NCBI GenBank assembly: GCA_016125275.1
Contig: WGMB01000003.1
Location: 248,001-312,000, forward strand
DNA from: Acidobacteriota bacterium
GTDB taxonomy: Bacteria > Acidobacteriota > Terriglobia > Bryobacterales > UBA6623
DNA length: 64,000 nucleotides
Direction: 5' to 3'
The notes under the pieces are model-generated. The model did no database searches, had not been told where the DNA came from, and saw only the letters and a list, made by a program, of their open reading frames with translations. Below are positions 1 to 64,000 of this stretch, piece after piece. Within the stretch, counting starts at the first letter, position 1. Each line of letters begins with the position of its first letter. The position numbers were made by a program, and so were the translations under genes.

Positions 1-1
1 C

Positions 2-2779
<2,778 letters not shown>

Positions 2780-2812
2780 AGGCAGAGCCGCCTTAGAATC
2801 TGAGTCCAGTGG

Positions 2813-2834
2813 GGCCGGACACTCGTGTCCGGCC
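2813..2834 (+). terminator. Perfect GGCCGGACAC/GTGTCCGGCC hairpin after gltB
   Basis: A ten-base arm and its exact complement flank TC (realistically an 8-9 bp stem with a 4-6 base loop). It is followed by TCTTTGTC, only a weak T-run. It lies 33 bases past the gltB stop and before typA, so a terminator role is likely. The same GGCCGGAC...GTCCGGCC arms recur at 17536-17556 and, inside a coding region, at 61660-61678. Confidence 0.55.
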
Positions 2835-3010
2835 TCTTTGTCGTCAGAGAGCCGAAACCAGCCGAGCCATTCCAGCGCATGTCGCCGCCGGGCATCCGGC
2901 TGTCAATGACTATCGAAAGCCATTGGGGGCGCTATCTCCACAAACATCCACACCGTAACACTGAATTAACCCCGCAGGCATTCACCCACCCAACCGTGGG
3001 GCTAGCCGCC

Positions 3011-4828
3011 GTGCTAACCTGCGAGTTGGCCTCCACAACATCCACCCGCAACGTGGCGATCATCGCCCACGTTGACCACGGCAAGACCACGCTCGTCGAC
3101 GCCATGCTGCGGCAGAGCGGCATCTTCCGCGACAACGAGACCGTCGCCGAGCGCGTCATGGACTCCGGCGATCTCGAGCGCGAACGCGGCATCACCATCC
3201 TCTCCAAGATCACCGGCGTCACCTTCGGCGACACCAAGATCAACATCGTCGACACCCCGGGCCACTCCGATTTCGGCGGCGAGGTCGAGCGCGCCCTCAC
3301 CATGGTCGACGGCGTGATGCTGCTAGTGGACGCCAGCGAAGGCCCCCTGCCGCAGACCCGCTACGTGCTCACCAAGGCGCTCGAGCAGCGCCTGCCGCAG
3401 ATCATCGTCATCAACAAGATCGATCGCCAGGACGCCCGCGCGGCCGAGGTCCTCAACGAGATCTACGACCTGTTCATCGACCTCGACGCCGAGGAAGAGC
3501 AGCTCGACTTCCCGGTCTTCTACGCCATCGCTCGCGACGGCATCGCCAAGACCTCTCTCGACGACGATTCCACTGACCTGCGGCCGCTGTTCCAGGCCAT
3601 CGTCGACCACCTGCCCCCGCCCGCCGGCGACCCGGAAGCGCCGTTGCAGATGCAGGTGGCGAACCTGGACTACTCCGACTACCTCGGACGCCTCGCCATC
3701 GGCCGCGTCTACCAGGGCACGCTCAAGCTCAACGATCAGGTCGGCATCGCCAAGCTCAACGGCCAGCTTCAGAAGACCAAGATCACCAAGCTCTACTCCT
3801 TCGAGGGCCTCAAGCGCGTCGAGGAAACCGTCGGCCGGCCGGGCGACCTGCTCGCCATCGCCGGCGTGGAAGGCATCACCATCGGCGAAACGGTCACGCA
3901 CCCGGAGACGCCGACTCCGCGCAAGGCCATCCAGATCGACGAGCCGACCATCGCGATGACGTTCTGCGTCAACACGTCGCCGTTCGCCGGCAAGGAAGGC
4001 AAGTACGTCACCTCGCGCAACATCCGCGATCGCCTGGACAAGGAGCTGCTGACGAACGTCTCGATCCGCGTCGAAGACACCGACTCGCCCGACACCTTCC
4101 GCGTGATGGGCCGCGGCGAGCTGCAACTGGCGATCCTGATCGAGACCATGCGCCGCGAGAGCTATGAGCTCATGGTCGGCAAGCCGGAGATCCTGACGCG
4201 CAAGATCGACGGCGTGCTGCAGGAGCCTTTGGAGCACCTGACCGTGGACTGCCCCGAAGAGTTCATGGGCGTGGTCATGGAGCAGCTTGGCTCGCGCAAG
4301 GCCAAGATGACCAAGATGATCAACCACGGTACGGGCCGTGTGCGCATCGAGTTCGAGATTCCCTCGCGCGGACTGATCGGGCTGCGCAGCCAGATCCTCA
4401 CGGATACCAAGGGCACCGCGATCCTCAACTCGCTCTTCGCCGGCTACATCGACTGGCAGGGCGACATTCCGCAGCGTCCCACCGGCGCACTCATCGCCGA
4501 CCGCCCGGGCAAGACCACCGGCTTCGCCATCTTCAACCTCCAGGAGCGCGGCGAAATGTTCGTGCGACCCAGCATGGACGTTTACGAGGGCATGGTGGTC
4601 GGCGAAAACGCTCGGCCGAACGACCTCAACGTCAACATCGTCAAAGAGAAGAAGCTGACCAACATGCGCGCCTCGAACTCCGAGGAGGGCATCCGCCTGG
4701 TTCCGCCGAAGATGCTGAACCTGGAGCAGGCCATCGAGTTCATCAACGACGACGAGTTCGTCGAGGTGACGCCGGACAGCATCCGCCTCCGCAAGAAGGA
4801 GCTGCGCTCGAGCTTCCGCAAGGGCTAG
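3011..4828 (+). CDS. typA: Translational GTPase TypA/BipA
   Basis: This is a ribosome-binding elongation-factor-like GTPase acting in 50S assembly and stress adaptation. The G1 motif [11 protein letters not shown]2/G3 region ERERGITI and DTPGHSDF, and G4 NKID are all present, followed by domain II, the EF-G-like domains III and V and the BipA-specific C-terminal domain ([18 protein letters not shown]). The frame is open back to an ATG at 2825, but that would add about 62 residues of non-conserved sequence. GTG at 3011 gives 605 residues, the family's usual size, with GGGG just upstream; TTG at 3026 is the other candidate. The stop codon shares the palindrome CTAG with the stop of the convergent esterase gene, giving a 4-base overlap. 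Function secure, start moderately so. Confidence 0.95.
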
Positions 4829-6882
4829 AAGCGCTGCCAGACGCCTCGCGGCGGCTGCTGCCCGATGCCGGGCTTGGAATAGTCGCAGACGCCGTCCGGA
4901 AAGACCGCCTGGAGCCGCCGGAGCTGCTCCGGGCTCAGCTTCCGGCCGTAATTCTCGGCTCGCAGCGGCCGCAAGGCGCACTTGAGCACATCGTTGGCTG
5001 CGGACGCCCCGGCGACGATTCGGGGATCGCCGTGCGCGGGGTAGAGCTCTGCGCAGCGGCCGGTCCCCTCGTCACTGATCCTTTCGCCGTCCTCGCTCCA
5101 GCAAGCGCTCGAGAGCTCTTCGGGCCGGTTGCGGGCGATCACGTCGATCGATTCTCCCCCCGCCTTGTCCTGCCCGATGGCATCGAGCCAGCGGTCCATC
5201 AGCGCCACCGCGTCGAGCTCCGCCGGCGGATTGGTGAGCATCACGCGGTTGCCGGCGCCGCCGTTGGCTTTCTCCAGCCGGCTCGCCATCAGGAACGTCC
5301 GCACGCGGTCGTGGATGTTGCCGCTCGGGTCCAGGTACTGCCGCGTGTCGATGATCGGGACCGAGCCGAATGAGCCGGCGCCGGCGTTCACGCGCCCGCC
5401 GCCGTACAGAGCCGCCAGAGCCTCGGGGTCCGCTACGGACCGCTGGCCCACGATGTGGGCGTCGCCGTCATAGCCTCCCGCCTTCTCGTTGAGCGCCACG
5501 AACTGTTCCGCGCTGATCACGCCGTCCTCGAAGGCTCGACGGCCATACTCCACGCCGACATTGTCCACGAAGCGCCGCGCGTGGCCGGTCGCCGGGTCGC
5601 GGCCGATGAGGTTGACCATGTTGTCCTGTAGGTCGCAGCGCACGCCGTCAGGCTTGCGCGCGGCGTCATAGACCTCGTCCCGGGGCGTCTCCGCGGCGCA
5701 GGCTCCGGGCTCGAGCCATGCAGGGGAAAAGCTCTTCATCCAGCTCTCGCAACTCTTCCAGGTCGCATAGCCGGAAACAGCCGTCTTCTGCTCGTCGCTC
5801 CAGGACAGGCCGCTCGTTCGGAAGGCTTCGTCCAACAGCGAACAGTCAGTGACCGGCGGGACCAGGGTGACGATGTCCGGGTAGCTGGCGCCCGGAATGA
5901 TACCGTCGAGCAGACCGGGGTAGTTCTGGGCGATCAAATGCTGCTGCATCGAGCCGCCCGAACCGCCCGTGCCGATGGTGTGGACCGGCGGGCCGTACGT
6001 CTCGATAAAGCGCTCCTTCACCATCATCATCGTCTCGGCCGAAAGCACGTCGTTGCAGTTGTTGCCAAAGACGTTCAGCGACGAAGCCGCCACGGCGTAC
6101 CCGCGCCCCAGCAGATCGGCGCTCAGCGCCGAGGGCGCCTGCGCCTGCCGATAGCCGGCCCGGCAGCCCCCGCCGAAACGGTAGACCAAGCGTCCGTTCC
6201 AGGCCGCGCCCGGCGCCGCGGGACGAGGGTTCGGCTGCCCGGGATCATAGAGCGTGGCGATCTGGTAGATGGCGCGGTTGATCGTCCCAGTCTCGACCCG
6301 TACCACGAAGTCGAGGGTCCGCCCGGCGGATGTCGTCGCCTGGGCCATGTCCGCCGGCCGGGGCGCAGCCGGGTCGAAAGGCCGAAAGCCCGCCGGAACG
6401 CCGCCGGCAGCCGGAGCTTCGGGCGGCTTGGGGTCGCTCGACCGGTAGTAGAGGTCCACGCGCGTTTCGGCGCTGCAATCCGCATCGACCGGCGCTCCGA
6501 GGCCCGCGCGCTCGGTCTCGCAAGGGAAGGGTTCCTGATGCGGCCCGGAGAACACGGGCCCCGAACGCGGGTAATTGACCAGCGTGAGCTCGGCCGATCG
6601 TCCCCCGCCCCGCACTTCGAGCCGGTTGTCGCCCAGCTCGAGCCCTGTGACGAGCCCGCTGCGGCGCGAGGCGTCCACGACCGCCTCGAAGGCCTCGGAC
6701 ACGTCGCGCCCATTGAGCGAGACGCTCAGCTCCTCCCCGTCAGCGCCGGCGATCTCCACTAGGGCGTCCCCGCCCGTAACCATGTCGGGCCGGCTCGACA
6801 GCACGCTCACCACGAGCGGCCGCTCGTCCGGGCTCCCGCATCCCAGCGCCGTCAAAAGCAGCAGAGTCGTCCAAGCGCGCAT
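4825..6882 (-). CDS. Exported DUF6351-type (tannase/feruloyl-esterase-like) hydrolase
   Basis: 685 residues from an ATG at 6882 preceded by GGGAGG at good spacing; a longer frame to 6960 has no such support. The N-terminus ([14 protein letters not shown]) is a lipoprotein-like signal ending in Cys. A beta-rich domain fills roughly the first 120 residues. The catalytic alpha/beta-hydrolase part has the nucleophile elbow GTGGSGGS and a C-terminal DxxD/H region (YPAHGDPRI). The pattern matches DUF6351 family proteins, relatives of bacterial tannases, which hydrolyse ester bonds of unknown substrates. It faces typA tail to tail and is divergent from the toxin-antitoxin pair. Substrate cannot be told from the sequence. 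Confidence 0.75.
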
Positions 6883-6955
6883 CGCGTCATCCCTCCCGAA
6901 GATCCCGACGGCCCGCGCCGTCGCTCCGAAGATCTTACACCGGAGGGCAAGGCGT

Positions 6956-6980
6956 ATCATGATGCTAAGGTCATCACGAT
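6956..6980. promoter_or_regulatory. Dyad overlapping the antitoxin start codon (candidate autoregulatory operator)
   Basis: ATCATGATG and CATCACGAT form a 9-base inverted repeat with one mismatch around a 7-base centre. The right arm runs into the antitoxin ATG at 6979. Ribbon-helix-helix antitoxins usually repress their own promoter through such dyads; that this one does so is inference. Confidence 0.4.
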
Positions 6981-7203
6981 GCGAACCACTGTCAATCTGC
7001 CTGAGGATGTCGTCTCGGCTGCTCGCTCGGTGGCTGCCGTGGACGGGATCTCCTTGGGTGAGGCGCTCGCCAAACTGGTTCGCCAGGGACTTCGCCCATC
7101 CGTCCGAATCCAGACCGACGCGCCGTTCCCCATGTTCTCGGTTCCAGGGGACGCCGAGCCGATTACGCTGGAGCGGACTCTGCAGGCGGAAGACGAGCTT
7201 TGA
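6979..7203 (+). CDS. VapB-type ribbon-helix-helix antitoxin
   Basis: 74 residues. The N-terminal MRTTVNLPEDVV is the beta strand plus first helix typical of a CopG/Arc ribbon-helix-helix DNA-binding domain, continuing through GISLGEALAKLVRQGL. The C-terminal half (from about residue 45) is acidic and Pro-rich, as expected for the toxin-binding tail. The stop TGA overlaps the TTG start of the PIN-domain gene (TTGA), so the two are translationally coupled. Predicted to neutralise the toxin and repress the operon. Family assignment to type II antitoxins is well supported by context; the exact subfamily is not. Confidence 0.85.
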   Translation: MRTTVNLPEDVVSAARSVAAVDGISLGEALAKLVRQGLRPSVRIQTDAPFPMFSVPGDAEPITLERTLQAEDEL

Positions 7204-7625
7204 GCGTCTACCTTCTGGACGTCAACGTACTCCTCGCCTTGGCTTGGCCCTCTCACGTGCATTGTGAGCGGGCCCAGCGCTGGTTTCAGGAGTTCGGGTC
7301 CCAGGGTTTTGCGACTTGTCCTCTGACCGAGCTCGCTTTCGTCCGGATCTCCAGTAATCCGTCGTTCACGAAAGACGCCGTCACTCCCCATGTAGCCGGC
7401 GAGCTCCTTCTGCAGGTCAAGTCCTTGCCTGGCCATCACTTTTGGCCCGACTCCCTCGACTGGTCGGCTGCGTCCAACTCGGTCTCCGCCCTGGCGGGTC
7501 ATCGGCAGGTCACCGACGCCTATCTGCTGGCTCTCGCCATCCAAAACCGTGGCGTCTTGGCGACCTTGGACCGCGGCGCACTGGCCCTCCGCGAGCCCTC
7601 CTCTCCCGACATCCGTCTGCTCTGA
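7200..7625 (+). CDS. PIN-domain ribonuclease toxin (VapC family)
   Basis: 141 residues starting at TTG 7200, overlapping the antitoxin stop by four bases. PIN acidic residues are in place: Asp7 (YLLDVNVLLAL), Glu44 (PLTELAF), Asp106 (VTDAYLLALA) and Asp124 (TLDRGA), which bind the catalytic metal. Length and motif spacing match VapC endoribonucleases that cleave tRNA or rRNA when released from the antitoxin. Actual RNA target unknown. No frameshift or missing catalytic residue, so the module looks intact. Confidence 0.88.
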   Translation: MSVYLLDVNVLLALAWPSHVHCERAQRWFQEFGSQGFATCPLTELAFVRISSNPSFTKDAVTPHVAGELLLQVKSLPGHHFWPDSLDWSAASNSVSALAGHRQVTDAYLLALAIQNRGVLATLDRGALALREPSSPDIRLL

Positions 7626-7643
7626 TGGGGACGGGCGGCTCAC

Positions 7644-7651
7644 GCTACAAT
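7644..7651 (+). promoter_or_regulatory. GCTACAAT, candidate -10 element of the sulfatase gene
   Basis: GCTACAAT lies 10 bases before the ATG at 7661. The same octamer occurs upstream of the genes starting at 15100 and 40367. No convincing -35 is seen. Confidence 0.35.
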
Positions 7652-7660
7652 CCTAGGCCG

Positions 7661-9100
7661 ATGTCTTTGCCCGACGCCTCTCGCCGCCGATTCCTCTCCA
7701 CGCTCGCCGCCGCTCCCGTCGCCCTCTCGGCCCAGTCCGCGCCGCGCAAGAAGACCAACGTCGTGTTCTTCATGACCGACGACCACGGCGCCTGGGCGAT
7801 GGGCGCCTACGGTTGCAAGGACATCCACACGCCCAACCTCGACCGTCTGGCCGCCCGCGGAACCCTATTCACCAACGCCTTCTCGTGCACGCCGGTCTGC
7901 TCGCCCAGCCGCGCCACGTTCTTCACCGGCAAGCTGCCCTCGCACCACGGCGTCCAGGACTTCCTGCTGGCCGAGGATAGCGTCGGGCCCGACAGCATCC
8001 GCTTTCTCGAAGGCCACACCTCGTTCGCCGATGTGCTCAAGGCCAACGGCTACCTCTGCGGCTTGGTCGGCAAGTGGCACCTCGGCCACGACACCGAGGC
8101 CCAGTCGGGTTTCGACGATTGGTGCACCGCGCCCAAGGGCTCCGGCCCCTACAAGGACGTCGAGTTCTTCGACAACGGCGTCAGCGTCAAGAACACCGGC
8201 TTCAAGACGGACTTCGTCGGCGCCCGCGCCGCCCGCTTCGTGGATGAGCACCACGACCAGCCGTTCTGCCTCACCGTGCCCTTCTTCGCGCCCCACGATC
8301 CCTTCGACTACCAGCCCGAAAAGTACCGCCGGCCCTACTACGACTCCGAGCTGTCCTGCTTCCCCCTGCCGGCTCCGAACCCGCAACGCCGCGGCCGTCA
8401 CGTCCCCCACTGGAACAACCGAGAGGCCAACATCAGCTACTCCGCGCTGGTCTCCGCCGTCGACGCCAACGTCGGGCTTGTGCTCGACAAGCTCGACGAG
8501 CACGGCCTCACCGACGACACAGTCATCATCTTCACCGCCGACCACGGCTACAACTGCGGGCACCACGGCTTCTGGGGCAAGGGCAACGGCACCATCCCGT
8601 TCAATATGTACGAGGAGTCCATCCGGGTCCCGCTGATCTGGGCCCACCCCAACCGCATCCCGGCCGGCAAGCGCGTCGCGCCGATGGTGTCGAGCTACGA
8701 CTTCTTCCCCACCCTGCTCGACTATTTGGGCGTCGAGGCGCCCCCGGAGCCGCAGCGCGTGGGCCGCAGCTACGCGCCGTTCCTGCGCGGCGAGAACCCC
8801 GCGTGGCGTAGCGAGCTCTACTTCGAGTTCGGCTACGTGCGCTCGATCCGCACCGAGAACCTGAAGCTCGTGGACCGCGCCGAGGGCTGGCCGAACGAGC
8901 TCTTCGACCTGGAAGACGACCCCGGCGAGCAGACCAACCGCATCGGATTCGGGCCTTACCGGCAGCAGGCCGCCGAGTTGCGCACGCGCATGAACAGCTT
9001 CTTCGAGAAAGCCGGCGCGCCGCCGCTCGACGACTGGCGCTCCACGGTCAAGCAGCATCTGCCGATGGACGCGGACGGCTACTACAGTTGGAAGGAGTAG
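7661..9100 (+). CDS. Tat-exported sulfatase (Cys type)
   Basis: 479 residues. The N-terminus SRRRFLSTLAAAP is a twin-arginine signal, so it is probably folded in the cytosol and exported. The core begins NVVFFMTDDHG (metal-binding Asp pair at about 40-41). The sulfatase signature CSPSR starts at Cys80, which must be converted to formylglycine for activity; the HTPNLDRLA and GKWHLGHD motifs and a C-terminal FDLEDDPGEQTNR segment complete the fold. Likely removes sulfate esters from polysaccharides or other compounds outside the cytoplasm. An ATG in frame at 7661 follows TACAAT; the frame extends further upstream only as overlap with the toxin gene. No formylglycine-generating enzyme is seen in this window. 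Confidence 0.93.
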   Translation: MSLPDASRRRFLSTLAAAPVALSAQSAPRKKTNVVFFMTDDHGAWAMGAYGCKDIHTPNLDRLAARGTLFTNAFSCTPVCSPSRATFFTGKLPSHHGVQDFLLAEDSVGPDSIRFLEGHTSFADVLKANGYLCGLVGKWHLGHDTEAQSGFDDWCTAPKGSGPYKDVEFFDNGVSVKNTGFKTDFVGARAARFVDEHHDQPFCLTVPFFAPHDPFDYQPEKYRRPYYDSELSCFPLPAPNPQRRGRHVPHWNNREANISYSALVSAVDANVGLVLDKLDEHGLTDDTVIIFTADHGYNCGHHGFWGKGNGTIPFNMYEESIRVPLIWAHPNRIPAGKRVAPMVSSYDFFPTLLDYLGVEAPPEPQRVGRSYAPFLRGENPAWRSELYFEFGYVRSIRTENLKLVDRAEGWPNELFDLEDDPGEQTNRIGFGPYRQQAAELRTRMNSFFEKAGAPPLDDWRSTVKQHLPMDADGYYSWKE

Positions 9101-9110
9101 CCGCCCCGCC

Positions 9111-10868
9111 TCAGCGCTTCAGATACTTGTCAAACCACTCGACCATCGCGCCGATATAGTCCGGCGAGTCCGACCGCTTGCCCGGGAACTGCGCGCCATG
9201 GCCGCCGCCCGGCACGGGGATCACCTCCACCGGAACGCCCACGGCCTTCAGCTTGGCCGCCAGAGCCTGGGACTGCGCAATCGGCACGCCTTCGTCGGCG
9301 TCGCCGTGGATGATCAGCGTCGGCGGATCGTCTTTGGAGACCAAATGAATCGGCGAGGCGTCGTGGTACATCCGGTACTGCGCGGTGGTCTTCTTGTCGT
9401 TCGCCATCAGGCGCATGCCGAGCCACGACGCGAACGTCGGGTTGCCGTACTGGCCGTTCATCGCGATCAGGTCGACGGGCGGCGCCCAGGGCAGAATGCA
9501 TTGCAGCTTGGCGCTGAGCCGGTTCACCGGGTCCGGGTCGTCCGGATCGCCGTCCCCATCATGCAAACCCAGCATCGCCGTCAGATGGCCACCCGAGGAC
9601 CCTCCCACGCCTCCGAGGCGCTCCGGGTCCACGCCCCAGCGAGCGGCGTTGTGGCGGATGAAGCGGACCGCCCGCTCCACGTCCTCGAGCTGCGCCGGAT
9701 ACTTGTGCCAGGGGGCCGTGCGGTGGTTCACGGCAAACACGGTATAGCCCGCCTCGACCAGCGGCAGCCCGAACACTTTCACCTGGGCGCTGGCCTTCTG
9801 CTGCGCTGCGCCGGGTGACAGGGAGCTGTGCCAGCCGCTGCCGGTGATGTGCAGCACCGCAAAGCCGTTGGGCTTCTCCGGGCGGTAGACGTCCATCAGC
9901 AAGGCGCCGCCGGAGACCATCCCGAACACCACATCGCGCTCCACCTTTGGGCTGGGCGGCGCCGGCTTGGCGGGCGTGCCTGGCTTCGCCTTCGGGTCCG
10001 CCAGCTTCCGGTCGAACCAGCTCACCATGGCGCCGAGGTAGTTCGGGGGATTCTTGGCTCCGGGAAACGACGCGCCGTGGCCGCCGCCGGGAACACGCAG
10101 CAGCTCCGCCTCCACGCCCATTTGCGTCAGCAAGTCCTGGAACTCGACCGAGCGCTCGTACGGAACGCGATCATCGGCGTCGCCGTGGATCAGCAGGAAC
10201 GGCGCGTCGTCCGGCGAGGCGTGAGCCGCCGGCGAAGCTTCCCAATAGCGCTGGAACTCCGGCGTGTCGGCGCCATCGCGCTCGTGCAGCCGCAGTCCCA
10301 TGTACGAAGCCTGCGACGCGCCGGGTGCTTTGGTGAGGTTCGTGGGCGCCGCCCGCGCCAGAATCACCTGCAGCTTGCCGCTCTCGCGCTCCACAGGGTC
10401 CCGCGAGTCCGGGTTTCCGGGGGCGTCCGCCACGCCGAGCATGGCGATCAGGTGCCCGCCCGACGAGCCACCGACGCCGCCGATGCGATTCGGGTCGATG
10501 CCGTACTGCACCGCGTGAGCCCGCACGAAGCGCACGGCTCGCTGGGCGTCTTCCAGCGCCGCCGGATGTTGGAACCGCGGCGCGGCGCGGTGGTTGATCA
10601 CGAAGACGGTGTAGCCGGCCTTCACCAGCGGCGGCGCCCACAGCTTGGCGAAGCCCGACTCCTTCAGCGGCGTGGCGCTGTACTCCAACGGCGCATGCCA
10701 GCCGCTGCCGGGGATGAACACGATCCCCCGCCCGTTCGAGCGATCGGGATAGTGCACGTCCATCAGCAGCGCCAGGCCGGAGCGCATGCCGTAGACCACA
10801 TCCTTGTCCACCCTCGCTTGCGCGGCGGACGGCAGCAACAGCAACGACAGCAGGACGAGGCGACACAT
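9111..10868 (-). CDS. Secreted protein with two tandem alpha/beta-hydrolase (BD-FAE-like) domains
   Basis: 585 residues from ATG 10868 with a Sec signal (CRLVLLSLLLLPSAAQA); the frame stays open further upstream without supporting signals. Two homologous halves (about residues 22-285 and 310-585) each start KDVVYGM/RDVVFGM and SGxALLMDV, and carry the nucleophile elbow GGSSGGH, an IHGDAD acid-residue motif and a GGGHGA histidine. Both halves therefore keep a full Ser-Asp-His triad. A Pro/Lys-rich linker (DPKAKPGTPAKPAPPSP) joins them. The fold resembles carbohydrate esterases (acetyl-xylan or feruloyl type). It converges on the sulfatase with a 10-base gap, compatible with a polysaccharide-degrading neighbourhood. 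Substrates of each half unknown. Confidence 0.82.
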   Translation of the reverse strand: MCRLVLLSLLLLPSAAQARVDKDVVYGMRSGLALLMDVHYPDRSNGRGIVFIPGSGWHAPLEYSATPLKESGFAKLWAPPLVKAGYTVFVINHRAAPRFQHPAALEDAQRAVRFVRAHAVQYGIDPNRIGGVGGSSGGHLIAMLGVADAPGNPDSRDPVERESGKLQVILARAAPTNLTKAPGASQASYMGLRLHERDGADTPEFQRYWEASPAAHASPDDAPFLLIHGDADDRVPYERSVEFQDLLTQMGVEAELLRVPGGGHGASFPGAKNPPNYLGAMVSWFDRKLADPKAKPGTPAKPAPPSPKVERDVVFGMVSGGALLMDVYRPEKPNGFAVLHITGSGWHSSLSPGAAQQKASAQVKVFGLPLVEAGYTVFAVNHRTAPWHKYPAQLEDVERAVRFIRHNAARWGVDPERLGGVGGSSGGHLTAMLGLHDGDGDPDDPDPVNRLSAKLQCILPWAPPVDLIAMNGQYGNPTFASWLGMRLMANDKKTTAQYRMYHDASPIHLVSKDDPPTLIIHGDADEGVPIAQSQALAAKLKAVGVPVEVIPVPGGGHGAQFPGKRSDSPDYIGAMVEWFDKYLKR

Positions 10869-10930
10869 GGCGCCGACGAGTATAGGCCAGTTCCTGCACG
10901 GCGCGCGCCGCGCTCTGTAAACATAAGGTC

Positions 10931-11641
10931 TTGGCGGACTTCGATCGAGCCCTGGAATCGCTGTTGACGAGCTGGGAGCCCCGGCTCGGGCGTCCCACCT
11001 GCGGCCCCGGCTGTGACCGCTGCTGCCGCCGTATGACCGTGCTGATGAGCTCGGCGGAGGGCTTGGATTTGCTGGCGCACCCGGTCGCCCAAGCTCGCCT
11101 CGACGCCCTGCGAGCGCGCGCCGCCGACCTCCCGCACGAACCAAGTCCGCGGCAGGCGCTCGACGCCCTGCTCGACCAGGGGCCCTGCGTGTTCCTGGAG
11201 AATCACCGGTGCGGGGTCCACGCGGCGCGGCCCGACGGCTGCCGAGCGGCCTACGTCTGGCACGAGCCTTGGTTCTGCGGCCGGCCCGACTACGACCAGT
11301 GCGTGCCCGCCGAGCTCAACGCCCTGCGCGTGGCTCGCGTCTACGAGCGCATGCTCGCCGAGGTCGAGGCCGGCCGCAAACCCTTCTGGGGCTTCATCCT
11401 GCCGGTGACGGCGCTGCTCGCCGAACACGCCGAGGCCTACCGGGGAGGCGCCGACCTGGAGCCACTGGTCCAGCCCCACTGGCTGCAGGGCGAGCTGGTC
11501 GAGTTCCCCGACGCAGCCCGCCTGCGCCGCGAACAGGCCGAGCACCGGCGCATCTTCCAGGACGAGCGCTCGCCCCTGGGGAGCCCCCGCGCCGACGACG
11601 TCGCTTCGCGCGACGACCTGGCGGCCATCCCGTTATACTGA
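10931..11641 (+). CDS. YkgJ-family cysteine-cluster protein
   Basis: 236 residues from TTG 10931, preceded by AAGG. The N-terminal CGPGCDRCC motif (Cys24, 28, 31, 32) and the later PCVFLENHRCGVH...GC set form the CxxxCxxCC cluster of the YkgJ/UPF0153 family, thought to bind zinc or iron. Biochemical role is not established; some members neighbour flagellin-modification or redox genes. The C-terminal half is helical and unassigned. It is divergent from the tandem hydrolase gene and followed by a small gene 7 bases downstream, perhaps cotranscribed. Confidence 0.8.
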   Translation: MADFDRALESLLTSWEPRLGRPTCGPGCDRCCRRMTVLMSSAEGLDLLAHPVAQARLDALRARAADLPHEPSPRQALDALLDQGPCVFLENHRCGVHAARPDGCRAAYVWHEPWFCGRPDYDQCVPAELNALRVARVYERMLAEVEAGRKPFWGFILPVTALLAEHAEAYRGGADLEPLVQPHWLQGELVEFPDAARLRREQAEHRRIFQDERSPLGSPRADDVASRDDLAAIPLY

Positions 11642-11648
11642 ATGCGCC

Positions 11649-11867
11649 GTGCTCTTCCGCCGCCTGATCGCCAAAGCCGCCCGCGAGCTCGCCAACGATC
11701 CGGAAGCGCGCGCCAAGGCCAAGCAGGTCTACGAAGACGAGGTCAAACCCCGGGCGCAGAAGCTCTACAAAGAGCACGAGACGGAGATTCACTCGGCCAA
11801 GGATTCGGCCATTCGCGGCGCGGCTCGGCTGGCCGTGAACCTCAAGAAGAAGCTCCAGGAGAAGTAG
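11649..11867 (+). CDS. Small helical, charged protein of unknown function
   Basis: 72 residues from GTG 11649, 7 bases after the YkgJ-like gene. The sequence is almost wholly amphipathic helix, rich in Lys, Glu and Ala (EARAKAKQVYEDEVKPRA), with no signal peptide or cysteine. TATACT at 11633, inside the end of the upstream gene, could serve as a -10. I do not recognise a named family. Real because of codon pattern, spacing and charge pattern, but function unknown. Confidence 0.6.
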   Translation: MLFRRLIAKAARELANDPEARAKAKQVYEDEVKPRAQKLYKEHETEIHSAKDSAIRGAARLAVNLKKKLQEK

Positions 11868-11889
11868 CGAAAAGCGCTAGGCTGGGTCC

Positions 11890-12333
11890 ATGACCTGGCT
11901 CTTGATTCCGTTCGTCGTCTTCGTCGGCGCCCTGGTTCCCCTCCAAGCGGGCGTCAACGCTTCCCTCCGGGGCTACCTGAGCAGCCCGATCCTGGCGGCG
12001 GTCACGAATTTCAGCGTGGGCGGGCTCCTACTGGCCGGCTACGCCCTGGCCACGCGCGAGGGCTTGCCCGCGATGGAGCAGGCCGCCAAGGCCCCTTGGT
12101 GGTGCTGGGCGGGCGGCGCGATGGGGGCCACGCTGGTGCTGACCGGGGTGCTGACTTCCCACCGCCTCGGCGCGGGCACGTTCATGGCCTGCGTCATCCT
12201 GGGTCAGCTCGCCGCCTCGGTGCTGCTCGACCACTTCGCCCTGGTCGGCTACTCCCTGCACCCCGTCAACCCCATGCGGCTGTTCGGCATCGGCCTGCTG
12301 GCGGCGGGCGTCTACGTGGTGCGCACCAACTGA
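11890..12333 (+). CDS. YdcZ/DUF606-type DMT-superfamily membrane protein
   Basis: 147 residues with five hydrophobic segments beginning WLLIPFVVFVGALVPLQAGVN. The PLQAGVNASLRGYL motif and GTFMACVILGQLAASVLLDHF are characteristic of DUF606 (EamA/DMT clan) inner-membrane transporters, which usually function as dimers of such half-length units. Substrate unknown. Its 3' end overlaps the convergent acyltransferase gene by 22 bases (12312-12333). Confidence 0.82.
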   Translation: MTWLLIPFVVFVGALVPLQAGVNASLRGYLSSPILAAVTNFSVGGLLLAGYALATREGLPAMEQAAKAPWWCWAGGAMGATLVLTGVLTSHRLGAGTFMACVILGQLAASVLLDHFALVGYSLHPVNPMRLFGIGLLAAGVYVVRTN

Positions 12334-13568
12334 GCCGCGCGCGGCCGCCTGCCCATGAAGGGTTTCTCGAAGAGCGCGAACAGCACGGCCGTCCCCAGCA
12401 GGGTGGCGCAGAAGCAGACCGCATAAAGCGCGGAGGCCTCCCACTCCAGCCCCAAGCGCCCGCCGACCAGGCGGTACGCCGGCCCCAGCAGCCCCTCGAG
12501 AAACATCCAGTGATAGAGGTAGAAGGTGTAGCACATGCCGCCGGCGATCACGACCCAGCGCCGCGTGAAGGCCCACCGGAAGGCTCGTCCGCGCAGAGCG
12601 GCGGCGCAGAACGCCAGCGTCGCCCACGGCAGCAGGAGCTGCAGGCTGCCTCCCAGCCAGCGCTGCGGCAGCCCCCAGCTCGACAGGTCCGGGGCTATCG
12701 CCAGCACGAGGGTCAGCGCCAAAGCCGAGGCCGCCCCGACCAAATCCCAGGCGCCGGGCCGCGCGCTCTCGCCCCGGCGCCACTCCGATAGATGCCAGTC
12801 CGCCAGCAGAAACCCCGCGCCGAAGTACTGTAGAAAGTTCAGCACCGACATGCGCAAGCGGGCGCCCGGATCGGCCTCGAAGTACAGTTGCGAAAGCAGC
12901 CCGCCGGCCACGATCAGCGCCGCCACCCGCAGCCGCCGCGAGCGCCGATCCCTAGGGAACAGCAGCCAGGCCAGCAACGGCATTGCGATGTAGAACTGCG
13001 CCTCGACTTCGAGCGACCAGGCGATCCCCAGCACCCAGCTCGGCGTATCCCAGAGCAGGTTGTGCTGATAGACCGCGCTCGCCGCCCAATGCGGCAAGAA
13101 CACGATCAGCGGCTTGCCCTCGACGAGGACCAGCCGGGCCAACGCGATCGTCAACGCGATGAGGTAAGGAGGCTCCAGACGCCATAGCCTGCGGGCATAG
13201 AAGGCCGCCAAGCCGGGCCGCTTGCCGCCGTCGATCGCCGCCCGCAAGAAGGGCAACGCCAGCACGAAGCCGCTGATCACGAAGAACAACTGCACCCCGA
13301 AGCCGGCGCGGGACGCCAGGTTGACGTAGCCACTCAGCGCGGCGGCCTTGTACCAGTCCTGGGGCAGCTTGAAGTGGACGCCGAAGGGCTGATAGCGCTC
13401 GATGTAGAGGGCGACCAAGTGGTGCCAGAAGACCAAAGCCATCGCAGGCAGCCGCAGGCCGTCGATGGCGGGAATGAAGTTTCCGGAGGTTCGCCGCGCC
13501 AGGCGGCGAGCGAGCCGGTCCGGCCATGATGCGGCCGGGTCGTCGCGCTCCTGTCCGCGCCCGGTCAA
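12312..13568 (-). CDS. Acyltransferase-3 family membrane protein (OafA/YrhL type)
   Basis: 418 residues, about ten membrane helices. The N-terminal FIPAIDGLRLPAMALVFWHH motif carries the family's Asp-Gly-Leu-Arg and catalytic His-His. GVQLFFVISGFVLALPF and YARRLWRLEPPYLIAL follow in the canonical order. Such enzymes O-acylate (often acetylate) lipopolysaccharide, exopolysaccharide or peptidoglycan sugars at the inner membrane. Start is TTG 13568, preceded by GAGAGG at 8-9 bases. The last 22 bases overlap the convergent DMT gene. Acceptor substrate unknown. Confidence 0.88.
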   Translation of the reverse strand: MTGRGQERDDPAASWPDRLARRLARRTSGNFIPAIDGLRLPAMALVFWHHLVALYIERYQPFGVHFKLPQDWYKAAALSGYVNLASRAGFGVQLFFVISGFVLALPFLRAAIDGGKRPGLAAFYARRLWRLEPPYLIALTIALARLVLVEGKPLIVFLPHWAASAVYQHNLLWDTPSWVLGIAWSLEVEAQFYIAMPLLAWLLFPRDRRSRRLRVAALIVAGGLLSQLYFEADPGARLRMSVLNFLQYFGAGFLLADWHLSEWRRGESARPGAWDLVGAASALALTLVLAIAPDLSSWGLPQRWLGGSLQLLLPWATLAFCAAALRGRAFRWAFTRRWVVIAGGMCYTFYLYHWMFLEGLLGPAYRLVGGRLGLEWEASALYAVCFCATLLGTAVLFALFEKPFMGRRPRAAQLVRTT

Positions 13569-13631
13569 GCGCCTATCCTCTCACACCGGCCCGGCACAAC
13601 CGCCCCGGGCCGGAGCCCGGCGCTTCGGCGG

Positions 13632-14294
13632 CTAGAAGAACGCCCGAGCGTACATGTACTCGGGGGCGAAGATGCCCTGGAAGGAGATGGTCGTGGGCTT
13701 ATGGACGATCTCCACCACGTAGATCAGCTCGTTCTCCTGCAACCCCGTCGTCGTATTCGTCAGGGCGGAGGGGGCGTTGTCGGCCCAGGCTTCCACCAAA
13801 TCGAAGTGGTTGAGATGGTCGCCTTCCGAGGCCGCGTTGCCGCTCTTATCCACGAACTGCGTTGCGTTCTGGCCGGACTGCAAGCGCGAGCCCATGCCCG
13901 TGGCCGTCGTGTTGCCGATCTTGTAGCGCTGTGCGATCACGATGCGCCCGTTGTTGTTGCAGTCTCGCTGAGAGTAGCCGCTCGAGCACTTGGCGTCGTC
14001 CGGGACGCGGGTCAGCAGCGTGAAGTAGACCGCGCTCTTGCCGCTGGTGAGTTGCAGGTCCAGCCCCGTGGCCGCGTCGATGATGAACTGCTTGTTCTGG
14101 GTGCTCGAAAAGTCCACGCCGCGGGCGTACATGTTGCCGCCGTTGCGCACCACCTGGCCCAGGGTCAAGTGCCGGTCGATGATCATGCCGACGGCGAAGG
14201 TGCCCACCGACATCAACACCAGGAACGGCAGAGCCAACCCGAACTCCACCACCGACTGGGCTCGTTCGTCGCGAAGAAAACGTCGAAAAACCAT
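13632..14294 (-). CDS. TadE/TadG-like pseudopilin
   Basis: 220 residues. The N-terminus has a short basic leader (VFRRFLRDERAQ) followed by SVVEFGLALPFLVLMSVG, the glutamate-containing hydrophobic helix of TadE-like minor pseudopilins. The remainder is an extracytoplasmic domain with a likely disulfide pair (KCSSGYSQRDC). Tad pseudopilins are processed by a prepilin peptidase and help assemble Flp-type adhesive pili. The second gene of a pair; 10 bases separate it from the upstream TadE gene. No other tad genes (ATPase, TadB/C, secretin) are in this window. Confidence 0.8.
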   Translation of the reverse strand: MVFRRFLRDERAQSVVEFGLALPFLVLMSVGTFAVGMIIDRHLTLGQVVRNGGNMYARGVDFSSTQNKQFIIDAATGLDLQLTSGKSAVYFTLLTRVPDDAKCSSGYSQRDCNNNGRIVIAQRYKIGNTTATGMGSRLQSGQNATQFVDKSGNAASEGDHLNHFDLVEAWADNAPSALTNTTTGLQENELIYVVEIVHKPTTISFQGIFAPEYMYARAFF

Positions 14295-14304
14295 GGCTGA
14301 GCTC

Positions 14305-14835
14305 CTACTGGCAGGCGGTGGGATTGGCGACAGTGCCCCGGTTGGGCGGATTGCCGGGGTAGGGCTCCATCTTGTCCGACGCCGAGACGGTCAGGGAGAA
14401 CGGGAACGGCGCCCCCTGGTTGTCCTTCCGAATCAGGTTCGTGATCGGCGTCAGGTCGTAACAGTTGATGCCCACGCGCACGATGCTGCCGGCCTCGGCG
14501 GTGGACAGCGGGCAGGTCGCACCTGCGCAGTTGGCGTCAAAGAACTCCACGGACACGTGAGCGTCCAGCTCAGCCTGGCTGAGCAGCCCGAAGCTGTTGC
14601 TCTGGATCACGGACTTGATGCGCGAGTCCAGGCCGTTCGGCCCCGGCTCCCCCGTGATTGCCGCGCGCACGGCCTCCCGTACGGCGTGGTGAAAGGTCGC
14701 GCGAAGGAACAGCACCCACGTAAACTCAAACATGCCCACGATCATCGTGAGCAAGAGCAGAAACACCAGCGAGAACTCCACCATGGCGTTCCCGCGGTCT
14801 CCGCCGCCCCTCACCCGAGCCCGGATTTGTCTCAT
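14305..14835 (-). CDS. TadE-like pseudopilin
   Basis: 176 residues from ATG 14835, preceded by GGAAGG; an ATG at 14889 is in frame but lies almost at the predicted transcription start. The leader RQIRARVRGGGDRGNA is followed by MVEFSLVFLLLLTMIVGMFEF, the classic TadE helix with its Glu. The exposed part contains NCAGATC and a further Cys pair. It forms an operon with the second TadE-like gene and is divergent from the amidase-actin pair. Predicted role: minor subunit of a Tad/Flp pilus whose main locus is elsewhere. Confidence 0.85.
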   Translation of the reverse strand: MRQIRARVRGGGDRGNAMVEFSLVFLLLLTMIVGMFEFTWVLFLRATFHHAVREAVRAAITGEPGPNGLDSRIKSVIQSNSFGLLSQAELDAHVSVEFFDANCAGATCPLSTAEAGSIVRVGINCYDLTPITNLIRKDNQGAPFPFSLTVSASDKMEPYPGNPPNRGTVANPTACQ

Positions 14836-14895
14836 CGCCTCACCTTCCCGGACGTCCGACGCATTTACCCGTAGAACATCCAGTACCATACGACT

Positions 14896-14925
14896 ACTTT
14901 AGGAGCGGCCGAAACGAACGCACAA
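14896..14925 (-). promoter_or_regulatory. Candidate promoter of the tadE pair
   Basis: On the minus strand TTGTGC (14925-14920) and TAAAGT (14901-14896) are separated by 18 bases. Transcription would begin near 14889, giving about 54 bases of leader before the preferred start codon at 14835. Confidence 0.4.
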
Positions 14926-15065
14926 TACAACGAGGGTCGTAGGACGAACGCCTTGGAACCCTAGCCGGTCCTAGGACTTTCGTGACTCTCGGAGGGCCCC
15001 GGCCCCGCCGCTTCGTTGTTCCTTCATATCGACCAATTCCAACGGTTTCGGCAGAGCGAGCAAAA

Positions 15066-15073
15066 GCTACAAT
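15066..15073 (+). promoter_or_regulatory. GCTACAAT, candidate -10 of the amidase-actin operon
   Basis: Octamer identical to those at 7644 and 40313, 26 bases before the ATG at 15100. TTTCGG at 15046 is a poor -35 at 16-base spacing. Confidence 0.35.
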
Positions 15074-15099
15074 GGCGGGGCGGCCGCCGCTTCTCGGGC

Positions 15100-16473
15100 A
15101 TGAACATTCGCGACGAGTCCGGTTCGATCGCCTGGCCGGGACAGGAGTTCCAGCGCACGGTCGCCTCCTTGGCGCGCCGGCTGGAATCCCCTGTGGAGCG
15201 CCTGGCTTTTTCTCGGCGCGCGCTGGCGGAGTATCAAAGGACACCTTCACTGTTGCGAGCCAGCCCGCTGGCGCGTTTTAGCGAAGTCGTGCCAGCGCTC
15301 GAAGCGCTGGCGTCGTGCCGCCGCCACAAGTTGCGTTGGAACGAGCGCGCGCTGCTGCTGGGCTGGCGGCTATGGCGCTTTGTGCCGGCGGCGCCGCTGC
15401 ATCCCCGGCGGGCGGCCTGGGTCGCCGGGGCCCTGCTGGCCGTCAGCGCGGTGGCGCTGGCCCCCAGCTTGAGCCCCCCGGAAGCCGAATCGCCCGCCCC
15501 GGCGCCTGCGGCAGCCAAGCCGGCTCGGCTGCCGGGCGCGGCGGAGTTTCCCCTGGAAGTTTGGCTGGTCGAGACGCAGCAGGAGATGGAGCTCTACAGC
15601 AACGGCCTGCAAGTCAGCAATGAGTTCCTGGTGCACGGCGATCCGCGCAGCTATGTCGTGCTGCCCGCCGGCGCCGGCTCGGACTGGTCCGCGGCGCTCG
15701 AAAAGCCCGACGTGCGCTCCCGGCCGGCCGGCATCGTCTTCCACACCACCGTCAGCGAGGTCAGCCCGCCGCTCGAGCGGGAGCAGAACCAGCTCATCCG
15801 CTACCGGGGGCGCCAACTGTTGCGCTACCTGGCCCGTGAGAAGCTCTATCACTTTGTGATCGACCGCTTCGGACGGGTCTACCGTCTGCTGCCCGAGAGC
15901 GAGGTCGCCTACCACGCGGGGTTCTCGGTGTGGGAACACGCCGGCGAGCAGTACTTCAATCTCAACGACAGCTTTCTGGGCGTCGCCTTCGAGACCCGCC
16001 CTGAAGCCCTCGACTCCGAGACCGGCCCCGAGGCCGCCGTGACGCCCGCCCAAGTCGCCGCCGCCGCTCAACTCACCCGCATGCTGCGCGATACGCTCAG
16101 CATTCCTGAGGGAAATTGCGTCACCCACGAGATGATTTCCCTCAATCCCAACAACCACTTGATCGGTTACCATACCGACTGGGCCGGGCTGTTCCCGTTC
16201 GAACAGATAGGACTCCCGGCGCAGTACGAAACGCCGCTGCCGAGCGTGGCGCACTGGGGATTCCGCTTCGACGACGACTTCGTAGCCGTTCTCGGAGGGC
16301 GGCCCTTCCCGGGAATGACCCGGGCCGAGCGCCGGTTTCGCGAGGAAGCCTACGCCCGCGGCTTGGACGAGGCGGAGCTGAGGCGGCGGCGGGCCGCCGA
16401 GTACCGCCGGATCACGGACGCGCTGGGCCGCTTGCGCCGCGACGTCCGCCCGGACGGCGCGCGCGGCCATTGA
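15100..16473 (+). CDS. Membrane-anchored N-acetylmuramoyl-L-alanine amidase (Amidase_2)
   Basis: 457 residues from ATG 15100. Residues 1-104 are hydrophilic, Arg-rich and lack a signal peptide. One membrane helix follows (about 105-124, AAWVAGALLAVSAVALAPSL) after HPRR, predicting N-in/C-out topology. A Pro/Ala linker leads to an Amidase_2/PGRP domain: GIVFHTT (His215), YHFVIDRFGRVYRL, YHAG (His272), THEMISLNPN (His343) and GYHTDW (His358), giving the zinc ligands and substrate groove. It should cut the amide between MurNAc and the stem peptide in the periplasm. The cytosolic domain of about 100 residues is unusual for this family. A gene for a bacterial actin follows after 56 bases in the same orientation. 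Confidence 0.85.
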   Translation: MNIRDESGSIAWPGQEFQRTVASLARRLESPVERLAFSRRALAEYQRTPSLLRASPLARFSEVVPALEALASCRRHKLRWNERALLLGWRLWRFVPAAPLHPRRAAWVAGALLAVSAVALAPSLSPPEAESPAPAPAAAKPARLPGAAEFPLEVWLVETQQEMELYSNGLQVSNEFLVHGDPRSYVVLPAGAGSDWSAALEKPDVRSRPAGIVFHTTVSEVSPPLEREQNQLIRYRGRQLLRYLAREKLYHFVIDRFGRVYRLLPESEVAYHAGFSVWEHAGEQYFNLNDSFLGVAFETRPEALDSETGPEAAVTPAQVAAAAQLTRMLRDTLSIPEGNCVTHEMISLNPNNHLIGYHTDWAGLFPFEQIGLPAQYETPLPSVAHWGFRFDDDFVAVLGGRPFPGMTRAERRFREEAYARGLDEAELRRRRAAEYRRITDALGRLRRDVRPDGARGH

Positions 16474-16529
16474 GGACAGACAAGGCGCCGCCAGAGCGCC
16501 CGGAGCCAAACAAGAAGAGGGAACAAGGT

Positions 16530-17516
16530 ATGTCGAAAGCAAAAGGTTTGGATCTCGGAACGAGCCGCATCGTCCTGGCCACGCCCAACGACGATGAGAG
16601 CTTCTCGTACTCGGCGCAGCTCAACGCCTTCGTGGCGCTGCCCTACTCCAAGGTCACCGAGCGCGCACTGCAAAAGAAAGGCGTCCCCCACGCCGTGGAG
16701 GGCAAGGAGATCATCGCCTACGGCGACCGCGCCGCCGAGTTCGCCAACCTGCTGCAAGGCGACACCCGCCGCCCCATGCAGACCGGTCTGCTCAACCCGC
16801 AGGAGCCCAAGAGCCTCGAGATGATCGAGCTCGCGCTCAAGCGCATGGTCGGTCCCGCCGACAAGGGCGACAAGATCTGCTTCTCCACGCCGGCCGCCCC
16901 GCCGACCAATGAGAACGACCTGATCTACCACGAGCGCACCGTGCGGCAGATGCTCGAGAAGCTGGGCTACCAAGTCAGGAGCCTCAACGAAGGGCTGGCG
17001 GTGGTCTACGCCGAGCTCGAGGACGACAACTTCACCGGCATCGGCGTCAGCTTCGGCGGCGGCATGTGCAACGTCTGCGTCTCCTACATGGGCATGCCGG
17101 CGATCAGCTTCTCCACCGTGCGGGCCGGCGACTATATCGACCGCAGCGCCTCCTCGGTCAGCGGCGAGACGCCGGCGACGGTGCGACTGCACAAGGAGAC
17201 CGGCTTCGCGCTCAACGGCCTCTCGCCCAACAGCGTGGAGCAGGCCCTGTCGGTCTACTACAACGACGTGATCGAGACCGTGGTCAACGGCCTAGCGACG
17301 GCGCTGGCCAGCCGCGGCAAGCTGCCCAAGCTCGAACGGCCGGCGACGGTCGTGCTGGCCGGCGGCACGGCGCTGGCGGGCAGCTTCCGCAACGAGCTCG
17401 ACAAGGCTCTGCGCAAGCACTCCTACCCCATCGACCTGGGCGAGGTCCGGCTGGCCTCCGATCCGCTCAACACGACGGCAAAAGGCGCCCTGATGGCCGC
17501 CATGCTGGATATGTAG
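16530..17516 (+). CDS. Divergent bacterial actin-like ATPase (MreB/MamK/ParM superfamily)
   Basis: 328 residues from ATG 16530. The actin-fold signatures are in order: phosphate-1 loop GLDLGTSRIVLA (6-17), connect region SLNEGLAVVYAEL (151-163, Glu154 in the place of the catalytic Glu), phosphate-2 loop GVSFGGGMCNVCVS (172-185), adenosine loop VVLAGGTALAGSF (274-286), and the closing helix region TTAKGALMAA. The phosphate-2 loop has Ser174 where MreB-type proteins have the Asp of DIGGGT. It lacks the N-terminal amphipathic helix and overall identity of true MreB and has no Hsp70 C-terminal domain. Probably cotranscribed with the amidase. A filament-forming role in positioning cell-wall hydrolysis is inference. 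Confidence 0.72.
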   Translation: MSKAKGLDLGTSRIVLATPNDDESFSYSAQLNAFVALPYSKVTERALQKKGVPHAVEGKEIIAYGDRAAEFANLLQGDTRRPMQTGLLNPQEPKSLEMIELALKRMVGPADKGDKICFSTPAAPPTNENDLIYHERTVRQMLEKLGYQVRSLNEGLAVVYAELEDDNFTGIGVSFGGGMCNVCVSYMGMPAISFSTVRAGDYIDRSASSVSGETPATVRLHKETGFALNGLSPNSVEQALSVYYNDVIETVVNGLATALASRGKLPKLERPATVVLAGGTALAGSFRNELDKALRKHSYPIDLGEVRLASDPLNTTAKGALMAAMLDM

Positions 17517-17535
17517 GCTGACTCTCCGCCGGGTG

Positions 17536-17556
17536 GGCCGGACGGAATGTCCGGCC
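17536..17556. terminator. GGCCGGAC/GTCCGGCC hairpin between convergent genes
   Basis: A perfect 8-bp stem with loop GGAAT lies in the 48-base gap between the stops of the actin (17516) and Nudix (17565) genes, so it could end both transcripts. No T-run follows. The arms are identical to those of the hairpin after gltB. Confidence 0.55.
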
Positions 17557-17564
17557 TACAGCGG

Positions 17565-17951
17565 CTACGGTCCCGATGCCAGGCGCCGGTTGAAGGCGAT
17601 GTCGCCTTCCAGAAACGGCAACTCGGTCAGCCCCTGCGGCGTCTCCCAGCGGGCCTCGGCGAACTGCTGGTAGTCGGGCTGGCCCTGCCAACTCGCCACG
17701 CGCAGAAAGATCAGCAGGATCGGCTTGCGGCCCGGGTAGGCGAACTCGTAGCGCTCCAGCTCGTCGCCGATCGAGGCTTCGATCGAGAGCTCCTCGCGCA
17801 GCTCGCGCCGCAACGCCTCGGCGGGGTTTTCGCCCGCTTCGAGCTTGCCGCCGGGGAACTCCCACAGCCCGGCGTGGTCCTGGTCCGCCCGGCGGCGACA
17901 GGCCAGGATCTTCCCATCCTTTTCGAGAATTCCGGCGACAACGGTGGTCAT
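17565..17951 (-). CDS. MutT-like Nudix hydrolase
   Basis: 128 residues. The Nudix box GGKLEAGENPAEALRRELREEL is complete, including the REUxEE metal-binding glutamates, and is preceded by GLWEFP as in MutT. Such short enzymes hydrolyse 8-oxo-dGTP or other nucleoside diphosphate derivatives, keeping oxidised guanine out of DNA. The N-terminus VVAGILEKDGKILACRRR matches MutT well, so an 8-oxo-dGTP diphosphatase role is likely but specificity is not proven. Starts 17 bases from the divergent DegT-like gene. Confidence 0.88.
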   Translation of the reverse strand: MTTVVAGILEKDGKILACRRRADQDHAGLWEFPGGKLEAGENPAEALRRELREELSIEASIGDELERYEFAYPGRKPILLIFLRVASWQGQPDYQQFAEARWETPQGLTELPFLEGDIAFNRRLASGP

Positions 17952-17968
17952 GAACCCGCGATGCTATC

Positions 17969-19288
17969 ATGCTCGCCATGTGGAGCCGTCGCCTCTTCGT
18001 GGGAGCCGCAGCCGCTTTGGCCGCCGGTCCCGTCCACGCCGCCAAGACCGGATCGGACAAGCCGGCCGTGCTGGGCGGCAAGCCCGTCCGCACCGAGTCG
18101 TTCCCGTCTTGGCCGCTGGTCGAGAAGAACGACGAGAAGCTGCTGCTGGAGACCCTGCGCTCGCGGCTGTGGAACCGCCGCAACGGGCGGAACACCGAAA
18201 GCTTCGAGAAGGCCTGGGCGACCAAGATCGGCGCCGGCCACGCCGTGGCGACCAACGGCGGCACCACCGCGCTCTACGCCGGGCTCGCGGCGCTCGACAT
18301 CGGCCCCAAGGACGAGGTGATCGTCCCGCCCTACACCTTCATCGCCACCGTCAACGCCGTGCTGCAGCATCACGCGCTGCCGGTGTTCGTGGATACGGAC
18401 TTCCAGACGCACCAGATCGATCCGTCGAAGATCGAGGCGGCCATCACCAAGAACACGCGGGTGATTCTGCCGGTGCACATCGCCGGATCGGCCGCGGACA
18501 TGGACGCCATTCTGGCCATCGGCAAGAAGCACGGCATCCCGGTGCTCGAGGACGCCTGCCAGGCGCACCTGGGCGAGTGGCGCGGCCGCAAGCTCGGCAC
18601 GCTCGGCGCCGCCGGCTGCTTCAGCTTCCAAGCCTCCAAGAACCTCAACTGCGGCGAGGGCGGCTGCCTGGTCACCAACGACCGCGACTTGGCCGTGCGC
18701 GCCTCGGCCTTCCAGAACAACGGCAACCCGCTGCACGGCGACGGCAAGAACCGCGGCTACGGCTCCAACCTGCGGATGACCGAGTTCCAGGCCTCTGTGC
18801 TCCATGCGCAAATGGAGCGGCTGGACGAGCAAGCCGCGCGGCGCTCCGCCAACGCGGCCTATCTGGACGGCCTGCTGGCGGACGTGGCCGGCGTCACGCC
18901 CGCCCGGCGCTACGAGGGCTGCACCCGCAGCGCCTACCACCTCTATATGCTGCGCTACGAGCCCGAGGCGTTCGGCGGCATGTCCAAGGCCCGCTTCATG
19001 GAAGCCGTCAAGGCCGAGGGAATCCCGCTCTCGGGCGGCTATCACCCGCTCAACCACGACGACTTCCTCGAAAAGGCCTTCCAGACCCGGGCGTTTCGCG
19101 CCGTCTACTCGAGCGGCGAGATGGCAAAGTGGCGCGAGCGCAACGTGACCCCCGTCAACGACCGGCTGTGCGGCGAGGCCTTCTGGTTCGGCCAGACCAC
19201 TCTGCTGGGCGAGCGCTCGGACATGGAGCAGATCGCGGAAGCCTTCCACAAGATCCACCGCTTCGCCGGAGAGATCGGCCGCGGCTGA
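17969..19288 (+). CDS. DegT/DnrJ/EryC1/StrS-family PLP protein with Tat signal
   Basis: 439 residues; ATG at 17969 (a second in-frame ATG at 17978). The N-terminus SRRLFVGAAAALAAGPVHA fits a twin-arginine signal with a cleavage site after VHA. The body is a sugar-aminotransferase fold: NGGTTALYAGL, PPYTFIATVNAVL, VLEDACQAHLGE, and the PLP lysine in FSFQASKNLNCGEGG. Cytosolic members transfer amino groups to keto-sugars. Tat export would allow the cofactor-loaded protein to reach the periplasm, which is odd for an enzyme needing glutamate as donor. TATCAT at 17964 may be its -10. Divergent from the Nudix gene and in front of the moxR-bat operon, but separated by 77 bases. Confidence 0.85.
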   Translation: MLAMWSRRLFVGAAAALAAGPVHAAKTGSDKPAVLGGKPVRTESFPSWPLVEKNDEKLLLETLRSRLWNRRNGRNTESFEKAWATKIGAGHAVATNGGTTALYAGLAALDIGPKDEVIVPPYTFIATVNAVLQHHALPVFVDTDFQTHQIDPSKIEAAITKNTRVILPVHIAGSAADMDAILAIGKKHGIPVLEDACQAHLGEWRGRKLGTLGAAGCFSFQASKNLNCGEGGCLVTNDRDLAVRASAFQNNGNPLHGDGKNRGYGSNLRMTEFQASVLHAQMERLDEQAARRSANAAYLDGLLADVAGVTPARRYEGCTRSAYHLYMLRYEPEAFGGMSKARFMEAVKAEGIPLSGGYHPLNHDDFLEKAFQTRAFRAVYSSGEMAKWRERNVTPVNDRLCGEAFWFGQTTLLGERSDMEQIAEAFHKIHRFAGEIGRG

Positions 19289-19365
19289 TCGCCCCGGCTC
19301 AGGTCTTCTCCGGGCTGCGAGCGGGACGGCCGAGGACGTACCCTAAGAAGTCGGGGGATCGCCAG

Positions 19366-20351
<986 letters not shown>

Positions 20352-20355
<4 letters not shown>

Positions 20356-21227
20356 TCTCCAAGGAGCTCGCCAAAAAGATCCGGCTGCTCGAAATCACGA
20401 CCAACCGGGCGGTCAACGACGTTCTGGCGGGCGAGTACCATTCCGTCTTCAAGGGTCGCGGCATGGAGTTCGACGAGGTGCGCGAGTACGCGCCCGGCGA
20501 CGACGTGCGGACGATCGACTGGAACGTCACGGCGCGACTGGGCAAGCCCTTCGTCAAGCGCTTCGTGGAAGAGCGCGAGCTGACGGTGATGTTCATCGTG
20601 GACCTGTCGGCCTCGGGGTCGTTCGGCAGCCGCGGCCAGCTCAAGAACGAGGTGGCCGCCGAGCTCTGCGCCCTGCTGGCGTTCTCCGCCATCAAGAACA
20701 ACGACAAGGTCGGCCTGCTGGCCTTTACCGACCGCATCGAGAAGTTCATCCCGCCCAAGAAGGGCTCCTCGCACGTCCTGCGCCTGGTGCGCGAGCTGCT
20801 GAACTTCTCGCCGCAAGGCCGCGGCACGGATCTGGCGCAGGCGCTCGAATACGTGGGGAGGGTGGTGCGGCGACGCGCCATCGTCTTCTTGGTCTCGGAT
20901 TTCCTGGCGCCGGACTACGTCAAGCCCCTGCGGCTGGTGGCGCGCCGTCATGACCTGGTCGCCGTGTCCGTCTCCGATCCGCGCGAGAAAGCTTTGCCCA
21001 ACGTCGGCCTGATCGCCCTCGAAGACGCCGAAACAGGCCAGACCGTGATCTTCGACTCCGGCAGCAACGCCGCCCGCAAGGCCTACGCCGGCTTGGCGCG
21101 CAAGCGCGACGAAGAGCGCCAGGCGCTGTTCCGCAAGGTCGGCGTGGACGAGGTGCGCGTGAACGTGGGCGAAGACTACGTGCGCGATCTGATGCTGTTC
21201 TTCCGCCGGAGGGAGCAGCGCCTGTGA
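20352..21227 (+). CDS. DUF58 protein (VWA-like, MoxR partner)
   Basis: 291 residues, ATG at 20352 overlapping the moxR stop. The DUF58 signature GRGMEFDEVREYAPGDDVR and IDWNVTARLGKPFVKRFVEE is intact. A VWA-like region follows with MFIVDLSASGSFGS (metal-site DxSxS) and VFLVSDFLAPDY. No membrane segment, so cytosolic. Always found beside MoxR in Bat-type operons and presumed to be the ATPase's substrate or adaptor. Confidence 0.92.
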
Positions 21228-22264
21228 GAGGTTGGCTGATTGCGGCTCTACTGGCGGCGACCCTGGCTTGCAACCCCAAGCCGGAGGCGGCGCCGCCCGC
21301 CATCGAGCGCGTCTACGAGGACGGCTCGGCGCGCGTCACGCTGCGCATCGACAAGGACCGCATCAACATGGCCCAGAGCCTGACGGTCCACGTCGAGGCC
21401 GTTGTCAACGAGAACGAGCGCGTCGAGTTCCCCGAAAAGATCGGCTCGCCGGAGGACTTCCGGACCGCGAGCTCGGAGGTCTCCAACCCGCGCTTGCTGG
21501 ACGACGGACGCATCGCCGTGGAAAGGGTCTACGAGCTCGACCCCTATGCGCCCGGGACCTGGACGCTGCCGCCGTTCCGCGTGGAGTGCTTCGACCCGCA
21601 GGCCGCCGACGCAACGCCGCAGGCGATCGAGACCGAGCCCATCGAAGTGACGGTCGACACGGTGCTCACCGTAGACCCCCAGCAAGCCGACATCGACGAC
21701 ATTCGCGACCCGCTGACTGCTCCGCTGCCCTGGGGCTGGATCGCCGCGGGCGTGGCCGTGCTGGCCCTGCTGGCTTGGTGGCTCTGGAAGAGGCGGTCGC
21801 AGAAAGTCGCCGTCGAAGAGGCCGAACCGCCGCCGCCGCCGTACCAAGTGGCCTTGAGCCGACTGGACGCGCTGCTGCGGTCGGAGCTGCTCCAGCAAGG
21901 GGCCTGGAAACAGTTCTACCTGGAGCTGACGGCGCTGCTGCGCAGCTACATCGAGGGGCAGTTCTCGCTGCGCGCGCCCGAGCAGACGACGGAAGAGTTT
22001 CTGGCGGACCTGCGCCGGGGCCTGGCCTTCAACCCGCAGCACCGCGACCTTTTGCGGCAGATCCTGCAGCACGGCGACATGGTGAAGTTCGCCGAGCTCC
22101 AGCCGAGCCGCCATGAGGCCGTGGAGGCCGCCGACCTGTGCCGCCGCTTCATCGAGGAGACGCGTCCGCGCCCCACGCCCGCGGGGGAGGCCGGACCGGG
22201 CGGCGCCGCGCCTACAATGAAGCGGGGCGAAAACGCACCGGAGCGAACGGGCGAGGGCGGATAA
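21224..22264 (+). CDS. Membrane-anchored lipoprotein-like component of the moxR-bat operon
   Basis: 346 residues from GTG 21224, overlapping the DUF58 stop (GTGA). A short signal (RGWLIAALLAATLAC) ends in Cys and may be lipidated, though the lipobox is imperfect. Residues about 25-155 look like a beta-sandwich resembling BatD-like oxygen-tolerance domains. One membrane helix (WGWIAAGVAVLALLAWWLW) is followed by a cytosolic helical domain with YQVALSRLDALL and a DUF4381-like character. In many operons a DUF4381 protein occupies this slot. Exact role unknown. Confidence 0.7.
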   Translation: MRGWLIAALLAATLACNPKPEAAPPAIERVYEDGSARVTLRIDKDRINMAQSLTVHVEAVVNENERVEFPEKIGSPEDFRTASSEVSNPRLLDDGRIAVERVYELDPYAPGTWTLPPFRVECFDPQAADATPQAIETEPIEVTVDTVLTVDPQQADIDDIRDPLTAPLPWGWIAAGVAVLALLAWWLWKRRSQKVAVEEAEPPPPPYQVALSRLDALLRSELLQQGAWKQFYLELTALLRSYIEGQFSLRAPEQTTEEFLADLRRGLAFNPQHRDLLRQILQHGDMVKFAELQPSRHEAVEAADLCRRFIEETRPRPTPAGEAGPGGAAPTMKRGENAPERTGEGG

Positions 22265-22267
22265 GGG

Positions 22268-23314
22268 ATGTTGCGCTTCGAGTCGCCGTGGATGTTCGCG
22301 CTGCTGGCGTTGCTGCCGTTGCTGCTGTGGTGGCAGCGCCGACGCGGCGGACGCCCGTTCCTGCGCTTCTCCTCCACCGAGGCGGCGGCGCGGGCCACGC
22401 ACACCCCGCGCATCGCCATGCTGCACCTGCCCACGGTGCTGCGATATCTGGCGCTGCTGCTGTTCATCGGGGCGCTGGCGCGCCCGCAGATGGGCTTTGA
22501 GCGCGTCCGCGACTTCAGCCGCGGCATCGCCATCGAGATGGTGGTGGACCGCTCCAGCTCGATGGGCGCGGAGATGCGCTACCTGGGCTTGCGCTCCAAC
22601 CGCCTCGAAGTCGTCAAGAAGGTCTTCACGGACTTCGTCGACGGCGCCGGAGACCTGCCCGGCCGCCCCAACGACCTGGTCGGCATGATCACCTTCGCGC
22701 GCTTCCCGGACACTGTCTGCCCCATGACGCTGTCGCACGCCACCCTGCGCACGCTGATCGAATCGGTCAAGCTCGTCCAGGACCGCGACGAGGACGGCAC
22801 CGCCATCGGCGACGCCGTGGCGTTGGCCGCCGCCCGGCTGCGCACCGCCGAGGAGACCCTCAAGCGCAAGTCCGGCGGCACGGCCGACTACGAGATCAAG
22901 TCCAAGATCATCATCGTGCTCACTGACGGCGAGAACAACGCCGGCGAACGCAGCGTGGCCGACGCCGCCGAGCTGGCCCAGCAGTGGGGCGTAAAGGTTT
23001 ACGTCATCGGCGTGGGCGACGACCGCGCGCTCACCACGGCCTTCGGCGTAGTCAACGTCCCCAAGCGGCCCGGTGTGGACGACGCAGCGCTGCGCGAGCT
23101 GGCCGAGCAGACCGGCGGCATCTACCGGCTGGCCACCGACTCCCAGTCGCTCATCGACGTCTATAAGGAGATCGACGAGCTCGAGAAGAGCGAGATCGAA
23201 GCCGTACGCTATCTCGACTACCGCGAGCTATTCTCGCCCTTCGCTCTGGCGGGCCTGTGCCTGATCGGTCTGGAGGCGCTGTTGCGGGCGACCTTTTTGC
23301 GGACGATCCCATGA
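22268..23314 (+). CDS. batA: BatA-type VWA-domain membrane protein
   Basis: 348 residues. Two N-terminal membrane helices (FALLALLPLLLWW; YLALLLFIGALARPQ), a von Willebrand A domain with MIDAS motif DRSSSMG (Asp94) and a second acidic cluster TDGENNAG, and a C-terminal helix near FALAGLCLIGLEALL. This is the Aerotolerance-operon BatA arrangement, with the VWA domain in the cytosol or periplasm depending on topology. First of two VWA genes; its stop overlaps the batB start. The gap after the preceding gene is only 3 bases. Confidence 0.9.
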   Translation: MLRFESPWMFALLALLPLLLWWQRRRGGRPFLRFSSTEAAARATHTPRIAMLHLPTVLRYLALLLFIGALARPQMGFERVRDFSRGIAIEMVVDRSSSMGAEMRYLGLRSNRLEVVKKVFTDFVDGAGDLPGRPNDLVGMITFARFPDTVCPMTLSHATLRTLIESVKLVQDRDEDGTAIGDAVALAAARLRTAEETLKRKSGGTADYEIKSKIIIVLTDGENNAGERSVADAAELAQQWGVKVYVIGVGDDRALTTAFGVVNVPKRPGVDDAALRELAEQTGGIYRLATDSQSLIDVYKEIDELEKSEIEAVRYLDYRELFSPFALAGLCLIGLEALLRATFLRTIP

Positions 23315-24321
23315 ACGACTTCCGCCTCTATCAGGTCGAGATGCTGCACCTGCTGTGGGTGACTCCGCTGCTCGCGCTGCTGTTCTGGTACGCCCACCGC
23401 AAGCGCAAGCAGGCGCTGGCGCTGTTCGCCGAAGCCAAGCTGCTGGAGAAGCTCAATCCGGGGCACATCGCCGGCCGCCGCTGGAAGGAAGTGCTGTTCG
23501 TGCTGGCCGTCATCGCCATCGTCGTCTCGCTGGCCCGCCCGGCCTGGAATCGCGTGCCGATGGAGGTGACCCGGCGCGGGCGCGACGTGGTGTTCCTGAT
23601 TGACGTCTCCCGCAGCATGCTGGCCGAGGACCTCCGGCCCAACCGCCTCGAGCGCGCCAAGCTGGCCGTGCTCGACGGGGTCTCCAAGCTCGGCGGCGAC
23701 CGCGTGGCGCTGATCGCCTTCGCCGGCGCCGCCTCGGTCAAGTGCCCGCTGACGCTCGACTACGGATTCTTCCGCATGGCTCTGGAAGACATCTCGCCCG
23801 ACAGCGTGCCGCGCGGCGGAACCCTCATCGGCGACGCCGTCCGCAAGGCCCTCGCCGAAGTGTTCGACAACAAGGCCAGCCAGTACCGCGACCTGGTGCT
23901 CATCACCGACGGCGAAGACCATGAAAGCTTTCCGGTGGAGGCGGCGCGGGAGGCCGGCAAGCGCGGCATTCGGCTGATCGCCATCGGCCTCGGCGACGAG
24001 AACGTCGGGCGGCGCATTCCGATCACCGGCGAACGCGGCGAGCAGACCTTCCTAAAATACAAAGGACAGGAAGTGTGGAGCCATCTGGACGCGACGACGT
24101 TGCGGAACATGGCCGCCGAGACGCCCGGCGGCCGTTACCTCAACGTGGCCACCGGCGCCATCGACTTCGGCGACGTCTACCAGCAGTTGATCGCCTCGGC
24201 CCAGCGCCGTGACCTGGAGTCGGAGACGATCGACCGCTACGAGGAGAAGTTCCAACTGTTCTTGGCGATCGGCTTCCTGCTGCTGTGCGGAGAAGCGATG
24301 GTCAGCGAGAGGAAGCAGTGA
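23311..24321 (+). CDS. batB: BatB-type VWA-domain membrane protein
   Basis: 336 residues from ATG 23311 (ATGA overlap with batA). Membrane helices at LLWVTPLLALLFWY and VLFVLAVIAIVVSLARP, then a VWA domain with MIDAS FLIDVSRSMLAEDL (Asp98), a conserved threonine region PRGGTLIGDAV and LITDGEDHE. A final hydrophobic segment FQLFLAIGFLLLCGEAM closes the protein. BatA and BatB probably form a membrane complex acted on by MoxR. Stop overlaps the batC start (GTGA). Confidence 0.92.
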   Translation: MNDFRLYQVEMLHLLWVTPLLALLFWYAHRKRKQALALFAEAKLLEKLNPGHIAGRRWKEVLFVLAVIAIVVSLARPAWNRVPMEVTRRGRDVVFLIDVSRSMLAEDLRPNRLERAKLAVLDGVSKLGGDRVALIAFAGAASVKCPLTLDYGFFRMALEDISPDSVPRGGTLIGDAVRKALAEVFDNKASQYRDLVLITDGEDHESFPVEAAREAGKRGIRLIAIGLGDENVGRRIPITGERGEQTFLKYKGQEVWSHLDATTLRNMAAETPGGRYLNVATGAIDFGDVYQQLIASAQRRDLESETIDRYEEKFQLFLAIGFLLLCGEAMVSERKQ

Positions 24322-25442
24322 GCGAGACGAAGCGCATGACGAGAGCCTGGCTGATCCTGCTGAGCCTGCCGGCCGTGCTGAGCGCCGCTTCCACGCGGTC
24401 GCTCATCAACGAAGGCAACTCGGCCTACGCCGAGGAGCGCTACGAAGAGGCCCTGGAAGCCTATCGCCAGGCCGGGCAGAACGACGCCGAATCCGCCATC
24501 GCCGCCTTCAACCGCGGCGCGGCGCACTACCGCCGGCAAGAGTTCGACGACGCCAAGGCCGCCTTCCAGCAGGCCGCGCAACTGGCCGCCGAGCAGGGCG
24601 ATCCGGAGATCGAAGCCCTGGCCGAATACAACCTGGGCAACGCTCTCTACAAGGCGGGCGAGGGCTCCGCCAAGACCGACCCGCGCTCGGCCCTCACGTC
24701 GCTCGAAAGCAGCGTCGGCTCCTACAAGGAGGCTCTCGAGCTGAACCCGAAGCTCGGCGCCGCCGCCCACAACCTCGAGATGGCTCGGCTGCGTATGAAG
24801 CAGCTCCTCGAGCAGATGAAGAACCAGCCCCAGGGCGGCCAGTCCAAGGACCCCGACGACTCCGACGACCTGCAGCAGAAGCTCTCGGAAAACCTCCAGA
24901 AGCAGCAGGAGCTCAACCGGCAGCGCGACGAGCTCGAGAAGAAACAGCAGCAGAACCCCCGCGATCAAAGCCTCAGCCGGCAGGCCGAGCAGCAGGCCGA
25001 ACAGCAGAAGCAGCTCGAAAAGGACAACCGCGAGATGGCCGAGCAGCTCCAGCAACAGCAGCAGCAAAGCCAACAGAAGGACCCGCAGAAGCAGCAGGCG
25101 CAGGAGCAGCTCGAACAAGCCGCCGACCAGCAGCAGAAGGCCTCCCAGCAGATGCAGCAGCAACAGCTCAGCCAGGCCGAGCAGTCCCAGCAGCAGGCCA
25201 CCGAGCGGATGCAGCAGGCGCTCGACGCCCTCCAGGGCAAGTCCGGCGAGCAGCAGCAAGGCCAACAGCAACCCCAGCAGGCCCAGAATCCGTCTCAACA
25301 ACAGGGCCAGCAGGCGCCGGCGGACCCCTTGCAGGCCCTGCGCCAGACCCCCGAGGACATCTTGAACCAAGAGCGCGCCAACCGGAAACGACGCCAACTG
25401 CTGTTGATGGGCTCGCCGCAGCCTGTGGAGAAGGACTGGTAG
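24318..25442 (+). CDS. batC: BatC-type TPR protein with long glutamine-rich tail
   Basis: 374 residues from GTG 24318 (overlap GTGA with batB); ATG 24336 is an alternative. Signal peptide AWLILLSLPAVLSA. TPR repeats cover about residues 25-165 (LINEGNSAYAEERYEEALEAY, then YNLGNALYKAGEG). From about residue 165 to 345 the protein is dominated by Gln with Glu, Lys and Ala, predicted coiled coil or disordered, encoded by CAG-rich DNA (24830-25330). The tail ends in a basic segment ANRKRRQLLLMG. BatC and BatE are the TPR partners of the BatA/BatB complex. The length of the Gln tract is exceptional. Confidence 0.85.
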   Translation: MSETKRMTRAWLILLSLPAVLSAASTRSLINEGNSAYAEERYEEALEAYRQAGQNDAESAIAAFNRGAAHYRRQEFDDAKAAFQQAAQLAAEQGDPEIEALAEYNLGNALYKAGEGSAKTDPRSALTSLESSVGSYKEALELNPKLGAAAHNLEMARLRMKQLLEQMKNQPQGGQSKDPDDSDDLQQKLSENLQKQQELNRQRDELEKKQQQNPRDQSLSRQAEQQAEQQKQLEKDNREMAEQLQQQQQQSQQKDPQKQQAQEQLEQAADQQQKASQQMQQQQLSQAEQSQQQATERMQQALDALQGKSGEQQQGQQQPQQAQNPSQQQGQQAPADPLQALRQTPEDILNQERANRKRRQLLLMGSPQPVEKDW

Positions 25443-27290
25443 GTGCTGCTCCGGCTTGCAGCGCTGGTTTCCGCGCTGGCCTGCGTCGCGTCGGCCCAGC
25501 AGCCTCTGCGCGCCCAAGCGGCGGTGGAGAGCGATCGCGTCTACGTGGGCCAGGCCTTCGGCCTGCAGATCAAGGTGAGCGGCAGCGATTCGCCGCAGCC
25601 GCCCAACATGAGCCCGCTGATGGCGGACTTCTCCTACGAAGACGCCGGCGGCGGCGCCAACAACAGCCAGTCGATCACCATCATCAACGGACGCATGACG
25701 CGCACCGTCGACGAGGGCTACACCTTCAACTACCAGCTCACGCCCAAGCGCGCCGGGGTGCTGGCGATCCCTTCGCTGACGATCCAGGCCGGTTCCCAGA
25801 CCGCCCGTACCCAGCCCATGCGCATCCAGGCGCTGCCGCCCAGCGAGATCGAGGACTTCAAGCTGCGCCAGGAGCTCTCCGCCAAGCGGATCTACCTGGG
25901 CCAGCCGGTGATGCTGACCACGACCTGGTACATCGGCCGCAACGTCGACCAGTTCAACTTCCAGGTCCCCGTGCTCGAAGATCCTCGGTTCGAATCCTTC
26001 GACCCCAAGCACAACGCTCCCCCGGCCGCCAACAGCGACTACTTCGACGCCCCGGTCAACGACACCCGGGTGACGGCCCGCAAAGGGCGCGGCACGATCG
26101 ACGGCTTCAGCTTCGTCACCGTGACTTTCGAGAAGCTGCTCGCGCCGCGCCAGGCCGGCAAGATCGAGCTGCCCGCGGCGACGGTCGCCTTCCGGGCGCG
26201 GGCCTCCATGCGGCGCTCGCCCAGCCTGTTCGACGACTTCTTCAGCGGCGGCATGTTCGGCACGCGCACCACCTTCGAGAGCTTCGCCATTCCGTCCAAC
26301 AGGCCCGTGCTCGAGGTGCTGCCTTTGCCCGAGCAGGGCCGTCCGGCCGACTTCAGCGGGCTGATCGGCCAGTTCGCCTTCGAGGCATCCGCCACCCCGA
26401 CTGACGTCAACGTGGGCGACCCGATCACGCTGACCGTCCGCGTCAGCGGGCCGGAGTATCTGGACTTGGCGCGGCTGCCGAATTTTCTGACCCAAGGGCG
26501 GCTGACCGCGGACTTCAAGGTGCCCGACGACATGGCCCCCGGCGAGATGCAGGGCCGCTCCAAGGTCTTTACGCAGACCATCCGCGCCCGCACGGCCCGC
26601 GCCGCGGAGGTCCCGCCGCTCGAGTTCAACTTCTTCGACCCCGAAAAGGGCGAGTACGTGACGGCGGCGACGGCTCCGATCCCTCTCACGGTGCACGGCT
26701 CGCGCATCGTCACCGCCGCGGACGCCGAGGGCCTGGGCCCGGCCGGCTCCGCCCAAACGGCGATCGAGTCCCAGCAGGGCGGCATCGCGCAGAACTACGA
26801 GGCGCTCGACGCCCTGCGCAACCGTTCGATCGGATTGCTGGACACGTTGCGCTCGCCGCTCTGGCTGCTGGTCCTGTTCGGACCGCCGCTGGCCTTCGTC
26901 GGCCTGTGGAGCTGGACGGCGCTGCGGCGGCGCGCGGACGATCCGCGCCAGAAAGCCGTCGCGGAGGCCTCGGCGCGCCTGGAAAGCCTCCTCGCGGAGC
27001 CCGGCTCGCAGGACCGCTTCGCCGATGAGCTGATGGAGCGCCTGCGGGCCTACCTCGGCGCCCGCCTGGAGCTTCCGCCGGGAGCCCTCACCTTCGCGGA
27101 CGTGCGCGGCCCCTTGGCGGCGCGCGGTCTGGAGCCGTCCGCGCTGGACGATCTGCGGGCCGTCTTCGAAGCCTGCGAAGCCAGCCGCTACGCCGGCGGC
27201 GTTCTGGGCGCGGACAGCGCTGCATCGGTCCGCGACAAGACCCGTCGCGCGCTGGCGGCGATCGAAAAGACCCTGGGAGGCGGCCGATGA
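25443..27290 (+). CDS. batD: BatD-type oxygen-tolerance protein
   Basis: 615 residues from GTG 25443, directly abutting batC. Signal peptide LRLAALVSALACVASA. Tandem immunoglobulin-like beta-sandwich domains (AAVESDRVYVGQAFGLQIKV, later SATPTDVNVGDPITLTVRV) are diagnostic of BatD. One membrane helix (SPLWLLVLFGPPLAFVGLW, about residue 475-495) precedes a cytosolic helical tail. Anchored in the inner membrane with the bulk in the periplasm. Stop overlaps batE. Confidence 0.9.
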   Translation: MLLRLAALVSALACVASAQQPLRAQAAVESDRVYVGQAFGLQIKVSGSDSPQPPNMSPLMADFSYEDAGGGANNSQSITIINGRMTRTVDEGYTFNYQLTPKRAGVLAIPSLTIQAGSQTARTQPMRIQALPPSEIEDFKLRQELSAKRIYLGQPVMLTTTWYIGRNVDQFNFQVPVLEDPRFESFDPKHNAPPAANSDYFDAPVNDTRVTARKGRGTIDGFSFVTVTFEKLLAPRQAGKIELPAATVAFRARASMRRSPSLFDDFFSGGMFGTRTTFESFAIPSNRPVLEVLPLPEQGRPADFSGLIGQFAFEASATPTDVNVGDPITLTVRVSGPEYLDLARLPNFLTQGRLTADFKVPDDMAPGEMQGRSKVFTQTIRARTARAAEVPPLEFNFFDPEKGEYVTAATAPIPLTVHGSRIVTAADAEGLGPAGSAQTAIESQQGGIAQNYEALDALRNRSIGLLDTLRSPLWLLVLFGPPLAFVGLWSWTALRRRADDPRQKAVAEASARLESLLAEPGSQDRFADELMERLRAYLGARLELPPGALTFADVRGPLAARGLEPSALDDLRAVFEACEASRYAGGVLGADSAASVRDKTRRALAAIEKTLGGGR

Positions 27291-28087
27291 AGCTCCTCCT
27301 CGCGCTGCTGGCGACGGCCTTGTGCGCTTCGGCCGCCCTGCCCCCCGACGAGGCCAAGGCGGTCTTCGAGGAAGGCAACTCGCTGTTCCGGCAGGCCAAT
27401 GAAGCCTCCGTCTCGGACCCGCAGCAGGCCTACGACCTCTACCGCCGTTCGGCCCTGCGCTACGAACGGCTGATCGACGAGGGCGGCATCCAGAACGGAC
27501 GGCTTTACTACAACCTCGGCAACGCCTACTTCCGCATGGACGACCTAGGCCGGGCGATCCTCAACTACCGGCGGGCGGAGCGCTTCTTGCCCGGAGACTC
27601 CGACATCCGGCAGAACCTGGAGTCGGCGCGCAGCCGGCGGCTGGACCGCTTCGAGCTCGAAACCCGCGAAAAGGCGCTGCGGACGCTGCTGTTCTGGCAC
27701 TACGACCTGTCGTTCGCGCTGCGCAGGCTGCTGCTGGCCGTGTGTTCGGGCGCCTTTTGGGGGCTGTTGATCTGGACCACGATCGGTCGCAAGCGGATTC
27801 CCCGGGCGGCCCTGCTCGGCGCCGGCTTGGCCGCCTTGTCGCTGGCGATCTCCCTGGGAGCCGAGGCGGCCGGAGCCGCTTCGTCCAATGAAGGCGTGGT
27901 GACGGCGCCGGAAACCGTGGCGCGCAAGGGCGACGGAGAGACCTACGAGCAGGCCTTCACCGAGCCCCTGCACGCCGGCGCGGAGTTTCGGCTGCTGGAG
28001 CAGCGTTCGGGTTGGTATCGGGGTGAGTTGCCGGACGGCAGGGCCTTCTGGGTGGCGGCGCGCGACGCGGAGTTGGTGCGCCGGTAG
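27287..28087 (+). CDS. batE: BatE-type TPR/SH3 membrane protein
   Basis: 266 residues, ATG overlapping the batD stop. Signal peptide KLLLALLATALCASA, TPR repeat region (AVFEEGNSLFRQANEA, LYYNLGNAYFRMDDLGRAIL), two membrane helices (about 145-165 and 172-195), and a C-terminal SH3-like domain (GAEFRLLEQRSGWYRGELPDG). This is the standard BatE architecture and the last gene of the operon; the next gene is convergent 8 bases on. Confidence 0.88.
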   Translation: MKLLLALLATALCASAALPPDEAKAVFEEGNSLFRQANEASVSDPQQAYDLYRRSALRYERLIDEGGIQNGRLYYNLGNAYFRMDDLGRAILNYRRAERFLPGDSDIRQNLESARSRRLDRFELETREKALRTLLFWHYDLSFALRRLLLAVCSGAFWGLLIWTTIGRKRIPRAALLGAGLAALSLAISLGAEAAGAASSNEGVVTAPETVARKGDGETYEQAFTEPLHAGAEFRLLEQRSGWYRGELPDGRAFWVAARDAELVRR

Positions 28088-28095
28088 CGCGGGGC

Positions 28096-29343
28096 CTACT
28101 TCAGGCGGAAGTTGATCTCGATGTTCGCCGCCACGGGAACGGCTTGGCCGTTCTCCTGGCCGGGCTCGAAGGTCCATTGGTCGACGGCCTCGATGGCCTT
28201 CTCGTCCAGCCCGTAGCCCAGCCCGCGCAGCACCACCACGTTCACAAAGCGCCCGTCCACGGTGACCTCGCCGCTCAGCGCCACCGTCCCCTCCACGCCC
28301 GCCTCCCGGGCGGCCTCGGAGTAGGCCGGCTCGACCTTTTCAATCAGCTTCGGCGGCGTGATGTTGCCGTCGGACATCTTGCGGAGCCGCTGCGCCTCCA
28401 GCGGGACGGCCAGATGCGCCAGCGAAGCGGCCAGAACGAGTGCGCCGACCACGGCGGTCAGGCGGAGAGTGCGTTGCGATGTGGACAAGGGTCGATCCTC
28501 CAAGATGTGTTGAATGCGGTTCTTGAGTGCGCCGCGTTCGAGAAACAGCGGCGCGGTCAGGACGGGTCGGCGGGGAGCCAGACGGGCTGTCTCCACCAAA
28601 GCTTCCAGGTAGGAGCGCCGATCCCCGGTGAGCTCGATCGTGCGGCGGTCGACGAGCAGCTCCCGGACTTCGTTGAGCCGGTTGAGCAGGATGCGAATCA
28701 AGGGATGGAACCAGAACAGGCAGCGCACGGCCTCGAGCCCGAGCAGCTTCAGCCAGTCCCGGTTGCGGACGTGCAGCAGCTCATGCGCCAGCACCGCCCG
28801 CTGCTGCAGCTCCGGCAGGTCGAGCAGGCTGCGGGGAACCAGGACGACCGGCCGCCGCAGGCCGAACGTCAGCGGCCCCGGCAGCTCGTCGCTGACCAGG
28901 CACTCGGCCCGGACGCCCAACTCGCCCTGGAGCCGCGCGGCCTCCCGACAGAGCGCGGAATCCGGAGACAGCGCCCTCGCCCGCCTGCGGTAGACCGCCA
29001 GCCGCACCAAGCCCGCCGCCCGCCAGAGCAGCATCGCCGCCGCACCCAGCAGCAGGACCCACGGCCAGCTCGTGCGGGCCGCGGCCGGCGAGGCGGCGAC
29101 CGCAGCGCCCACGGCGGCGTCGGCGGCAAACACCAGCCCGCGAGCCGCCTGCGGAATGGGGACGGCCAGTCCGCCCAGCGGCGCCAGCACCGCGAACAGC
29201 AGCGTCCAGCGCCAGTGCGCCGCCTGCGCCCGGGGGTCCCGCAGGCGCAACAGCCGCGCCGCCGCCAGACCGGCCAAGGCCAACGCGGCGCCCTGCAGCC
29301 AGTAGCGCGCCACCAGCTCGAGCGGCGGCCACGGAGCGCTCAC
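28096..29343 (-). CDS. M56 (BlaR1-type) membrane peptidase fused to a TonB C-terminal domain
   Basis: 415 residues. Several N-terminal membrane helices, then the zinc site HELLH (187-191) in AVLAHELLHVRNRDW and the third ligand in NEVRELLVD, as in BlaR1/MecR1. After a membrane helix near 300-315 the C-terminus is not a penicillin sensor but a TonB C-terminal domain (KVEPAYSEAAREAGVEGTV, ...QWTFEPG, about 330-415). BlaR1-type proteases cleave the BlaI repressor when the outside domain senses a signal. Here the sensing module is replaced by a TonB-like fold, so the signal is unknown. Start overlaps the blaI-like stop by 4 bases. Confidence 0.88.
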   Translation of the reverse strand: MSAPWPPLELVARYWLQGAALALAGLAAARLLRLRDPRAQAAHWRWTLLFAVLAPLGGLAVPIPQAARGLVFAADAAVGAAVAASPAAARTSWPWVLLLGAAAMLLWRAAGLVRLAVYRRRARALSPDSALCREAARLQGELGVRAECLVSDELPGPLTFGLRRPVVLVPRSLLDLPELQQRAVLAHELLHVRNRDWLKLLGLEAVRCLFWFHPLIRILLNRLNEVRELLVDRRTIELTGDRRSYLEALVETARLAPRRPVLTAPLFLERGALKNRIQHILEDRPLSTSQRTLRLTAVVGALVLAASLAHLAVPLEAQRLRKMSDGNITPPKLIEKVEPAYSEAAREAGVEGTVALSGEVTVDGRFVNVVVLRGLGYGLDEKAIEAVDQWTFEPGQENGQAVPVAANIEINFRLK

Positions 29344-29729
29344 GGCCGCTTCTCCTCGTCCTGCGCCTGGATCATTGCGCGCAGCTCGTCGAGGTCGGCC
29401 TCCGAGAGCCGTTCGTCCTCCACCAGTTGCACCAGCAAGGGCTTCGCGCTGCCGTCGAGGACCCGCCGCACGAAGTCCGCCACCATCGAGCCGAGCACCT
29501 TCTGGCGCGGCTGCGTGGGCCGGTAGACGTTCACCCGTTCGACCTTCTCCTTGCGCAGCCGCCCTTTGTCGACCAGCACGTTCATCATCGTCATCACCGA
29601 GGTGTAGGCGATCTTCCGGCGGCGCCGAAAGGCCTCGTAGACGGCTCGGACGGTGGGCTTGTCCAGCTCCCAGACGATTTTCATCAGCTCGAGCTCGTGC
29701 TCGGTGAGGGTGGGGCTCTTCGGTCTCAC
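29340..29729 (-). CDS. BlaI/MecI/CopY-family repressor
   Basis: 129 residues from GTG 29729. The winged helix is plain: LTEHELELMKIVWEL, AYTSVMTMMNVLVDKGRL, then the dimerisation tail with DFVRRVLDGSAKPL. The family binds TACA/TGTA-like or similar AT-rich dyads and is destroyed by the partner M56 protease. No Shine-Dalgarno is present; the -10 lies 6 bases before the start codon, so the message is probably leaderless. An AT-rich dyad array sits on the promoter. The regulon at least includes this two-gene operon. Confidence 0.92.
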   Translation of the reverse strand: MRPKSPTLTEHELELMKIVWELDKPTVRAVYEAFRRRRKIAYTSVMTMMNVLVDKGRLRKEKVERVNVYRPTQPRQKVLGSMVADFVRRVLDGSAKPLLVQLVEDERLSEADLDELRAMIQAQDEEKRP

Positions 29730-29735
29730 ACGGCG

Positions 29736-29764
29736 ATATTAGTACTAATAAATTAGTGCGTCAA
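29736..29764 (-). promoter_or_regulatory. Promoter of the BlaI-M56 operon (leaderless)
   Basis: On the minus strand TTGACG (29764-29759) and TAATAT (29741-29736) are spaced by exactly 17 bases, the best sigma-70-type promoter seen in the window. The GTG start begins 6 bases after the -10, so transcription should start at or next to the start codon. Confidence 0.75.
29737..29756. promoter_or_regulatory. Three-half-site operator for the BlaI-like repressor
   Basis: TATTAGTACTAATA (29737-29750) is a perfect 14-base palindrome. A third half-site follows, so the array reads ATTAG-TA-CTAAT-AA-ATTAG. It fills the promoter spacer and -10, ideal for repression. Binding by this repressor is inferred from position. 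Confidence 0.7.
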
Positions 29765-29823
29765 GCCCCAAAGAGAGCCGCCCCCTGCGGAGCGGCTCCG
29801 GCGGCGCTCGCGGGGGAGCGTTT

Positions 29824-31155
29824 TCAGACCTCGAGCTTCCAGGGTTTGCGGTACTCGCGCTTGTACATGAACGAGGAGGCCTCGGGGTCGTCCACCACCT
29901 GCTCGTTCTCCACGTCCCAGTAGACCCTGCGGCCGGTGCGTACGGCGGCGTTGCCCAGGTGGCAGGCGATCATCGAGTTGTGGCCGATCTCCACGTCCGA
30001 GCGCGGCTTGTCGCGGCTGCGCATGCAGTCCAAGAAGTTCTGCACGTGCGCCAGGTGCATGTCCTCGCGGTCCGGCCGGTAGGCGGCGTAGGGCACGCCG
30101 GGCGCTTTGTAGCTGCGCACCGGCTTGTCGATGCGGTCGGTCTCGGGAAACACCTCCCACCCGGCCCGGTCCACCACCAGCACGCCGTTCTCGCCGTGGA
30201 GTTGCACGCCGTGCTCCCGAGACTCCGGCCCGCGTCCGACGCCCAGGGCGTGCTCCCAGATCATCGAAAATTCAGGGAACTCCCACAGCACCTGCTGGGT
30301 GTCCGGCGTCTCCATGGCGTCGTGGGGATAGGCGAACTTGCCGCCCACGGACATGGCCGACGACGGGGCCTTGATGCCCATGTACCAGTTGGCGATGTCG
30401 ATCATGTGCGCGCCCCAGTCCGTCATCAGCCCTCCCGAGTAGGGCCAGTACCAGCGGAAGGTGAAGTGGAAGCGGTTCGGGTTGAAAGGCCTCTTCTCGG
30501 TCGGCCCCAGCCACATGTCGTAGTCCACGCCGGCCGGCGCGGGTCCGTCCGGTTGCGGCGGCGTCTCGCCCTTCCAGTCCAGGTAGGCCCAGCAGCGCAC
30601 CAGACGGACCTTGCCCAGCTTGCCGCTGTCGATGTACTCCTTGGCGGCCAGGTACTGCGAGCCGGAGCGCTGCTGGGTCCCCATCTGCACCACCCGGTCG
30701 TATTTGCGGGCGGCCTTCACCATCTGGCGGCCTTCCCACACCGTCACCGAGAGGGGCTTTTCCACGTAGACGTCCTTGCCGGCCTTGCAGGCCTCTACGG
30801 TCAGGATGGGGTGCCAGTGATCGGGCGAGGCCACGATGACGGCGTCGATGTCTTGGCGGTCCAGGATGCGGCGGAAGTCCTGCGAGGTGATCTCCGGCTT
30901 CTGGTTGGCCGGGTCGGCGACCTGTTCCTGGGCTCCGGCGATCTGCGATTCGTCCACGTCGCACAGGCCGACGAGCTGGGTGTTGCCGGCGCGCAAGAAG
31001 TCGCGCAAGTCTCCGCGGCCCATCCCGCCGCAGCCGATCAAGGCGACGCGGATGCGGTCGTTGGCGCCCGGCACGCGCGCGGCGGAAGCCGCCGAGAGAG
31101 GCGCCGCGCCGGCGAGGGCTGCGGAGGTGAGGAAACTACGGCGAGTGGAAGGCAT
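29824..31155 (-). CDS. Tat-exported Gfo/Idh/MocA-family oxidoreductase
   Basis: 443 residues from ATG 31155. Twin-arginine signal TRRSFLTSAALAGAAPLSA; then a Rossmann dinucleotide fold starting IRVALIGCGGMGRGDL. The family EKPLSVTVWEG motif holds the catalytic Lys, and the C-terminal half contains GGLMTDWGAHMIDIANW. Cytosolic relatives oxidise sugars or inositols with NAD(P). Tat-exported versions carry their cofactor out and have been linked to cofactor-recycling glycoside chemistry. The frame remains open far upstream, but only as antisense to other genes. It is not obviously in an operon. Confidence 0.9.
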   Translation of the reverse strand: MPSTRRSFLTSAALAGAAPLSAASAARVPGANDRIRVALIGCGGMGRGDLRDFLRAGNTQLVGLCDVDESQIAGAQEQVADPANQKPEITSQDFRRILDRQDIDAVIVASPDHWHPILTVEACKAGKDVYVEKPLSVTVWEGRQMVKAARKYDRVVQMGTQQRSGSQYLAAKEYIDSGKLGKVRLVRCWAYLDWKGETPPQPDGPAPAGVDYDMWLGPTEKRPFNPNRFHFTFRWYWPYSGGLMTDWGAHMIDIANWYMGIKAPSSAMSVGGKFAYPHDAMETPDTQQVLWEFPEFSMIWEHALGVGRGPESREHGVQLHGENGVLVVDRAGWEVFPETDRIDKPVRSYKAPGVPYAAYRPDREDMHLAHVQNFLDCMRSRDKPRSDVEIGHNSMIACHLGNAAVRTGRRVYWDVENEQVVDDPEASSFMYKREYRKPWKLEV

Positions 31156-31368
31156 GACTTGGGCTCCTGGGGGCGTTGGCGCTCTCCATAGTTTCGGCGA
31201 TCGGATCGAGTCGCGCCAGCGGCGGGCGATGAGCGCCTCGGCTTTCGCTGGGCGCTGGATGCTGTGGACCGACGGACGATATCGCAACGGAACGGGAAGC
31301 ATCGAACCGCCGGGAAATCCCGGCGGCTCATCGGCCCGCCACAGCGGGGCTTTGCTACGCTGGCCGGA

Positions 31369-32259
31369 TTGGCGCTGACCCTGCACGGCGGACGGCCGGG
31401 AACCGACTACGACGCTGCTTGGTGGCGCTCCGTGTTCGGCCTTCTGGGCGAGTGCTTCCCCGGCTTGCCGGGGGGCGCCGCGACGGCCGAGGCGCTCGGG
31501 TTCCCGTGGGCCGACCAAACCACGCCGTTCACGCTCAGCGAGCAGGGCCGCACGGTGGCGCACGTCGGCGTCCTCGCCCATCCCATGCGGCTCGACGGCC
31601 GCGCGGCCGTCGTCGCAGGCGTCCACGCGGTCGGCACGACGGAGGCTTGGCGACGCCGTGGCTTGGCCCGACGGCTGCTCGGCGAGGCGCTGGACTGGGT
31701 CGACGAGCGGTTCGCTCTCGCCAAGCTGCACACGGACCTGCCCGAGGTCTACGCCCCGCACGGCTTTCGGGTGGTCCCGACGCATCGCTTCCGAACGCCT
31801 CCGCAGCCGCCGGCGCAGGTGCAGAAGCGGCTGCTCCAACCGCTGCGCCACGCCGCCGACGCTGACTTGCTGCGCTCCCTGCTGCGGCTCCGCACACCGG
31901 CGTCGAACCGCTGCGCCACGGCCGATCCGGGCTGGCTGGAGCTGACCGTCGCCGCCCTGAGCGGCGCGCTGAGCTCCGGCTTCTGGCACATCGAGAGCCA
32001 CAACGCCATCGTGGCCCTGGGCGAAGAAGCCGGCGGCGCGCTGATTCTCGACGTGATCGCCCCAGAGCCGCCGCCTCTCGCCGTGGTGATGGGCGCGGCA
32101 GGCGCCGCCGATCGCCCGGTCCTGTGGTCGTTCTCGCCCGAGCTGTCCTGCGACCGCGCCGAGGCGATTCCGACTCCTCCCGAGGCCGGCGTCTTGATGG
32201 TGCGCGGCGACTGGCCGCTGGGCGAGCCGTTCGGCATCTCTCCGTTGTGGGAGCACTGA
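31369..32259 (+). CDS. GNAT-family N-acetyltransferase
   Basis: About 296 residues from TTG 31369; the frame is open to an ATG at 31264 but the added residues look non-coding. The acetyl-CoA site is seen in VAGVHAVGTTEAWRRRGLARRLLGEAL (the Arg-Arg-x-Gly-Leu-Ala loop). The C-terminal 150 residues after HGFRVVPTHRF form a second domain of unclear type, perhaps a degenerate GNAT half. Substrate unknown. Divergent from the Gfo/Idh/MocA gene and followed closely by the DUF1801 gene. Start uncertain. Confidence 0.72.
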   Translation: MALTLHGGRPGTDYDAAWWRSVFGLLGECFPGLPGGAATAEALGFPWADQTTPFTLSEQGRTVAHVGVLAHPMRLDGRAAVVAGVHAVGTTEAWRRRGLARRLLGEALDWVDERFALAKLHTDLPEVYAPHGFRVVPTHRFRTPPQPPAQVQKRLLQPLRHAADADLLRSLLRLRTPASNRCATADPGWLELTVAALSGALSSGFWHIESHNAIVALGEEAGGALILDVIAPEPPPLAVVMGAAGAADRPVLWSFSPELSCDRAEAIPTPPEAGVLMVRGDWPLGEPFGISPLWEH

Positions 32260-32280
32260 GCGGGTATGCTGAGGGGAATC

Positions 32281-32742
32281 GTGCCGGCCAAAACCGCCAA
32301 GAAAGCCGCGAAGAAGGCCCGCCAAGCCGCCGCGCCCAAGCTGCTGTCGGGCGGCAACCCGCAGATCCCGAAGGCGGACGGAGACGAAGCCGTACAGTCC
32401 TACATCGCCGCCATGCCGGACTGGAAGCGCGCCCTGGGCGAGCGCCTCGACGAGCTGATCGTCCGCACCGTTCCCGAGGTCCGCAAGGCCGTCCGCTGGA
32501 ACTCGCCGTTCTACGGCATGGAAGGCCAGGGCTGGTTCCTGAACTTCCACTGCTTCAGCAAATACGTCAAGGTGGCCTTCTTCGCCGGCGCGTCGCTGGA
32601 GCCGCCGCCGCCGATCGAGTCCAAGCACGACAAGGTCCGCTACGTTCACCTGCGCGAGAATGAGCCGTTCGACGAAGAAGCCCTGGCGCGCTGGATCCGG
32701 CAGGCGGCGGCGCTGCCCGGCTGGGCGGGCTTCAGCGCCTGA
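32281..32742 (+). CDS. DUF1801-domain protein
   Basis: 153 residues from GTG 32281, 6 bases after GAGGGG (an ATG at 32266 is in frame). N-terminus Lys/Ala-rich (PAKTAKKAAKKARQAA), reminiscent of a histone-H1-like tail. From about residue 40 it is a DUF1801 (YdhG-like) fold: VQSYIAAMPDWKRALGERL, VRKAVRWNSPFYGMEGQGW, FHCFSKYVKVAFFAG. Members are small cytosolic proteins of unknown function, one structural relative of frataxin-like folds. Follows the acetyltransferase by 21 bases. Confidence 0.82.
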   Translation: MPAKTAKKAAKKARQAAAPKLLSGGNPQIPKADGDEAVQSYIAAMPDWKRALGERLDELIVRTVPEVRKAVRWNSPFYGMEGQGWFLNFHCFSKYVKVAFFAGASLEPPPPIESKHDKVRYVHLRENEPFDEEALARWIRQAAALPGWAGFSA

Positions 32743-32805
32743 GGCCGCCGGCCCGGCCCATTCGTGGGGGAACGCGGCGCGGCTTTCGGACGTAGGCAAG
32801 AGTAT

Positions 32806-33639
32806 ATGTCGAGCTTGCGACGCATCCTCCTGTGCGCTTGGGCCTCCGGCGCGGCGCTCTGGGCGCAGCCCGTCCCGGACGCTCAGGAGATCATCGAGAA
32901 GGCCTTCGAGGCCTCCGAGCGCAACGAGAAGATCGAGCAGCAGTACACCGGCAATGAGCGCGTCGAGGAGCGCAAGCTCGACAAGGACGGGGCCGTCAAG
33001 GAAACCGAGTCCAAGACCTTCGAGCTGCTCTACCTGTTCGGGGAAGAGTACCGCAAGCTCATCGCCAAGGACGGCGAGCCGCTTCCGCCGGACGAAGCCG
33101 CCAAGGAGCGCAAGAAGCTCGACAAGGCCTACGCCGAGCGCGCCGACGAATCGCCCAAGGAACGCGAGAGGCGCCTGGAGAAGCAGCGCAAGGACGAAGA
33201 GGAGGAGCGCGAATTCCGCGCCGAGATCGTGAAGGCCTTCGACTTCACCCTCGCCGGCGAGGAAACCGTGGCGGGCCGCCGCTGCTGGATCATCGACGGC
33301 CTGCCCCGCAGCGGCTACGAGCCCTCCATCTCCAAGGCCAAGTTCCTGCAGAAGATCCGCGGCCGCGCCTGGATCTCGCAAGACGACTACAACTGGGTGC
33401 GCGCCGAGGTGGAGACCATCGACAACGCCTCCTTCGGCGGCTTCATCGTCAAGCTCAAGGAAGGGGCCAAGCTCGACTTCACGCAGAGCTACGTCAACGA
33501 CGAAGTGTGGCTGCCGACGAGCTTCCGGCTGCGCTTCGAAGCCAAGCTGGTGCTGCTGAAGGGCCTGCGCCGCGAGATCGACGTGCGCTGGAGCGATTTC
33601 CGCAAGTTCCAGGCCGAGTCGACGTTGATCGCACAGTAA
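32806..33639 (+). CDS. Exported LolA-like (outer-membrane lipoprotein-sorting type) protein
   Basis: 277 residues from ATG 32806 with signal peptide LRRILLCAWASGAALWA. A charged Glu/Lys-rich insertion (about 85-135) lies between an N-terminal strand region and a C-terminal part with GRAWISQDDYNWVRAEVET and LPTSFRLRFEAKL, resembling the incomplete beta-barrel of LolA-like domains (PF17131 type). Such proteins bind lipoproteins or lipids in the periplasm. Assignment rests on the general pattern only. Convergent with the M50 protease gene, 3 bases between stops. Confidence 0.6.
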   Translation: MSSLRRILLCAWASGAALWAQPVPDAQEIIEKAFEASERNEKIEQQYTGNERVEERKLDKDGAVKETESKTFELLYLFGEEYRKLIAKDGEPLPPDEAAKERKKLDKAYAERADESPKERERRLEKQRKDEEEEREFRAEIVKAFDFTLAGEETVAGRRCWIIDGLPRSGYEPSISKAKFLQKIRGRAWISQDDYNWVRAEVETIDNASFGGFIVKLKEGAKLDFTQSYVNDEVWLPTSFRLRFEAKLVLLKGLRREIDVRWSDFRKFQAESTLIAQ

Positions 33640-33642
33640 GCT

Positions 33643-34656
33643 CTACTGCCCCTGCCATTCGGCCATCGGCGTCGGGGTGAAGCACAGGATGAAGATCACC
33701 AGCGCGAGCCAAGCCAAGGCCACGCGCTTGGGGCCGAGCTTCACGCTGTCGTCCATGGTCGGCGGATGCCCGATGCCGGCGAACCAGGCCAGAGCCAGGA
33801 TCAGGATGTAGCTGGGGCCGTTGAACAGCATCATCACGCCCATGCCCACGAAGACCGCCGTGGCGACCTTGCGGCTCCAGGAACCGAAGACCGCATAGCT
33901 GATGTGGCCGCCGTCGAGCTGCGAGATCGGCAGCAGGTTCAGCGCCGTCACAAAGCAGCCCACCCAGCCCGCAAAGGCCATCGGGCCGATCAGCAGCTCG
34001 TAGCCCTCCGGCCGCGGCCCCAGCGTGAAGTACTCAAAGATGCGGAAGATCAGCGGGTCCCCGAAATAGAGGCTTCCGCCGGCGAGCGCCTGCACCGGGG
34101 CGTGCACCGCTTGCCGGATGCCGAACCAGGCCACCGGCAAGGCCACCACGATGCCGGCCAACGGCCCGGCCACCGCAATGTCGAACAGCGCGCGCCGGTT
34201 GGGGATGTAGGCGGACATCCGGATGACTGCGCCCATGGTGCCCAAGGGAGGCAGCGGCAGCGGAATGAAGTACGGCAGGGTCGCCTTCACCCGGTGCGCC
34301 TTGGCCGCGAAGTAGTGGCCGAACTCATGGGAGGTCAGGATGAATAGCAGCCAGAACGAGTATTCGAAGCCGGCCGAGGCGCCCTTGGCCAAGGCGTCAA
34401 AGAAGCGCACCACCATCAGGCCGGCGTCGCCGCCCTGCCCCACGTAGTAGAACGCGTAAATCCAGGACCAGCCTCCGGTTCCCAGCGCCTGCACCATCCA
34501 GGTGGACAGCACGGTCAGCGCAAACAGCATCAAATGCAAGCGCAAAGGCGACCGCGTACGACGGGGGGGCGCGGCTTCGGTCCAGGTTCGATCCAGGGGG
34601 TGGTAGCTCGACGACGGGGGGCGCAGCGCTCCCGGCGTCCATGGGTCAACGGGCAT
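33643..34656 (-). CDS. Site-2-protease-family (M50) membrane metalloprotease
   Basis: 337 residues. The zinc motif HEFGH lies in LLFILTSHEFGHYFAAKAH and the third-ligand motif in NLLPISQLDGGH, both inside membrane helices, as required for intramembrane proteolysis. About seven helices in total; the FFIPLPLPPLGTMGAVIRM loop between them is a group feature of archaeal- and plant-EGY-type S2Ps rather than RseP (no PDZ domain). N-terminus cytosolic, Pro/Arg-rich. Substrate unknown; starts 97 bases from the divergent motA. Confidence 0.9.
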   Translation of the reverse strand: MPVDPWTPGALRPPSSSYHPLDRTWTEAAPPRRTRSPLRLHLMLFALTVLSTWMVQALGTGGWSWIYAFYYVGQGGDAGLMVVRFFDALAKGASAGFEYSFWLLFILTSHEFGHYFAAKAHRVKATLPYFIPLPLPPLGTMGAVIRMSAYIPNRRALFDIAVAGPLAGIVVALPVAWFGIRQAVHAPVQALAGGSLYFGDPLIFRIFEYFTLGPRPEGYELLIGPMAFAGWVGCFVTALNLLPISQLDGGHISYAVFGSWSRKVATAVFVGMGVMMLFNGPSYILILALAWFAGIGHPPTMDDSVKLGPKRVALAWLALVIFILCFTPTPMAEWQGQ

Positions 34657-34753
34657 AGAGCTTCACTCCGCATTCTACAGGTCGGTGCGGGAGCCCCGTT
34701 GGTCGCAGCATCCGGCGCCTTTTGGACGATAGGTAGGAAGAGACGCTTCGCCG

Positions 34754-35608
34754 ATGCCGGTATTTGTAGGAATCACCATGGTATTCGCCGCCGTCGCCTG
34801 CGGCTACATGCTCGCCAAGGGCGAGTTCATTCTGCTTTACCAGCCCGCCGAGTTCGTCATTATTTGGGGCGCGGCGGTCGGGTCGCTCATCATGGCCACG
34901 CCCCCGCGCGTGCTGCGCCGGGTGGCGGGCGACGTCATGGGAGTCTTCAAGTCCTCCCCTTACGGGCTGCAACGCTACCTGGAGACCTTGAAGCTGTTCT
35001 ACGTACTGTTCCAGGAAGCGCGCAAGAAGGGCATGATGGGCCTCGAGCGCGACATCGAGAAGCCGGAGGAGAGCAAGCTCTTTCAACTCAATCCCAACCT
35101 GCTGCGAGACCGGCGGGCGTTGAGATTCTTCTGTGACACGTTTCGCATGGCCATTGCAGGCGGGGCGACCGCCTACGACCTCGATCAAATGATCGACACC
35201 GACCTGGAAGCGCTACACGAACACAACGAAGAACCCGTGCGGTCGCTGATGAGCTCGGCCGACGCACTCCCGGGCCTCGGTATCGTGGCCGCCGTGCTGG
35301 GCATCGTGGTGGCGATGAGCTCGCTGGGCGGTCCGCCCGCCGAGCTGGGCCACAAGGTCGCCGCAGCCCTCGTCGGCACCTTCCTCGGGGTGCTGACCTC
35401 CTATGGGTTGGTGGCCCCCCTGGCCGCCGCCATCAGCAGCAAGCACGCCGCCGAGCTGGCCTATTACCGCTTTCTCAAGAACGGCATCATCGCCTTCATC
35501 AAGGGGCATCCGCCGCTGTTGGCCGTGGAGATCGCCCGGCGCTCGATCCCCTATGACGTGCGGCCCAGCTTCGACCAGATGGAGGAGAGATGCCGCGCGC
35601 AGGCATGA
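34754..35608 (+). CDS. motA: Flagellar motor stator protein MotA
   Basis: 284 residues, four membrane helices, with the cytosolic loop (RVLRRVAGDVMGVF to MSSADALPGLGIVAAVLGIVVAM) and the proline-containing segments of MotA. DALPGLGIVAAVLGIV and GTFLGVLTSYGLVAPLA are the conserved transmembrane helices 3 and 4. With MotB it forms the ion channel that drives flagellar rotation. No other flagellar gene is in the window. It overlaps motB. Confidence 0.95.
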   Translation: MPVFVGITMVFAAVACGYMLAKGEFILLYQPAEFVIIWGAAVGSLIMATPPRVLRRVAGDVMGVFKSSPYGLQRYLETLKLFYVLFQEARKKGMMGLERDIEKPEESKLFQLNPNLLRDRRALRFFCDTFRMAIAGGATAYDLDQMIDTDLEALHEHNEEPVRSLMSSADALPGLGIVAAVLGIVVAMSSLGGPPAELGHKVAAALVGTFLGVLTSYGLVAPLAAAISSKHAAELAYYRFLKNGIIAFIKGHPPLLAVEIARRSIPYDVRPSFDQMEERCRAQA

Positions 35609-36333
35609 CGGGCTCGGAGCCCGAAAAGCCGCCGCAGATCATCCGGCGAGTCCGGTTCGTGGAACGAGGCCACGGCGGCGCCTGGAAGGTCGCCTTCGCG
35701 GACTTTGTCACCGCGATGATGGCGCTGTTCCTGGTGCTCTGGCTCTCCAGCGCCACGCAGGAGACGAAGATGGCCGTCGCGTCGTACTTCGAAGATCCTA
35801 CCGGCGCGGCCCTGACCGGCCATCTCGGTGAGGGCGAAGGCGGCGACGGGCGGAGCCTGACGCCCAACCAGATCCAGGACCTGGCCGAAGAGATCCGCGA
35901 GGCCATGAAGACCATGCCGGAGATCGGCGAGCTCGGCAAGCACGTCGAGATCACCTCCAGCCAGGAGGGCGTCCGCATCGAGCTGCTCGAAGACGAGAAG
36001 GGCGTCTTCTTCGACTCCGCCGCGGCCGTCCCCACCGCGCGCGGGCGGGAAGCGCTGCTGGCGATCGCTCACGAGCTGCAGAAGCTGGGCAACAACCTGG
36101 CGATCGAGGGCCACACGGACGCGCGGATCTTCAGCGGCCGCCCGGACTACTCCAACTGGGAGCTCTCGACCGACCGCGCCAACGCCGCCCGGCGCATCCT
36201 GGTGGAAGGCGGCGTCGATCCGTCGCACATCACGCAGGTCCGCGGCTTCGCCGCCGGGCGCCTGCGCCATCCCGGCGAACCGGAGGACCCATCCAACCGC
36301 CGGGTCAGCATCATCGCGCTCTACAACGAGTAG
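35590..36333 (+). CDS. motB: Flagellar motor stator protein MotB
   Basis: 247 residues. GGAGG lies 4 bases before ATG 35590; an ATG at 35605 overlaps the motA stop and is the alternative. KVAFADFVTAMMALFLVLWL is the single membrane helix with the ion-carrying Asp. The C-terminal OmpA-like peptidoglycan-binding domain shows LAIEGHTDARIF and WELSTDRANAARRIL. It anchors the stator to the cell wall. Confidence 0.95.
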   Translation: MPRAGMTGSEPEKPPQIIRRVRFVERGHGGAWKVAFADFVTAMMALFLVLWLSSATQETKMAVASYFEDPTGAALTGHLGEGEGGDGRSLTPNQIQDLAEEIREAMKTMPEIGELGKHVEITSSQEGVRIELLEDEKGVFFDSAAAVPTARGREALLAIAHELQKLGNNLAIEGHTDARIFSGRPDYSNWELSTDRANAARRILVEGGVDPSHITQVRGFAAGRLRHPGEPEDPSNRRVSIIALYNE

Positions 36334-36346
36334 TGAACCGGAGCGG

Positions 36347-37366
36347 CTATCCGGCCAGGGCCCGGGCGGGGTTGTCCACCAGCAACTGGTCGATCTCCTT
36401 GGCGAAGAAGCCCGCCTCGCGCAGCATCGGCACGAAGGTGTGGAGCAGAAAGCCGTAGTCGCGGTACTTGGAGGCGCCCTCGGGCCCGGGCCGGTACCAG
36501 CCGGCGTCCTGGGAGAGCAGCGTGCGGTGGAGCTGCCCGGCGTCAGCCATCGCCTTCACGGCGTCCAGATGCTTTTCGGCGCTGCGAGGGCTGATGCCGT
36601 CGAGCTCCACCCAGATCCCTTCCTTGGCCAGCTCGATGCGGGCGGCGTGGGTGTCCTCGTTCTGGGCGTGGACCCAGATGAAGCGGTCTTCCGGCAGGCC
36701 GGCCTCTTGCAGGATGCGCAGCTCCTCGCGCGCCGGAGCGGCGGGCCCGGTGTGGGCGGCCACGGTCAGACCGCTCTGCTTGCCGGCCAGAGCGGCGGCG
36801 CGGACGAGCTTGCGCTCGATGTCCGGCAAGGGCGTCTCACGGTTCACGCCGGTCTTGATGAGGCCCGGCCGGATCCGGCTCGGCCCCACGCCGTCCTCGA
36901 TCTCCCGCAGGTAGCGCTCGGCGAGCTTCTCGGCCGGCTCCTCGAAGGCGTAGCGCGGGATGAAACTCTGGTTCGCCGCGCCGTAGATTCCGGTGGCGCC
37001 GACGATGCGGATGTCGGCGCGCTCGGAGAGAGCGCGCAGCGCCTCGAGGTCGCGGCCGATGTGCAGCGGCGTCGGCTCCACCAGCGTCATAGCCCCCAGC
37101 GCCCGCACGTCGCGCAGATGGGGATAGCAGGCCTCGATGGCGGCGTCGCGGTCGTAGTCCTCGAGGCGGCGCTCGGGCAGCGGGCGCAGATCCGCGATCA
37201 CGTGCTCGTGCATCAGCGTGACGCCGAGCTGCGTGGCCGGCACGGGCCCGCGCACGGTCATCACCGTCTTCTCGGCGCCCTGGGCGAGCAGGGGCGCGGC
37301 GGCCAGGGCCGCCAGGAACCTGCGGCGATCGAGCAACGGTCCGGATGCGCGCATCGGTCTCGGCAT
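36347..37366 (-). CDS. Phosphotriesterase-family metal hydrolase with Tat-like signal
   Basis: 339 residues; ATG at 37366 with a second at 37354. RRRFLAALAAAPLLAQGA is a twin-arginine-type signal. The TIM-barrel metal ligands are in the expected order: LMHEHV, LIKTGVN (bridging Lys), AAHTGP, WVHAQNED and SQDAGWY. The family includes phosphotriesterases, lactonases and uncharacterised esterases, and true phosphotriesterase activity is rare, so lactone or ester hydrolysis outside the cytoplasm is more likely. Convergent with motB at 13 bases. Confidence 0.86.
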   Translation of the reverse strand: MPRPMRASGPLLDRRRFLAALAAAPLLAQGAEKTVMTVRGPVPATQLGVTLMHEHVIADLRPLPERRLEDYDRDAAIEACYPHLRDVRALGAMTLVEPTPLHIGRDLEALRALSERADIRIVGATGIYGAANQSFIPRYAFEEPAEKLAERYLREIEDGVGPSRIRPGLIKTGVNRETPLPDIERKLVRAAALAGKQSGLTVAAHTGPAAPAREELRILQEAGLPEDRFIWVHAQNEDTHAARIELAKEGIWVELDGISPRSAEKHLDAVKAMADAGQLHRTLLSQDAGWYRPGPEGASKYRDYGFLLHTFVPMLREAGFFAKEIDQLLVDNPARALAG

Positions 37367-37407
37367 TCGGTCTCGATTGTAGCCTCCCGTTTGTGTACGG
37401 TAGGGGT

Positions 37408-38784
37408 TTGGAGCAACTCGGCCTCACCTTCGCGCCCGAACGGCGAACGTTCTCGGTTTCCGAGCTGACCGCGGTGGTCCGCTCCTTGCTCGAAGACGTG
37501 TTCGACAACGTCTGGGTGGCGGGCGAGGTCTCCAACTGCCGGCGGGCCCCCAGCGGCCACTACTACTTCACGCTCAAGGACGAGCAGGCGCAGCTCAAGT
37601 GCGTCTGCTTTCGCCAGAACGCGATGTACCTGAAGGTGAAGCCGCAGGACGGGCTGGAGGTGCTGTGCCGCGGCCGCATAGGGGTCTACGAGGCGCGGGG
37701 CGAGTACCAGCTCTACGTGGAAACCATTCAGCCCCAGGGGCACGGCGCGTTGCAGCTCGCCTTCGAGCAGCTCAAGCGCAAGCTGGCCGCCGAGGGGCTC
37801 TTCGACGACGAGCGCAAGCGCCCGTTGCCGCGCCTTCCGCGCCGGATCGGCATCGTCACCTCGCCCGGCGGCGCCGTCATCGCGGACATGGTGCGGGTGC
37901 TCGAGCGGCGCTGCCCGGGCCTGCACATCCGCCTCTACCCCGCGCAGGTGCAGGGGCCGAACGCCGTGCCGGAGATCGTCCGCGGCCTGGAGCACTTCAG
38001 CGAGACGGGCTGGCCGGACGTGGTGATCGTAGGCCGCGGCGGCGGCTCGCTGGAAGACCTGTGGGCCTTCAACGAAGAGCCGGTGGTGAGGGCCATCGCG
38101 GCTTCGACCGTCCCGGTGGTTTCGGCGGTGGGCCACCAGACGGATTTCACGATTGCGGACTTCGTGGCGGACTTGCGGGCGCCGACGCCGTCCGCCGCGG
38201 CCGAGATCGTGGCCCCGGACAAGGCGGAGCTGCTGGCCGGCTTGCAGGGCCTGGAGGACCGCGCCCGGCAGGCGGTGCGCTACCGCATCGCCCGGCTCCA
38301 GAAGCGATTGCTGGAGGCCGGGGTCGAGCGGCCCGCGGCGCTGTTGCGGCACCGCCTGCGGGACCGCTGGCAGCGCAACGACGAGCTGGACCTGCGGCTG
38401 CGCGAGCGCATGGTCGGGCTGCTGCGCCGGGCGGAGGCGCGGCTGCGGGACCGTCAGCACGAGCTGGCCGAGCTGGACTTGCGCGTGCAGCTGGCCCGGC
38501 GACAGTCTCGCCTGGAGGGGCTGGCGCAACGCTTGGAACCGGCCGTCCGCCAACGGCTGGAGCGAGCCGGCCGCCGCCTGGAAGTGCTGGACCGCGAGCT
38601 GCATTCGCTCAGCCCGGTCGCCATTCTGGAGCGGGGATACGCGATCGTTTCCACCGGCGAGGGGGCGATCATACGGGACGCGGATCGGGTGGCGGCGGAC
38701 GACCGGCTGCACGTCCGCCTGCACCGCGGCCGCCTGGCCGTGCGGGTGGAAGCCGTGGACGGAGGCAAAGAGCCGGGGCGATGA
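37408..38784 (+). CDS. xseA: Exodeoxyribonuclease VII large subunit
   Basis: 458 residues from TTG 37408, preceded by GGTAGGGG; upstream in-frame starts (ATG 37345, GTG 37393) would add non-conserved residues. N-terminal OB fold (FSVSELTAVVRSLLEDVFDNVWVAGEVSN), catalytic domain with RIGIVTSPGGAVIADM, VGRGGGSLEDLW and SAVGHQTDFTIADFVADLRA, then a long Arg/Leu/Glu-rich coiled-coil region (about 270-415). With XseB it degrades single-stranded DNA in both directions. No xseB is adjacent. Confidence 0.95.
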   Translation: MEQLGLTFAPERRTFSVSELTAVVRSLLEDVFDNVWVAGEVSNCRRAPSGHYYFTLKDEQAQLKCVCFRQNAMYLKVKPQDGLEVLCRGRIGVYEARGEYQLYVETIQPQGHGALQLAFEQLKRKLAAEGLFDDERKRPLPRLPRRIGIVTSPGGAVIADMVRVLERRCPGLHIRLYPAQVQGPNAVPEIVRGLEHFSETGWPDVVIVGRGGGSLEDLWAFNEEPVVRAIAASTVPVVSAVGHQTDFTIADFVADLRAPTPSAAAEIVAPDKAELLAGLQGLEDRARQAVRYRIARLQKRLLEAGVERPAALLRHRLRDRWQRNDELDLRLRERMVGLLRRAEARLRDRQHELAELDLRVQLARRQSRLEGLAQRLEPAVRQRLERAGRRLEVLDRELHSLSPVAILERGYAIVSTGEGAIIRDADRVAADDRLHVRLHRGRLAVRVEAVDGGKEPGR

Positions 38785-38830
38785 GGGTTTGTGGGGAGGG
38801 GGTGGCGGAGCTTCGGCGTTTTTTCTCGAA

Positions 38831-38870
38831 ATGTGAGCCAAAGTGAGCCAGACTGAGCCAAAGTGAGCCA
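38831..38870 (+). repeat. Four tandem 10-base repeats (consensus AAGTGAGCCA)
   Basis: ATGTGAGCCA, AAGTGAGCCA, GACTGAGCCA and AAGTGAGCCA follow each other without gaps, all sharing TGAGCCA. They lie in the 304-base gap between xseA and the serine hydrolase gene. A two-unit relative (AGGTGAGCTG, AAGTGAGCTC) is at 53375-53394. The rest of the gap has a GC-rich run, a hairpin at 38971 and no gene. Confidence 0.75.
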
Positions 38871-38970
38871 ATTCCGGCCCGCTTTGGCCGCCTCGGCGGC
38901 GGCGGCGGGCTGAAATTTGCGGACGACTGAGAAAAGTTGGGCCGGCGTCCGCCCGGCCTCGAAAATCGGA

Positions 38971-38996
38971 GAGGGCGCCTTGGCCGAGGCGCCCTC
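38971..38996. terminator. GAGGGCGCC/GGCGCCCTC hairpin
   Basis: Perfect 9-bp stem (extendable to about 11) with loop TTGGCCGA in the xseA-serine hydrolase gap. No T-run, and 187 bases past the xseA stop, so termination is possible but not certain. Confidence 0.4.
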
Positions 38997-39088
38997 GTCG
39001 CTATCAGGGTAGCGCGGAGTGTCAAGCCCGGCGGACCGCTGGAGCGCGTCGCGGCGGCGGCTCTGCTACGCTACGTCCGCACACTCCC

Positions 39089-40300
39089 ATGCGCTGGCTC
39101 CTTGTTCTCGCTCTTTGCACCTCGTTGTCGGCGGCGCCTCCCAAGGTGGAAGACGCCCGCAAGGCCGGCCTCGATCCGGAACGCCTCGCTCAGGTAGCGC
39201 CTCGAATGCAGCAGTTCGTCGACGCCGAGCGCATCGCCGGCGTCGTGACGCTGGTGGCCCGGCGGGGCCAGGTGGTGGCGCTCGACGCGGTCGGCTACAC
39301 CGATGTGGAGACCAAGCAGAAGATGTCGACCGAGAACATCTTCCAGATCCACTCGATGACCAAACCGGTGATCGCGGTGGGCATCATGATGCTCGCCGAG
39401 CAGGGGCTGCTGTCGACCGGCGACGCGGTGGAGAAACACCTGCCGGAGTTCCGCGGCCAGAAGGTGATCGTGGAGCGCGACGGCGACCGGCTGGTGTTGG
39501 GCAAGCCGCGGCGGCCGATCACCATCCGCGACCTGCTGACGCACACCTCGGGGATGCCGCTCAATCCGCCCGAAGGCATCAAGGAGCTGCAGGGCGATCT
39601 GCACAAGACGCTCAACGAGACCGTGCTGATCCTTTCGCAGCAGCCGCTGCTGTTCGAGCCGGGCACGGCTTGGCAGTACTCCAACGAGGGCATGGCGACG
39701 CTGGCGCGGATCATCGAAGTGCTCTCGGGCATGCCGTTCGAGACATATCTGGAGCAGTGGATCTTCCGGCCGCTGGGCATGGTCGACACCTTCGTCTACC
39801 CGCCCAAGGAGAAGTTCCACCGCATGCCCACAGCCTACATCCAGAAGGACGGCAAGCTGGCGAAGTACACGGCCGATCCGCTGGGCGAGGGCAAGATGAA
39901 GTTCCGCGAAGGGGCCAAGTATCCCTTGCCGGAAGGGGCGCTGTACTCGACGGCGGCGGACCTGTACCGCTTCTATCAGTTGATGCTCAACGGCGGCGAG
40001 CTCGACGGCGTGCGGCTGCTGTCGCCGGCCACGGTGGCCGTGATGACGTCGCTGCACACGGGCGATATCGAGGTGCGGCCGGGCGTGGGCTGGGGGTTCG
40101 GCTGGCAGGTGGTGAAGGGGCCGGAGGGGCAGGACGGGCTGGCGTCGATCGGGACCTACGGCCACGGCGGGCGCTACGGCACGTACTGCTTTCTCGACCC
40201 GGAGAAGGAGCTCATCGGCATCTTCCTGGTCCACCGCGAAGGGGATTCGGTGGAGCGCACGGCCTTCCAGCAGATCGTCTATGGGGCGCTGACGGACTAG
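39089..40300 (+). CDS. Exported serine hydrolase of the beta-lactamase class C/esterase family
   Basis: 403 residues with signal peptide RWLLVLALCTSLSA. The active-site SxxK is in IHSMTKPV, the Tyr motif is YSN in WQYSNEGMATLA, and the third motif is HGG in YGHGGRYGTY. RDLLTHTSGMPLNPP matches the family. Members include esterases, D-aminopeptidases and cell-wall-related enzymes, and few are real beta-lactamases. TACGCTACGT lies just upstream. No operon partner is obvious. Confidence 0.9.
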   Translation: MRWLLVLALCTSLSAAPPKVEDARKAGLDPERLAQVAPRMQQFVDAERIAGVVTLVARRGQVVALDAVGYTDVETKQKMSTENIFQIHSMTKPVIAVGIMMLAEQGLLSTGDAVEKHLPEFRGQKVIVERDGDRLVLGKPRRPITIRDLLTHTSGMPLNPPEGIKELQGDLHKTLNETVLILSQQPLLFEPGTAWQYSNEGMATLARIIEVLSGMPFETYLEQWIFRPLGMVDTFVYPPKEKFHRMPTAYIQKDGKLAKYTADPLGEGKMKFREGAKYPLPEGALYSTAADLYRFYQLMLNGGELDGVRLLSPATVAVMTSLHTGDIEVRPGVGWGFGWQVVKGPEGQDGLASIGTYGHGGRYGTYCFLDPEKELIGIFLVHREGDSVERTAFQQIVYGALTD

Positions 40301-40312
40301 CGGGCCGGCTTC

Positions 40313-40320
40313 GCTACAAT
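40313..40320 (+). promoter_or_regulatory. GCTACAAT, candidate -10 of the cupin gene
   Basis: Third occurrence of this octamer, 46 bases before the ATG at 40367 and 12 bases after the serine hydrolase stop. No good -35. Confidence 0.35.
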
Positions 40321-40366
40321 TCAGCGAGACTCCCGGGCGGACGCCGCGCGGCGAGCAGAGACCTCC

Positions 40367-40900
40367 ATGCCTTTGGACGAAACGCCGAAACAAGACGAAA
40401 AGCTGATGCCCTATCAGCTCCCCTTCCCCCGGGACGCCGCGACGGAGATCGTGGTGCCGAGCGTGCTGCCCGAGGATGACCGGGTGTGGGTTCCGCAGGC
40501 CGAGAACGTTTGGTTTCGGCCGCTGTGCCTGTCGATCAGCCAGGGCTACTGGGTGAACCTGCTGAAGGTGCGCAAGTCCGGCGTGCTGGCGCGGCACAGG
40601 CATCCTCAGCCCGTCCACGGCTACGTGCTCAAGGGCAAGTGGCGCTACCTGGAGCACGACTGGGTAGCCGAGGAGGGCGGCTACGTCTATGAGCCGCCGG
40701 GCGAGACGCACACGCTCTACGTGCCCGAGGACGTGACCGAGATGATCACGCTGTTCCAGGTGAACGGGATCATGAACTACGTCGACCCCTGGGGCAAGAA
40801 CATCGGCTACGAGGACGTCTTCACCAAGATCGACATGTGCCGCAAGTGGTACGCCGAGTGCGGCCTGGGAGAAGACTTCGTCCAGCAGTTCATCCGCTGA
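40367..40900 (+). CDS. Cupin protein resembling 2,4'-dihydroxyacetophenone dioxygenase
   Basis: 177 residues, cytosolic. Single cupin barrel with metal-ligand motif RHRHPQPVHGYVLKGKW and the second motif EPPGETHTLYV; the C-terminal tail YEDVFTKIDMCRKWY resembles the DAD group, which cleaves an aromatic hydroxyketone at an iron centre. Substrate cannot be assigned; many relatives are uncharacterised. Stands alone after the serine hydrolase gene. Confidence 0.75.
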   Translation: MPLDETPKQDEKLMPYQLPFPRDAATEIVVPSVLPEDDRVWVPQAENVWFRPLCLSISQGYWVNLLKVRKSGVLARHRHPQPVHGYVLKGKWRYLEHDWVAEEGGYVYEPPGETHTLYVPEDVTEMITLFQVNGIMNYVDPWGKNIGYEDVFTKIDMCRKWYAECGLGEDFVQQFIR

Positions 40901-40903
40901 CGG

Positions 40904-40919
40904 CGCCGGGCGCCCGGCG
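40904..40919. terminator. GC-only palindrome just after the cupin stop
   Basis: CGCCGGGCGCCCGGCG is a perfect 16-base palindrome starting 4 bases past the stop. It would need to open a small loop, and no T-run follows. A terminator or transcription-pausing role is possible. Confidence 0.35.
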
Positions 40920-40961
40920 TCGGCCGGGCGGGCCGAATGGGTAAGATGAGAGCCGTTTCTC

Positions 40962-43900
40962 ATGAGGTATTGGCTTTCGATCCTGACGGCTTTCCTGTGC
41001 ATCACCGGCGTTTCGTGCAACCGCGAGGGCGTCGATCCGGAAACCGCCGCGCGGCTGCAGGAGCTGCGCAACCTGGGCAAGGCGCTGTATGAGACGCCGG
41101 GCTCGAGCGAACAGGCCGCCGAGACGCTGCGGCAGGCGCTGGAGCTGGCGCCGGACTCCGCCCGCGACCGGCTGAACTACGGGTTGGCGCTGCTGCGGGC
41201 CGGCAAGGCCGAGGCCGGAATCGCCGAGCTGCGCGAGGTGCAGCGGGAGGCGCCGGAGATTCCGCACACCTGGTTCAACCTGGGCGTGGAGTACAAGAAG
41301 GCCGGCGAGACCGAGCGGGCGATCGAGCAGTTCCGCAAGATGGTGGAGCTGGTTCCGGACAACGCCAAGGCCGTCTACAATCTGGCGCAGTGCTACCGGC
41401 AGGCCGAGCTGCCCGCCGAGGCTTTGCCGCTGTTCGAGAAGGCTTCGCGGCTCGACCCCAGCCTGGCGGCGCCGCATTTTCAACTCTTCAATCTGCTGCG
41501 GCGCGACAACCCCGCGCGCGCCAAGCAGGAGATTGCAGCCTTCCAGCGCATCAAGAAGCTGCAGGACGAGACCGGCCTGGATGAGGACGTGGACTGGAGC
41601 TTCTACTCCGAGCTGTACGACCCTGTGGACCCCGGCCGGCCCGCCCAGAAGGCCGCCGCGACGGTCTTCGAGGCCCAGCCGGCGTGGAAGCTCGCGCAGG
41701 CTCCGCAGCGGTCCGGCGCGGCGCCGTTGGACAAGAACCGCATCCTCACCTGGAGCCAGGACGGCTTGGCGATTCTGACGCCGGGCAAGCCGCCGATCGC
41801 CGTCGGCGTGGAGGATTTGCGGTCCGTGGGCCTGGGAGACACGGACAACGACGGCAAGGCCGACGGCTGCTTGGTGGACGGCCAGGGCGTGCGGCGGCTG
41901 CAGATTGGGGAGAAGGCGCTGACCCTGGGCGACTACTGGCTGGAAGGCGACTATGAGTCGTGCCTGTTCCAGGACTACGACCACGACGGCGACCAGGATC
42001 TGCTGGCGGTGGGGGCCAAGAAGACGCTGCTGCGCAACGACGGCAAGGACCAGTGGTCGCCGGCGGAGCTGCCGCTGGAGCAGGAGCAGCGCGGCTTCGC
42101 GGCGCTGGGCGTGGAGCTGGCCGAGGACAACGGCATCGACCTGGTGGTGGCGCACGCCGGGGGCGTGAGCGTCTACCAGGACCGCAAGCTGGGGGTGTAT
42201 GACGCGCCGCAGGCGGTGGCCGGGGCGCCTGCGCTGGCCGGGCCGGTGAGTCTGGAAGCCGTGGATCTCGACAGCGACGGCGACTTCGACGTGGTGCTGA
42301 CGCCGGGCGCGGGGGACTCGCTCATCCTGCGCAACGACGAGGGGACGCTGGCGATGGGGCCGAAAATTCCGCGAGCGCTGGCCTGGGGCGACTGGCAGAA
42401 CCGCGGGGCGACGGACTTTGTGCGCCCCGAGGGCCTCGCCTTGAGCCGCGGCGGGATGCGCTATGAGGCCGGCGACTCGCAGGGGCTGCCGGCGGACCTG
42501 GTCGCCGCCGCGGCGGCCGACTTGGACGGCGACGGACGGGTGGATCTGACGGTCGTGGACCGCAGCGGGCAAGCCTCGTTCGCCTTCAACCGAACGCCGG
42601 TGAAGAACGCCTGGGCCAGCGTCTCGCTGACAGGCGTGAAGAGCGCCGTGCGGGCGCAGGGCGCGCGGGTGGAGGTGAAGGCCGGCGAGACCTACCGCAA
42701 GCAGCTCTACCTGGGCGCGCCGCTGCACTTTGGGCTGGGCGACCGCGACCGCATTGAGACCGTGCGCATTACCTGGACGAACGGCATGATCCAGAACGAG
42801 CTGGAGCAGCCGGTGAACCAGCTCTTCGCCTATGAGGAGAAGCCGCGGCTGTCGGGCTCGTGTCCGATGATCTTCACCTGGAACGGCAAGGGCTTCGAGT
42901 ACATCGGCGAGGTGCTGGGCGTGGCGCCGCTGGGGGCTAGCCTGGGCGACGGACGCTTCTTTCCGGTCGATCACGACGAGGCGATCTGGATTCGCGGCGA
43001 ACAGCTCGAGGCCCGCGACGGGTTCTACGACATCCGTATCACCGAGGAGCTGCGCGAGGTGGCGTATCTCGACGAGGTGAAGCTGCTGGCGGTGGACCAC
43101 CCGGCGGAGGAGGAGATCTATCTCAACGAGAAGTTCAAGGCGCCGCCGTTCCCGGACTTTCGGCTGTTTCGGGTGAACGAGCGGCAGAAGGTCCGGCCCT
43201 CCCGAGCCGTCGACCATCGCGGGCGGGACGTGTTGGATCGGCTGCGGCGGCGCGACGGCCGCACCGTGGACGGCTTCGAGCGGACCTTCCGCAATACGGC
43301 CGAGCTGCATTCGATCGAGTTTTCGCTGGACGGTTTGGCGGGCGACCGCGCCAGCCGGCTGTTTCTGACGGGTTGGGTGGACTGGGCCGACGCGTCGACG
43401 ATCGTGGCCGGGTCCCAGAGCCCCGACGGCGGTTTGCGGATGCCGGTGTTGCAGGTGCGCGACGAGCGGGGCGAGTGGCGGACGGTGATCGAGGACCTGG
43501 GACTGCCGGGCGGGCAGCTTCGGACGATGTCCGTGGACTTGACGGGCAAGTTCCTGAGCTCCTCGCGCGACGTGCGGATCGTGACGAACCTGTGCGTCTA
43601 TTGGGACGAGGCGTTCGCGGCCGACGGCGTGGGCGAGCTCTCGGAGGCCCCGGCCGGGTGGCGGGCCGCCGCCGCGGAGCTGGCGTTCCGGGGTTTCTCC
43701 GGCAACGTCGTGCATCCGCAGCGGCTGGAGCCGGAGAGCTTTGTGTACGCCGAGCTGCACCCGGTCTCGAACTGGAACCCCACGCCCGGACGGTACACCC
43801 GTTACGGAGAGGTGACGGAGCTGCTCGAAGGCATCGACGACCGCTTGGTGGTGCTGGGCGCCGGGGACGAGCTGCGCCTGCGCTTCCCCGCCCCCGCCGG

Positions 43901-44159
43901 AGGGCCTCCGCAGGGCTATCGCAGGGACTTCGTGCTGCTGGTCGACGGCTGGGCCAAGGAGCAGGACGCGAACACGGCTTTTGGAGATCGAGTGGAACCG
44001 CTGCCGTTTCACCGGATGTCGGCTTATCCTTATCCTGAAGCGGAGAAATCCCCCCAGACTCGGGAAATGGCGGACTATTTTGTGCGGTATCAGACGCGGC
44101 CCGCGCTGCGGCTGATCCGGCCCTTGGTCCGCGGGTCCCGAGTGACGGAGCGTCCCTGA
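40962..44159 (+). CDS. TPR/FG-GAP/ASPIC-UnbV lipoprotein
   Basis: 1,065 residues. N-terminal signal WLSILTAFLCITGVSCN ends in a likely lipidated Cys. Residues about 30-200 are TPR repeats (HTWFNLGVEYKKAGETERAI; AVYNLAQCYRQAELPAEAL). Then FG-GAP-type calcium-binding repeats appear (GDTDNDGKADGCLV; DYDHDGDQDLLAVG; DLDSDGDFDVVL; DLDGDGRVDLTVVD). An ASPIC/UnbV-like domain (LGLGDRDRIETVRITW) ends near residue 620. The final 440 residues (CPMIFTWNGKGFEYIGEVLG onward) are an unrecognised beta-rich domain. Stop overlaps the start of the cytochrome gene. Predicted outer-surface or periplasmic scaffold for the cytochrome. Confidence 0.82.
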   Translation: MRYWLSILTAFLCITGVSCNREGVDPETAARLQELRNLGKALYETPGSSEQAAETLRQALELAPDSARDRLNYGLALLRAGKAEAGIAELREVQREAPEIPHTWFNLGVEYKKAGETERAIEQFRKMVELVPDNAKAVYNLAQCYRQAELPAEALPLFEKASRLDPSLAAPHFQLFNLLRRDNPARAKQEIAAFQRIKKLQDETGLDEDVDWSFYSELYDPVDPGRPAQKAAATVFEAQPAWKLAQAPQRSGAAPLDKNRILTWSQDGLAILTPGKPPIAVGVEDLRSVGLGDTDNDGKADGCLVDGQGVRRLQIGEKALTLGDYWLEGDYESCLFQDYDHDGDQDLLAVGAKKTLLRNDGKDQWSPAELPLEQEQRGFAALGVELAEDNGIDLVVAHAGGVSVYQDRKLGVYDAPQAVAGAPALAGPVSLEAVDLDSDGDFDVVLTPGAGDSLILRNDEGTLAMGPKIPRALAWGDWQNRGATDFVRPEGLALSRGGMRYEAGDSQGLPADLVAAAAADLDGDGRVDLTVVDRSGQASFAFNRTPVKNAWASVSLTGVKSAVRAQGARVEVKAGETYRKQLYLGAPLHFGLGDRDRIETVRITWTNGMIQNELEQPVNQLFAYEEKPRLSGSCPMIFTWNGKGFEYIGEVLGVAPLGASLGDGRFFPVDHDEAIWIRGEQLEARDGFYDIRITEELREVAYLDEVKLLAVDHPAEEEIYLNEKFKAPPFPDFRLFRVNERQKVRPSRAVDHRGRDVLDRLRRRDGRTVDGFERTFRNTAELHSIEFSLDGLAGDRASRLFLTGWVDWADASTIVAGSQSPDGGLRMPVLQVRDERGEWRTVIEDLGLPGGQLRTMSVDLTGKFLSSSRDVRIVTNLCVYWDEAFAADGVGELSEAPAGWRAAAAELAFRGFSGNVVHPQRLEPESFVYAELHPVSNWNPTPGRYTRYGEVTELLEGIDDRLVVLGAGDELRLRFPAPAGGPPQGYRRDFVLLVDGWAKEQDANTAFGDRVEPLPFHRMSAYPYPEAEKSPQTREMADYFVRYQTRPALRLIRPLVRGSRVTERP

Positions 44160-46961
44160 TGATGTTGCGGTGGTTGTGGCTTGGTTTTGTGATTCTGCTG
44201 CTGAACGCCGGATGGCTGACGGCGTTCCCGGCCCCGACGGTCTTCTATGTGGGCAACGCGCTGCTCCATATTGCGTTGGGAGCGGCGTTGCTGGCGGGGC
44301 TGTGGTTCGGGCGCGCTCCGCTGCTGCGGGAGTTGCGCGGCGGGGCCAAGCCGACGTTTCTGGTGTTGTCGGTGAGCGGCGTTCTGGGCTTGCTGCTGGC
44401 CGTGATCGGCGCGCGGACGCCGAACTACCCGATCGTGGTGGCGCACGCGGCGGCGGGGGCGCTGGGCGCGGCGATGCTGTGGCTCTGGCTGCGGCGGAAG
44501 GGGTTCGAGGTTCCTCGCGGGGCGGCGCGCGGCGTCGGCGCGGCGCTGGCGATCGGGCTGCTGCTGCCGGCGGGCGACAGGCTGCGCGACCGCTACGCGC
44601 CGGTCCCGGACGAAGTGGTCCGCAACCCGGCATGGGCGCCGGCGTCCATGGACGGCGAGGGCGGCGGGCCGGAGGGGCCTTTCTTTCCGTCGTCGGCCAA
44701 CACGACCACGGGCGAGCTGATTCCGTCGAACTTCTTCATGGAATCGGAGACTTGCCAGGAGTGCCACCAGGAGATTTACGCCCAGTGGGACTCGTCGGCG
44801 CATCACTTCTCGTCGTTCAACAACCAGTTCTATCGCAAGTCGATCGAGCACATGCAGGAAGTCGCCGGCGTGCGGCAGTCCAAGTGGTGCGCGGGCTGCC
44901 ATGACCACGCGATGTTCTTCAACGGCCGCTTCGAGAAGCCGGTGATCGAACAGATCGATACGCCCCAGGCCCATGCAGGGCTCGGCTGCATGTCGTGCCA
45001 CGCCATCGTGGAAGTGGCCGACTCGATGGGCAACGGCGGCTTCACGATCGAGTACCCGCCGCTGCACGAGCTGGCCACCAGCGATAACGCGGTGATCCGC
45101 ACGCTGACCAAGTACGTAACCAACGTGGCGCCGGCGGCCCACAAGCGGCAGTTTCTGAAGCCCTTTCTGCGCGAAGCCGAGTACTGCTCGTCGTGCCACA
45201 AGGTGCACCTGGACCAGCCGGTGAACGACTATCGCTGGATTCGCGGGTTCAACGAGTACGACTCCTGGCAGGCCAGCGGCGTCTCCGGCTACGGCGCCCG
45301 CTCGTTCTACTACCCGGCCGCCTCCCAGGCTTGCTCGGACTGCCACATGCCGCCGGCGCCGGCCACGCTCGACAAGAGCGCCAAGAACGGCCAGGTGCGC
45401 TCGCACCGCTTTCCGGCGGCCAACACCGCCCTGCCCTTCGTGAATCACGACGCCGAGCAGTTGCGGGTGGTCGAGGACTTCTTGAAGGACGGCATCGTCT
45501 CGGTGGACATCTTCGCGATGGCGCCGCTGGAAGGCCAGCCGGACCGCCAGCAGCCCGGCGGCAAGCGCCCACCCGAGGCGCCGCAGATGTCCACGACATT
45601 CGCCACCGGCGAGGAGTCCGGGGCCCTGAACGCGCCCGTCACCCTGCGGGAGGCCGGCCGCTTGGCGGCCCCGCTCGACAAGGCCCCGCCGGCGCTGTCG
45701 CCCGGAGACCGGGTGCGGGTGGACGTGGTCGTGCGGACGCGCAAGGTCGGCCACTTCTTTCCCGGCGGCACGGTCGATTCGGTCGACTGCTGGGTGGAGC
45801 TGAAGGCGCTGGACGCCAACGGCGAGCCGATCTACTGGAGCGGCCGCGTGGCCGATGACGGCCGCGGGGCGGTGGAGCCCGGCGCGCACTTCTACCGCAA
45901 CATGATGCTCGACGAGCACGGCAACCACGTGGACAAGCGCAACGCCTTCCAGACGCGCAGCCTGCTGTATGCGCGGCTGATTCCGCCGGGCGCCGCCGAC
46001 GTGGCGCGGTTCGACGTGCGGCTGCCCCGGGACGTCGCCGGGCCGGTGCGGTTCGAGGCCAAGGTCAACTACCGCAAGTTCTCCTACCAGTACACGCGCT
46101 ACGCCTATGCCGGCCGGCCGGTCCCCGAGGACCGCGACGAAAGCCTCTACAGCGCGGGCTTCGACGACCGCCGCTACGGCTACGAGCCGGAGAACATCCC
46201 GGAGAACGTCTCAGGCAAGATCAAGGGCGAGATTCCGGCGCTGCCCATCACGGTGCTGGCCGAGGCCTCGGCCGAGGTTTCGGTGGGCGGCGGCGAGGCG
46301 CATTGGCGGCTGGAGTCGGGGCCGGACGACTACCTGCGCTGGAACGACTACGGCATCGGGCTGCTGCTGCAGGGCGACCTGCGCGGGGCCGAGCGAGCCT
46401 TCGAACGCGTCACCGAAGCGCGGCCGGACTGGGCCGACGGCTGGATCAACCGGGTGCGCACGCTGGTGGCCGAAGGGCGCACGGCGGAGGCGCGGCCGCT
46501 GTCAGAGAAGGCGCTGGAGCTGGGCCCGGATTTGGCGCGCGGGCAGTACTTCCACGCCCTGATCCTGAAATCGGCCGGCGAGTACGACGCGGCGCTCGCG
46601 TCGTTGCGCAAAGCCAACGCCTCGTATCCGCGCGACCGGGTGGTGCTCAACGAAATGGCCCGCGTGCTGTTCCTGCAGAAGGAGTACGCCCAGGCCGTGG
46701 AACGGTTGGACCAGGTGGCGGCGATCGACCCGGAAGACCTGCAGATGCAGTACACCCGCATGCTCTGCTACCGTGGCCTGGGGCGCGCCGATCTGGCCGC
46801 GCAGGCCGAAGCGCTGTTCCGCCGCTTCAAGGCCGACGAGTCTTCCCAAACCCGCACCGCGAGGATTCGACAGACCAGCCCACAGGACAACAACGAACGG
46901 CAAGCTATCCATGAGCACGCTTCCGTTCCCCTTTCGCGCAACGGTTTGGAGACCGCCGACA

Positions 46962-46969
<8 letters not shown>
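44159..46969 (+). CDS. Membrane pentaheme cytochrome c with C-terminal TPRs
   Basis: 936 residues; ATG 44159 (or 44162) overlaps the previous stop. Four N-terminal membrane helices (to about residue 138). Five CXXCH heme sites follow: CQECH (199), CAGCH (244), CMSCH (277), CSSCH (343) and CSDCH (392), as in cytochrome c554/c'-like multiheme proteins. An Ig-like region (KVGHFFPGGTVDSVDCWVELK) and several TPR repeats (about 730-900, YLRWNDYGIGLLLQGDLRGA; YFHALILKSAGEYDAAL) complete it. Likely passes electrons across or out of the inner membrane. The last 8 bases overlap the next gene. Quinone or partner not identifiable. Confidence 0.88.
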
Positions 46970-48680
<1,711 letters not shown>

Positions 48681-48765
48681 CCGGCCGGCGGGGCCGAGAA
48701 AATTTCGGTTTGGGTTTGGCAACTTCGCCGGCGCCGCCGCGATAAGTCAGCCAAGAGATCCACTC

Positions 48766-50166
48766 ATGAGAATTCCGCCCGATACGCCCCGCACCCAAGC
48801 CCCTCAGACCGCCGAGACGGCCCCCGCCGCCAAGCCGGCGGCGCCGCCGGAGCCCGCCGCGGAAGGGTCGAGCCCGGAGGCGGCCCCGCCGCGGATGAGC
48901 GGCGAGGAGGCCCGCTCGCGCCAACAGGCCCGCAGCGGCGAGGCGCAGGCGATCTTTCGGCAGCGGGTGGAGAACCAGGGCGGCATCGAGGCGGGCCCGC
49001 TGCTGGCCGACGCGGGAGGCCCTCAGACCGACGTGGGGCCGGTTCCGCTGGGGAACCTGCAGGGCCAGCGGCTGACCGGGCAGGCGCGCGTCCGGCAGAT
49101 GGCGGAGAACTACCTGAACAAGATGCCGCCGCAGATCCGCGACGAGGTCCGCGTGAGCCTGTCGAAGTTGGGCGTCGACACCCACGACATGGCCGACGCC
49201 TTGACCTACGTGGCCAACCTCAAGGACAAGGACCTGGGCAAGATGGCCGGCGTCGGCGCCCTGCGCGAGGAGCGCTATCAGCGCTACACGGAGCTGTCGA
49301 GCCGAGTGAAGAGCGCGCTCAAGACGGGCGACCAGAAGGCTCTGGACGGGATCTTCAACGAGACCGGCGGCCTGGGCGGCTTCTACCTGCAGGCGCAGGA
49401 GCTGGCGCGCCGCGAAGACGTGGTTCGCCACTACGAGGCCGACCACGTGGGAGAGGACCCCGGCCACAGCGATCTGCACCAGAAGATGCTCGACAACAAG
49501 CAGCTCATGGACAAGCAGATCGCCGCCTACGGGCAGGAGAAGTCCGGGCAGATGCTGCTGGCCTCGATGAACCCTCTCGCCCTCGGGCCGGCGGCCTACA
49601 TGCTGTTCAGCAAGGACTCGAAGAAGGTCAACCCGGTCGACAACACCAACACCCGGAACCAACCCGATGACCCGGGCCCGGACGGCAAGAGCGGCGCGAA
49701 AGAGCCGGCCAAGGGTCCGGGCGTGGAGACGCCGCAGACGGCCGTGGCCGAAGAGGCCGGAAGCGCCGGGCGCCCGCGTCCGTCGGCCGATCCCAAGGCC
49801 TTGGACCTCTACCACCAGCAGTCGCAGATGCACTGGGAGATGCGCGCCAAGCAGGCCGGCGTGAAGCCCGGGGCCAAGCCGCAGTTGCCTCCCGGCGCCG
49901 ACAAGGTCATGGCCGAGTTCGCGGAAAAGGGGACGGTCTCCAAGGAGCTGGTCGAGAAGACGATCGCCGAAGCCGGCGTGACGTCGGCGGAAGTGCTCGA
50001 GCAGGGCCTGAAGCACAGCTCCGGCATGGGCAAGATCAGCAAGCTGAAGGTGCTGGGCGAAATCGACGACGCGGCCACGCTGGTGGTCTTGATGACGGGG
50101 CTGATGTACGCCGTCTACGACAAGGGCAGCGCCGGCGAGCCCTTCAACCGCGGCAACGTCTACTGA
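48766..50166 (+). CDS. Unrecognised protein with Pro/Ala-rich N-terminus
   Basis: 466 residues; ATG 48766 preceded by AAGAGA. I do not recognise a family. Residues 1-50 are Pro/Ala/Thr-rich and disordered; 90-250 are helical (AENYLNKMPPQIRDEVRVSL; DMADALTYVANLKDKDLGKM). A moderately hydrophobic stretch follows at about 264-283 (LASMNPLALGPAAYMLF). A Pro/Gly/Asp-rich linker (290-350) leads to a second helical part ending in a hydrophobic segment (AATLVVLMTGLMYAVYDKG, about 440-458). No signal peptide. TTGGCA (48716) and GATAAG (48741) are spaced 19 bases, a weak promoter. Could be a membrane-inserting or exported effector-like protein, but nothing proves that. Confidence 0.7.
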   Translation: MRIPPDTPRTQAPQTAETAPAAKPAAPPEPAAEGSSPEAAPPRMSGEEARSRQQARSGEAQAIFRQRVENQGGIEAGPLLADAGGPQTDVGPVPLGNLQGQRLTGQARVRQMAENYLNKMPPQIRDEVRVSLSKLGVDTHDMADALTYVANLKDKDLGKMAGVGALREERYQRYTELSSRVKSALKTGDQKALDGIFNETGGLGGFYLQAQELARREDVVRHYEADHVGEDPGHSDLHQKMLDNKQLMDKQIAAYGQEKSGQMLLASMNPLALGPAAYMLFSKDSKKVNPVDNTNTRNQPDDPGPDGKSGAKEPAKGPGVETPQTAVAEEAGSAGRPRPSADPKALDLYHQQSQMHWEMRAKQAGVKPGAKPQLPPGADKVMAEFAEKGTVSKELVEKTIAEAGVTSAEVLEQGLKHSSGMGKISKLKVLGEIDDAATLVVLMTGLMYAVYDKGSAGEPFNRGNVY

Positions 50167-50185
50167 GCCGGGCCGGCCGGGAGCC

Positions 50186-50863
50186 TCACTTCTTCTGGAA
50201 GATGAGCACGTACTGGTAGGGCAGGTGGTCGAACTGCCGGATCAGGCGGAAGCCCGCGCCCTCGATCTCGGAGGCGAAGCCGTCGCGGTCCTTGCGGATG
50301 TGGCCTTCGAGCCGCTCCTTGGACATGGTGGGGTGCTCGCGGCTGCGGTAGAAATCGACCACCACCAGGCGACCGTGGGGCGCGAGGCTTTCGGCGATCT
50401 TGCCGAGCGTCACGTCGGGGTACTCGAAGTGGTGGTAGGCGTCGAGAATGAACGCCAGGTCGATCTTGCCCTTAGGGAGCTTGGGATCGGTCTGGCCGCC
50501 GAGGATCGTTTGGACGTTCGTCCAGCCCTCGGCCTTCTTGTGCTCCTCGACCTGGTTCAGAAAGTCCTGCTGGATGTCCTCGGCATAGAGCTCTCCCTGG
50601 GGACCGATGCGCTCCAGGAAGTACGGAATCATGAAGCCCACGCCCGTGCCGACGTCCGCAATCGTGGCCCCCGGCTCGATGCCGATGGACGCCAGCAGCT
50701 CGCGGGGCTTCTGGCGCTGCTCGCGTTCGGGGTCGCCGAGGCTGCGCGCCACTCGCTGGCGGTCTTCGGCGGTCTGGTAGCCCTCGTTGGCCTTCTTGGC
50801 GACCTGGGCTGAGGCGGCCGCGGCAAAAAGCGCGGCGACGACGAGCAAGCGGGATTGGTTCAC
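50186..50863 (-). CDS. Class I SAM-dependent methyltransferase with a signal peptide
   Basis: 225 residues. N-terminus NQSRLLVVAALFAAAASAQ is a Sec signal with a clear AXA-like cleavage site. The mature part is a Methyltransf_11/25 fold: IADVGTGVGFMIPYFLERIG (SAM loop), YAEDIQQDFL, ILDAYHHFEYPDV and GRLVVVDFYRS. SAM is cytosolic, so export of such an enzyme is hard to explain. The same family recurs in Acidobacteriota. Next gene ends 3 bases upstream of its start, so cotranscription is likely. Confidence 0.85.
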   Translation of the reverse strand: MNQSRLLVVAALFAAAASAQVAKKANEGYQTAEDRQRVARSLGDPEREQRQKPRELLASIGIEPGATIADVGTGVGFMIPYFLERIGPQGELYAEDIQQDFLNQVEEHKKAEGWTNVQTILGGQTDPKLPKGKIDLAFILDAYHHFEYPDVTLGKIAESLAPHGRLVVVDFYRSREHPTMSKERLEGHIRKDRDGFASEIEGAGFRLIRQFDHLPYQYVLIFQKK

Positions 50864-50866
50864 GAT

Positions 50867-51790
50867 CTAGCCTTCCAGGCGGACGGAGTGGAGGTACTCA
50901 TAGCTCTGGCGCAGGCTGGCCAGCGGATCGCCGGGCGTCTGGTCCTGCTCCACGAAATAGTGCGCGACGCCGGCCTGCTCGCAAGCGGCCAGGATCGCAG
51001 GGAAGTCCAGCACGCCGTGGCCGACTTCCTTGAAGGCCTCCTTCGGAGCGCCCTCGGCAAACTGCGTGGGGGCGTCGGCGGCCTTGTCCTTGAGGTGGGT
51101 CAGCGGGACGCGGCCGGCGTACTTTTGGAGCAACGCGACCGGATCGTTGCCGGCGATGCTCACCCAAAATACGTCGAGCTCCAGCCCGACGGTGGCGGGG
51201 TCGGAGGCCGCCATCAGCGTATCCAGGGGCGTGGAGCCCTCCATCGGCTGAAACTCGAAGGCGTGGTTGTGATAGGCGAAGCCCAGCCCGGCGGCCTTGG
51301 CGGCCTGCGCGGCGGTCGTGAGCTTCTCGGCCAGGGCCTTGAAGCCGTCGAGGGAGTCCGGACGCTGCTCGGCCGGCAGATACGGCATGACCACGTAGCT
51401 CACGCCGTGCTGCTTGGCCCAGGGAATCGCGGTCTCGAGCGTGGCCTGCGGCGGCTTCTCTTCGGTGGGCCCCCAGACGCCGGTGATCACGCCCGGACGC
51501 AGGTGCATGGAGACCGCCTGGAGGCCGGCGTCCTTCACCAGCGGCGCCAGCTCGTCGTAGCCGAGCTGCAGCACTTCGACTTCCTTGTAGCCGATGGCGG
51601 CCAGATCCTGGAGGACCTTGGCGGGGTCCTCCGGCAGCACGCTGCGAACGGTGTAGAGCTGCGCTCCGAGGGGATGCTCGAACATCTTGCCGGCGGCGGC
51701 CTCCGGCGGCGCCGAAGCCTGCTCGGACGGTCCGCCGCAACCGACGGCGCCGGCCGCGACAGCCAAAAACAGGCGGCGATCGAGTAGCAT
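50867..51790 (-). CDS. Sugar phosphate isomerase/epimerase-like TIM-barrel lipoprotein
   Basis: 307 residues. DRRLFLAVAAGAVGCGG combines twin-arginine and lipobox features, so the protein is probably a Tat-exported lipoprotein. The TIM barrel follows the AP-endonuclease-2/xylose-isomerase-like pattern: LGAQLYTVRSVL, YKEVEVLQLGY, FAYHNHAFEF, VGLELDVFWV, THLKDKA and YFVEQDQ, giving the usual Glu-His-Asp-Glu metal site. Likely epimerises or isomerises sugars outside the cytosol. Followed by the exported methyltransferase gene in the same direction. Confidence 0.87.
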   Translation of the reverse strand: MLLDRRLFLAVAAGAVGCGGPSEQASAPPEAAAGKMFEHPLGAQLYTVRSVLPEDPAKVLQDLAAIGYKEVEVLQLGYDELAPLVKDAGLQAVSMHLRPGVITGVWGPTEEKPPQATLETAIPWAKQHGVSYVVMPYLPAEQRPDSLDGFKALAEKLTTAAQAAKAAGLGFAYHNHAFEFQPMEGSTPLDTLMAASDPATVGLELDVFWVSIAGNDPVALLQKYAGRVPLTHLKDKAADAPTQFAEGAPKEAFKEVGHGVLDFPAILAACEQAGVAHYFVEQDQTPGDPLASLRQSYEYLHSVRLEG

Positions 51791-51832
51791 GCCGACAATC
51801 TAGCAGAAACGGGCCGAAGGCCGGGTTTGCTG

Positions 51833-53275
51833 CTAGAGCCAGTCCGGGAAGTACTTCTCGATGAGCCACATCGGTTGCCAGCGGTCCGGGGTGCGCTTGT
51901 GGCCGGTCATGTCGATCTCCTTGGGCTGCGGATTGGCCACGCTCAGGGGCTGGTCGTCGCCGAGCTTCTTCTGCCAGTCCGCGATCATCCCCATCATGCG
52001 GCTCACGCGCGAGGCCTGCGCCGGATCCTCGGCCAGGTTCTTCATCTCGTAGGGGTCGCTCTGCAGGTCGAACAACTGGGTGTGGTTGATCTGGGGGTAG
52101 CGGATCAGCTTCCAGCGCTCGTCGCGCACCGAGCGCATCAGGTGACGGAACGAGAGGAACAACGAGTCGCGCACGCTCTTGCTCCGGCCCAGCCAAATGG
52201 GGCGCAGGTCCGCGCCGTCGAGCCCTTGCGGGGCCGAAGCGCCGGCCACGCCCGCCAGCGTCGGAAAGATGTCGAGCAGGTAAGTGAGAGTTTCCGACGA
52301 ACCGCCCGCCGGCACGTCCGGCCCGCGGACGATCAGCGGCGCCCGCATCGAATGCTCGTAGATGTTCTGCTTGCCCAACAGGCCGTGGCTGCCGACGGCG
52401 AGGCCGTGGTCGGCGGCGTAGACCACGTAGGTCGGCTGGTCGCCGTGATGGGCTTCGAGCGCTTGCAGCACCCGCCCGACCTGCTCGTCCAGGTGCGTGA
52501 CCATCCCGTAGTACTCGGCCAACTGGTCCGACACCATCGCCGTCGTTCGCGGCCAGGCGCCAAGCTCCTCGTCGCGTCCGGCCATGTTGCCGTTGTCGAA
52601 GGGGTGTTGGGGCAGGAAGTTCCGCGGCAACGGCGGACGGTCGGAGTAGTACATCTGGCGGTAGCGCAGCGGTGGCTGGCGCGGGTCGTGCGGCGCCGTG
52701 AACGCAACGTAGAGGAAGAACGGGGCGTCGTCGTGGTAGCTCTCGAGGAAGTCGATGGCCGTATCGGCGTACAGGCGGCTGGAGAAGCGCCGCTGGTTGT
52801 CGCCCGCCTTCAGCTTGCCGTCCGGCCCCAGGTCTTCGACGGGAACGTTGGTGTGGTCGCTCATGCCGCCGAACATGACGTTCTTGCCGCCGTCGAAGCT
52901 GCGCAGCCAGGCCGGGCGCTGGTTGTGCCACTTGCCGATGCCGTAGGTCTTGTAGCCGGTCTGCCGCAGCATCTCGCCGAGGGTCTTCTCGCCGTCGAGA
53001 TCCATGGGAATCCGAAAGTACGCCTTGCCGCTGTTGAGCATGGCGCGGCTGGGCACGCAGACCGCGCCGCTGTTGCCGCCGAGGCAGTAGTTGCTCTTGA
53101 AGCTGAAGCCTTCGCGGGCCAGGCGATCCAGATTCGGCGTCTGGATATGCGGATTGCCCCAGGCGCCGATGGTGTCGGCGCGCTGGTCATCGGCGAATAG
53201 CAGGACGATGTTGGGCTTGTCGGCGGCGGCCGCGGTCAGGCAGGCGGCGAGCAGGAGCGGAACGATTCTCGACAT
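51833..53275 (-). CDS. Exported sulfatase (Cys type)
   Basis: 480 residues from ATG 53275 with Sec signal SRIVPLLLAACLTAAAA. Metal and signature sites: NIVLLFADDQRADTIG, QTPNLDRLA, and CVPSR with Cys73 as the formylglycine precursor, then GIGKWH, TAPHDPR and YAADHGLAVGSHGLLGK. Closest in style to choline-sulfatase/iduronate-sulfatase-like bacterial enzymes. Unlike the sulfatase at 7661, it uses a Sec rather than a Tat signal. Substrate unknown. Stop lies 42 bases before the sugar isomerase-like gene start. Confidence 0.93.
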   Translation of the reverse strand: MSRIVPLLLAACLTAAAADKPNIVLLFADDQRADTIGAWGNPHIQTPNLDRLAREGFSFKSNYCLGGNSGAVCVPSRAMLNSGKAYFRIPMDLDGEKTLGEMLRQTGYKTYGIGKWHNQRPAWLRSFDGGKNVMFGGMSDHTNVPVEDLGPDGKLKAGDNQRRFSSRLYADTAIDFLESYHDDAPFFLYVAFTAPHDPRQPPLRYRQMYYSDRPPLPRNFLPQHPFDNGNMAGRDEELGAWPRTTAMVSDQLAEYYGMVTHLDEQVGRVLQALEAHHGDQPTYVVYAADHGLAVGSHGLLGKQNIYEHSMRAPLIVRGPDVPAGGSSETLTYLLDIFPTLAGVAGASAPQGLDGADLRPIWLGRSKSVRDSLFLSFRHLMRSVRDERWKLIRYPQINHTQLFDLQSDPYEMKNLAEDPAQASRVSRMMGMIADWQKKLGDDQPLSVANPQPKEIDMTGHKRTPDRWQPMWLIEKYFPDWL

Positions 53276-53336
53276 CGCGCCCGATGATAGCCGAAACGGG
53301 GGCGACGGCGACCGCACGGCCGTACGGAAACGAAGA

Positions 53337-53364
53337 GAGGCGGCCCGCTATGCGCGACCGCCTC
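53337..53364. terminator. GAGGCGG/CCGCCTC hairpin
   Basis: Seven-base perfect stem, 14-base loop, with a second outer pairing CGAA/TTCG (53331-53370). It lies just past the stop of the convergently read heme-oxygenase-fold gene and upstream of the sulfatase start, fitting a terminator read on the minus strand. Confidence 0.4.
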
Positions 53365-53392
53365 CGTTCGAATCAGGTGAGCTGAAGTGAGC

Positions 53393-53989
53393 TCAGGCCT
53401 GGGCCACGCAGCCGGCGTAGAGCCCGTCCAAAGCCAAGCGCAGCGCCCGCGCGGTCTGCTCGCAAGCCGCGGCGGCGCGCTCCTGGTCGACGGCGGGCAG
53501 GGCCCGCATGCGCTCCAGCAGCAGCGCCGGCTCGTCGAGGTCGTCCTTGTGCACGTCGAAGTAGACCTCGGCTTCCGCGCCCAGGTCGTAGTGCGCGCGC
53601 AGCCCTTCGAGCTTGGAGGCCGAAGTGGCCGGCTGCTGCGCCTCAAAGGCGTAGAGCGCGCCGAGCGAAGCCACCGGGTCAGAGAAGCTGCGGCGAGCGA
53701 CCTCGACGAGCTCGGCCACGGCCGGCGTGGAGGCGGCGCCGATGTCGGTCCCCAAGGACTTGGCGAAGGCGCGCCAAAGCTCGACGTGCTCGCGCTCCTC
53801 GGCGGCGACGGCGTCGTCGCCATGAGCGGCCCAGCCGTCGGCGATGGTCGTGATAAACGCTCCGTATTCATGAGCGTAGGTCGCGAGCGCGTCGACGGGA
53901 AGCTCCCCGGCGCTCCAGGCCTGGTAGAAGGCGCTGTCGAGCAGGTTCCAGCGCGAAAGGGATTGGGAAAGGCTTTGATCGAGCTGCAT
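53393..53989 (-). CDS. Heme-oxygenase-fold (TenA/PqqC/CADD-like) iron-binding redox protein
   Basis: 198 residues, all helical, cytosolic. The pattern EEREHVELWRAF, LYAFEAQQPATSASKLEGL and YFDVHKDDLDE matches the heme-oxygenase-like diiron family that includes Chlamydia CADD (self-sacrificing p-aminobenzoate synthase) and PqqC-like proteins. Candidate ligands are Glu64/65, His68, Glu116 and His147, but the last His of the CADD set is not seen where expected (residues after 147 are acidic). Function therefore open: diiron oxidase, PABA supply or other. Lies just upstream of the tRNA gene on the opposite strand. Confidence 0.7.
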   Translation of the reverse strand: MQLDQSLSQSLSRWNLLDSAFYQAWSAGELPVDALATYAHEYGAFITTIADGWAAHGDDAVAAEEREHVELWRAFAKSLGTDIGAASTPAVAELVEVARRSFSDPVASLGALYAFEAQQPATSASKLEGLRAHYDLGAEAEVYFDVHKDDLDEPALLLERMRALPAVDQERAAAACEQTARALRLALDGLYAGCVAQA

Positions 53990-54067
53990 GGCTGAGTCTT
54001 GAGATTAGCAGACGGCCGAGGGCTTGGAAGCCGCGGCGGACAGCCCTTCCGGCGCAGGGGCGCCGGG

Positions 54068-54096
54068 TTGACGCAGGGCGTCGTCTGTGAGATTCT
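54068..54096 (+). promoter_or_regulatory. Promoter of tRNA-Asn
   Basis: TTGACG (54068-54073) and GATTCT (54091-54096) are 17 bases apart; transcription would begin near 54103, 16 bases before the mature tRNA. Confidence 0.65.
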
Positions 54097-54118
54097 GGAG
54101 TGAGCCGCTCGGCGCTGC

Positions 54119-54512
<394 letters not shown>

Positions 54513-57500
54513 ATGAGCCGAATATCTATTGGGGGATACGCTCTCCCTGTCACTGCGGTTGCCTTTCTGTTTTGCTCCTCCGTCGTGGCCGCCGCGACGC
54601 CTTCCTCAATCTCCAAACACGCCCGCGGCCTTTCGTCGGCTGACGCTGCGACGGTGGCGCCGGACCGGATCGGCGTCTATCGCGACGGGCTTTGGCGTCT
54701 GGATCGGAATGGCGACGGGGCGCTTTCCCCCGGTCAGGACGCGACGTTTGGGTTGGGTTTTCCCGGCGCGCAGCAGTTCGTTGCGGACTTCAACGGCGAC
54801 GGCTACGACGAGGTCGCTGTGTTCGCCAGGGGCTTCTGGTTCATCGATCTCGACGGCAATGGCGTGTGGGACGGCGGGGTCGCCGACGCGCTGTTTCCCT
54901 TCGGCTGGGATGGCGCGACGCCCGTAGTCGGCGACTGGAACGGCGACGGCGTCACCGACGTGGGAGTCTTCGCGCTCGGGTTTTGGTTCCTCGACGCCGA
55001 CGGCAACCGCGTGTGGGACGGCGGCGTCGCGGATCAGCAGTTTCCGTTCGGCTGGGAGGGGGTGACGCCGATCGTCGGCGATTGGGACGGCGACGGTCGC
55101 GACCAAGTCGGCGCCTTCAACCTGGGATTCTGGCTGCTCGACTACAACGGCAACGCGGCGTGGGACGGCGCCGAGGCTGATCGCCTGTTTGCCTGGTGGT
55201 GGGAAGGAGCGAAGATCGTCATCGGAGATTGGGACGGGGATGGCCGCGACCAGGCCGGCGCCTATGGGGCGGGAATGTGGATTCTCGACCAGAACGGCGA
55301 CATGGTTTGGGACGGCGGCGTCGCCGACCGCGTCGTGTTCCTCGGCGGCGACGGCGCGCTTCCGGTGGCGGGCGACTGGAACGCCGACGGCAGCGAGGAA
55401 GTCGGCGTCTTCTCCGGCGGGGAGTGGCGGCTGGATGCGAACGGCTCCGGCGTGTGGGAGCCCGGCGAGGACTCGCTCTACACGTTCGGCAGCGTTGGAG
55501 ACGCGCCGGCGGTGGGGCGTTGGCGGGAGGCGCCGCCTCTGGGCCAGATCAAGATTGACCCGCCGGACGGCTCGACCGAGATCGCGGTGAACCGCCACAT
55601 CATCCTGACGCTGCCAGCCGCGGTCGATCCAGCGACGGTTGGCCCCGAAACGGTCCAAGTGTTGCGCAACGGAGCGCCGGTTGACGTGACACGAAGCGTG
55701 TCCCTGGATGGTCGATACATTTCCATCGCCGGCGCGCTCACCGGAACGGCGGCGGGCGTTGCCGTTGATGTGAAGGCGCAGGGGCTGCAGACTCCGGGAG
55801 GAGGACTCATCCAGCCTTTGCAGACCCGGATCACGAGCTCCGGTCAGATCTACCACGGTGGTGCGACCGGCATCTGGCGCGGTCCCGGCCGGACCCCCAC
55901 CAACGCCAAGTTGTTCTTTGGATTCTCCGCGCCGATCAATCCAGTGACGGCCCAGGGACCGTGGGTGGCAACGTCCACCCAGAGCGGCAGGACGACCCCC
56001 CTGCACTGTGCGCTCGACCCGAGTTGGACGCGTCTGACGTGCGAGGCGGACTCCCCGTTTGATGTGGGATCGGACTACGGGGTCGGCGGCCAGGGGATAA
56101 AGGACCTCTATTCGAGATCCGTCTCCTTGTCTTCGTTCCAAACAGGTTTCGGACCGGATACGACTCCGCCGCAGATCACTGGATCGGCCCCGAGCGATGG
56201 GGGCAAGTTACTGGCCGGCGACGATCTCATCATCTACTTCGACGAACCAGTAGCGCTCGACCGAACAGATCAAGTCCAACTGACGCAGAACGGCGCACCG
56301 GTGGAACTTGCTCTCAGCGGGGGTAACGAACAGGGATACACGCTCGAGTTCCGACCTATTGAATGGCTTCCCCCCGGCCTCGAATACGATTTGACAGTCG
56401 AAGGCGTCCGGGACCTCGGCGGAAATCCGATGCAGGGCCGGCTCACTGCTCGGTTCCTGGTCGTGCCCCGGGAGGGCGGAAGTCAATCCACGTGGGTACA
56501 GCCTGAGGACGACAGCCTCGACGTCCCGCTGAACGCCTCCGTGATGGTGTATTTCTGGACTCCCGTGATCCCAGCAACCGTAAGCTCGCAGACTCTGCGT
56601 CTTCGCGGCTCGGCGGGATGGGTTTCGGGCCAAGTGCGCGCTGATCTGAACGGCCAGCGCGTGGTGTTCCAACCTGATCAGGCCCTCCAGCCGAATACGC
56701 TCTACACGGCCGAACTGACGCGAAGCTACGGCGATGGCACGCGGACGGTCACCAGCCGCAAATGGCAGTTTCGTACCGGCTCCAGCGCCGATACGGAGCC
56801 GCCGCGGGTCGAGCGTTTCTGGCCGCCTCACCAGTCGATCAACAACCCTCAGCGGACCCGCCCCGGCATCCTGCTGAGCAAAGATCTGGCTCCGGGATCG
56901 GTCAACCGCAAGACGGTGCGGCTGACCGCATCGGATGGCAGTTCGCCGTACTATTCACTCAACGCCAGCGGAAGGCTGATCGAAATCGTCCCGAGTAGCT
57001 TGCCGCCCAACGTTCTCTACACGTTCGAGGCCACTGGAGTCACGGACTTGGCCGGCAATACGCTGGCGCCGTTCGTCAGCGTATTTCAAACCGCGGCGAT
57101 CTCTGACAACATCTCGCCGGCGGTCGTGTCGATGACCCCCGCCGCCGGAACACAAGGCGTTGACCCGGCTACGAACGTGATCGAACTCTTGCTCAGCGAG
57201 CCGCTCAACCCTCTGACGGTCACGTCCGTTACGACCGGAATCGAGGGGTTGCCCAGCTCGGCGTCGTTGTCGCAGGACTTGCAACGGGTCCGCATCACGC
57301 CTCTCTACCCGCTCCGCCCCAACACGACGTATACGGTCTTCTGTGGCGCAGTCGACCCTTTCGGCAACCGGGTAGCGTTTCCGGTCACGCCGTCGTTCAC
57401 CACCGGGCCCGGCGCGCCCGAAACGACTCCGCCGCAGGTGACCAACATCAGCATCGCCGAGGGCGAGCGCGTTCAGATTGATGACGCGCTGGTCTTCGAC

Positions 57501-60500
57501 ATTACCTTTTCCGAACCGGTCGACCCGACCACAGTAAACGCCGACTCGGTATTGATGGTGGTAAACGGGCGCCGCATGCCACGATCGCCGTCGGCGCGCT
57601 CCATCGACAATCGCCGTTACACCTACCGCATTACTAGCGACGGCTTCGATTACTACCAGCCAAATCCCGATATTGCATTCAACCTGACGGTCAACGACCA
57701 AGTTCGCGACTTCGCGGGCAACGGCCTAGCCCCGACGGTGTCTCGGCGGTTTCAAGTGGACCGTCTGCGCCGCGGCTTGGAACTATCTGTCCGGGAAGTA
57801 CTTCCCAATGGCGACGACGCCGATCCGTCAGCCCCGATCAGCATTCTTTTCAACGCGCCGTTCGTCGCAACCGACACAAGCCAAACGCTCTACGTCTCGG
57901 AAGATGGCCGGCTCGTGGCCGGCGAAACGGTGGCGCTGGCGGGGAACCAAGTGCTGCAGTTCCGGCCGGCTCGAGCCTGGGCTCCAGGGGCTTTGGTCCA
58001 GGCATTCGTGAGGCCGGATTTGATGGGGGCCGTCACCTTGGAGCCCATTTCGTACCCGCTCCTCGGTCGAATCGTCCAAGTCGCTCCGGATCCGTCGACG
58101 ACGCCCCTGCAGGTCGTGAGTTTCGCCCCCGCGCCGAGCTCCTGCTGTGCTCCAAATCCGGTCAACATCCGTTTTGCGGCTCGATTGAACAAAGCGGTCG
58201 ACCCGTCGACAGTTACCGAAGAGTCCGTCCAGGTCTTGGACGGCCGAAGCCTACCGATTCCGGTGACGGTTCGGCTGATTTATGGAGACACGATCGAAGC
58301 TACGCCCGTTACGACGCTGTCCGTCGGCGCATACTATCATCTGTCGCTGACCTCCCTCATTGCCGACCTCGCGGGAGGGCCGCTCCAGCCCTCTTTGGGG
58401 CCGGGTATTCAAATCGGCGCGCCGGCCGACGTCACTGGGCCGCAGATTCTGGCTGTTTCGCCGCCTGACGGCTTGGCGAATGTTCCGCTCAACGCCCGCA
58501 TCCGCGTCCGTGTCTCGAAGCGAATCAACGAAGCTCGGGTTCGCAAGAGCAGCCTCACCGTCTCTTGCGGGGGCATCGTCCAGCCTATGGGGTCCATCGG
58601 GTTGGACAACTATGAGTCCTTGGTGATCGAGGGCCGCCTCGAATCGATCCTTCCGCCGAGTCAGAGCTGTCGCGTGGATTTCAGCGGCGCGGAGGATGTC
58701 TCCGGCCATCCGACCGGGCCGACCTCGTGGACTTTCCGAACCGGGGTTCGGATTGACGCCGACGCTCCCAACGACCCTGTCCGATCTCCGACCAGCGAAG
58801 CGGGAACGAACGCCATCGTGACGTTTCGCTTTGACGAACCCATCGACCCAACGAGTGTTTCGCCGGAGAAACTGCATTTTGCCTACGGCAGCCCGCCGGT
58901 CAGTATCCCGGGGAACTATGGGTTCTCCTCCGATGGGCACACGTTTTCGTTCGTCCCGGATCGGCCGTTGGCCGTCGGCGAATCTCATTCGCTCTCCCAC
59001 TACGGCTCGGGGCTCAAAGATCTGGCCGGAAATGAGTGGAGCTTCGGCGCGTACCAGTTCCGAGTAGGATTCTCGCCCGACCTCGATCCGCCATCCGTGA
59101 CGAGCACGAACATCGAGGACGGAGAGCAAAACGCCTCACCCTTCGTCGAGCTCGAAGCCAACCTCGACGAAGCGATCGATGAACTGTCGGTGACGCCGCA
59201 GACCGTTCAGTTGCTCGACGGGGGCAGTCCAATGGAACTGAATCTCCAAGTCGGCAACAATCGCAATACGATCTTCTTCACCCCTCTGGCATCCCTTCAG
59301 CTCGATCATACTTACACGATCCGCATTACGGGGCTTCGGGATCAGGTCGGCAACGTGATGGCGACGCCGTTTCAGAGCAAATTCAAAACCCGGCCCGAGT
59401 TCGACTTCTCTGGGCCCACGGCGAAACACAACGTCTCCGGGGGGTCGCGCAGGATGTTTCGCGATGTCGCCGTGAAAGTCCGCTTCAGCGAGCCTATGGA
59501 CCCGGCTTCGATTCGGCCAGACACCGCTTACTACCAGATCGGCGGAACTCCGTGGCCCACGACGCCCATTCTCGACCCCACCGGATCGCTGATGCGTCTG
59601 CATCCGGACTCACCCTTGCCTGCGATGACTTCGGTGCAGATTGTCGTCACCGACCAAGCCACTGACTTGTCTGGCAACGGGTTCAATCAGCAATCGTTCC
59701 CGTTTGGAAGCTTCTACACGGGAACCGAGATCGATGATGTCACAGCGCCAACGATCGTATGGCCCGATCTGCTCGAGAACTCTCCCCTGCCCGTGACGTT
59801 CCCGTGGGGCCTCTTGACGACGCTCGTGAAAGAGCCGCTCGATCCTTGGTCCTACGAAGGCGACTTGATCCAGATGTTCGACTCGTCCGGCGCATTGGTC
59901 CGGCCGTGGACGCAGTTGGCGCCCAATGCGACGTACACGTTGCGAGTGCAGCCGGCGACGGACTATGCCGACAATCCCGTCGAGATTCCTGCTCCGCTGA
60001 CGTTTACGACTGGAACGTTTCGGGATACGGTCCCGCCGACGGTCGTGCAGAGCGCTCCGGCCGCGAATGAGGTCGACGTGCGCGTGGATACTCTGATCAC
60101 TGTCGACTTCAGTGAGCCGGTTTGGCTTGGAAACGGCTATTTCGGGGACGGCGCCTTTGTCGGAGATGCGCTGGATAGTTTTCCAGCGAAATACTGGCTG
60201 AGCGCCGACCGCATGCGGCTGACGATCGACCCCGTGGACGATCTCTCTCCGTACTCGCGCTACAGCGTAACGATTTTTGCCTACGATATCGGCAACAACG
60301 TACTAGTCGACGACAGCACAGGCGGGTACTACTGGTTCGAGTTCACGACGGGCGGCCCCCTTCGGCCGGACTCCGATCCCCCCGTTCTCTTGTCCGTCAA
60401 CCCGCCCGACGGGGCAACGGACGTGACCGACCCGACCGCCACTCTGACGTTCTCCAAGCCGGTGAACCGGCACACCGTGGGCCCCGGGGTAGCGCTATTC

Positions 60501-62633
60501 GTCAACGGACAAGATCGAGGGACCGCCACGGTCAGCGCGGATGGCGCGACCGTGGTGATCCGACCGTCCGGTCAGATCCCGGATCAGGCCGAAATGACGA
60601 TCTTGGTCACCGAAGCGCTGACGGATCTTTCCGGCAATTCGGCGGCCGCTTTCCTCAGCCGGTTCAGTTACGCCAATCAGACGCCCCAGCCGACTCCGAA
60701 ACCCCACGTGCAGTCGATCCGGCCGCCCTCCGGCGCTGTCGACGCAGCGCCGAACGCGCCGATCTACGCCTTCTTCAGCGCCCCCATCGACCCGGCGTCG
60801 GTCAACAGCGCGGTTCTGGTTTCCGAGGACGGCGTACTGGCTGCAGGAACTCTTAGTGTTCTGGCGGGCGACCAAGTCATCCGCTTTACGCCGGCTCAAC
60901 CGTATGCCGCCGGTTCTCGCATTCGTCTCTTCCTGGATCAGAGCCTGCTGCTGGCCCCGGATGGACAGCCGGTCAGCAACTACCGATACGAGTCGAATTT
61001 CATGGTCGCGGGGGAGGCGCCAACCGACTACGTGCAAGCGAAGGTGTCCGTGGGGTCCGAAACGCCGTTGAACGCTCACATTGTCGTGGAGTTCGATCGC
61101 CCGATGGACCCAACGACCTTCACCGCGGATCGGATCACGCTGGGCAGCCCGGCGCGGTCGATCCATTTCGCGTTCGAAGACGGCAACACCCGGCTGCGCA
61201 TCATTCCGGACGCGCTACTGCCCGCCAACACCTATCTGAAGCTCCAATTTTCGCGAGAGATCCTCGCACTGGACGGCACGCCGATCGCGAGGTCGGTTCC
61301 CTGGAGCTATACGATCCGGACCAGTGGCTCCGAGATCGTGGAACCGGTCGTGCTGCGCTCGATCTCCCCGCCCGACGGCGCGGTCGGCGTCGGGTCCAAC
61401 GGCTCGATCGACCTGGTCTTCTCGGGGCGGGTGAATCCCTTGACCCTCAACGGCCAGACCATCCATTGGATGGACACCGCAGGCAGGGGTGTGCCCTGCA
61501 TGATCTCCATCTCGACTTGGTCGCAGCGAACGACGGTCAAGGTGACCCCGCACGATCCTTTCGAATCGCTGGGCGAATACACGCTGACCGTCGAAGGAGT
61601 CGAGGATCTCATCGGGCGGACCGTCCCGCCCCGCACGGTCGGGTTCACGGCCGGCGAACGGCCGGACTTTGTCCGGCCACAACGCACCGGCTACTCGCCA
61701 CTAGGGAACTCGGCGCCACTCAATGCCGTGATCGAGGTTCACTTCGACGAGCCGCTCAGCTCCGGGTCGGTGTTCGAGGAAGGAGCTGTGCAACTCCTCC
61801 AATTCCAGGACAACTACGACTACAACGGAACGCCGACGCCTGCCGTCATTTCATTGTCCGCAGACAATCGTACGATTCTCGTCCAGCCTGCGACGCCCTT
61901 GGAGCCCAATCGTCGGTACGCGGTGGCGGTGACCGAATACGTACGAGACCTATCGGGCAACAGCGTGACCTCGATCCGCTCGGAGTTCACGACAGGCACG
62001 GCGAATGACGTGACGCCGCCCAGTCTCGTGAACGCCGTACCGGCGGAAGGAGCCACCGAGGTTCCCATCAACCACTCGATCGTCCTGGAGTTCGACTCGG
62101 CGATCAGGCCCGAGTCGGTGACCGATTTGGTGCGGATCGAAGCGGGGGGCTCGCCGATTCCGATCGACCGGACCGTCTCGGGTTCGTTCCTCGAACTGAG
62201 ACCGAAGGCTCTGTTCGATCTGCTCACGCCTTACGTATGGATCGTAGAAGGGGTGCAGGACCTTGCCGGCAATACCGTAGCGACGCCGCTCACCGGAACG
62301 TTCTCGACGGGACCGACGGCTGACCTGTCGCCGTTGGAAGCTACGGTGTCGCCGGATTCCGAAGCGACGAACGTACCTCGAGACACGGTGATCGTCTTCC
62401 ACTACAATCGCGCGCTCAACCCGCGGTTCCTCAGCGCCCAGTCCTTCGGAATCTGGTCTCAAGGGGAACTGCCCTTCGACTACACGGTCTCCGACGACTT
62501 GCAGACTGTCACAATCCGGCCGCTGCAACCGCTGCCTGCGAACGCGAGTATTTCCGTAACGCACATTGGGCCGAGGGACCTGACCGGCGCAAGTCTCCAG
62601 GCGCGCGGCGTGACATTCACAACGGGCAACTGA
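54513..62633 (+). CDS. Giant secreted protein: six FG-GAP-like repeats plus about 22 Ig-like (Big_5/SbsA) domains
   Basis: About 2,706 residues from ATG 54513, chosen because it gives a clean Sec signal (YALPVTAVAFLFCSSVVAAA). Residues 50-337 are six FG-GAP/VCBS-like repeats (DWNGDGVTDVGVF, FWFLDADGN). From about 341 to the end come about 22 Ig-like units of roughly 100 residues with the pattern PPxV...P..G, FSEPVDPTTV, LPPNTxYT, GVxDLAGN and FTTG, as in Big_5/SbsA-type domains of surface and S-layer proteins. No LPXTG, PEP-CTERM, autotransporter barrel or C-terminal sorting domain is seen; the protein just ends FTTGN. Probably a long fibrous extracellular adhesin or matrix protein. Codon choice looks less GC-biased than in neighbours and it lies behind a tRNA gene, hinting at acquisition. 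Confidence 0.9.
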   Translation: MSRISIGGYALPVTAVAFLFCSSVVAAATPSSISKHARGLSSADAATVAPDRIGVYRDGLWRLDRNGDGALSPGQDATFGLGFPGAQQFVADFNGDGYDEVAVFARGFWFIDLDGNGVWDGGVADALFPFGWDGATPVVGDWNGDGVTDVGVFALGFWFLDADGNRVWDGGVADQQFPFGWEGVTPIVGDWDGDGRDQVGAFNLGFWLLDYNGNAAWDGAEADRLFAWWWEGAKIVIGDWDGDGRDQAGAYGAGMWILDQNGDMVWDGGVADRVVFLGGDGALPVAGDWNADGSEEVGVFSGGEWRLDANGSGVWEPGEDSLYTFGSVGDAPAVGRWREAPPLGQIKIDPPDGSTEIAVNRHIILTLPAAVDPATVGPETVQVLRNGAPVDVTRSVSLDGRYISIAGALTGTAAGVAVDVKAQGLQTPGGGLIQPLQTRITSSGQIYHGGATGIWRGPGRTPTNAKLFFGFSAPINPVTAQGPWVATSTQSGRTTPLHCALDPSWTRLTCEADSPFDVGSDYGVGGQGIKDLYSRSVSLSSFQTGFGPDTTPPQITGSAPSDGGKLLAGDDLIIYFDEPVALDRTDQVQLTQNGAPVELALSGGNEQGYTLEFRPIEWLPPGLEYDLTVEGVRDLGGNPMQGRLTARFLVVPREGGSQSTWVQPEDDSLDVPLNASVMVYFWTPVIPATVSSQTLRLRGSAGWVSGQVRADLNGQRVVFQPDQALQPNTLYTAELTRSYGDGTRTVTSRKWQFRTGSSADTEPPRVERFWPPHQSINNPQRTRPGILLSKDLAPGSVNRKTVRLTASDGSSPYYSLNASGRLIEIVPSSLPPNVLYTFEATGVTDLAGNTLAPFVSVFQTAAISDNISPAVVSMTPAAGTQGVDPATNVIELLLSEPLNPLTVTSVTTGIEGLPSSASLSQDLQRVRITPLYPLRPNTTYTVFCGAVDPFGNRVAFPVTPSFTTGPGAPETTPPQVTNISIAEGERVQIDDALVFDITFSEPVDPTTVNADSVLMVVNGRRMPRSPSARSIDNRRYTYRITSDGFDYYQPNPDIAFNLTVNDQVRDFAGNGLAPTVSRRFQVDRLRRGLELSVREVLPNGDDADPSAPISILFNAPFVATDTSQTLYVSEDGRLVAGETVALAGNQVLQFRPARAWAPGALVQAFVRPDLMGAVTLEPISYPLLGRIVQVAPDPSTTPLQVVSFAPAPSSCCAPNPVNIRFAARLNKAVDPSTVTEESVQVLDGRSLPIPVTVRLIYGDTIEATPVTTLSVGAYYHLSLTSLIADLAGGPLQPSLGPGIQIGAPADVTGPQILAVSPPDGLANVPLNARIRVRVSKRINEARVRKSSLTVSCGGIVQPMGSIGLDNYESLVIEGRLESILPPSQSCRVDFSGAEDVSGHPTGPTSWTFRTGVRIDADAPNDPVRSPTSEAGTNAIVTFRFDEPIDPTSVSPEKLHFAYGSPPVSIPGNYGFSSDGHTFSFVPDRPLAVGESHSLSHYGSGLKDLAGNEWSFGAYQFRVGFSPDLDPPSVTSTNIEDGEQNASPFVELEANLDEAIDELSVTPQTVQLLDGGSPMELNLQVGNNRNTIFFTPLASLQLDHTYTIRITGLRDQVGNVMATPFQSKFKTRPEFDFSGPTAKHNVSGGSRRMFRDVAVKVRFSEPMDPASIRPDTAYYQIGGTPWPTTPILDPTGSLMRLHPDSPLPAMTSVQIVVTDQATDLSGNGFNQQSFPFGSFYTGTEIDDVTAPTIVWPDLLENSPLPVTFPWGLLTTLVKEPLDPWSYEGDLIQMFDSSGALVRPWTQLAPNATYTLRVQPATDYADNPVEIPAPLTFTTGTFRDTVPPTVVQSAPAANEVDVRVDTLITVDFSEPVWLGNGYFGDGAFVGDALDSFPAKYWLSADRMRLTIDPVDDLSPYSRYSVTIFAYDIGNNVLVDDSTGGYYWFEFTTGGPLRPDSDPPVLLSVNPPDGATDVTDPTATLTFSKPVNRHTVGPGVALFVNGQDRGTATVSADGATVVIRPSGQIPDQAEMTILVTEALTDLSGNSAAAFLSRFSYANQTPQPTPKPHVQSIRPPSGAVDAAPNAPIYAFFSAPIDPASVNSAVLVSEDGVLAAGTLSVLAGDQVIRFTPAQPYAAGSRIRLFLDQSLLLAPDGQPVSNYRYESNFMVAGEAPTDYVQAKVSVGSETPLNAHIVVEFDRPMDPTTFTADRITLGSPARSIHFAFEDGNTRLRIIPDALLPANTYLKLQFSREILALDGTPIARSVPWSYTIRTSGSEIVEPVVLRSISPPDGAVGVGSNGSIDLVFSGRVNPLTLNGQTIHWMDTAGRGVPCMISISTWSQRTTVKVTPHDPFESLGEYTLTVEGVEDLIGRTVPPRTVGFTAGERPDFVRPQRTGYSPLGNSAPLNAVIEVHFDEPLSSGSVFEEGAVQLLQFQDNYDYNGTPTPAVISLSADNRTILVQPATPLEPNRRYAVAVTEYVRDLSGNSVTSIRSEFTTGTANDVTPPSLVNAVPAEGATEVPINHSIVLEFDSAIRPESVTDLVRIEAGGSPIPIDRTVSGSFLELRPKALFDLLTPYVWIVEGVQDLAGNTVATPLTGTFSTGPTADLSPLEATVSPDSEATNVPRDTVIVFHYNRALNPRFLSAQSFGIWSQGELPFDYTVSDDLQTVTIRPLQPLPANASISVTHIGPRDLTGASLQARGVTFTTGN
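54660..55523 (+). repeat. Six in-frame repeats of about 49 codons (FG-GAP-like)
   Basis: Each unit encodes DW(N/D)GDG..., GVF..GFW.LD.NG..VWDGG and ends with (V/I)VG. The second and third units are closest at the protein level; DNA copies are diverged but alignable. They likely form a beta-propeller with calcium sites. Confidence 0.8.
55533..62630 (+). repeat. About 22 in-frame Ig-like domain repeats of about 100 codons
   Basis: Domains are delimited by the linker that ends each unit (FTTG, FRTG, FSTG or similar) and a following Asp-x-x-Pro-Pro. Units differ at many positions, so the array is old or selected for diversity rather than freshly duplicated. Confidence 0.75.
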
Positions 62634-62658
62634 GCGCCGCGACGGGCACAAACGTAAA

Positions 62659-62686
62659 GGCGACGGTCGGTGGAACGACCGTCGCC
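62659..62686. terminator. GGCGACGGTCG/CGACCGTCGCC hairpin after the giant gene
   Basis: Perfect 11-bp stem with loop GTGGAA, 25 bases past the giant gene's stop. A third arm GGCGAC (62692-62697) can pair with GTCGCC of the 3' arm instead, giving two competing hairpins. No T-run follows. Confidence 0.65.
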
Positions 62687-62705
62687 GATTTGGCGACAGG
62701 CCCCG

Positions 62706-62743
62706 CTCGAGGGCGTCAGCGGCGATCGCTGGACGCCCTCGAG
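62706..62743. terminator. CTCGAGGGCGTC/GACGCCCTCGAG hairpin between convergent genes
   Basis: Perfect 12-bp stem around 14 bases that can pair further (AGC/GCT). It sits 9 bases beyond the stop of the minus-strand methyltransferase gene, and so probably ends that transcript. No T-run on either strand. Confidence 0.65.
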
Positions 62744-62752
62744 TTGCTGTTT

Positions 62753-63832
62753 CTACACTTTGGCTTCGAGGACCAGGTTGAAGGGCGTTTGGGTCGCGCG
62801 GCGGAAGGAGGCGAAGCCGGCCTCGTCGACGATCATCTTGCGCAGGCGTTGCTCTCCGGCTTGGGCGCCGAGCGCCGCTCCGTTTTCTTGCGCCAGGGAT
62901 GTGGGCACGCAGACCATGGTCGAAGCCGAGTAGTACATCCGGCCGACCGGGTTCAGGTTCTCTTGGAGGCTGTCGCCCGCCATCGGCTCCACGATCATCA
63001 AGGAGCCGCCGGGCTTGAGGGCCGCGCGGATGCGCTTCAGCGCGCCGACAGGGTCGCCCATGTCGTGCAAGCAGTCGAACAGGGTGATCAGGTCGTACTT
63101 GCCGGGGAGGTCCTTCGCTTCCTGGATGTGGAAGTCGACGTTCGGCGTGGAGTGTTCGCGAGCGTGCTTGCGCGCTTCGTCAATCGACTTTTCGTGGAAG
63201 TCGAAGCCGTGCACCTTGGCTTGCGGGAACGCCTGCGCCATCAGCACGGTGGAGACGCCGTGTCCGCAGCCCACGTCGGCGACTTCGCCGCCGGCTTCGA
63301 GCGCTTCCACCGCGCCGCTGATCGCCGGCAACCATTCCTTGGTGAGGTGGTTCTCGTAGCCCGGACGGAAGAACCGCGCGACCGAGCACGACAGGCAACG
63401 GGACTGGTCGCCCCAAGCGACGCCCTCGCCGGTCCGGAACGCCGCTTCGACCATCGGCAGATTCTGCTGGAACGCCGCCGCGGCGCCGAAGGCGGGCGCC
63501 AGGTAGAACGGGCTGTTCGGGTTCGCGAACACGAAGGTCTGTTCCGGCGTCATCGAGAACTTGTCGGTCGCCGGGTCGTAGCTGATGTATTTGGAGGCCG
63601 CCTGGGCGGACAGCCATTCGCGCAGGTAGCGCTCGAACAGGCCGGTCTCGGCAGCGAGCTCCTGGGACGACATCGGGCCGCCCTCGCTCAAAGCCTGGTA
63701 AAGGCCCAGGCTCTCTCCCATTTGGACCAGGGGCACGCTGAAGGCGCCGCCGAGGTCCTGGAGCACGCCGCCGATGAGGGCGTGCAGACTATCTTCATTG
63801 ATCGCAGTGGCTTGTGGGGTGTGAGCGGTCAT
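62753..63832 (-). CDS. SAM-dependent methyltransferase with winged-helix N-terminus (Rv2258c type)
   Basis: 359 residues from ATG 63832, with AGAGG upstream; the frame is open to 63970 but without support. Residues about 20-110 form a winged-helix-like domain (MGESLGLYQALSEGGPMSS, LAAETGLFERYLREWLSAQ). The methyltransferase fold starts at about 190: GEVADVGCGHGVSTVLMAQAF, HGFDFHEKSID, LITLFDCLHDMGDP and KPGGSLMIVEPMAGD. Members of this group are predicted small-molecule or regulatory methyltransferases of unknown substrate. Convergent with the giant gene. Confidence 0.9.
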   Translation of the reverse strand: MTAHTPQATAINEDSLHALIGGVLQDLGGAFSVPLVQMGESLGLYQALSEGGPMSSQELAAETGLFERYLREWLSAQAASKYISYDPATDKFSMTPEQTFVFANPNSPFYLAPAFGAAAAFQQNLPMVEAAFRTGEGVAWGDQSRCLSCSVARFFRPGYENHLTKEWLPAISGAVEALEAGGEVADVGCGHGVSTVLMAQAFPQAKVHGFDFHEKSIDEARKHAREHSTPNVDFHIQEAKDLPGKYDLITLFDCLHDMGDPVGALKRIRAALKPGGSLMIVEPMAGDSLQENLNPVGRMYYSASTMVCVPTSLAQENGAALGAQAGEQRLRKMIVDEAGFASFRRATQTPFNLVLEAKV

Positions 63833-63968
63833 GATTCTTGCCTCTGTCCCCAAGAGGCGCGGGCGCTGGGGCAGACCCGACACGGCAGGCGGAAAAACCC
63901 TCGGAAGAATTGCCGACGCGCCGTGTAAAATGCCTTCGAACGTCGCGAGGTTGCGGCGTTTAGCAGCC

Positions 63969-64000
63969 ATGTTTCGCTCCTCGCTCTTCGTCCTCTTCGC
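63969..64000 (+). CDS. Possible start of an exported protein, cut by the window end
   Basis: ATG 63969 opens a frame FRSSLFVLFA to the last base, resembling the start of a signal peptide. TAAAAT at 63926 could be its -10. Ten codons are too few to be sure. Confidence 0.3.
   Translation, partial: MFRSSLFVLF

What the first reader, a model, noticed from the sequence alone, without database searches (positions are those of the whole stretch)
15100..17516. Peptidoglycan amidase with a cytosolic domain beside a divergent bacterial actin
The amidase has about 104 cytosolic residues, one membrane helix and a periplasmic Amidase_2 domain. 56 bases later, same strand, lies an actin-like gene. Seen: topology signals and actin motifs. 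Inference: the cytosolic domain docks on the actin filament, so an internal cytoskeleton could steer wall cutting directly without an intermediate membrane adaptor such as RodZ or MreC. I know no described system of this exact form.
Basis: partly seen in the sequence, partly recalled or inferred. Interest (0 to 1): 0.62.

Follow-up and report, generated by a model that had tools for sequence, protein, structure and literature searches.

The report
Bacterial actin paired with wall-cutting amidase
Many Acidobacteriota carry, side by side, a gene for an actin of a family first described in salt-loving archaea and a gene for a membrane-anchored enzyme that cuts the cell wall and shows a short conserved tag to the cell interior, which suggests that an internal filament may hold or steer the wall cutter directly.

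Summary
Window 15100-16473 (+) encodes a 457-aa protein with a cytosolic N-terminus, one membrane helix and a periplasmic Amidase_2 domain; 56 bases later, 16530-17516 encodes an actin. The actin belongs to the Volactin family (Pfam PF25216, 237 bits, cut-off 35), described in haloarchaea; the genome has a separate MreB. The pair is conserved: the amidase lies directly upstream in 12 of 17 volactin-bearing genomes of a 297-genome Acidobacteriota sample and beside it in 62 of 65 Acidobacteriota loci among the 80 best relatives. Of 14 sampled genomes with the amidase, 13 have volactin; near kin of some carriers have neither. The '104-residue cytosolic domain' holds one conserved motif of about 20 residues (family consensus E-W/R-R-A-x-x-I-x-D-P-V-x-R-L-R-F/Y-L-R, predicted helix-Pro-helix); the window's copy keeps 10 of 19 majority residues. 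Best explanation: volactin filaments position or regulate the amidase through this motif. Nearest precedent: bactofilin BacA with M23 peptidase LmdC. Co-conservation is shown; docking is inferred. Thirteen alphaproteobacterial genomes with the closest volactins lack the amidase, so volactin also works without it. A read-through single-chain model gave no support for docking and is inconclusive.

The parts
15100..16473 (+). Membrane-anchored N-acetylmuramoyl-L-alanine amidase, 457 aa: cytosolic tail, one membrane helix, periplasmic Amidase_2 domain
   Evidence: Pfam PF01510 E 7.7e-16; AlphaFold pLDDT above 90 over most of the amidase domain; AmpD 2y2b Z 15.4 over 160 residues, rmsd 2.7
15160..15228 (+). 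Conserved cytosolic motif (residues 21-43, around S30-P31), predicted helix-Pro-helix; proposed docking element
   Evidence: 69 distinct sequences; columns -5, -2, +2 and +9, which the search pattern did not fix, reach 3.2-3.8 bits; most flanking columns under about 1 bit; the window keeps 10 of 19 majority residues (-9 to +9); helices 15-25 and 31-47 at pLDDT 83-90
15412..15480 (+). Predicted membrane helix (hydrophobic segment residues 105-127; helix 102-119 in the model)
15718..16134 (+). Amidase_2 domain (residues 207-345); H215 and H343 (and, just after it, H358 and D360) invariant and E298 at least 90% conserved in 54 relatives
   Evidence: their assignment as zinc ligands/catalytic residues is by recalled comparison with AmpD/AmiD
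16474..16529 (+). 56-base gap between the two genes (a 1- or 4-base overlap in 29 of 63 relatives, start codons chosen by rule)
16530..17516 (+). Volactin-family actin, 328 aa; nucleotide-binding GLDLGT at residues 6-11
   Evidence: the fold of relative L085 is closest to MamK, BeeR and MreB

Best explanation
The two genes form one functional module. The volactin-family actin polymerises in the cytosol. The amidase sits in the inner membrane with its catalytic domain in the periplasm, and its short cytosolic motif binds the actin filament or its membrane-touching tip. The filament thereby places, clusters or licenses an enzyme that cuts the bond between MurNAc and L-Ala, so wall opening (most likely septum splitting or local remodelling) follows an internal actin that is not of the MreB family. 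Shown: both genes, their families, conserved linkage, co-occurrence, the conserved motif and active-site residues. Inferred: polymerisation in bacteria, motif-filament binding, catalytic activity, site of action.
For: Linkage in 12 of 17 phylum-sample loci and in 62 of 65 Acidobacteriota loci plus one Desulfobacteraceae locus (L127, amidase downstream) among the 80 best relatives. Co-occurrence in 297 genomes: both 13, volactin only 4, amidase only 1, neither 279; Fisher p 1.9e-18, not corrected for kinship. Joint presence or absence at short range: two genomes of one genus of the window's order, one with both and one with neither; in the order of G258, 1 of 15 genomes has volactin and the same 1 of 15 has the amidase. 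Where the genes are unlinked, both stay: G267; the three Acidobacteriota genomes whose volactin locus lacks the amidase have it elsewhere, one of them beside another volactin, in the order actin-amidase. Gene distances agree: Mantel r 0.86 over 68 pairs, largest of 999 permutations 0.21, which shows joint inheritance. Motif; in the window's genome its profile matches the amidase at E 9e-9 and nothing else below 0.08 (the window's own row is in that profile). 1- or 4-base overlaps in 29 of 63 pairs suggest translational coupling.
Against: Thirteen alphaproteobacterial genomes with the window's closest volactins (up to 59% identity) have no tailed amidase: 0 of 13, and their 14 loci have none nearby (L060 has only 328 bases upstream). 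Four Acidobacteriota genomes with divergent volactins lack it too (two of them only 65% and 72% complete). So volactin has a use without it. One genome (G148, 87% complete) has the amidase without a volactin above cut-off. The window's own motif departs from the family majority at 9 of 19 positions. A single-chain read-through model of amidase plus actin from L085 had pTM 0.54 and motif pLDDT 76-80, no higher than in the window's amidase alone (83-90), so it gives no sign of docking. A scan for volactin positions kept with the amidase gave 5 candidates among 22, the rest following kinship or unclear.
Confidence: 0.57

Rival explanations
1. The pair acts in one process, but the motif does not bind volactin. 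It is a dimerisation or membrane-proximal element, or it binds another cytosolic partner such as MreB or a divisome protein; volactin acts on the amidase only indirectly.
For: The motif's I-x-D-P-V-x-R-L spacing equals that of the first HAMP helix (HAMP consensus recalled): the best non-amidase match to the motif profile in 19 genomes is a chemoreceptor-like protein, at a stretch that reads as HAMP-like (L149, E 7.8e-4). In 5 of 12 paired loci of the phylum sample a SPOR-domain membrane protein lies directly upstream, so division proteins may be partners.
Against: The window's amidase shows no Pfam HAMP match at E up to 1. In 297 genomes this amidase follows volactin (13 of 14), whereas MreB is far more widespread (general knowledge; PF06723 rings in 12 of 14 control genomes).
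Confidence: 0.22
2. Volactin's job is DNA partitioning or a general shape role, and the amidase is merely co-transcribed for a different task.
For: Salactin helps DNA partitioning (discussed in PMC10869688, passages). Alphaproteobacteria keep volactin without the amidase. In L127 a gene whose translation reads like a ParA-type ATPase lies upstream, on the other strand (no profile search run).
Against: Linkage and joint loss across many families, retention when unlinked, and a conserved cytosolic motif that a purely periplasmic enzyme would not need.
Confidence: 0.12
3. The N-terminal part is an unusually long signal peptide: the amidase is exported and released, and the motif serves export only.
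For: In many relatives the hydrophobic stretch is short: 24 of 54 have under 18 residues free of charged residues, Asn, Gln and His.
Against: The window and several families have 20-25 such residues, followed in some by positive charges; inner flank more positive in 43 of 54. A signal peptide would not need a conserved 20-residue motif or linkage to an actin. No signal-peptide predictor was available.
Confidence: 0.07

Closest known systems
Bactofilin BacA with M23 peptidase LmdC (Hyphomonas neptunium, Rhodospirillum rubrum; PMC10945521, passages read)
   Same: Cytoskeletal polymer gene next to a gene for a single-pass membrane wall hydrolase; short cytosolic N-terminal region; conserved adjacency; there the tail (residues 1-38) binds the polymer with an apparent KD of about 15 uM, and in R. 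rubrum the polymer recruits the enzyme
   Different: Polymer is a bactofilin, not an actin; enzyme is a DD-endopeptidase, not an amidase; the tail motif is a beta-hairpin, here a predicted helix-Pro-helix; binding is shown there and inferred here
Volactin of Haloferax volcanii (PMC10869688, passages read)
   Same: Same Pfam family PF25216; an actin with a role in cell shape there and a proposed one here
   Different: Haloarchaea have no peptidoglycan (general knowledge); there dynamic filaments touch the membrane with their tips; no amidase partner is mentioned in the passages read
MreB with RodZ and MreC (recalled)
   Same: Actin in the cytosol linked to wall enzymes across the membrane
   Different: Acts through adaptors on wall synthesis; different actin family; this genome has its own MreB
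MamK and BeeR
   Same: Closest solved folds of relative L085's actin, Z 28.9 and 28.5
   Different: Only weak sequence match to MamK: NCBIfam model 33 bits against a cut-off of 400; MamK organises magnetosomes; BeeR's function is unknown (PMC11929497, passages)
AmpD / AmiD amidases
   Same: Amidase_2 fold, Z 15.4 / 14.0; conserved putative zinc and catalytic residues
   Different: No membrane helix or cytosolic motif in those enzymes (recalled); AmpD equivalog cut-off not reached (21 of 143 bits)

Membership tests
Volactin (PF25216) | Match above the curated cut-off over the whole length | tested here: met
   237.2 bits against 35, residues 4-324, profile 2-321 of 321; all 16 members of A1 match. 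Of 14 control genomes 1 is over the cut-off; Haloferax volcanii is among those that ring, but the calls do not say which one is over
Volactin (PF25216) | Forms dynamic filaments in the cell | not testable with these tools
   Known to me for H. volcanii only (passages)
MreB (PF06723) | Match to MreB_Mbl above cut-off | tested here: not met
   Window actin not among matches at E 0.001 in its own genome; MreB lies on another contig, E 1.6e-146. Five of 16 family members match MreB_Mbl weakly, best 2.5e-6
MamK (NF040964) | Curated cut-off of 400 bits | tested here: not met
   33.2 bits
Amidase_2 (PF01510) | Match above cut-off and conserved putative metal and catalytic residues | tested here: met
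   59.1 bits against 26; H215, H343, H358 and D360 invariant, E298 at least 90% in 54 sequences
AmpD (NF008758) | Curated equivalog cut-off | tested here: not met
   21.4 bits against 143
BacA-LmdC module | Bactofilin next to an M23 peptidase | tested here: not met
   Here a volactin and an Amidase_2 enzyme
BacA-LmdC module | Cytosolic tail of the hydrolase binds the polymer | not testable with these tools
   Only a conserved tail motif is shown; proxy model inconclusive

The most novel reading that the evidence does not exclude
Dynamic volactin filaments grip a wall-cutting amidase directly through a short cytosolic helix-Pro-helix motif, giving Acidobacteriota an actin-guided wall-opening system independent of MreB, FtsA and any membrane adaptor, and showing that a family described in archaea without peptidoglycan acts on the wall in bacteria.
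Probability: 0.42. Interest if true: 0.8.

Novelty: new variant of a known kind. Interest (0 to 1): 0.63.

Why it matters
How a cell decides where to cut its own wall is an open question, and most known links run through adaptors or through wall synthesis (general knowledge). A conserved actin-amidase pair with a single short candidate docking motif makes a direct link testable with one peptide and one filament. It also gives a starting point for the function of bacterial volactins: 448 stretches in species genomes were confirmed as relatives of the actin alignment, of which I read the best 80. The seven papers found that use the word volactin are, by title, on Haloferax, archaeal tissues, actin evolution or cell mechanics; I read passages of one.

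Tried and rejected
Complex prediction: only single chains can be folded and no coordinates are returned. I folded a read-through chain (amidase and actin that lie in one frame with a single stop between them, read as a residue, headed by L085) on a 63-row alignment: 6 such read-through rows plus unpaired amidase and actin rows. pTM 0.54 and no rise in motif confidence: inconclusive, not counted for docking. It is not the window's own pair, whose genes are in different frames.

Volactin positions that track the amidase: 22 candidates; in 18 the window's residue also occurs in the alphaproteobacteria, and in 5 the window keeps the amidase-type residue (the two groups overlap). No control; not used.

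HAMP: the motif has the spacing of the first HAMP helix, but no Pfam HAMP match; treated as resemblance.

A shared docking motif in other proteins: the motif profile finds only the amidase in the window's genome below E 0.08, but it is not sensitive. At E up to 1 it recovered the amidase in 9 of 13 genomes that have both genes.

Alphaproteobacterial partner: 6 of 14 loci have a small cytosolic protein upstream of volactin (L050-L053, L056, L057); the two tried (L051, L057) have no Pfam match. Not resolved.

L046 counts as 'no' in the tree although its genome has the amidase elsewhere. The motif pattern fixed positions +1, +4, +5, +7 and +8, so those columns are inflated; 59 of 63 amidase ORFs matched it (not L078, L116, L121, L123). 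The 80 named loci are the best of 448 by similarity to the window's actin, not a random sample, and L050 and L051 come from one genome. A2, used, was built from 12 of the 14 genomes it then found, so it tests specificity rather than sensitivity. In one search only 1500 bases on each side were held, so a volactin further off would be missed.

Full report
What is there. The amidase gene runs 15100-16473 (+) and codes for 457 residues. Pfam finds Amidase_2 at residues 207-345 (E 7.7e-16). A single hydrophobic segment, residues 105-127, has net +4 on the N-terminal flank and -1 on the other, so the N-terminus should face the cytosol and the enzyme the periplasm. The AlphaFold model (54-row alignment, mean pLDDT 83.9) has a confident amidase domain whose nearest solved structures are AmpD (Z 15.4, 160 residues, rmsd 2.7) and AmiD (Z 14.0, 150 residues, rmsd 3.2). 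H215, H343, H358 and D360 are invariant and E298 at least 90% conserved in 54 relatives; by recalled comparison with AmpD and AmiD these are the zinc ligands and catalytic residues, so the enzyme is probably active.

The actin gene runs 16530-17516 (+), 56 bases later. It matches the Volactin family at 237 bits (cut-off 35), far above Salactin (19 bits, below cut-off) and the MamK model (33 bits against a cut-off of 400). MreB is a different gene on another contig (E 1.6e-146), and the window's genome has one volactin match. The fold, predicted for relative L085's actin, is closest to MamK (Z 28.9), BeeR (28.5) and MreB (26.9).

The organism. One genome of the window's phylum (G258) has a 15783-base contig with an amidase start identical to that of a 15783-base record titled Acidobacteria bacterium nzgw75 (L042 and L068), so the window is from Acidobacteriota. 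Order and genus are not named by the tools.

Conservation of the pair. In a sample of 297 Acidobacteriota genomes, 17 have a volactin above cut-off (14 more have weaker matches, of which those shown are partial) and 14 have the tailed amidase at E 1e-20 or better. Thirteen have both; 4 have volactin alone, 1 the amidase alone, 279 neither (Fisher p 1.9e-18, kinship ignored). The amidase is directly upstream on the same strand in 12 of the 17; in G267 it is on another contig. Among the 80 best relatives in named genomes, 61 have it within 1200 bases upstream, one more (L123) is cut by the contig end and one (L127, a Desulfobacteraceae MAG) has it downstream. The 17 without are 14 alphaproteobacterial loci and 3 Acidobacteriota loci. 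The genomes of those 3 all have a full-length orthologue elsewhere, while 13 alphaproteobacterial genomes have none: 12 show only partial Amidase_2 matches (E 9e-11 or weaker) and 1 shows nothing. Beyond the pair, no gene cluster recurs in more than 10 of 62 paired loci. Overlaps of 1 or 4 bases occur in 29 of 63 pairs, with start codons chosen by rule.

Gain and loss. In one order of the phylum, 1 of 15 genomes has volactin and the same one has the amidase; in one genus of the window's order, one genome has both and one neither. On a tree of 95 volactins the label 'has the amidase nearby' needs 5 changes against a mean of 20 on shuffles. The window's actin is sister to the 14 alphaproteobacterial ones (support 100/100) although the window keeps the amidase, so the pairing probably predates that branch and was lost in the alphaproteobacteria; the deepest rows have long branches and their places are unsure. 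The other volactin genome of the window's order (G187) falls elsewhere on the tree, which points to horizontal transfer. Actin and amidase distances correlate (Mantel r 0.86 over 68 pairs), as expected for genes inherited together.

The cytosolic part. In 54 relatives the part before the membrane ranges from 40 to 134 residues, and only one stretch is well conserved: hydrophobic-E-(W/R)-R-A-x-x-I-x-D-P-V-x-R-L-(R/K)-(F/Y)-L-R. In 69 distinct sequences, positions not fixed by my search pattern are still strong: A at -5 in 63, I at -2 in 56, V at +2 in 54, R at +9 in 55. In the window it is residues 21-43; the window keeps 10 of the 19 majority residues from -9 to +9. It is modelled as two helices (15-25 and 31-47) at pLDDT 83-90, separated from the membrane helix by a less certain stretch. 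A short conserved motif in a variable tail is what a docking element looks like; it could also serve dimerisation (its spacing matches the first HAMP helix).

Mechanism. Volactin in Haloferax volcanii forms dynamic filaments that touch the membrane with their tips and bridge the cytoplasm (PMC10869688, passages). I propose that in these bacteria the amidase tail is a membrane contact of the filament, so that the filament holds or concentrates the amidase at its site. In 5 of 12 paired loci of the phylum sample a SPOR-domain membrane protein lies directly upstream (two families only). SPOR domains bind peptide-free glycan strands made by amidases at the septum (recalled), which favours a role in cell separation in at least those lineages. 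The step from motif to filament is inferred. The one structural proxy I could run, a read-through chain of L085 amidase and actin, gave no support (pTM 0.54, motif pLDDT 76-80), and no coordinates are returned to inspect.

Against what is known. The design is not new in kind: bactofilin BacA and the M23 peptidase LmdC are encoded side by side, LmdC's cytosolic N-terminal region binds BacA (apparent KD about 15 uM), and in R. rubrum recruitment of the enzyme depends on that region (PMC10945521, passages). The new points are an actin instead of a bactofilin, an amidase instead of an endopeptidase, a helical motif instead of a beta-hairpin, and a possible bacterial function for a family described in archaea. 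My paper searches returned 7, 4, 1, 33 (15 listed), 6, 0, 926 (8 listed) and 23 (10 listed) papers; no listing describes this pair. I saw titles and abstract starts, and passages of three papers (PMC10869688, PMC10945521, PMC11929497); the library holds open-licence papers only.

Verdict. A real, conserved, probably functional actin-amidase pair; physical docking untested. New variant of a known kind. On checking, the main confidence was lowered by 0.01 for the window's weak fit to the motif majority, and the signal-peptide rival raised by 0.01.

Noticed in passing
L050-L053, L056, L057 (upstream of volactin): Six of 14 alphaproteobacterial volactin loci have a small cytosolic protein upstream (N-terminus like E/D-P-T/S-V-x-E-I-V-x-A-L-R-E/D, then a coiled-coil-like part); no Pfam match for the two tried, L051 and L057. 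A possible alternative volactin partner.
   Followed up: partly
L037, L039, L041, L047, L048: A membrane protein with an N-terminal cysteine-rich (zinc-ribbon-like, by reading) part and a C-terminal SPOR domain precedes the amidase in 5 of 12 paired loci of the phylum sample.
   Followed up: partly
L120 and L129: Two Acidobacteriota volactin copies without a neighbouring amidase have another cytosolic gene upstream (Pfam: none for L129); their genomes hold the amidase elsewhere.
   Followed up: partly
window 13632-14889: Two TadE-like pilus-assembly proteins on the opposite strand just upstream of the amidase; not part of the conserved pair.
   Followed up: no
window 17565-17951 and 17969-19285: A NUDIX hydrolase (- strand) and a DegT/DnrJ aminotransferase follow the actin; from reading the translations only, a MoxR-type ATPase and von Willebrand-type protein cluster starts after them.
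   Followed up: no
L034 and L035 (G290, G266): The volactins that match the family model best in the sample (313 bits) are followed by an uncharacterised gene that to my reading resembles a gas-vesicle GvpO protein; not tested.
   Followed up: no
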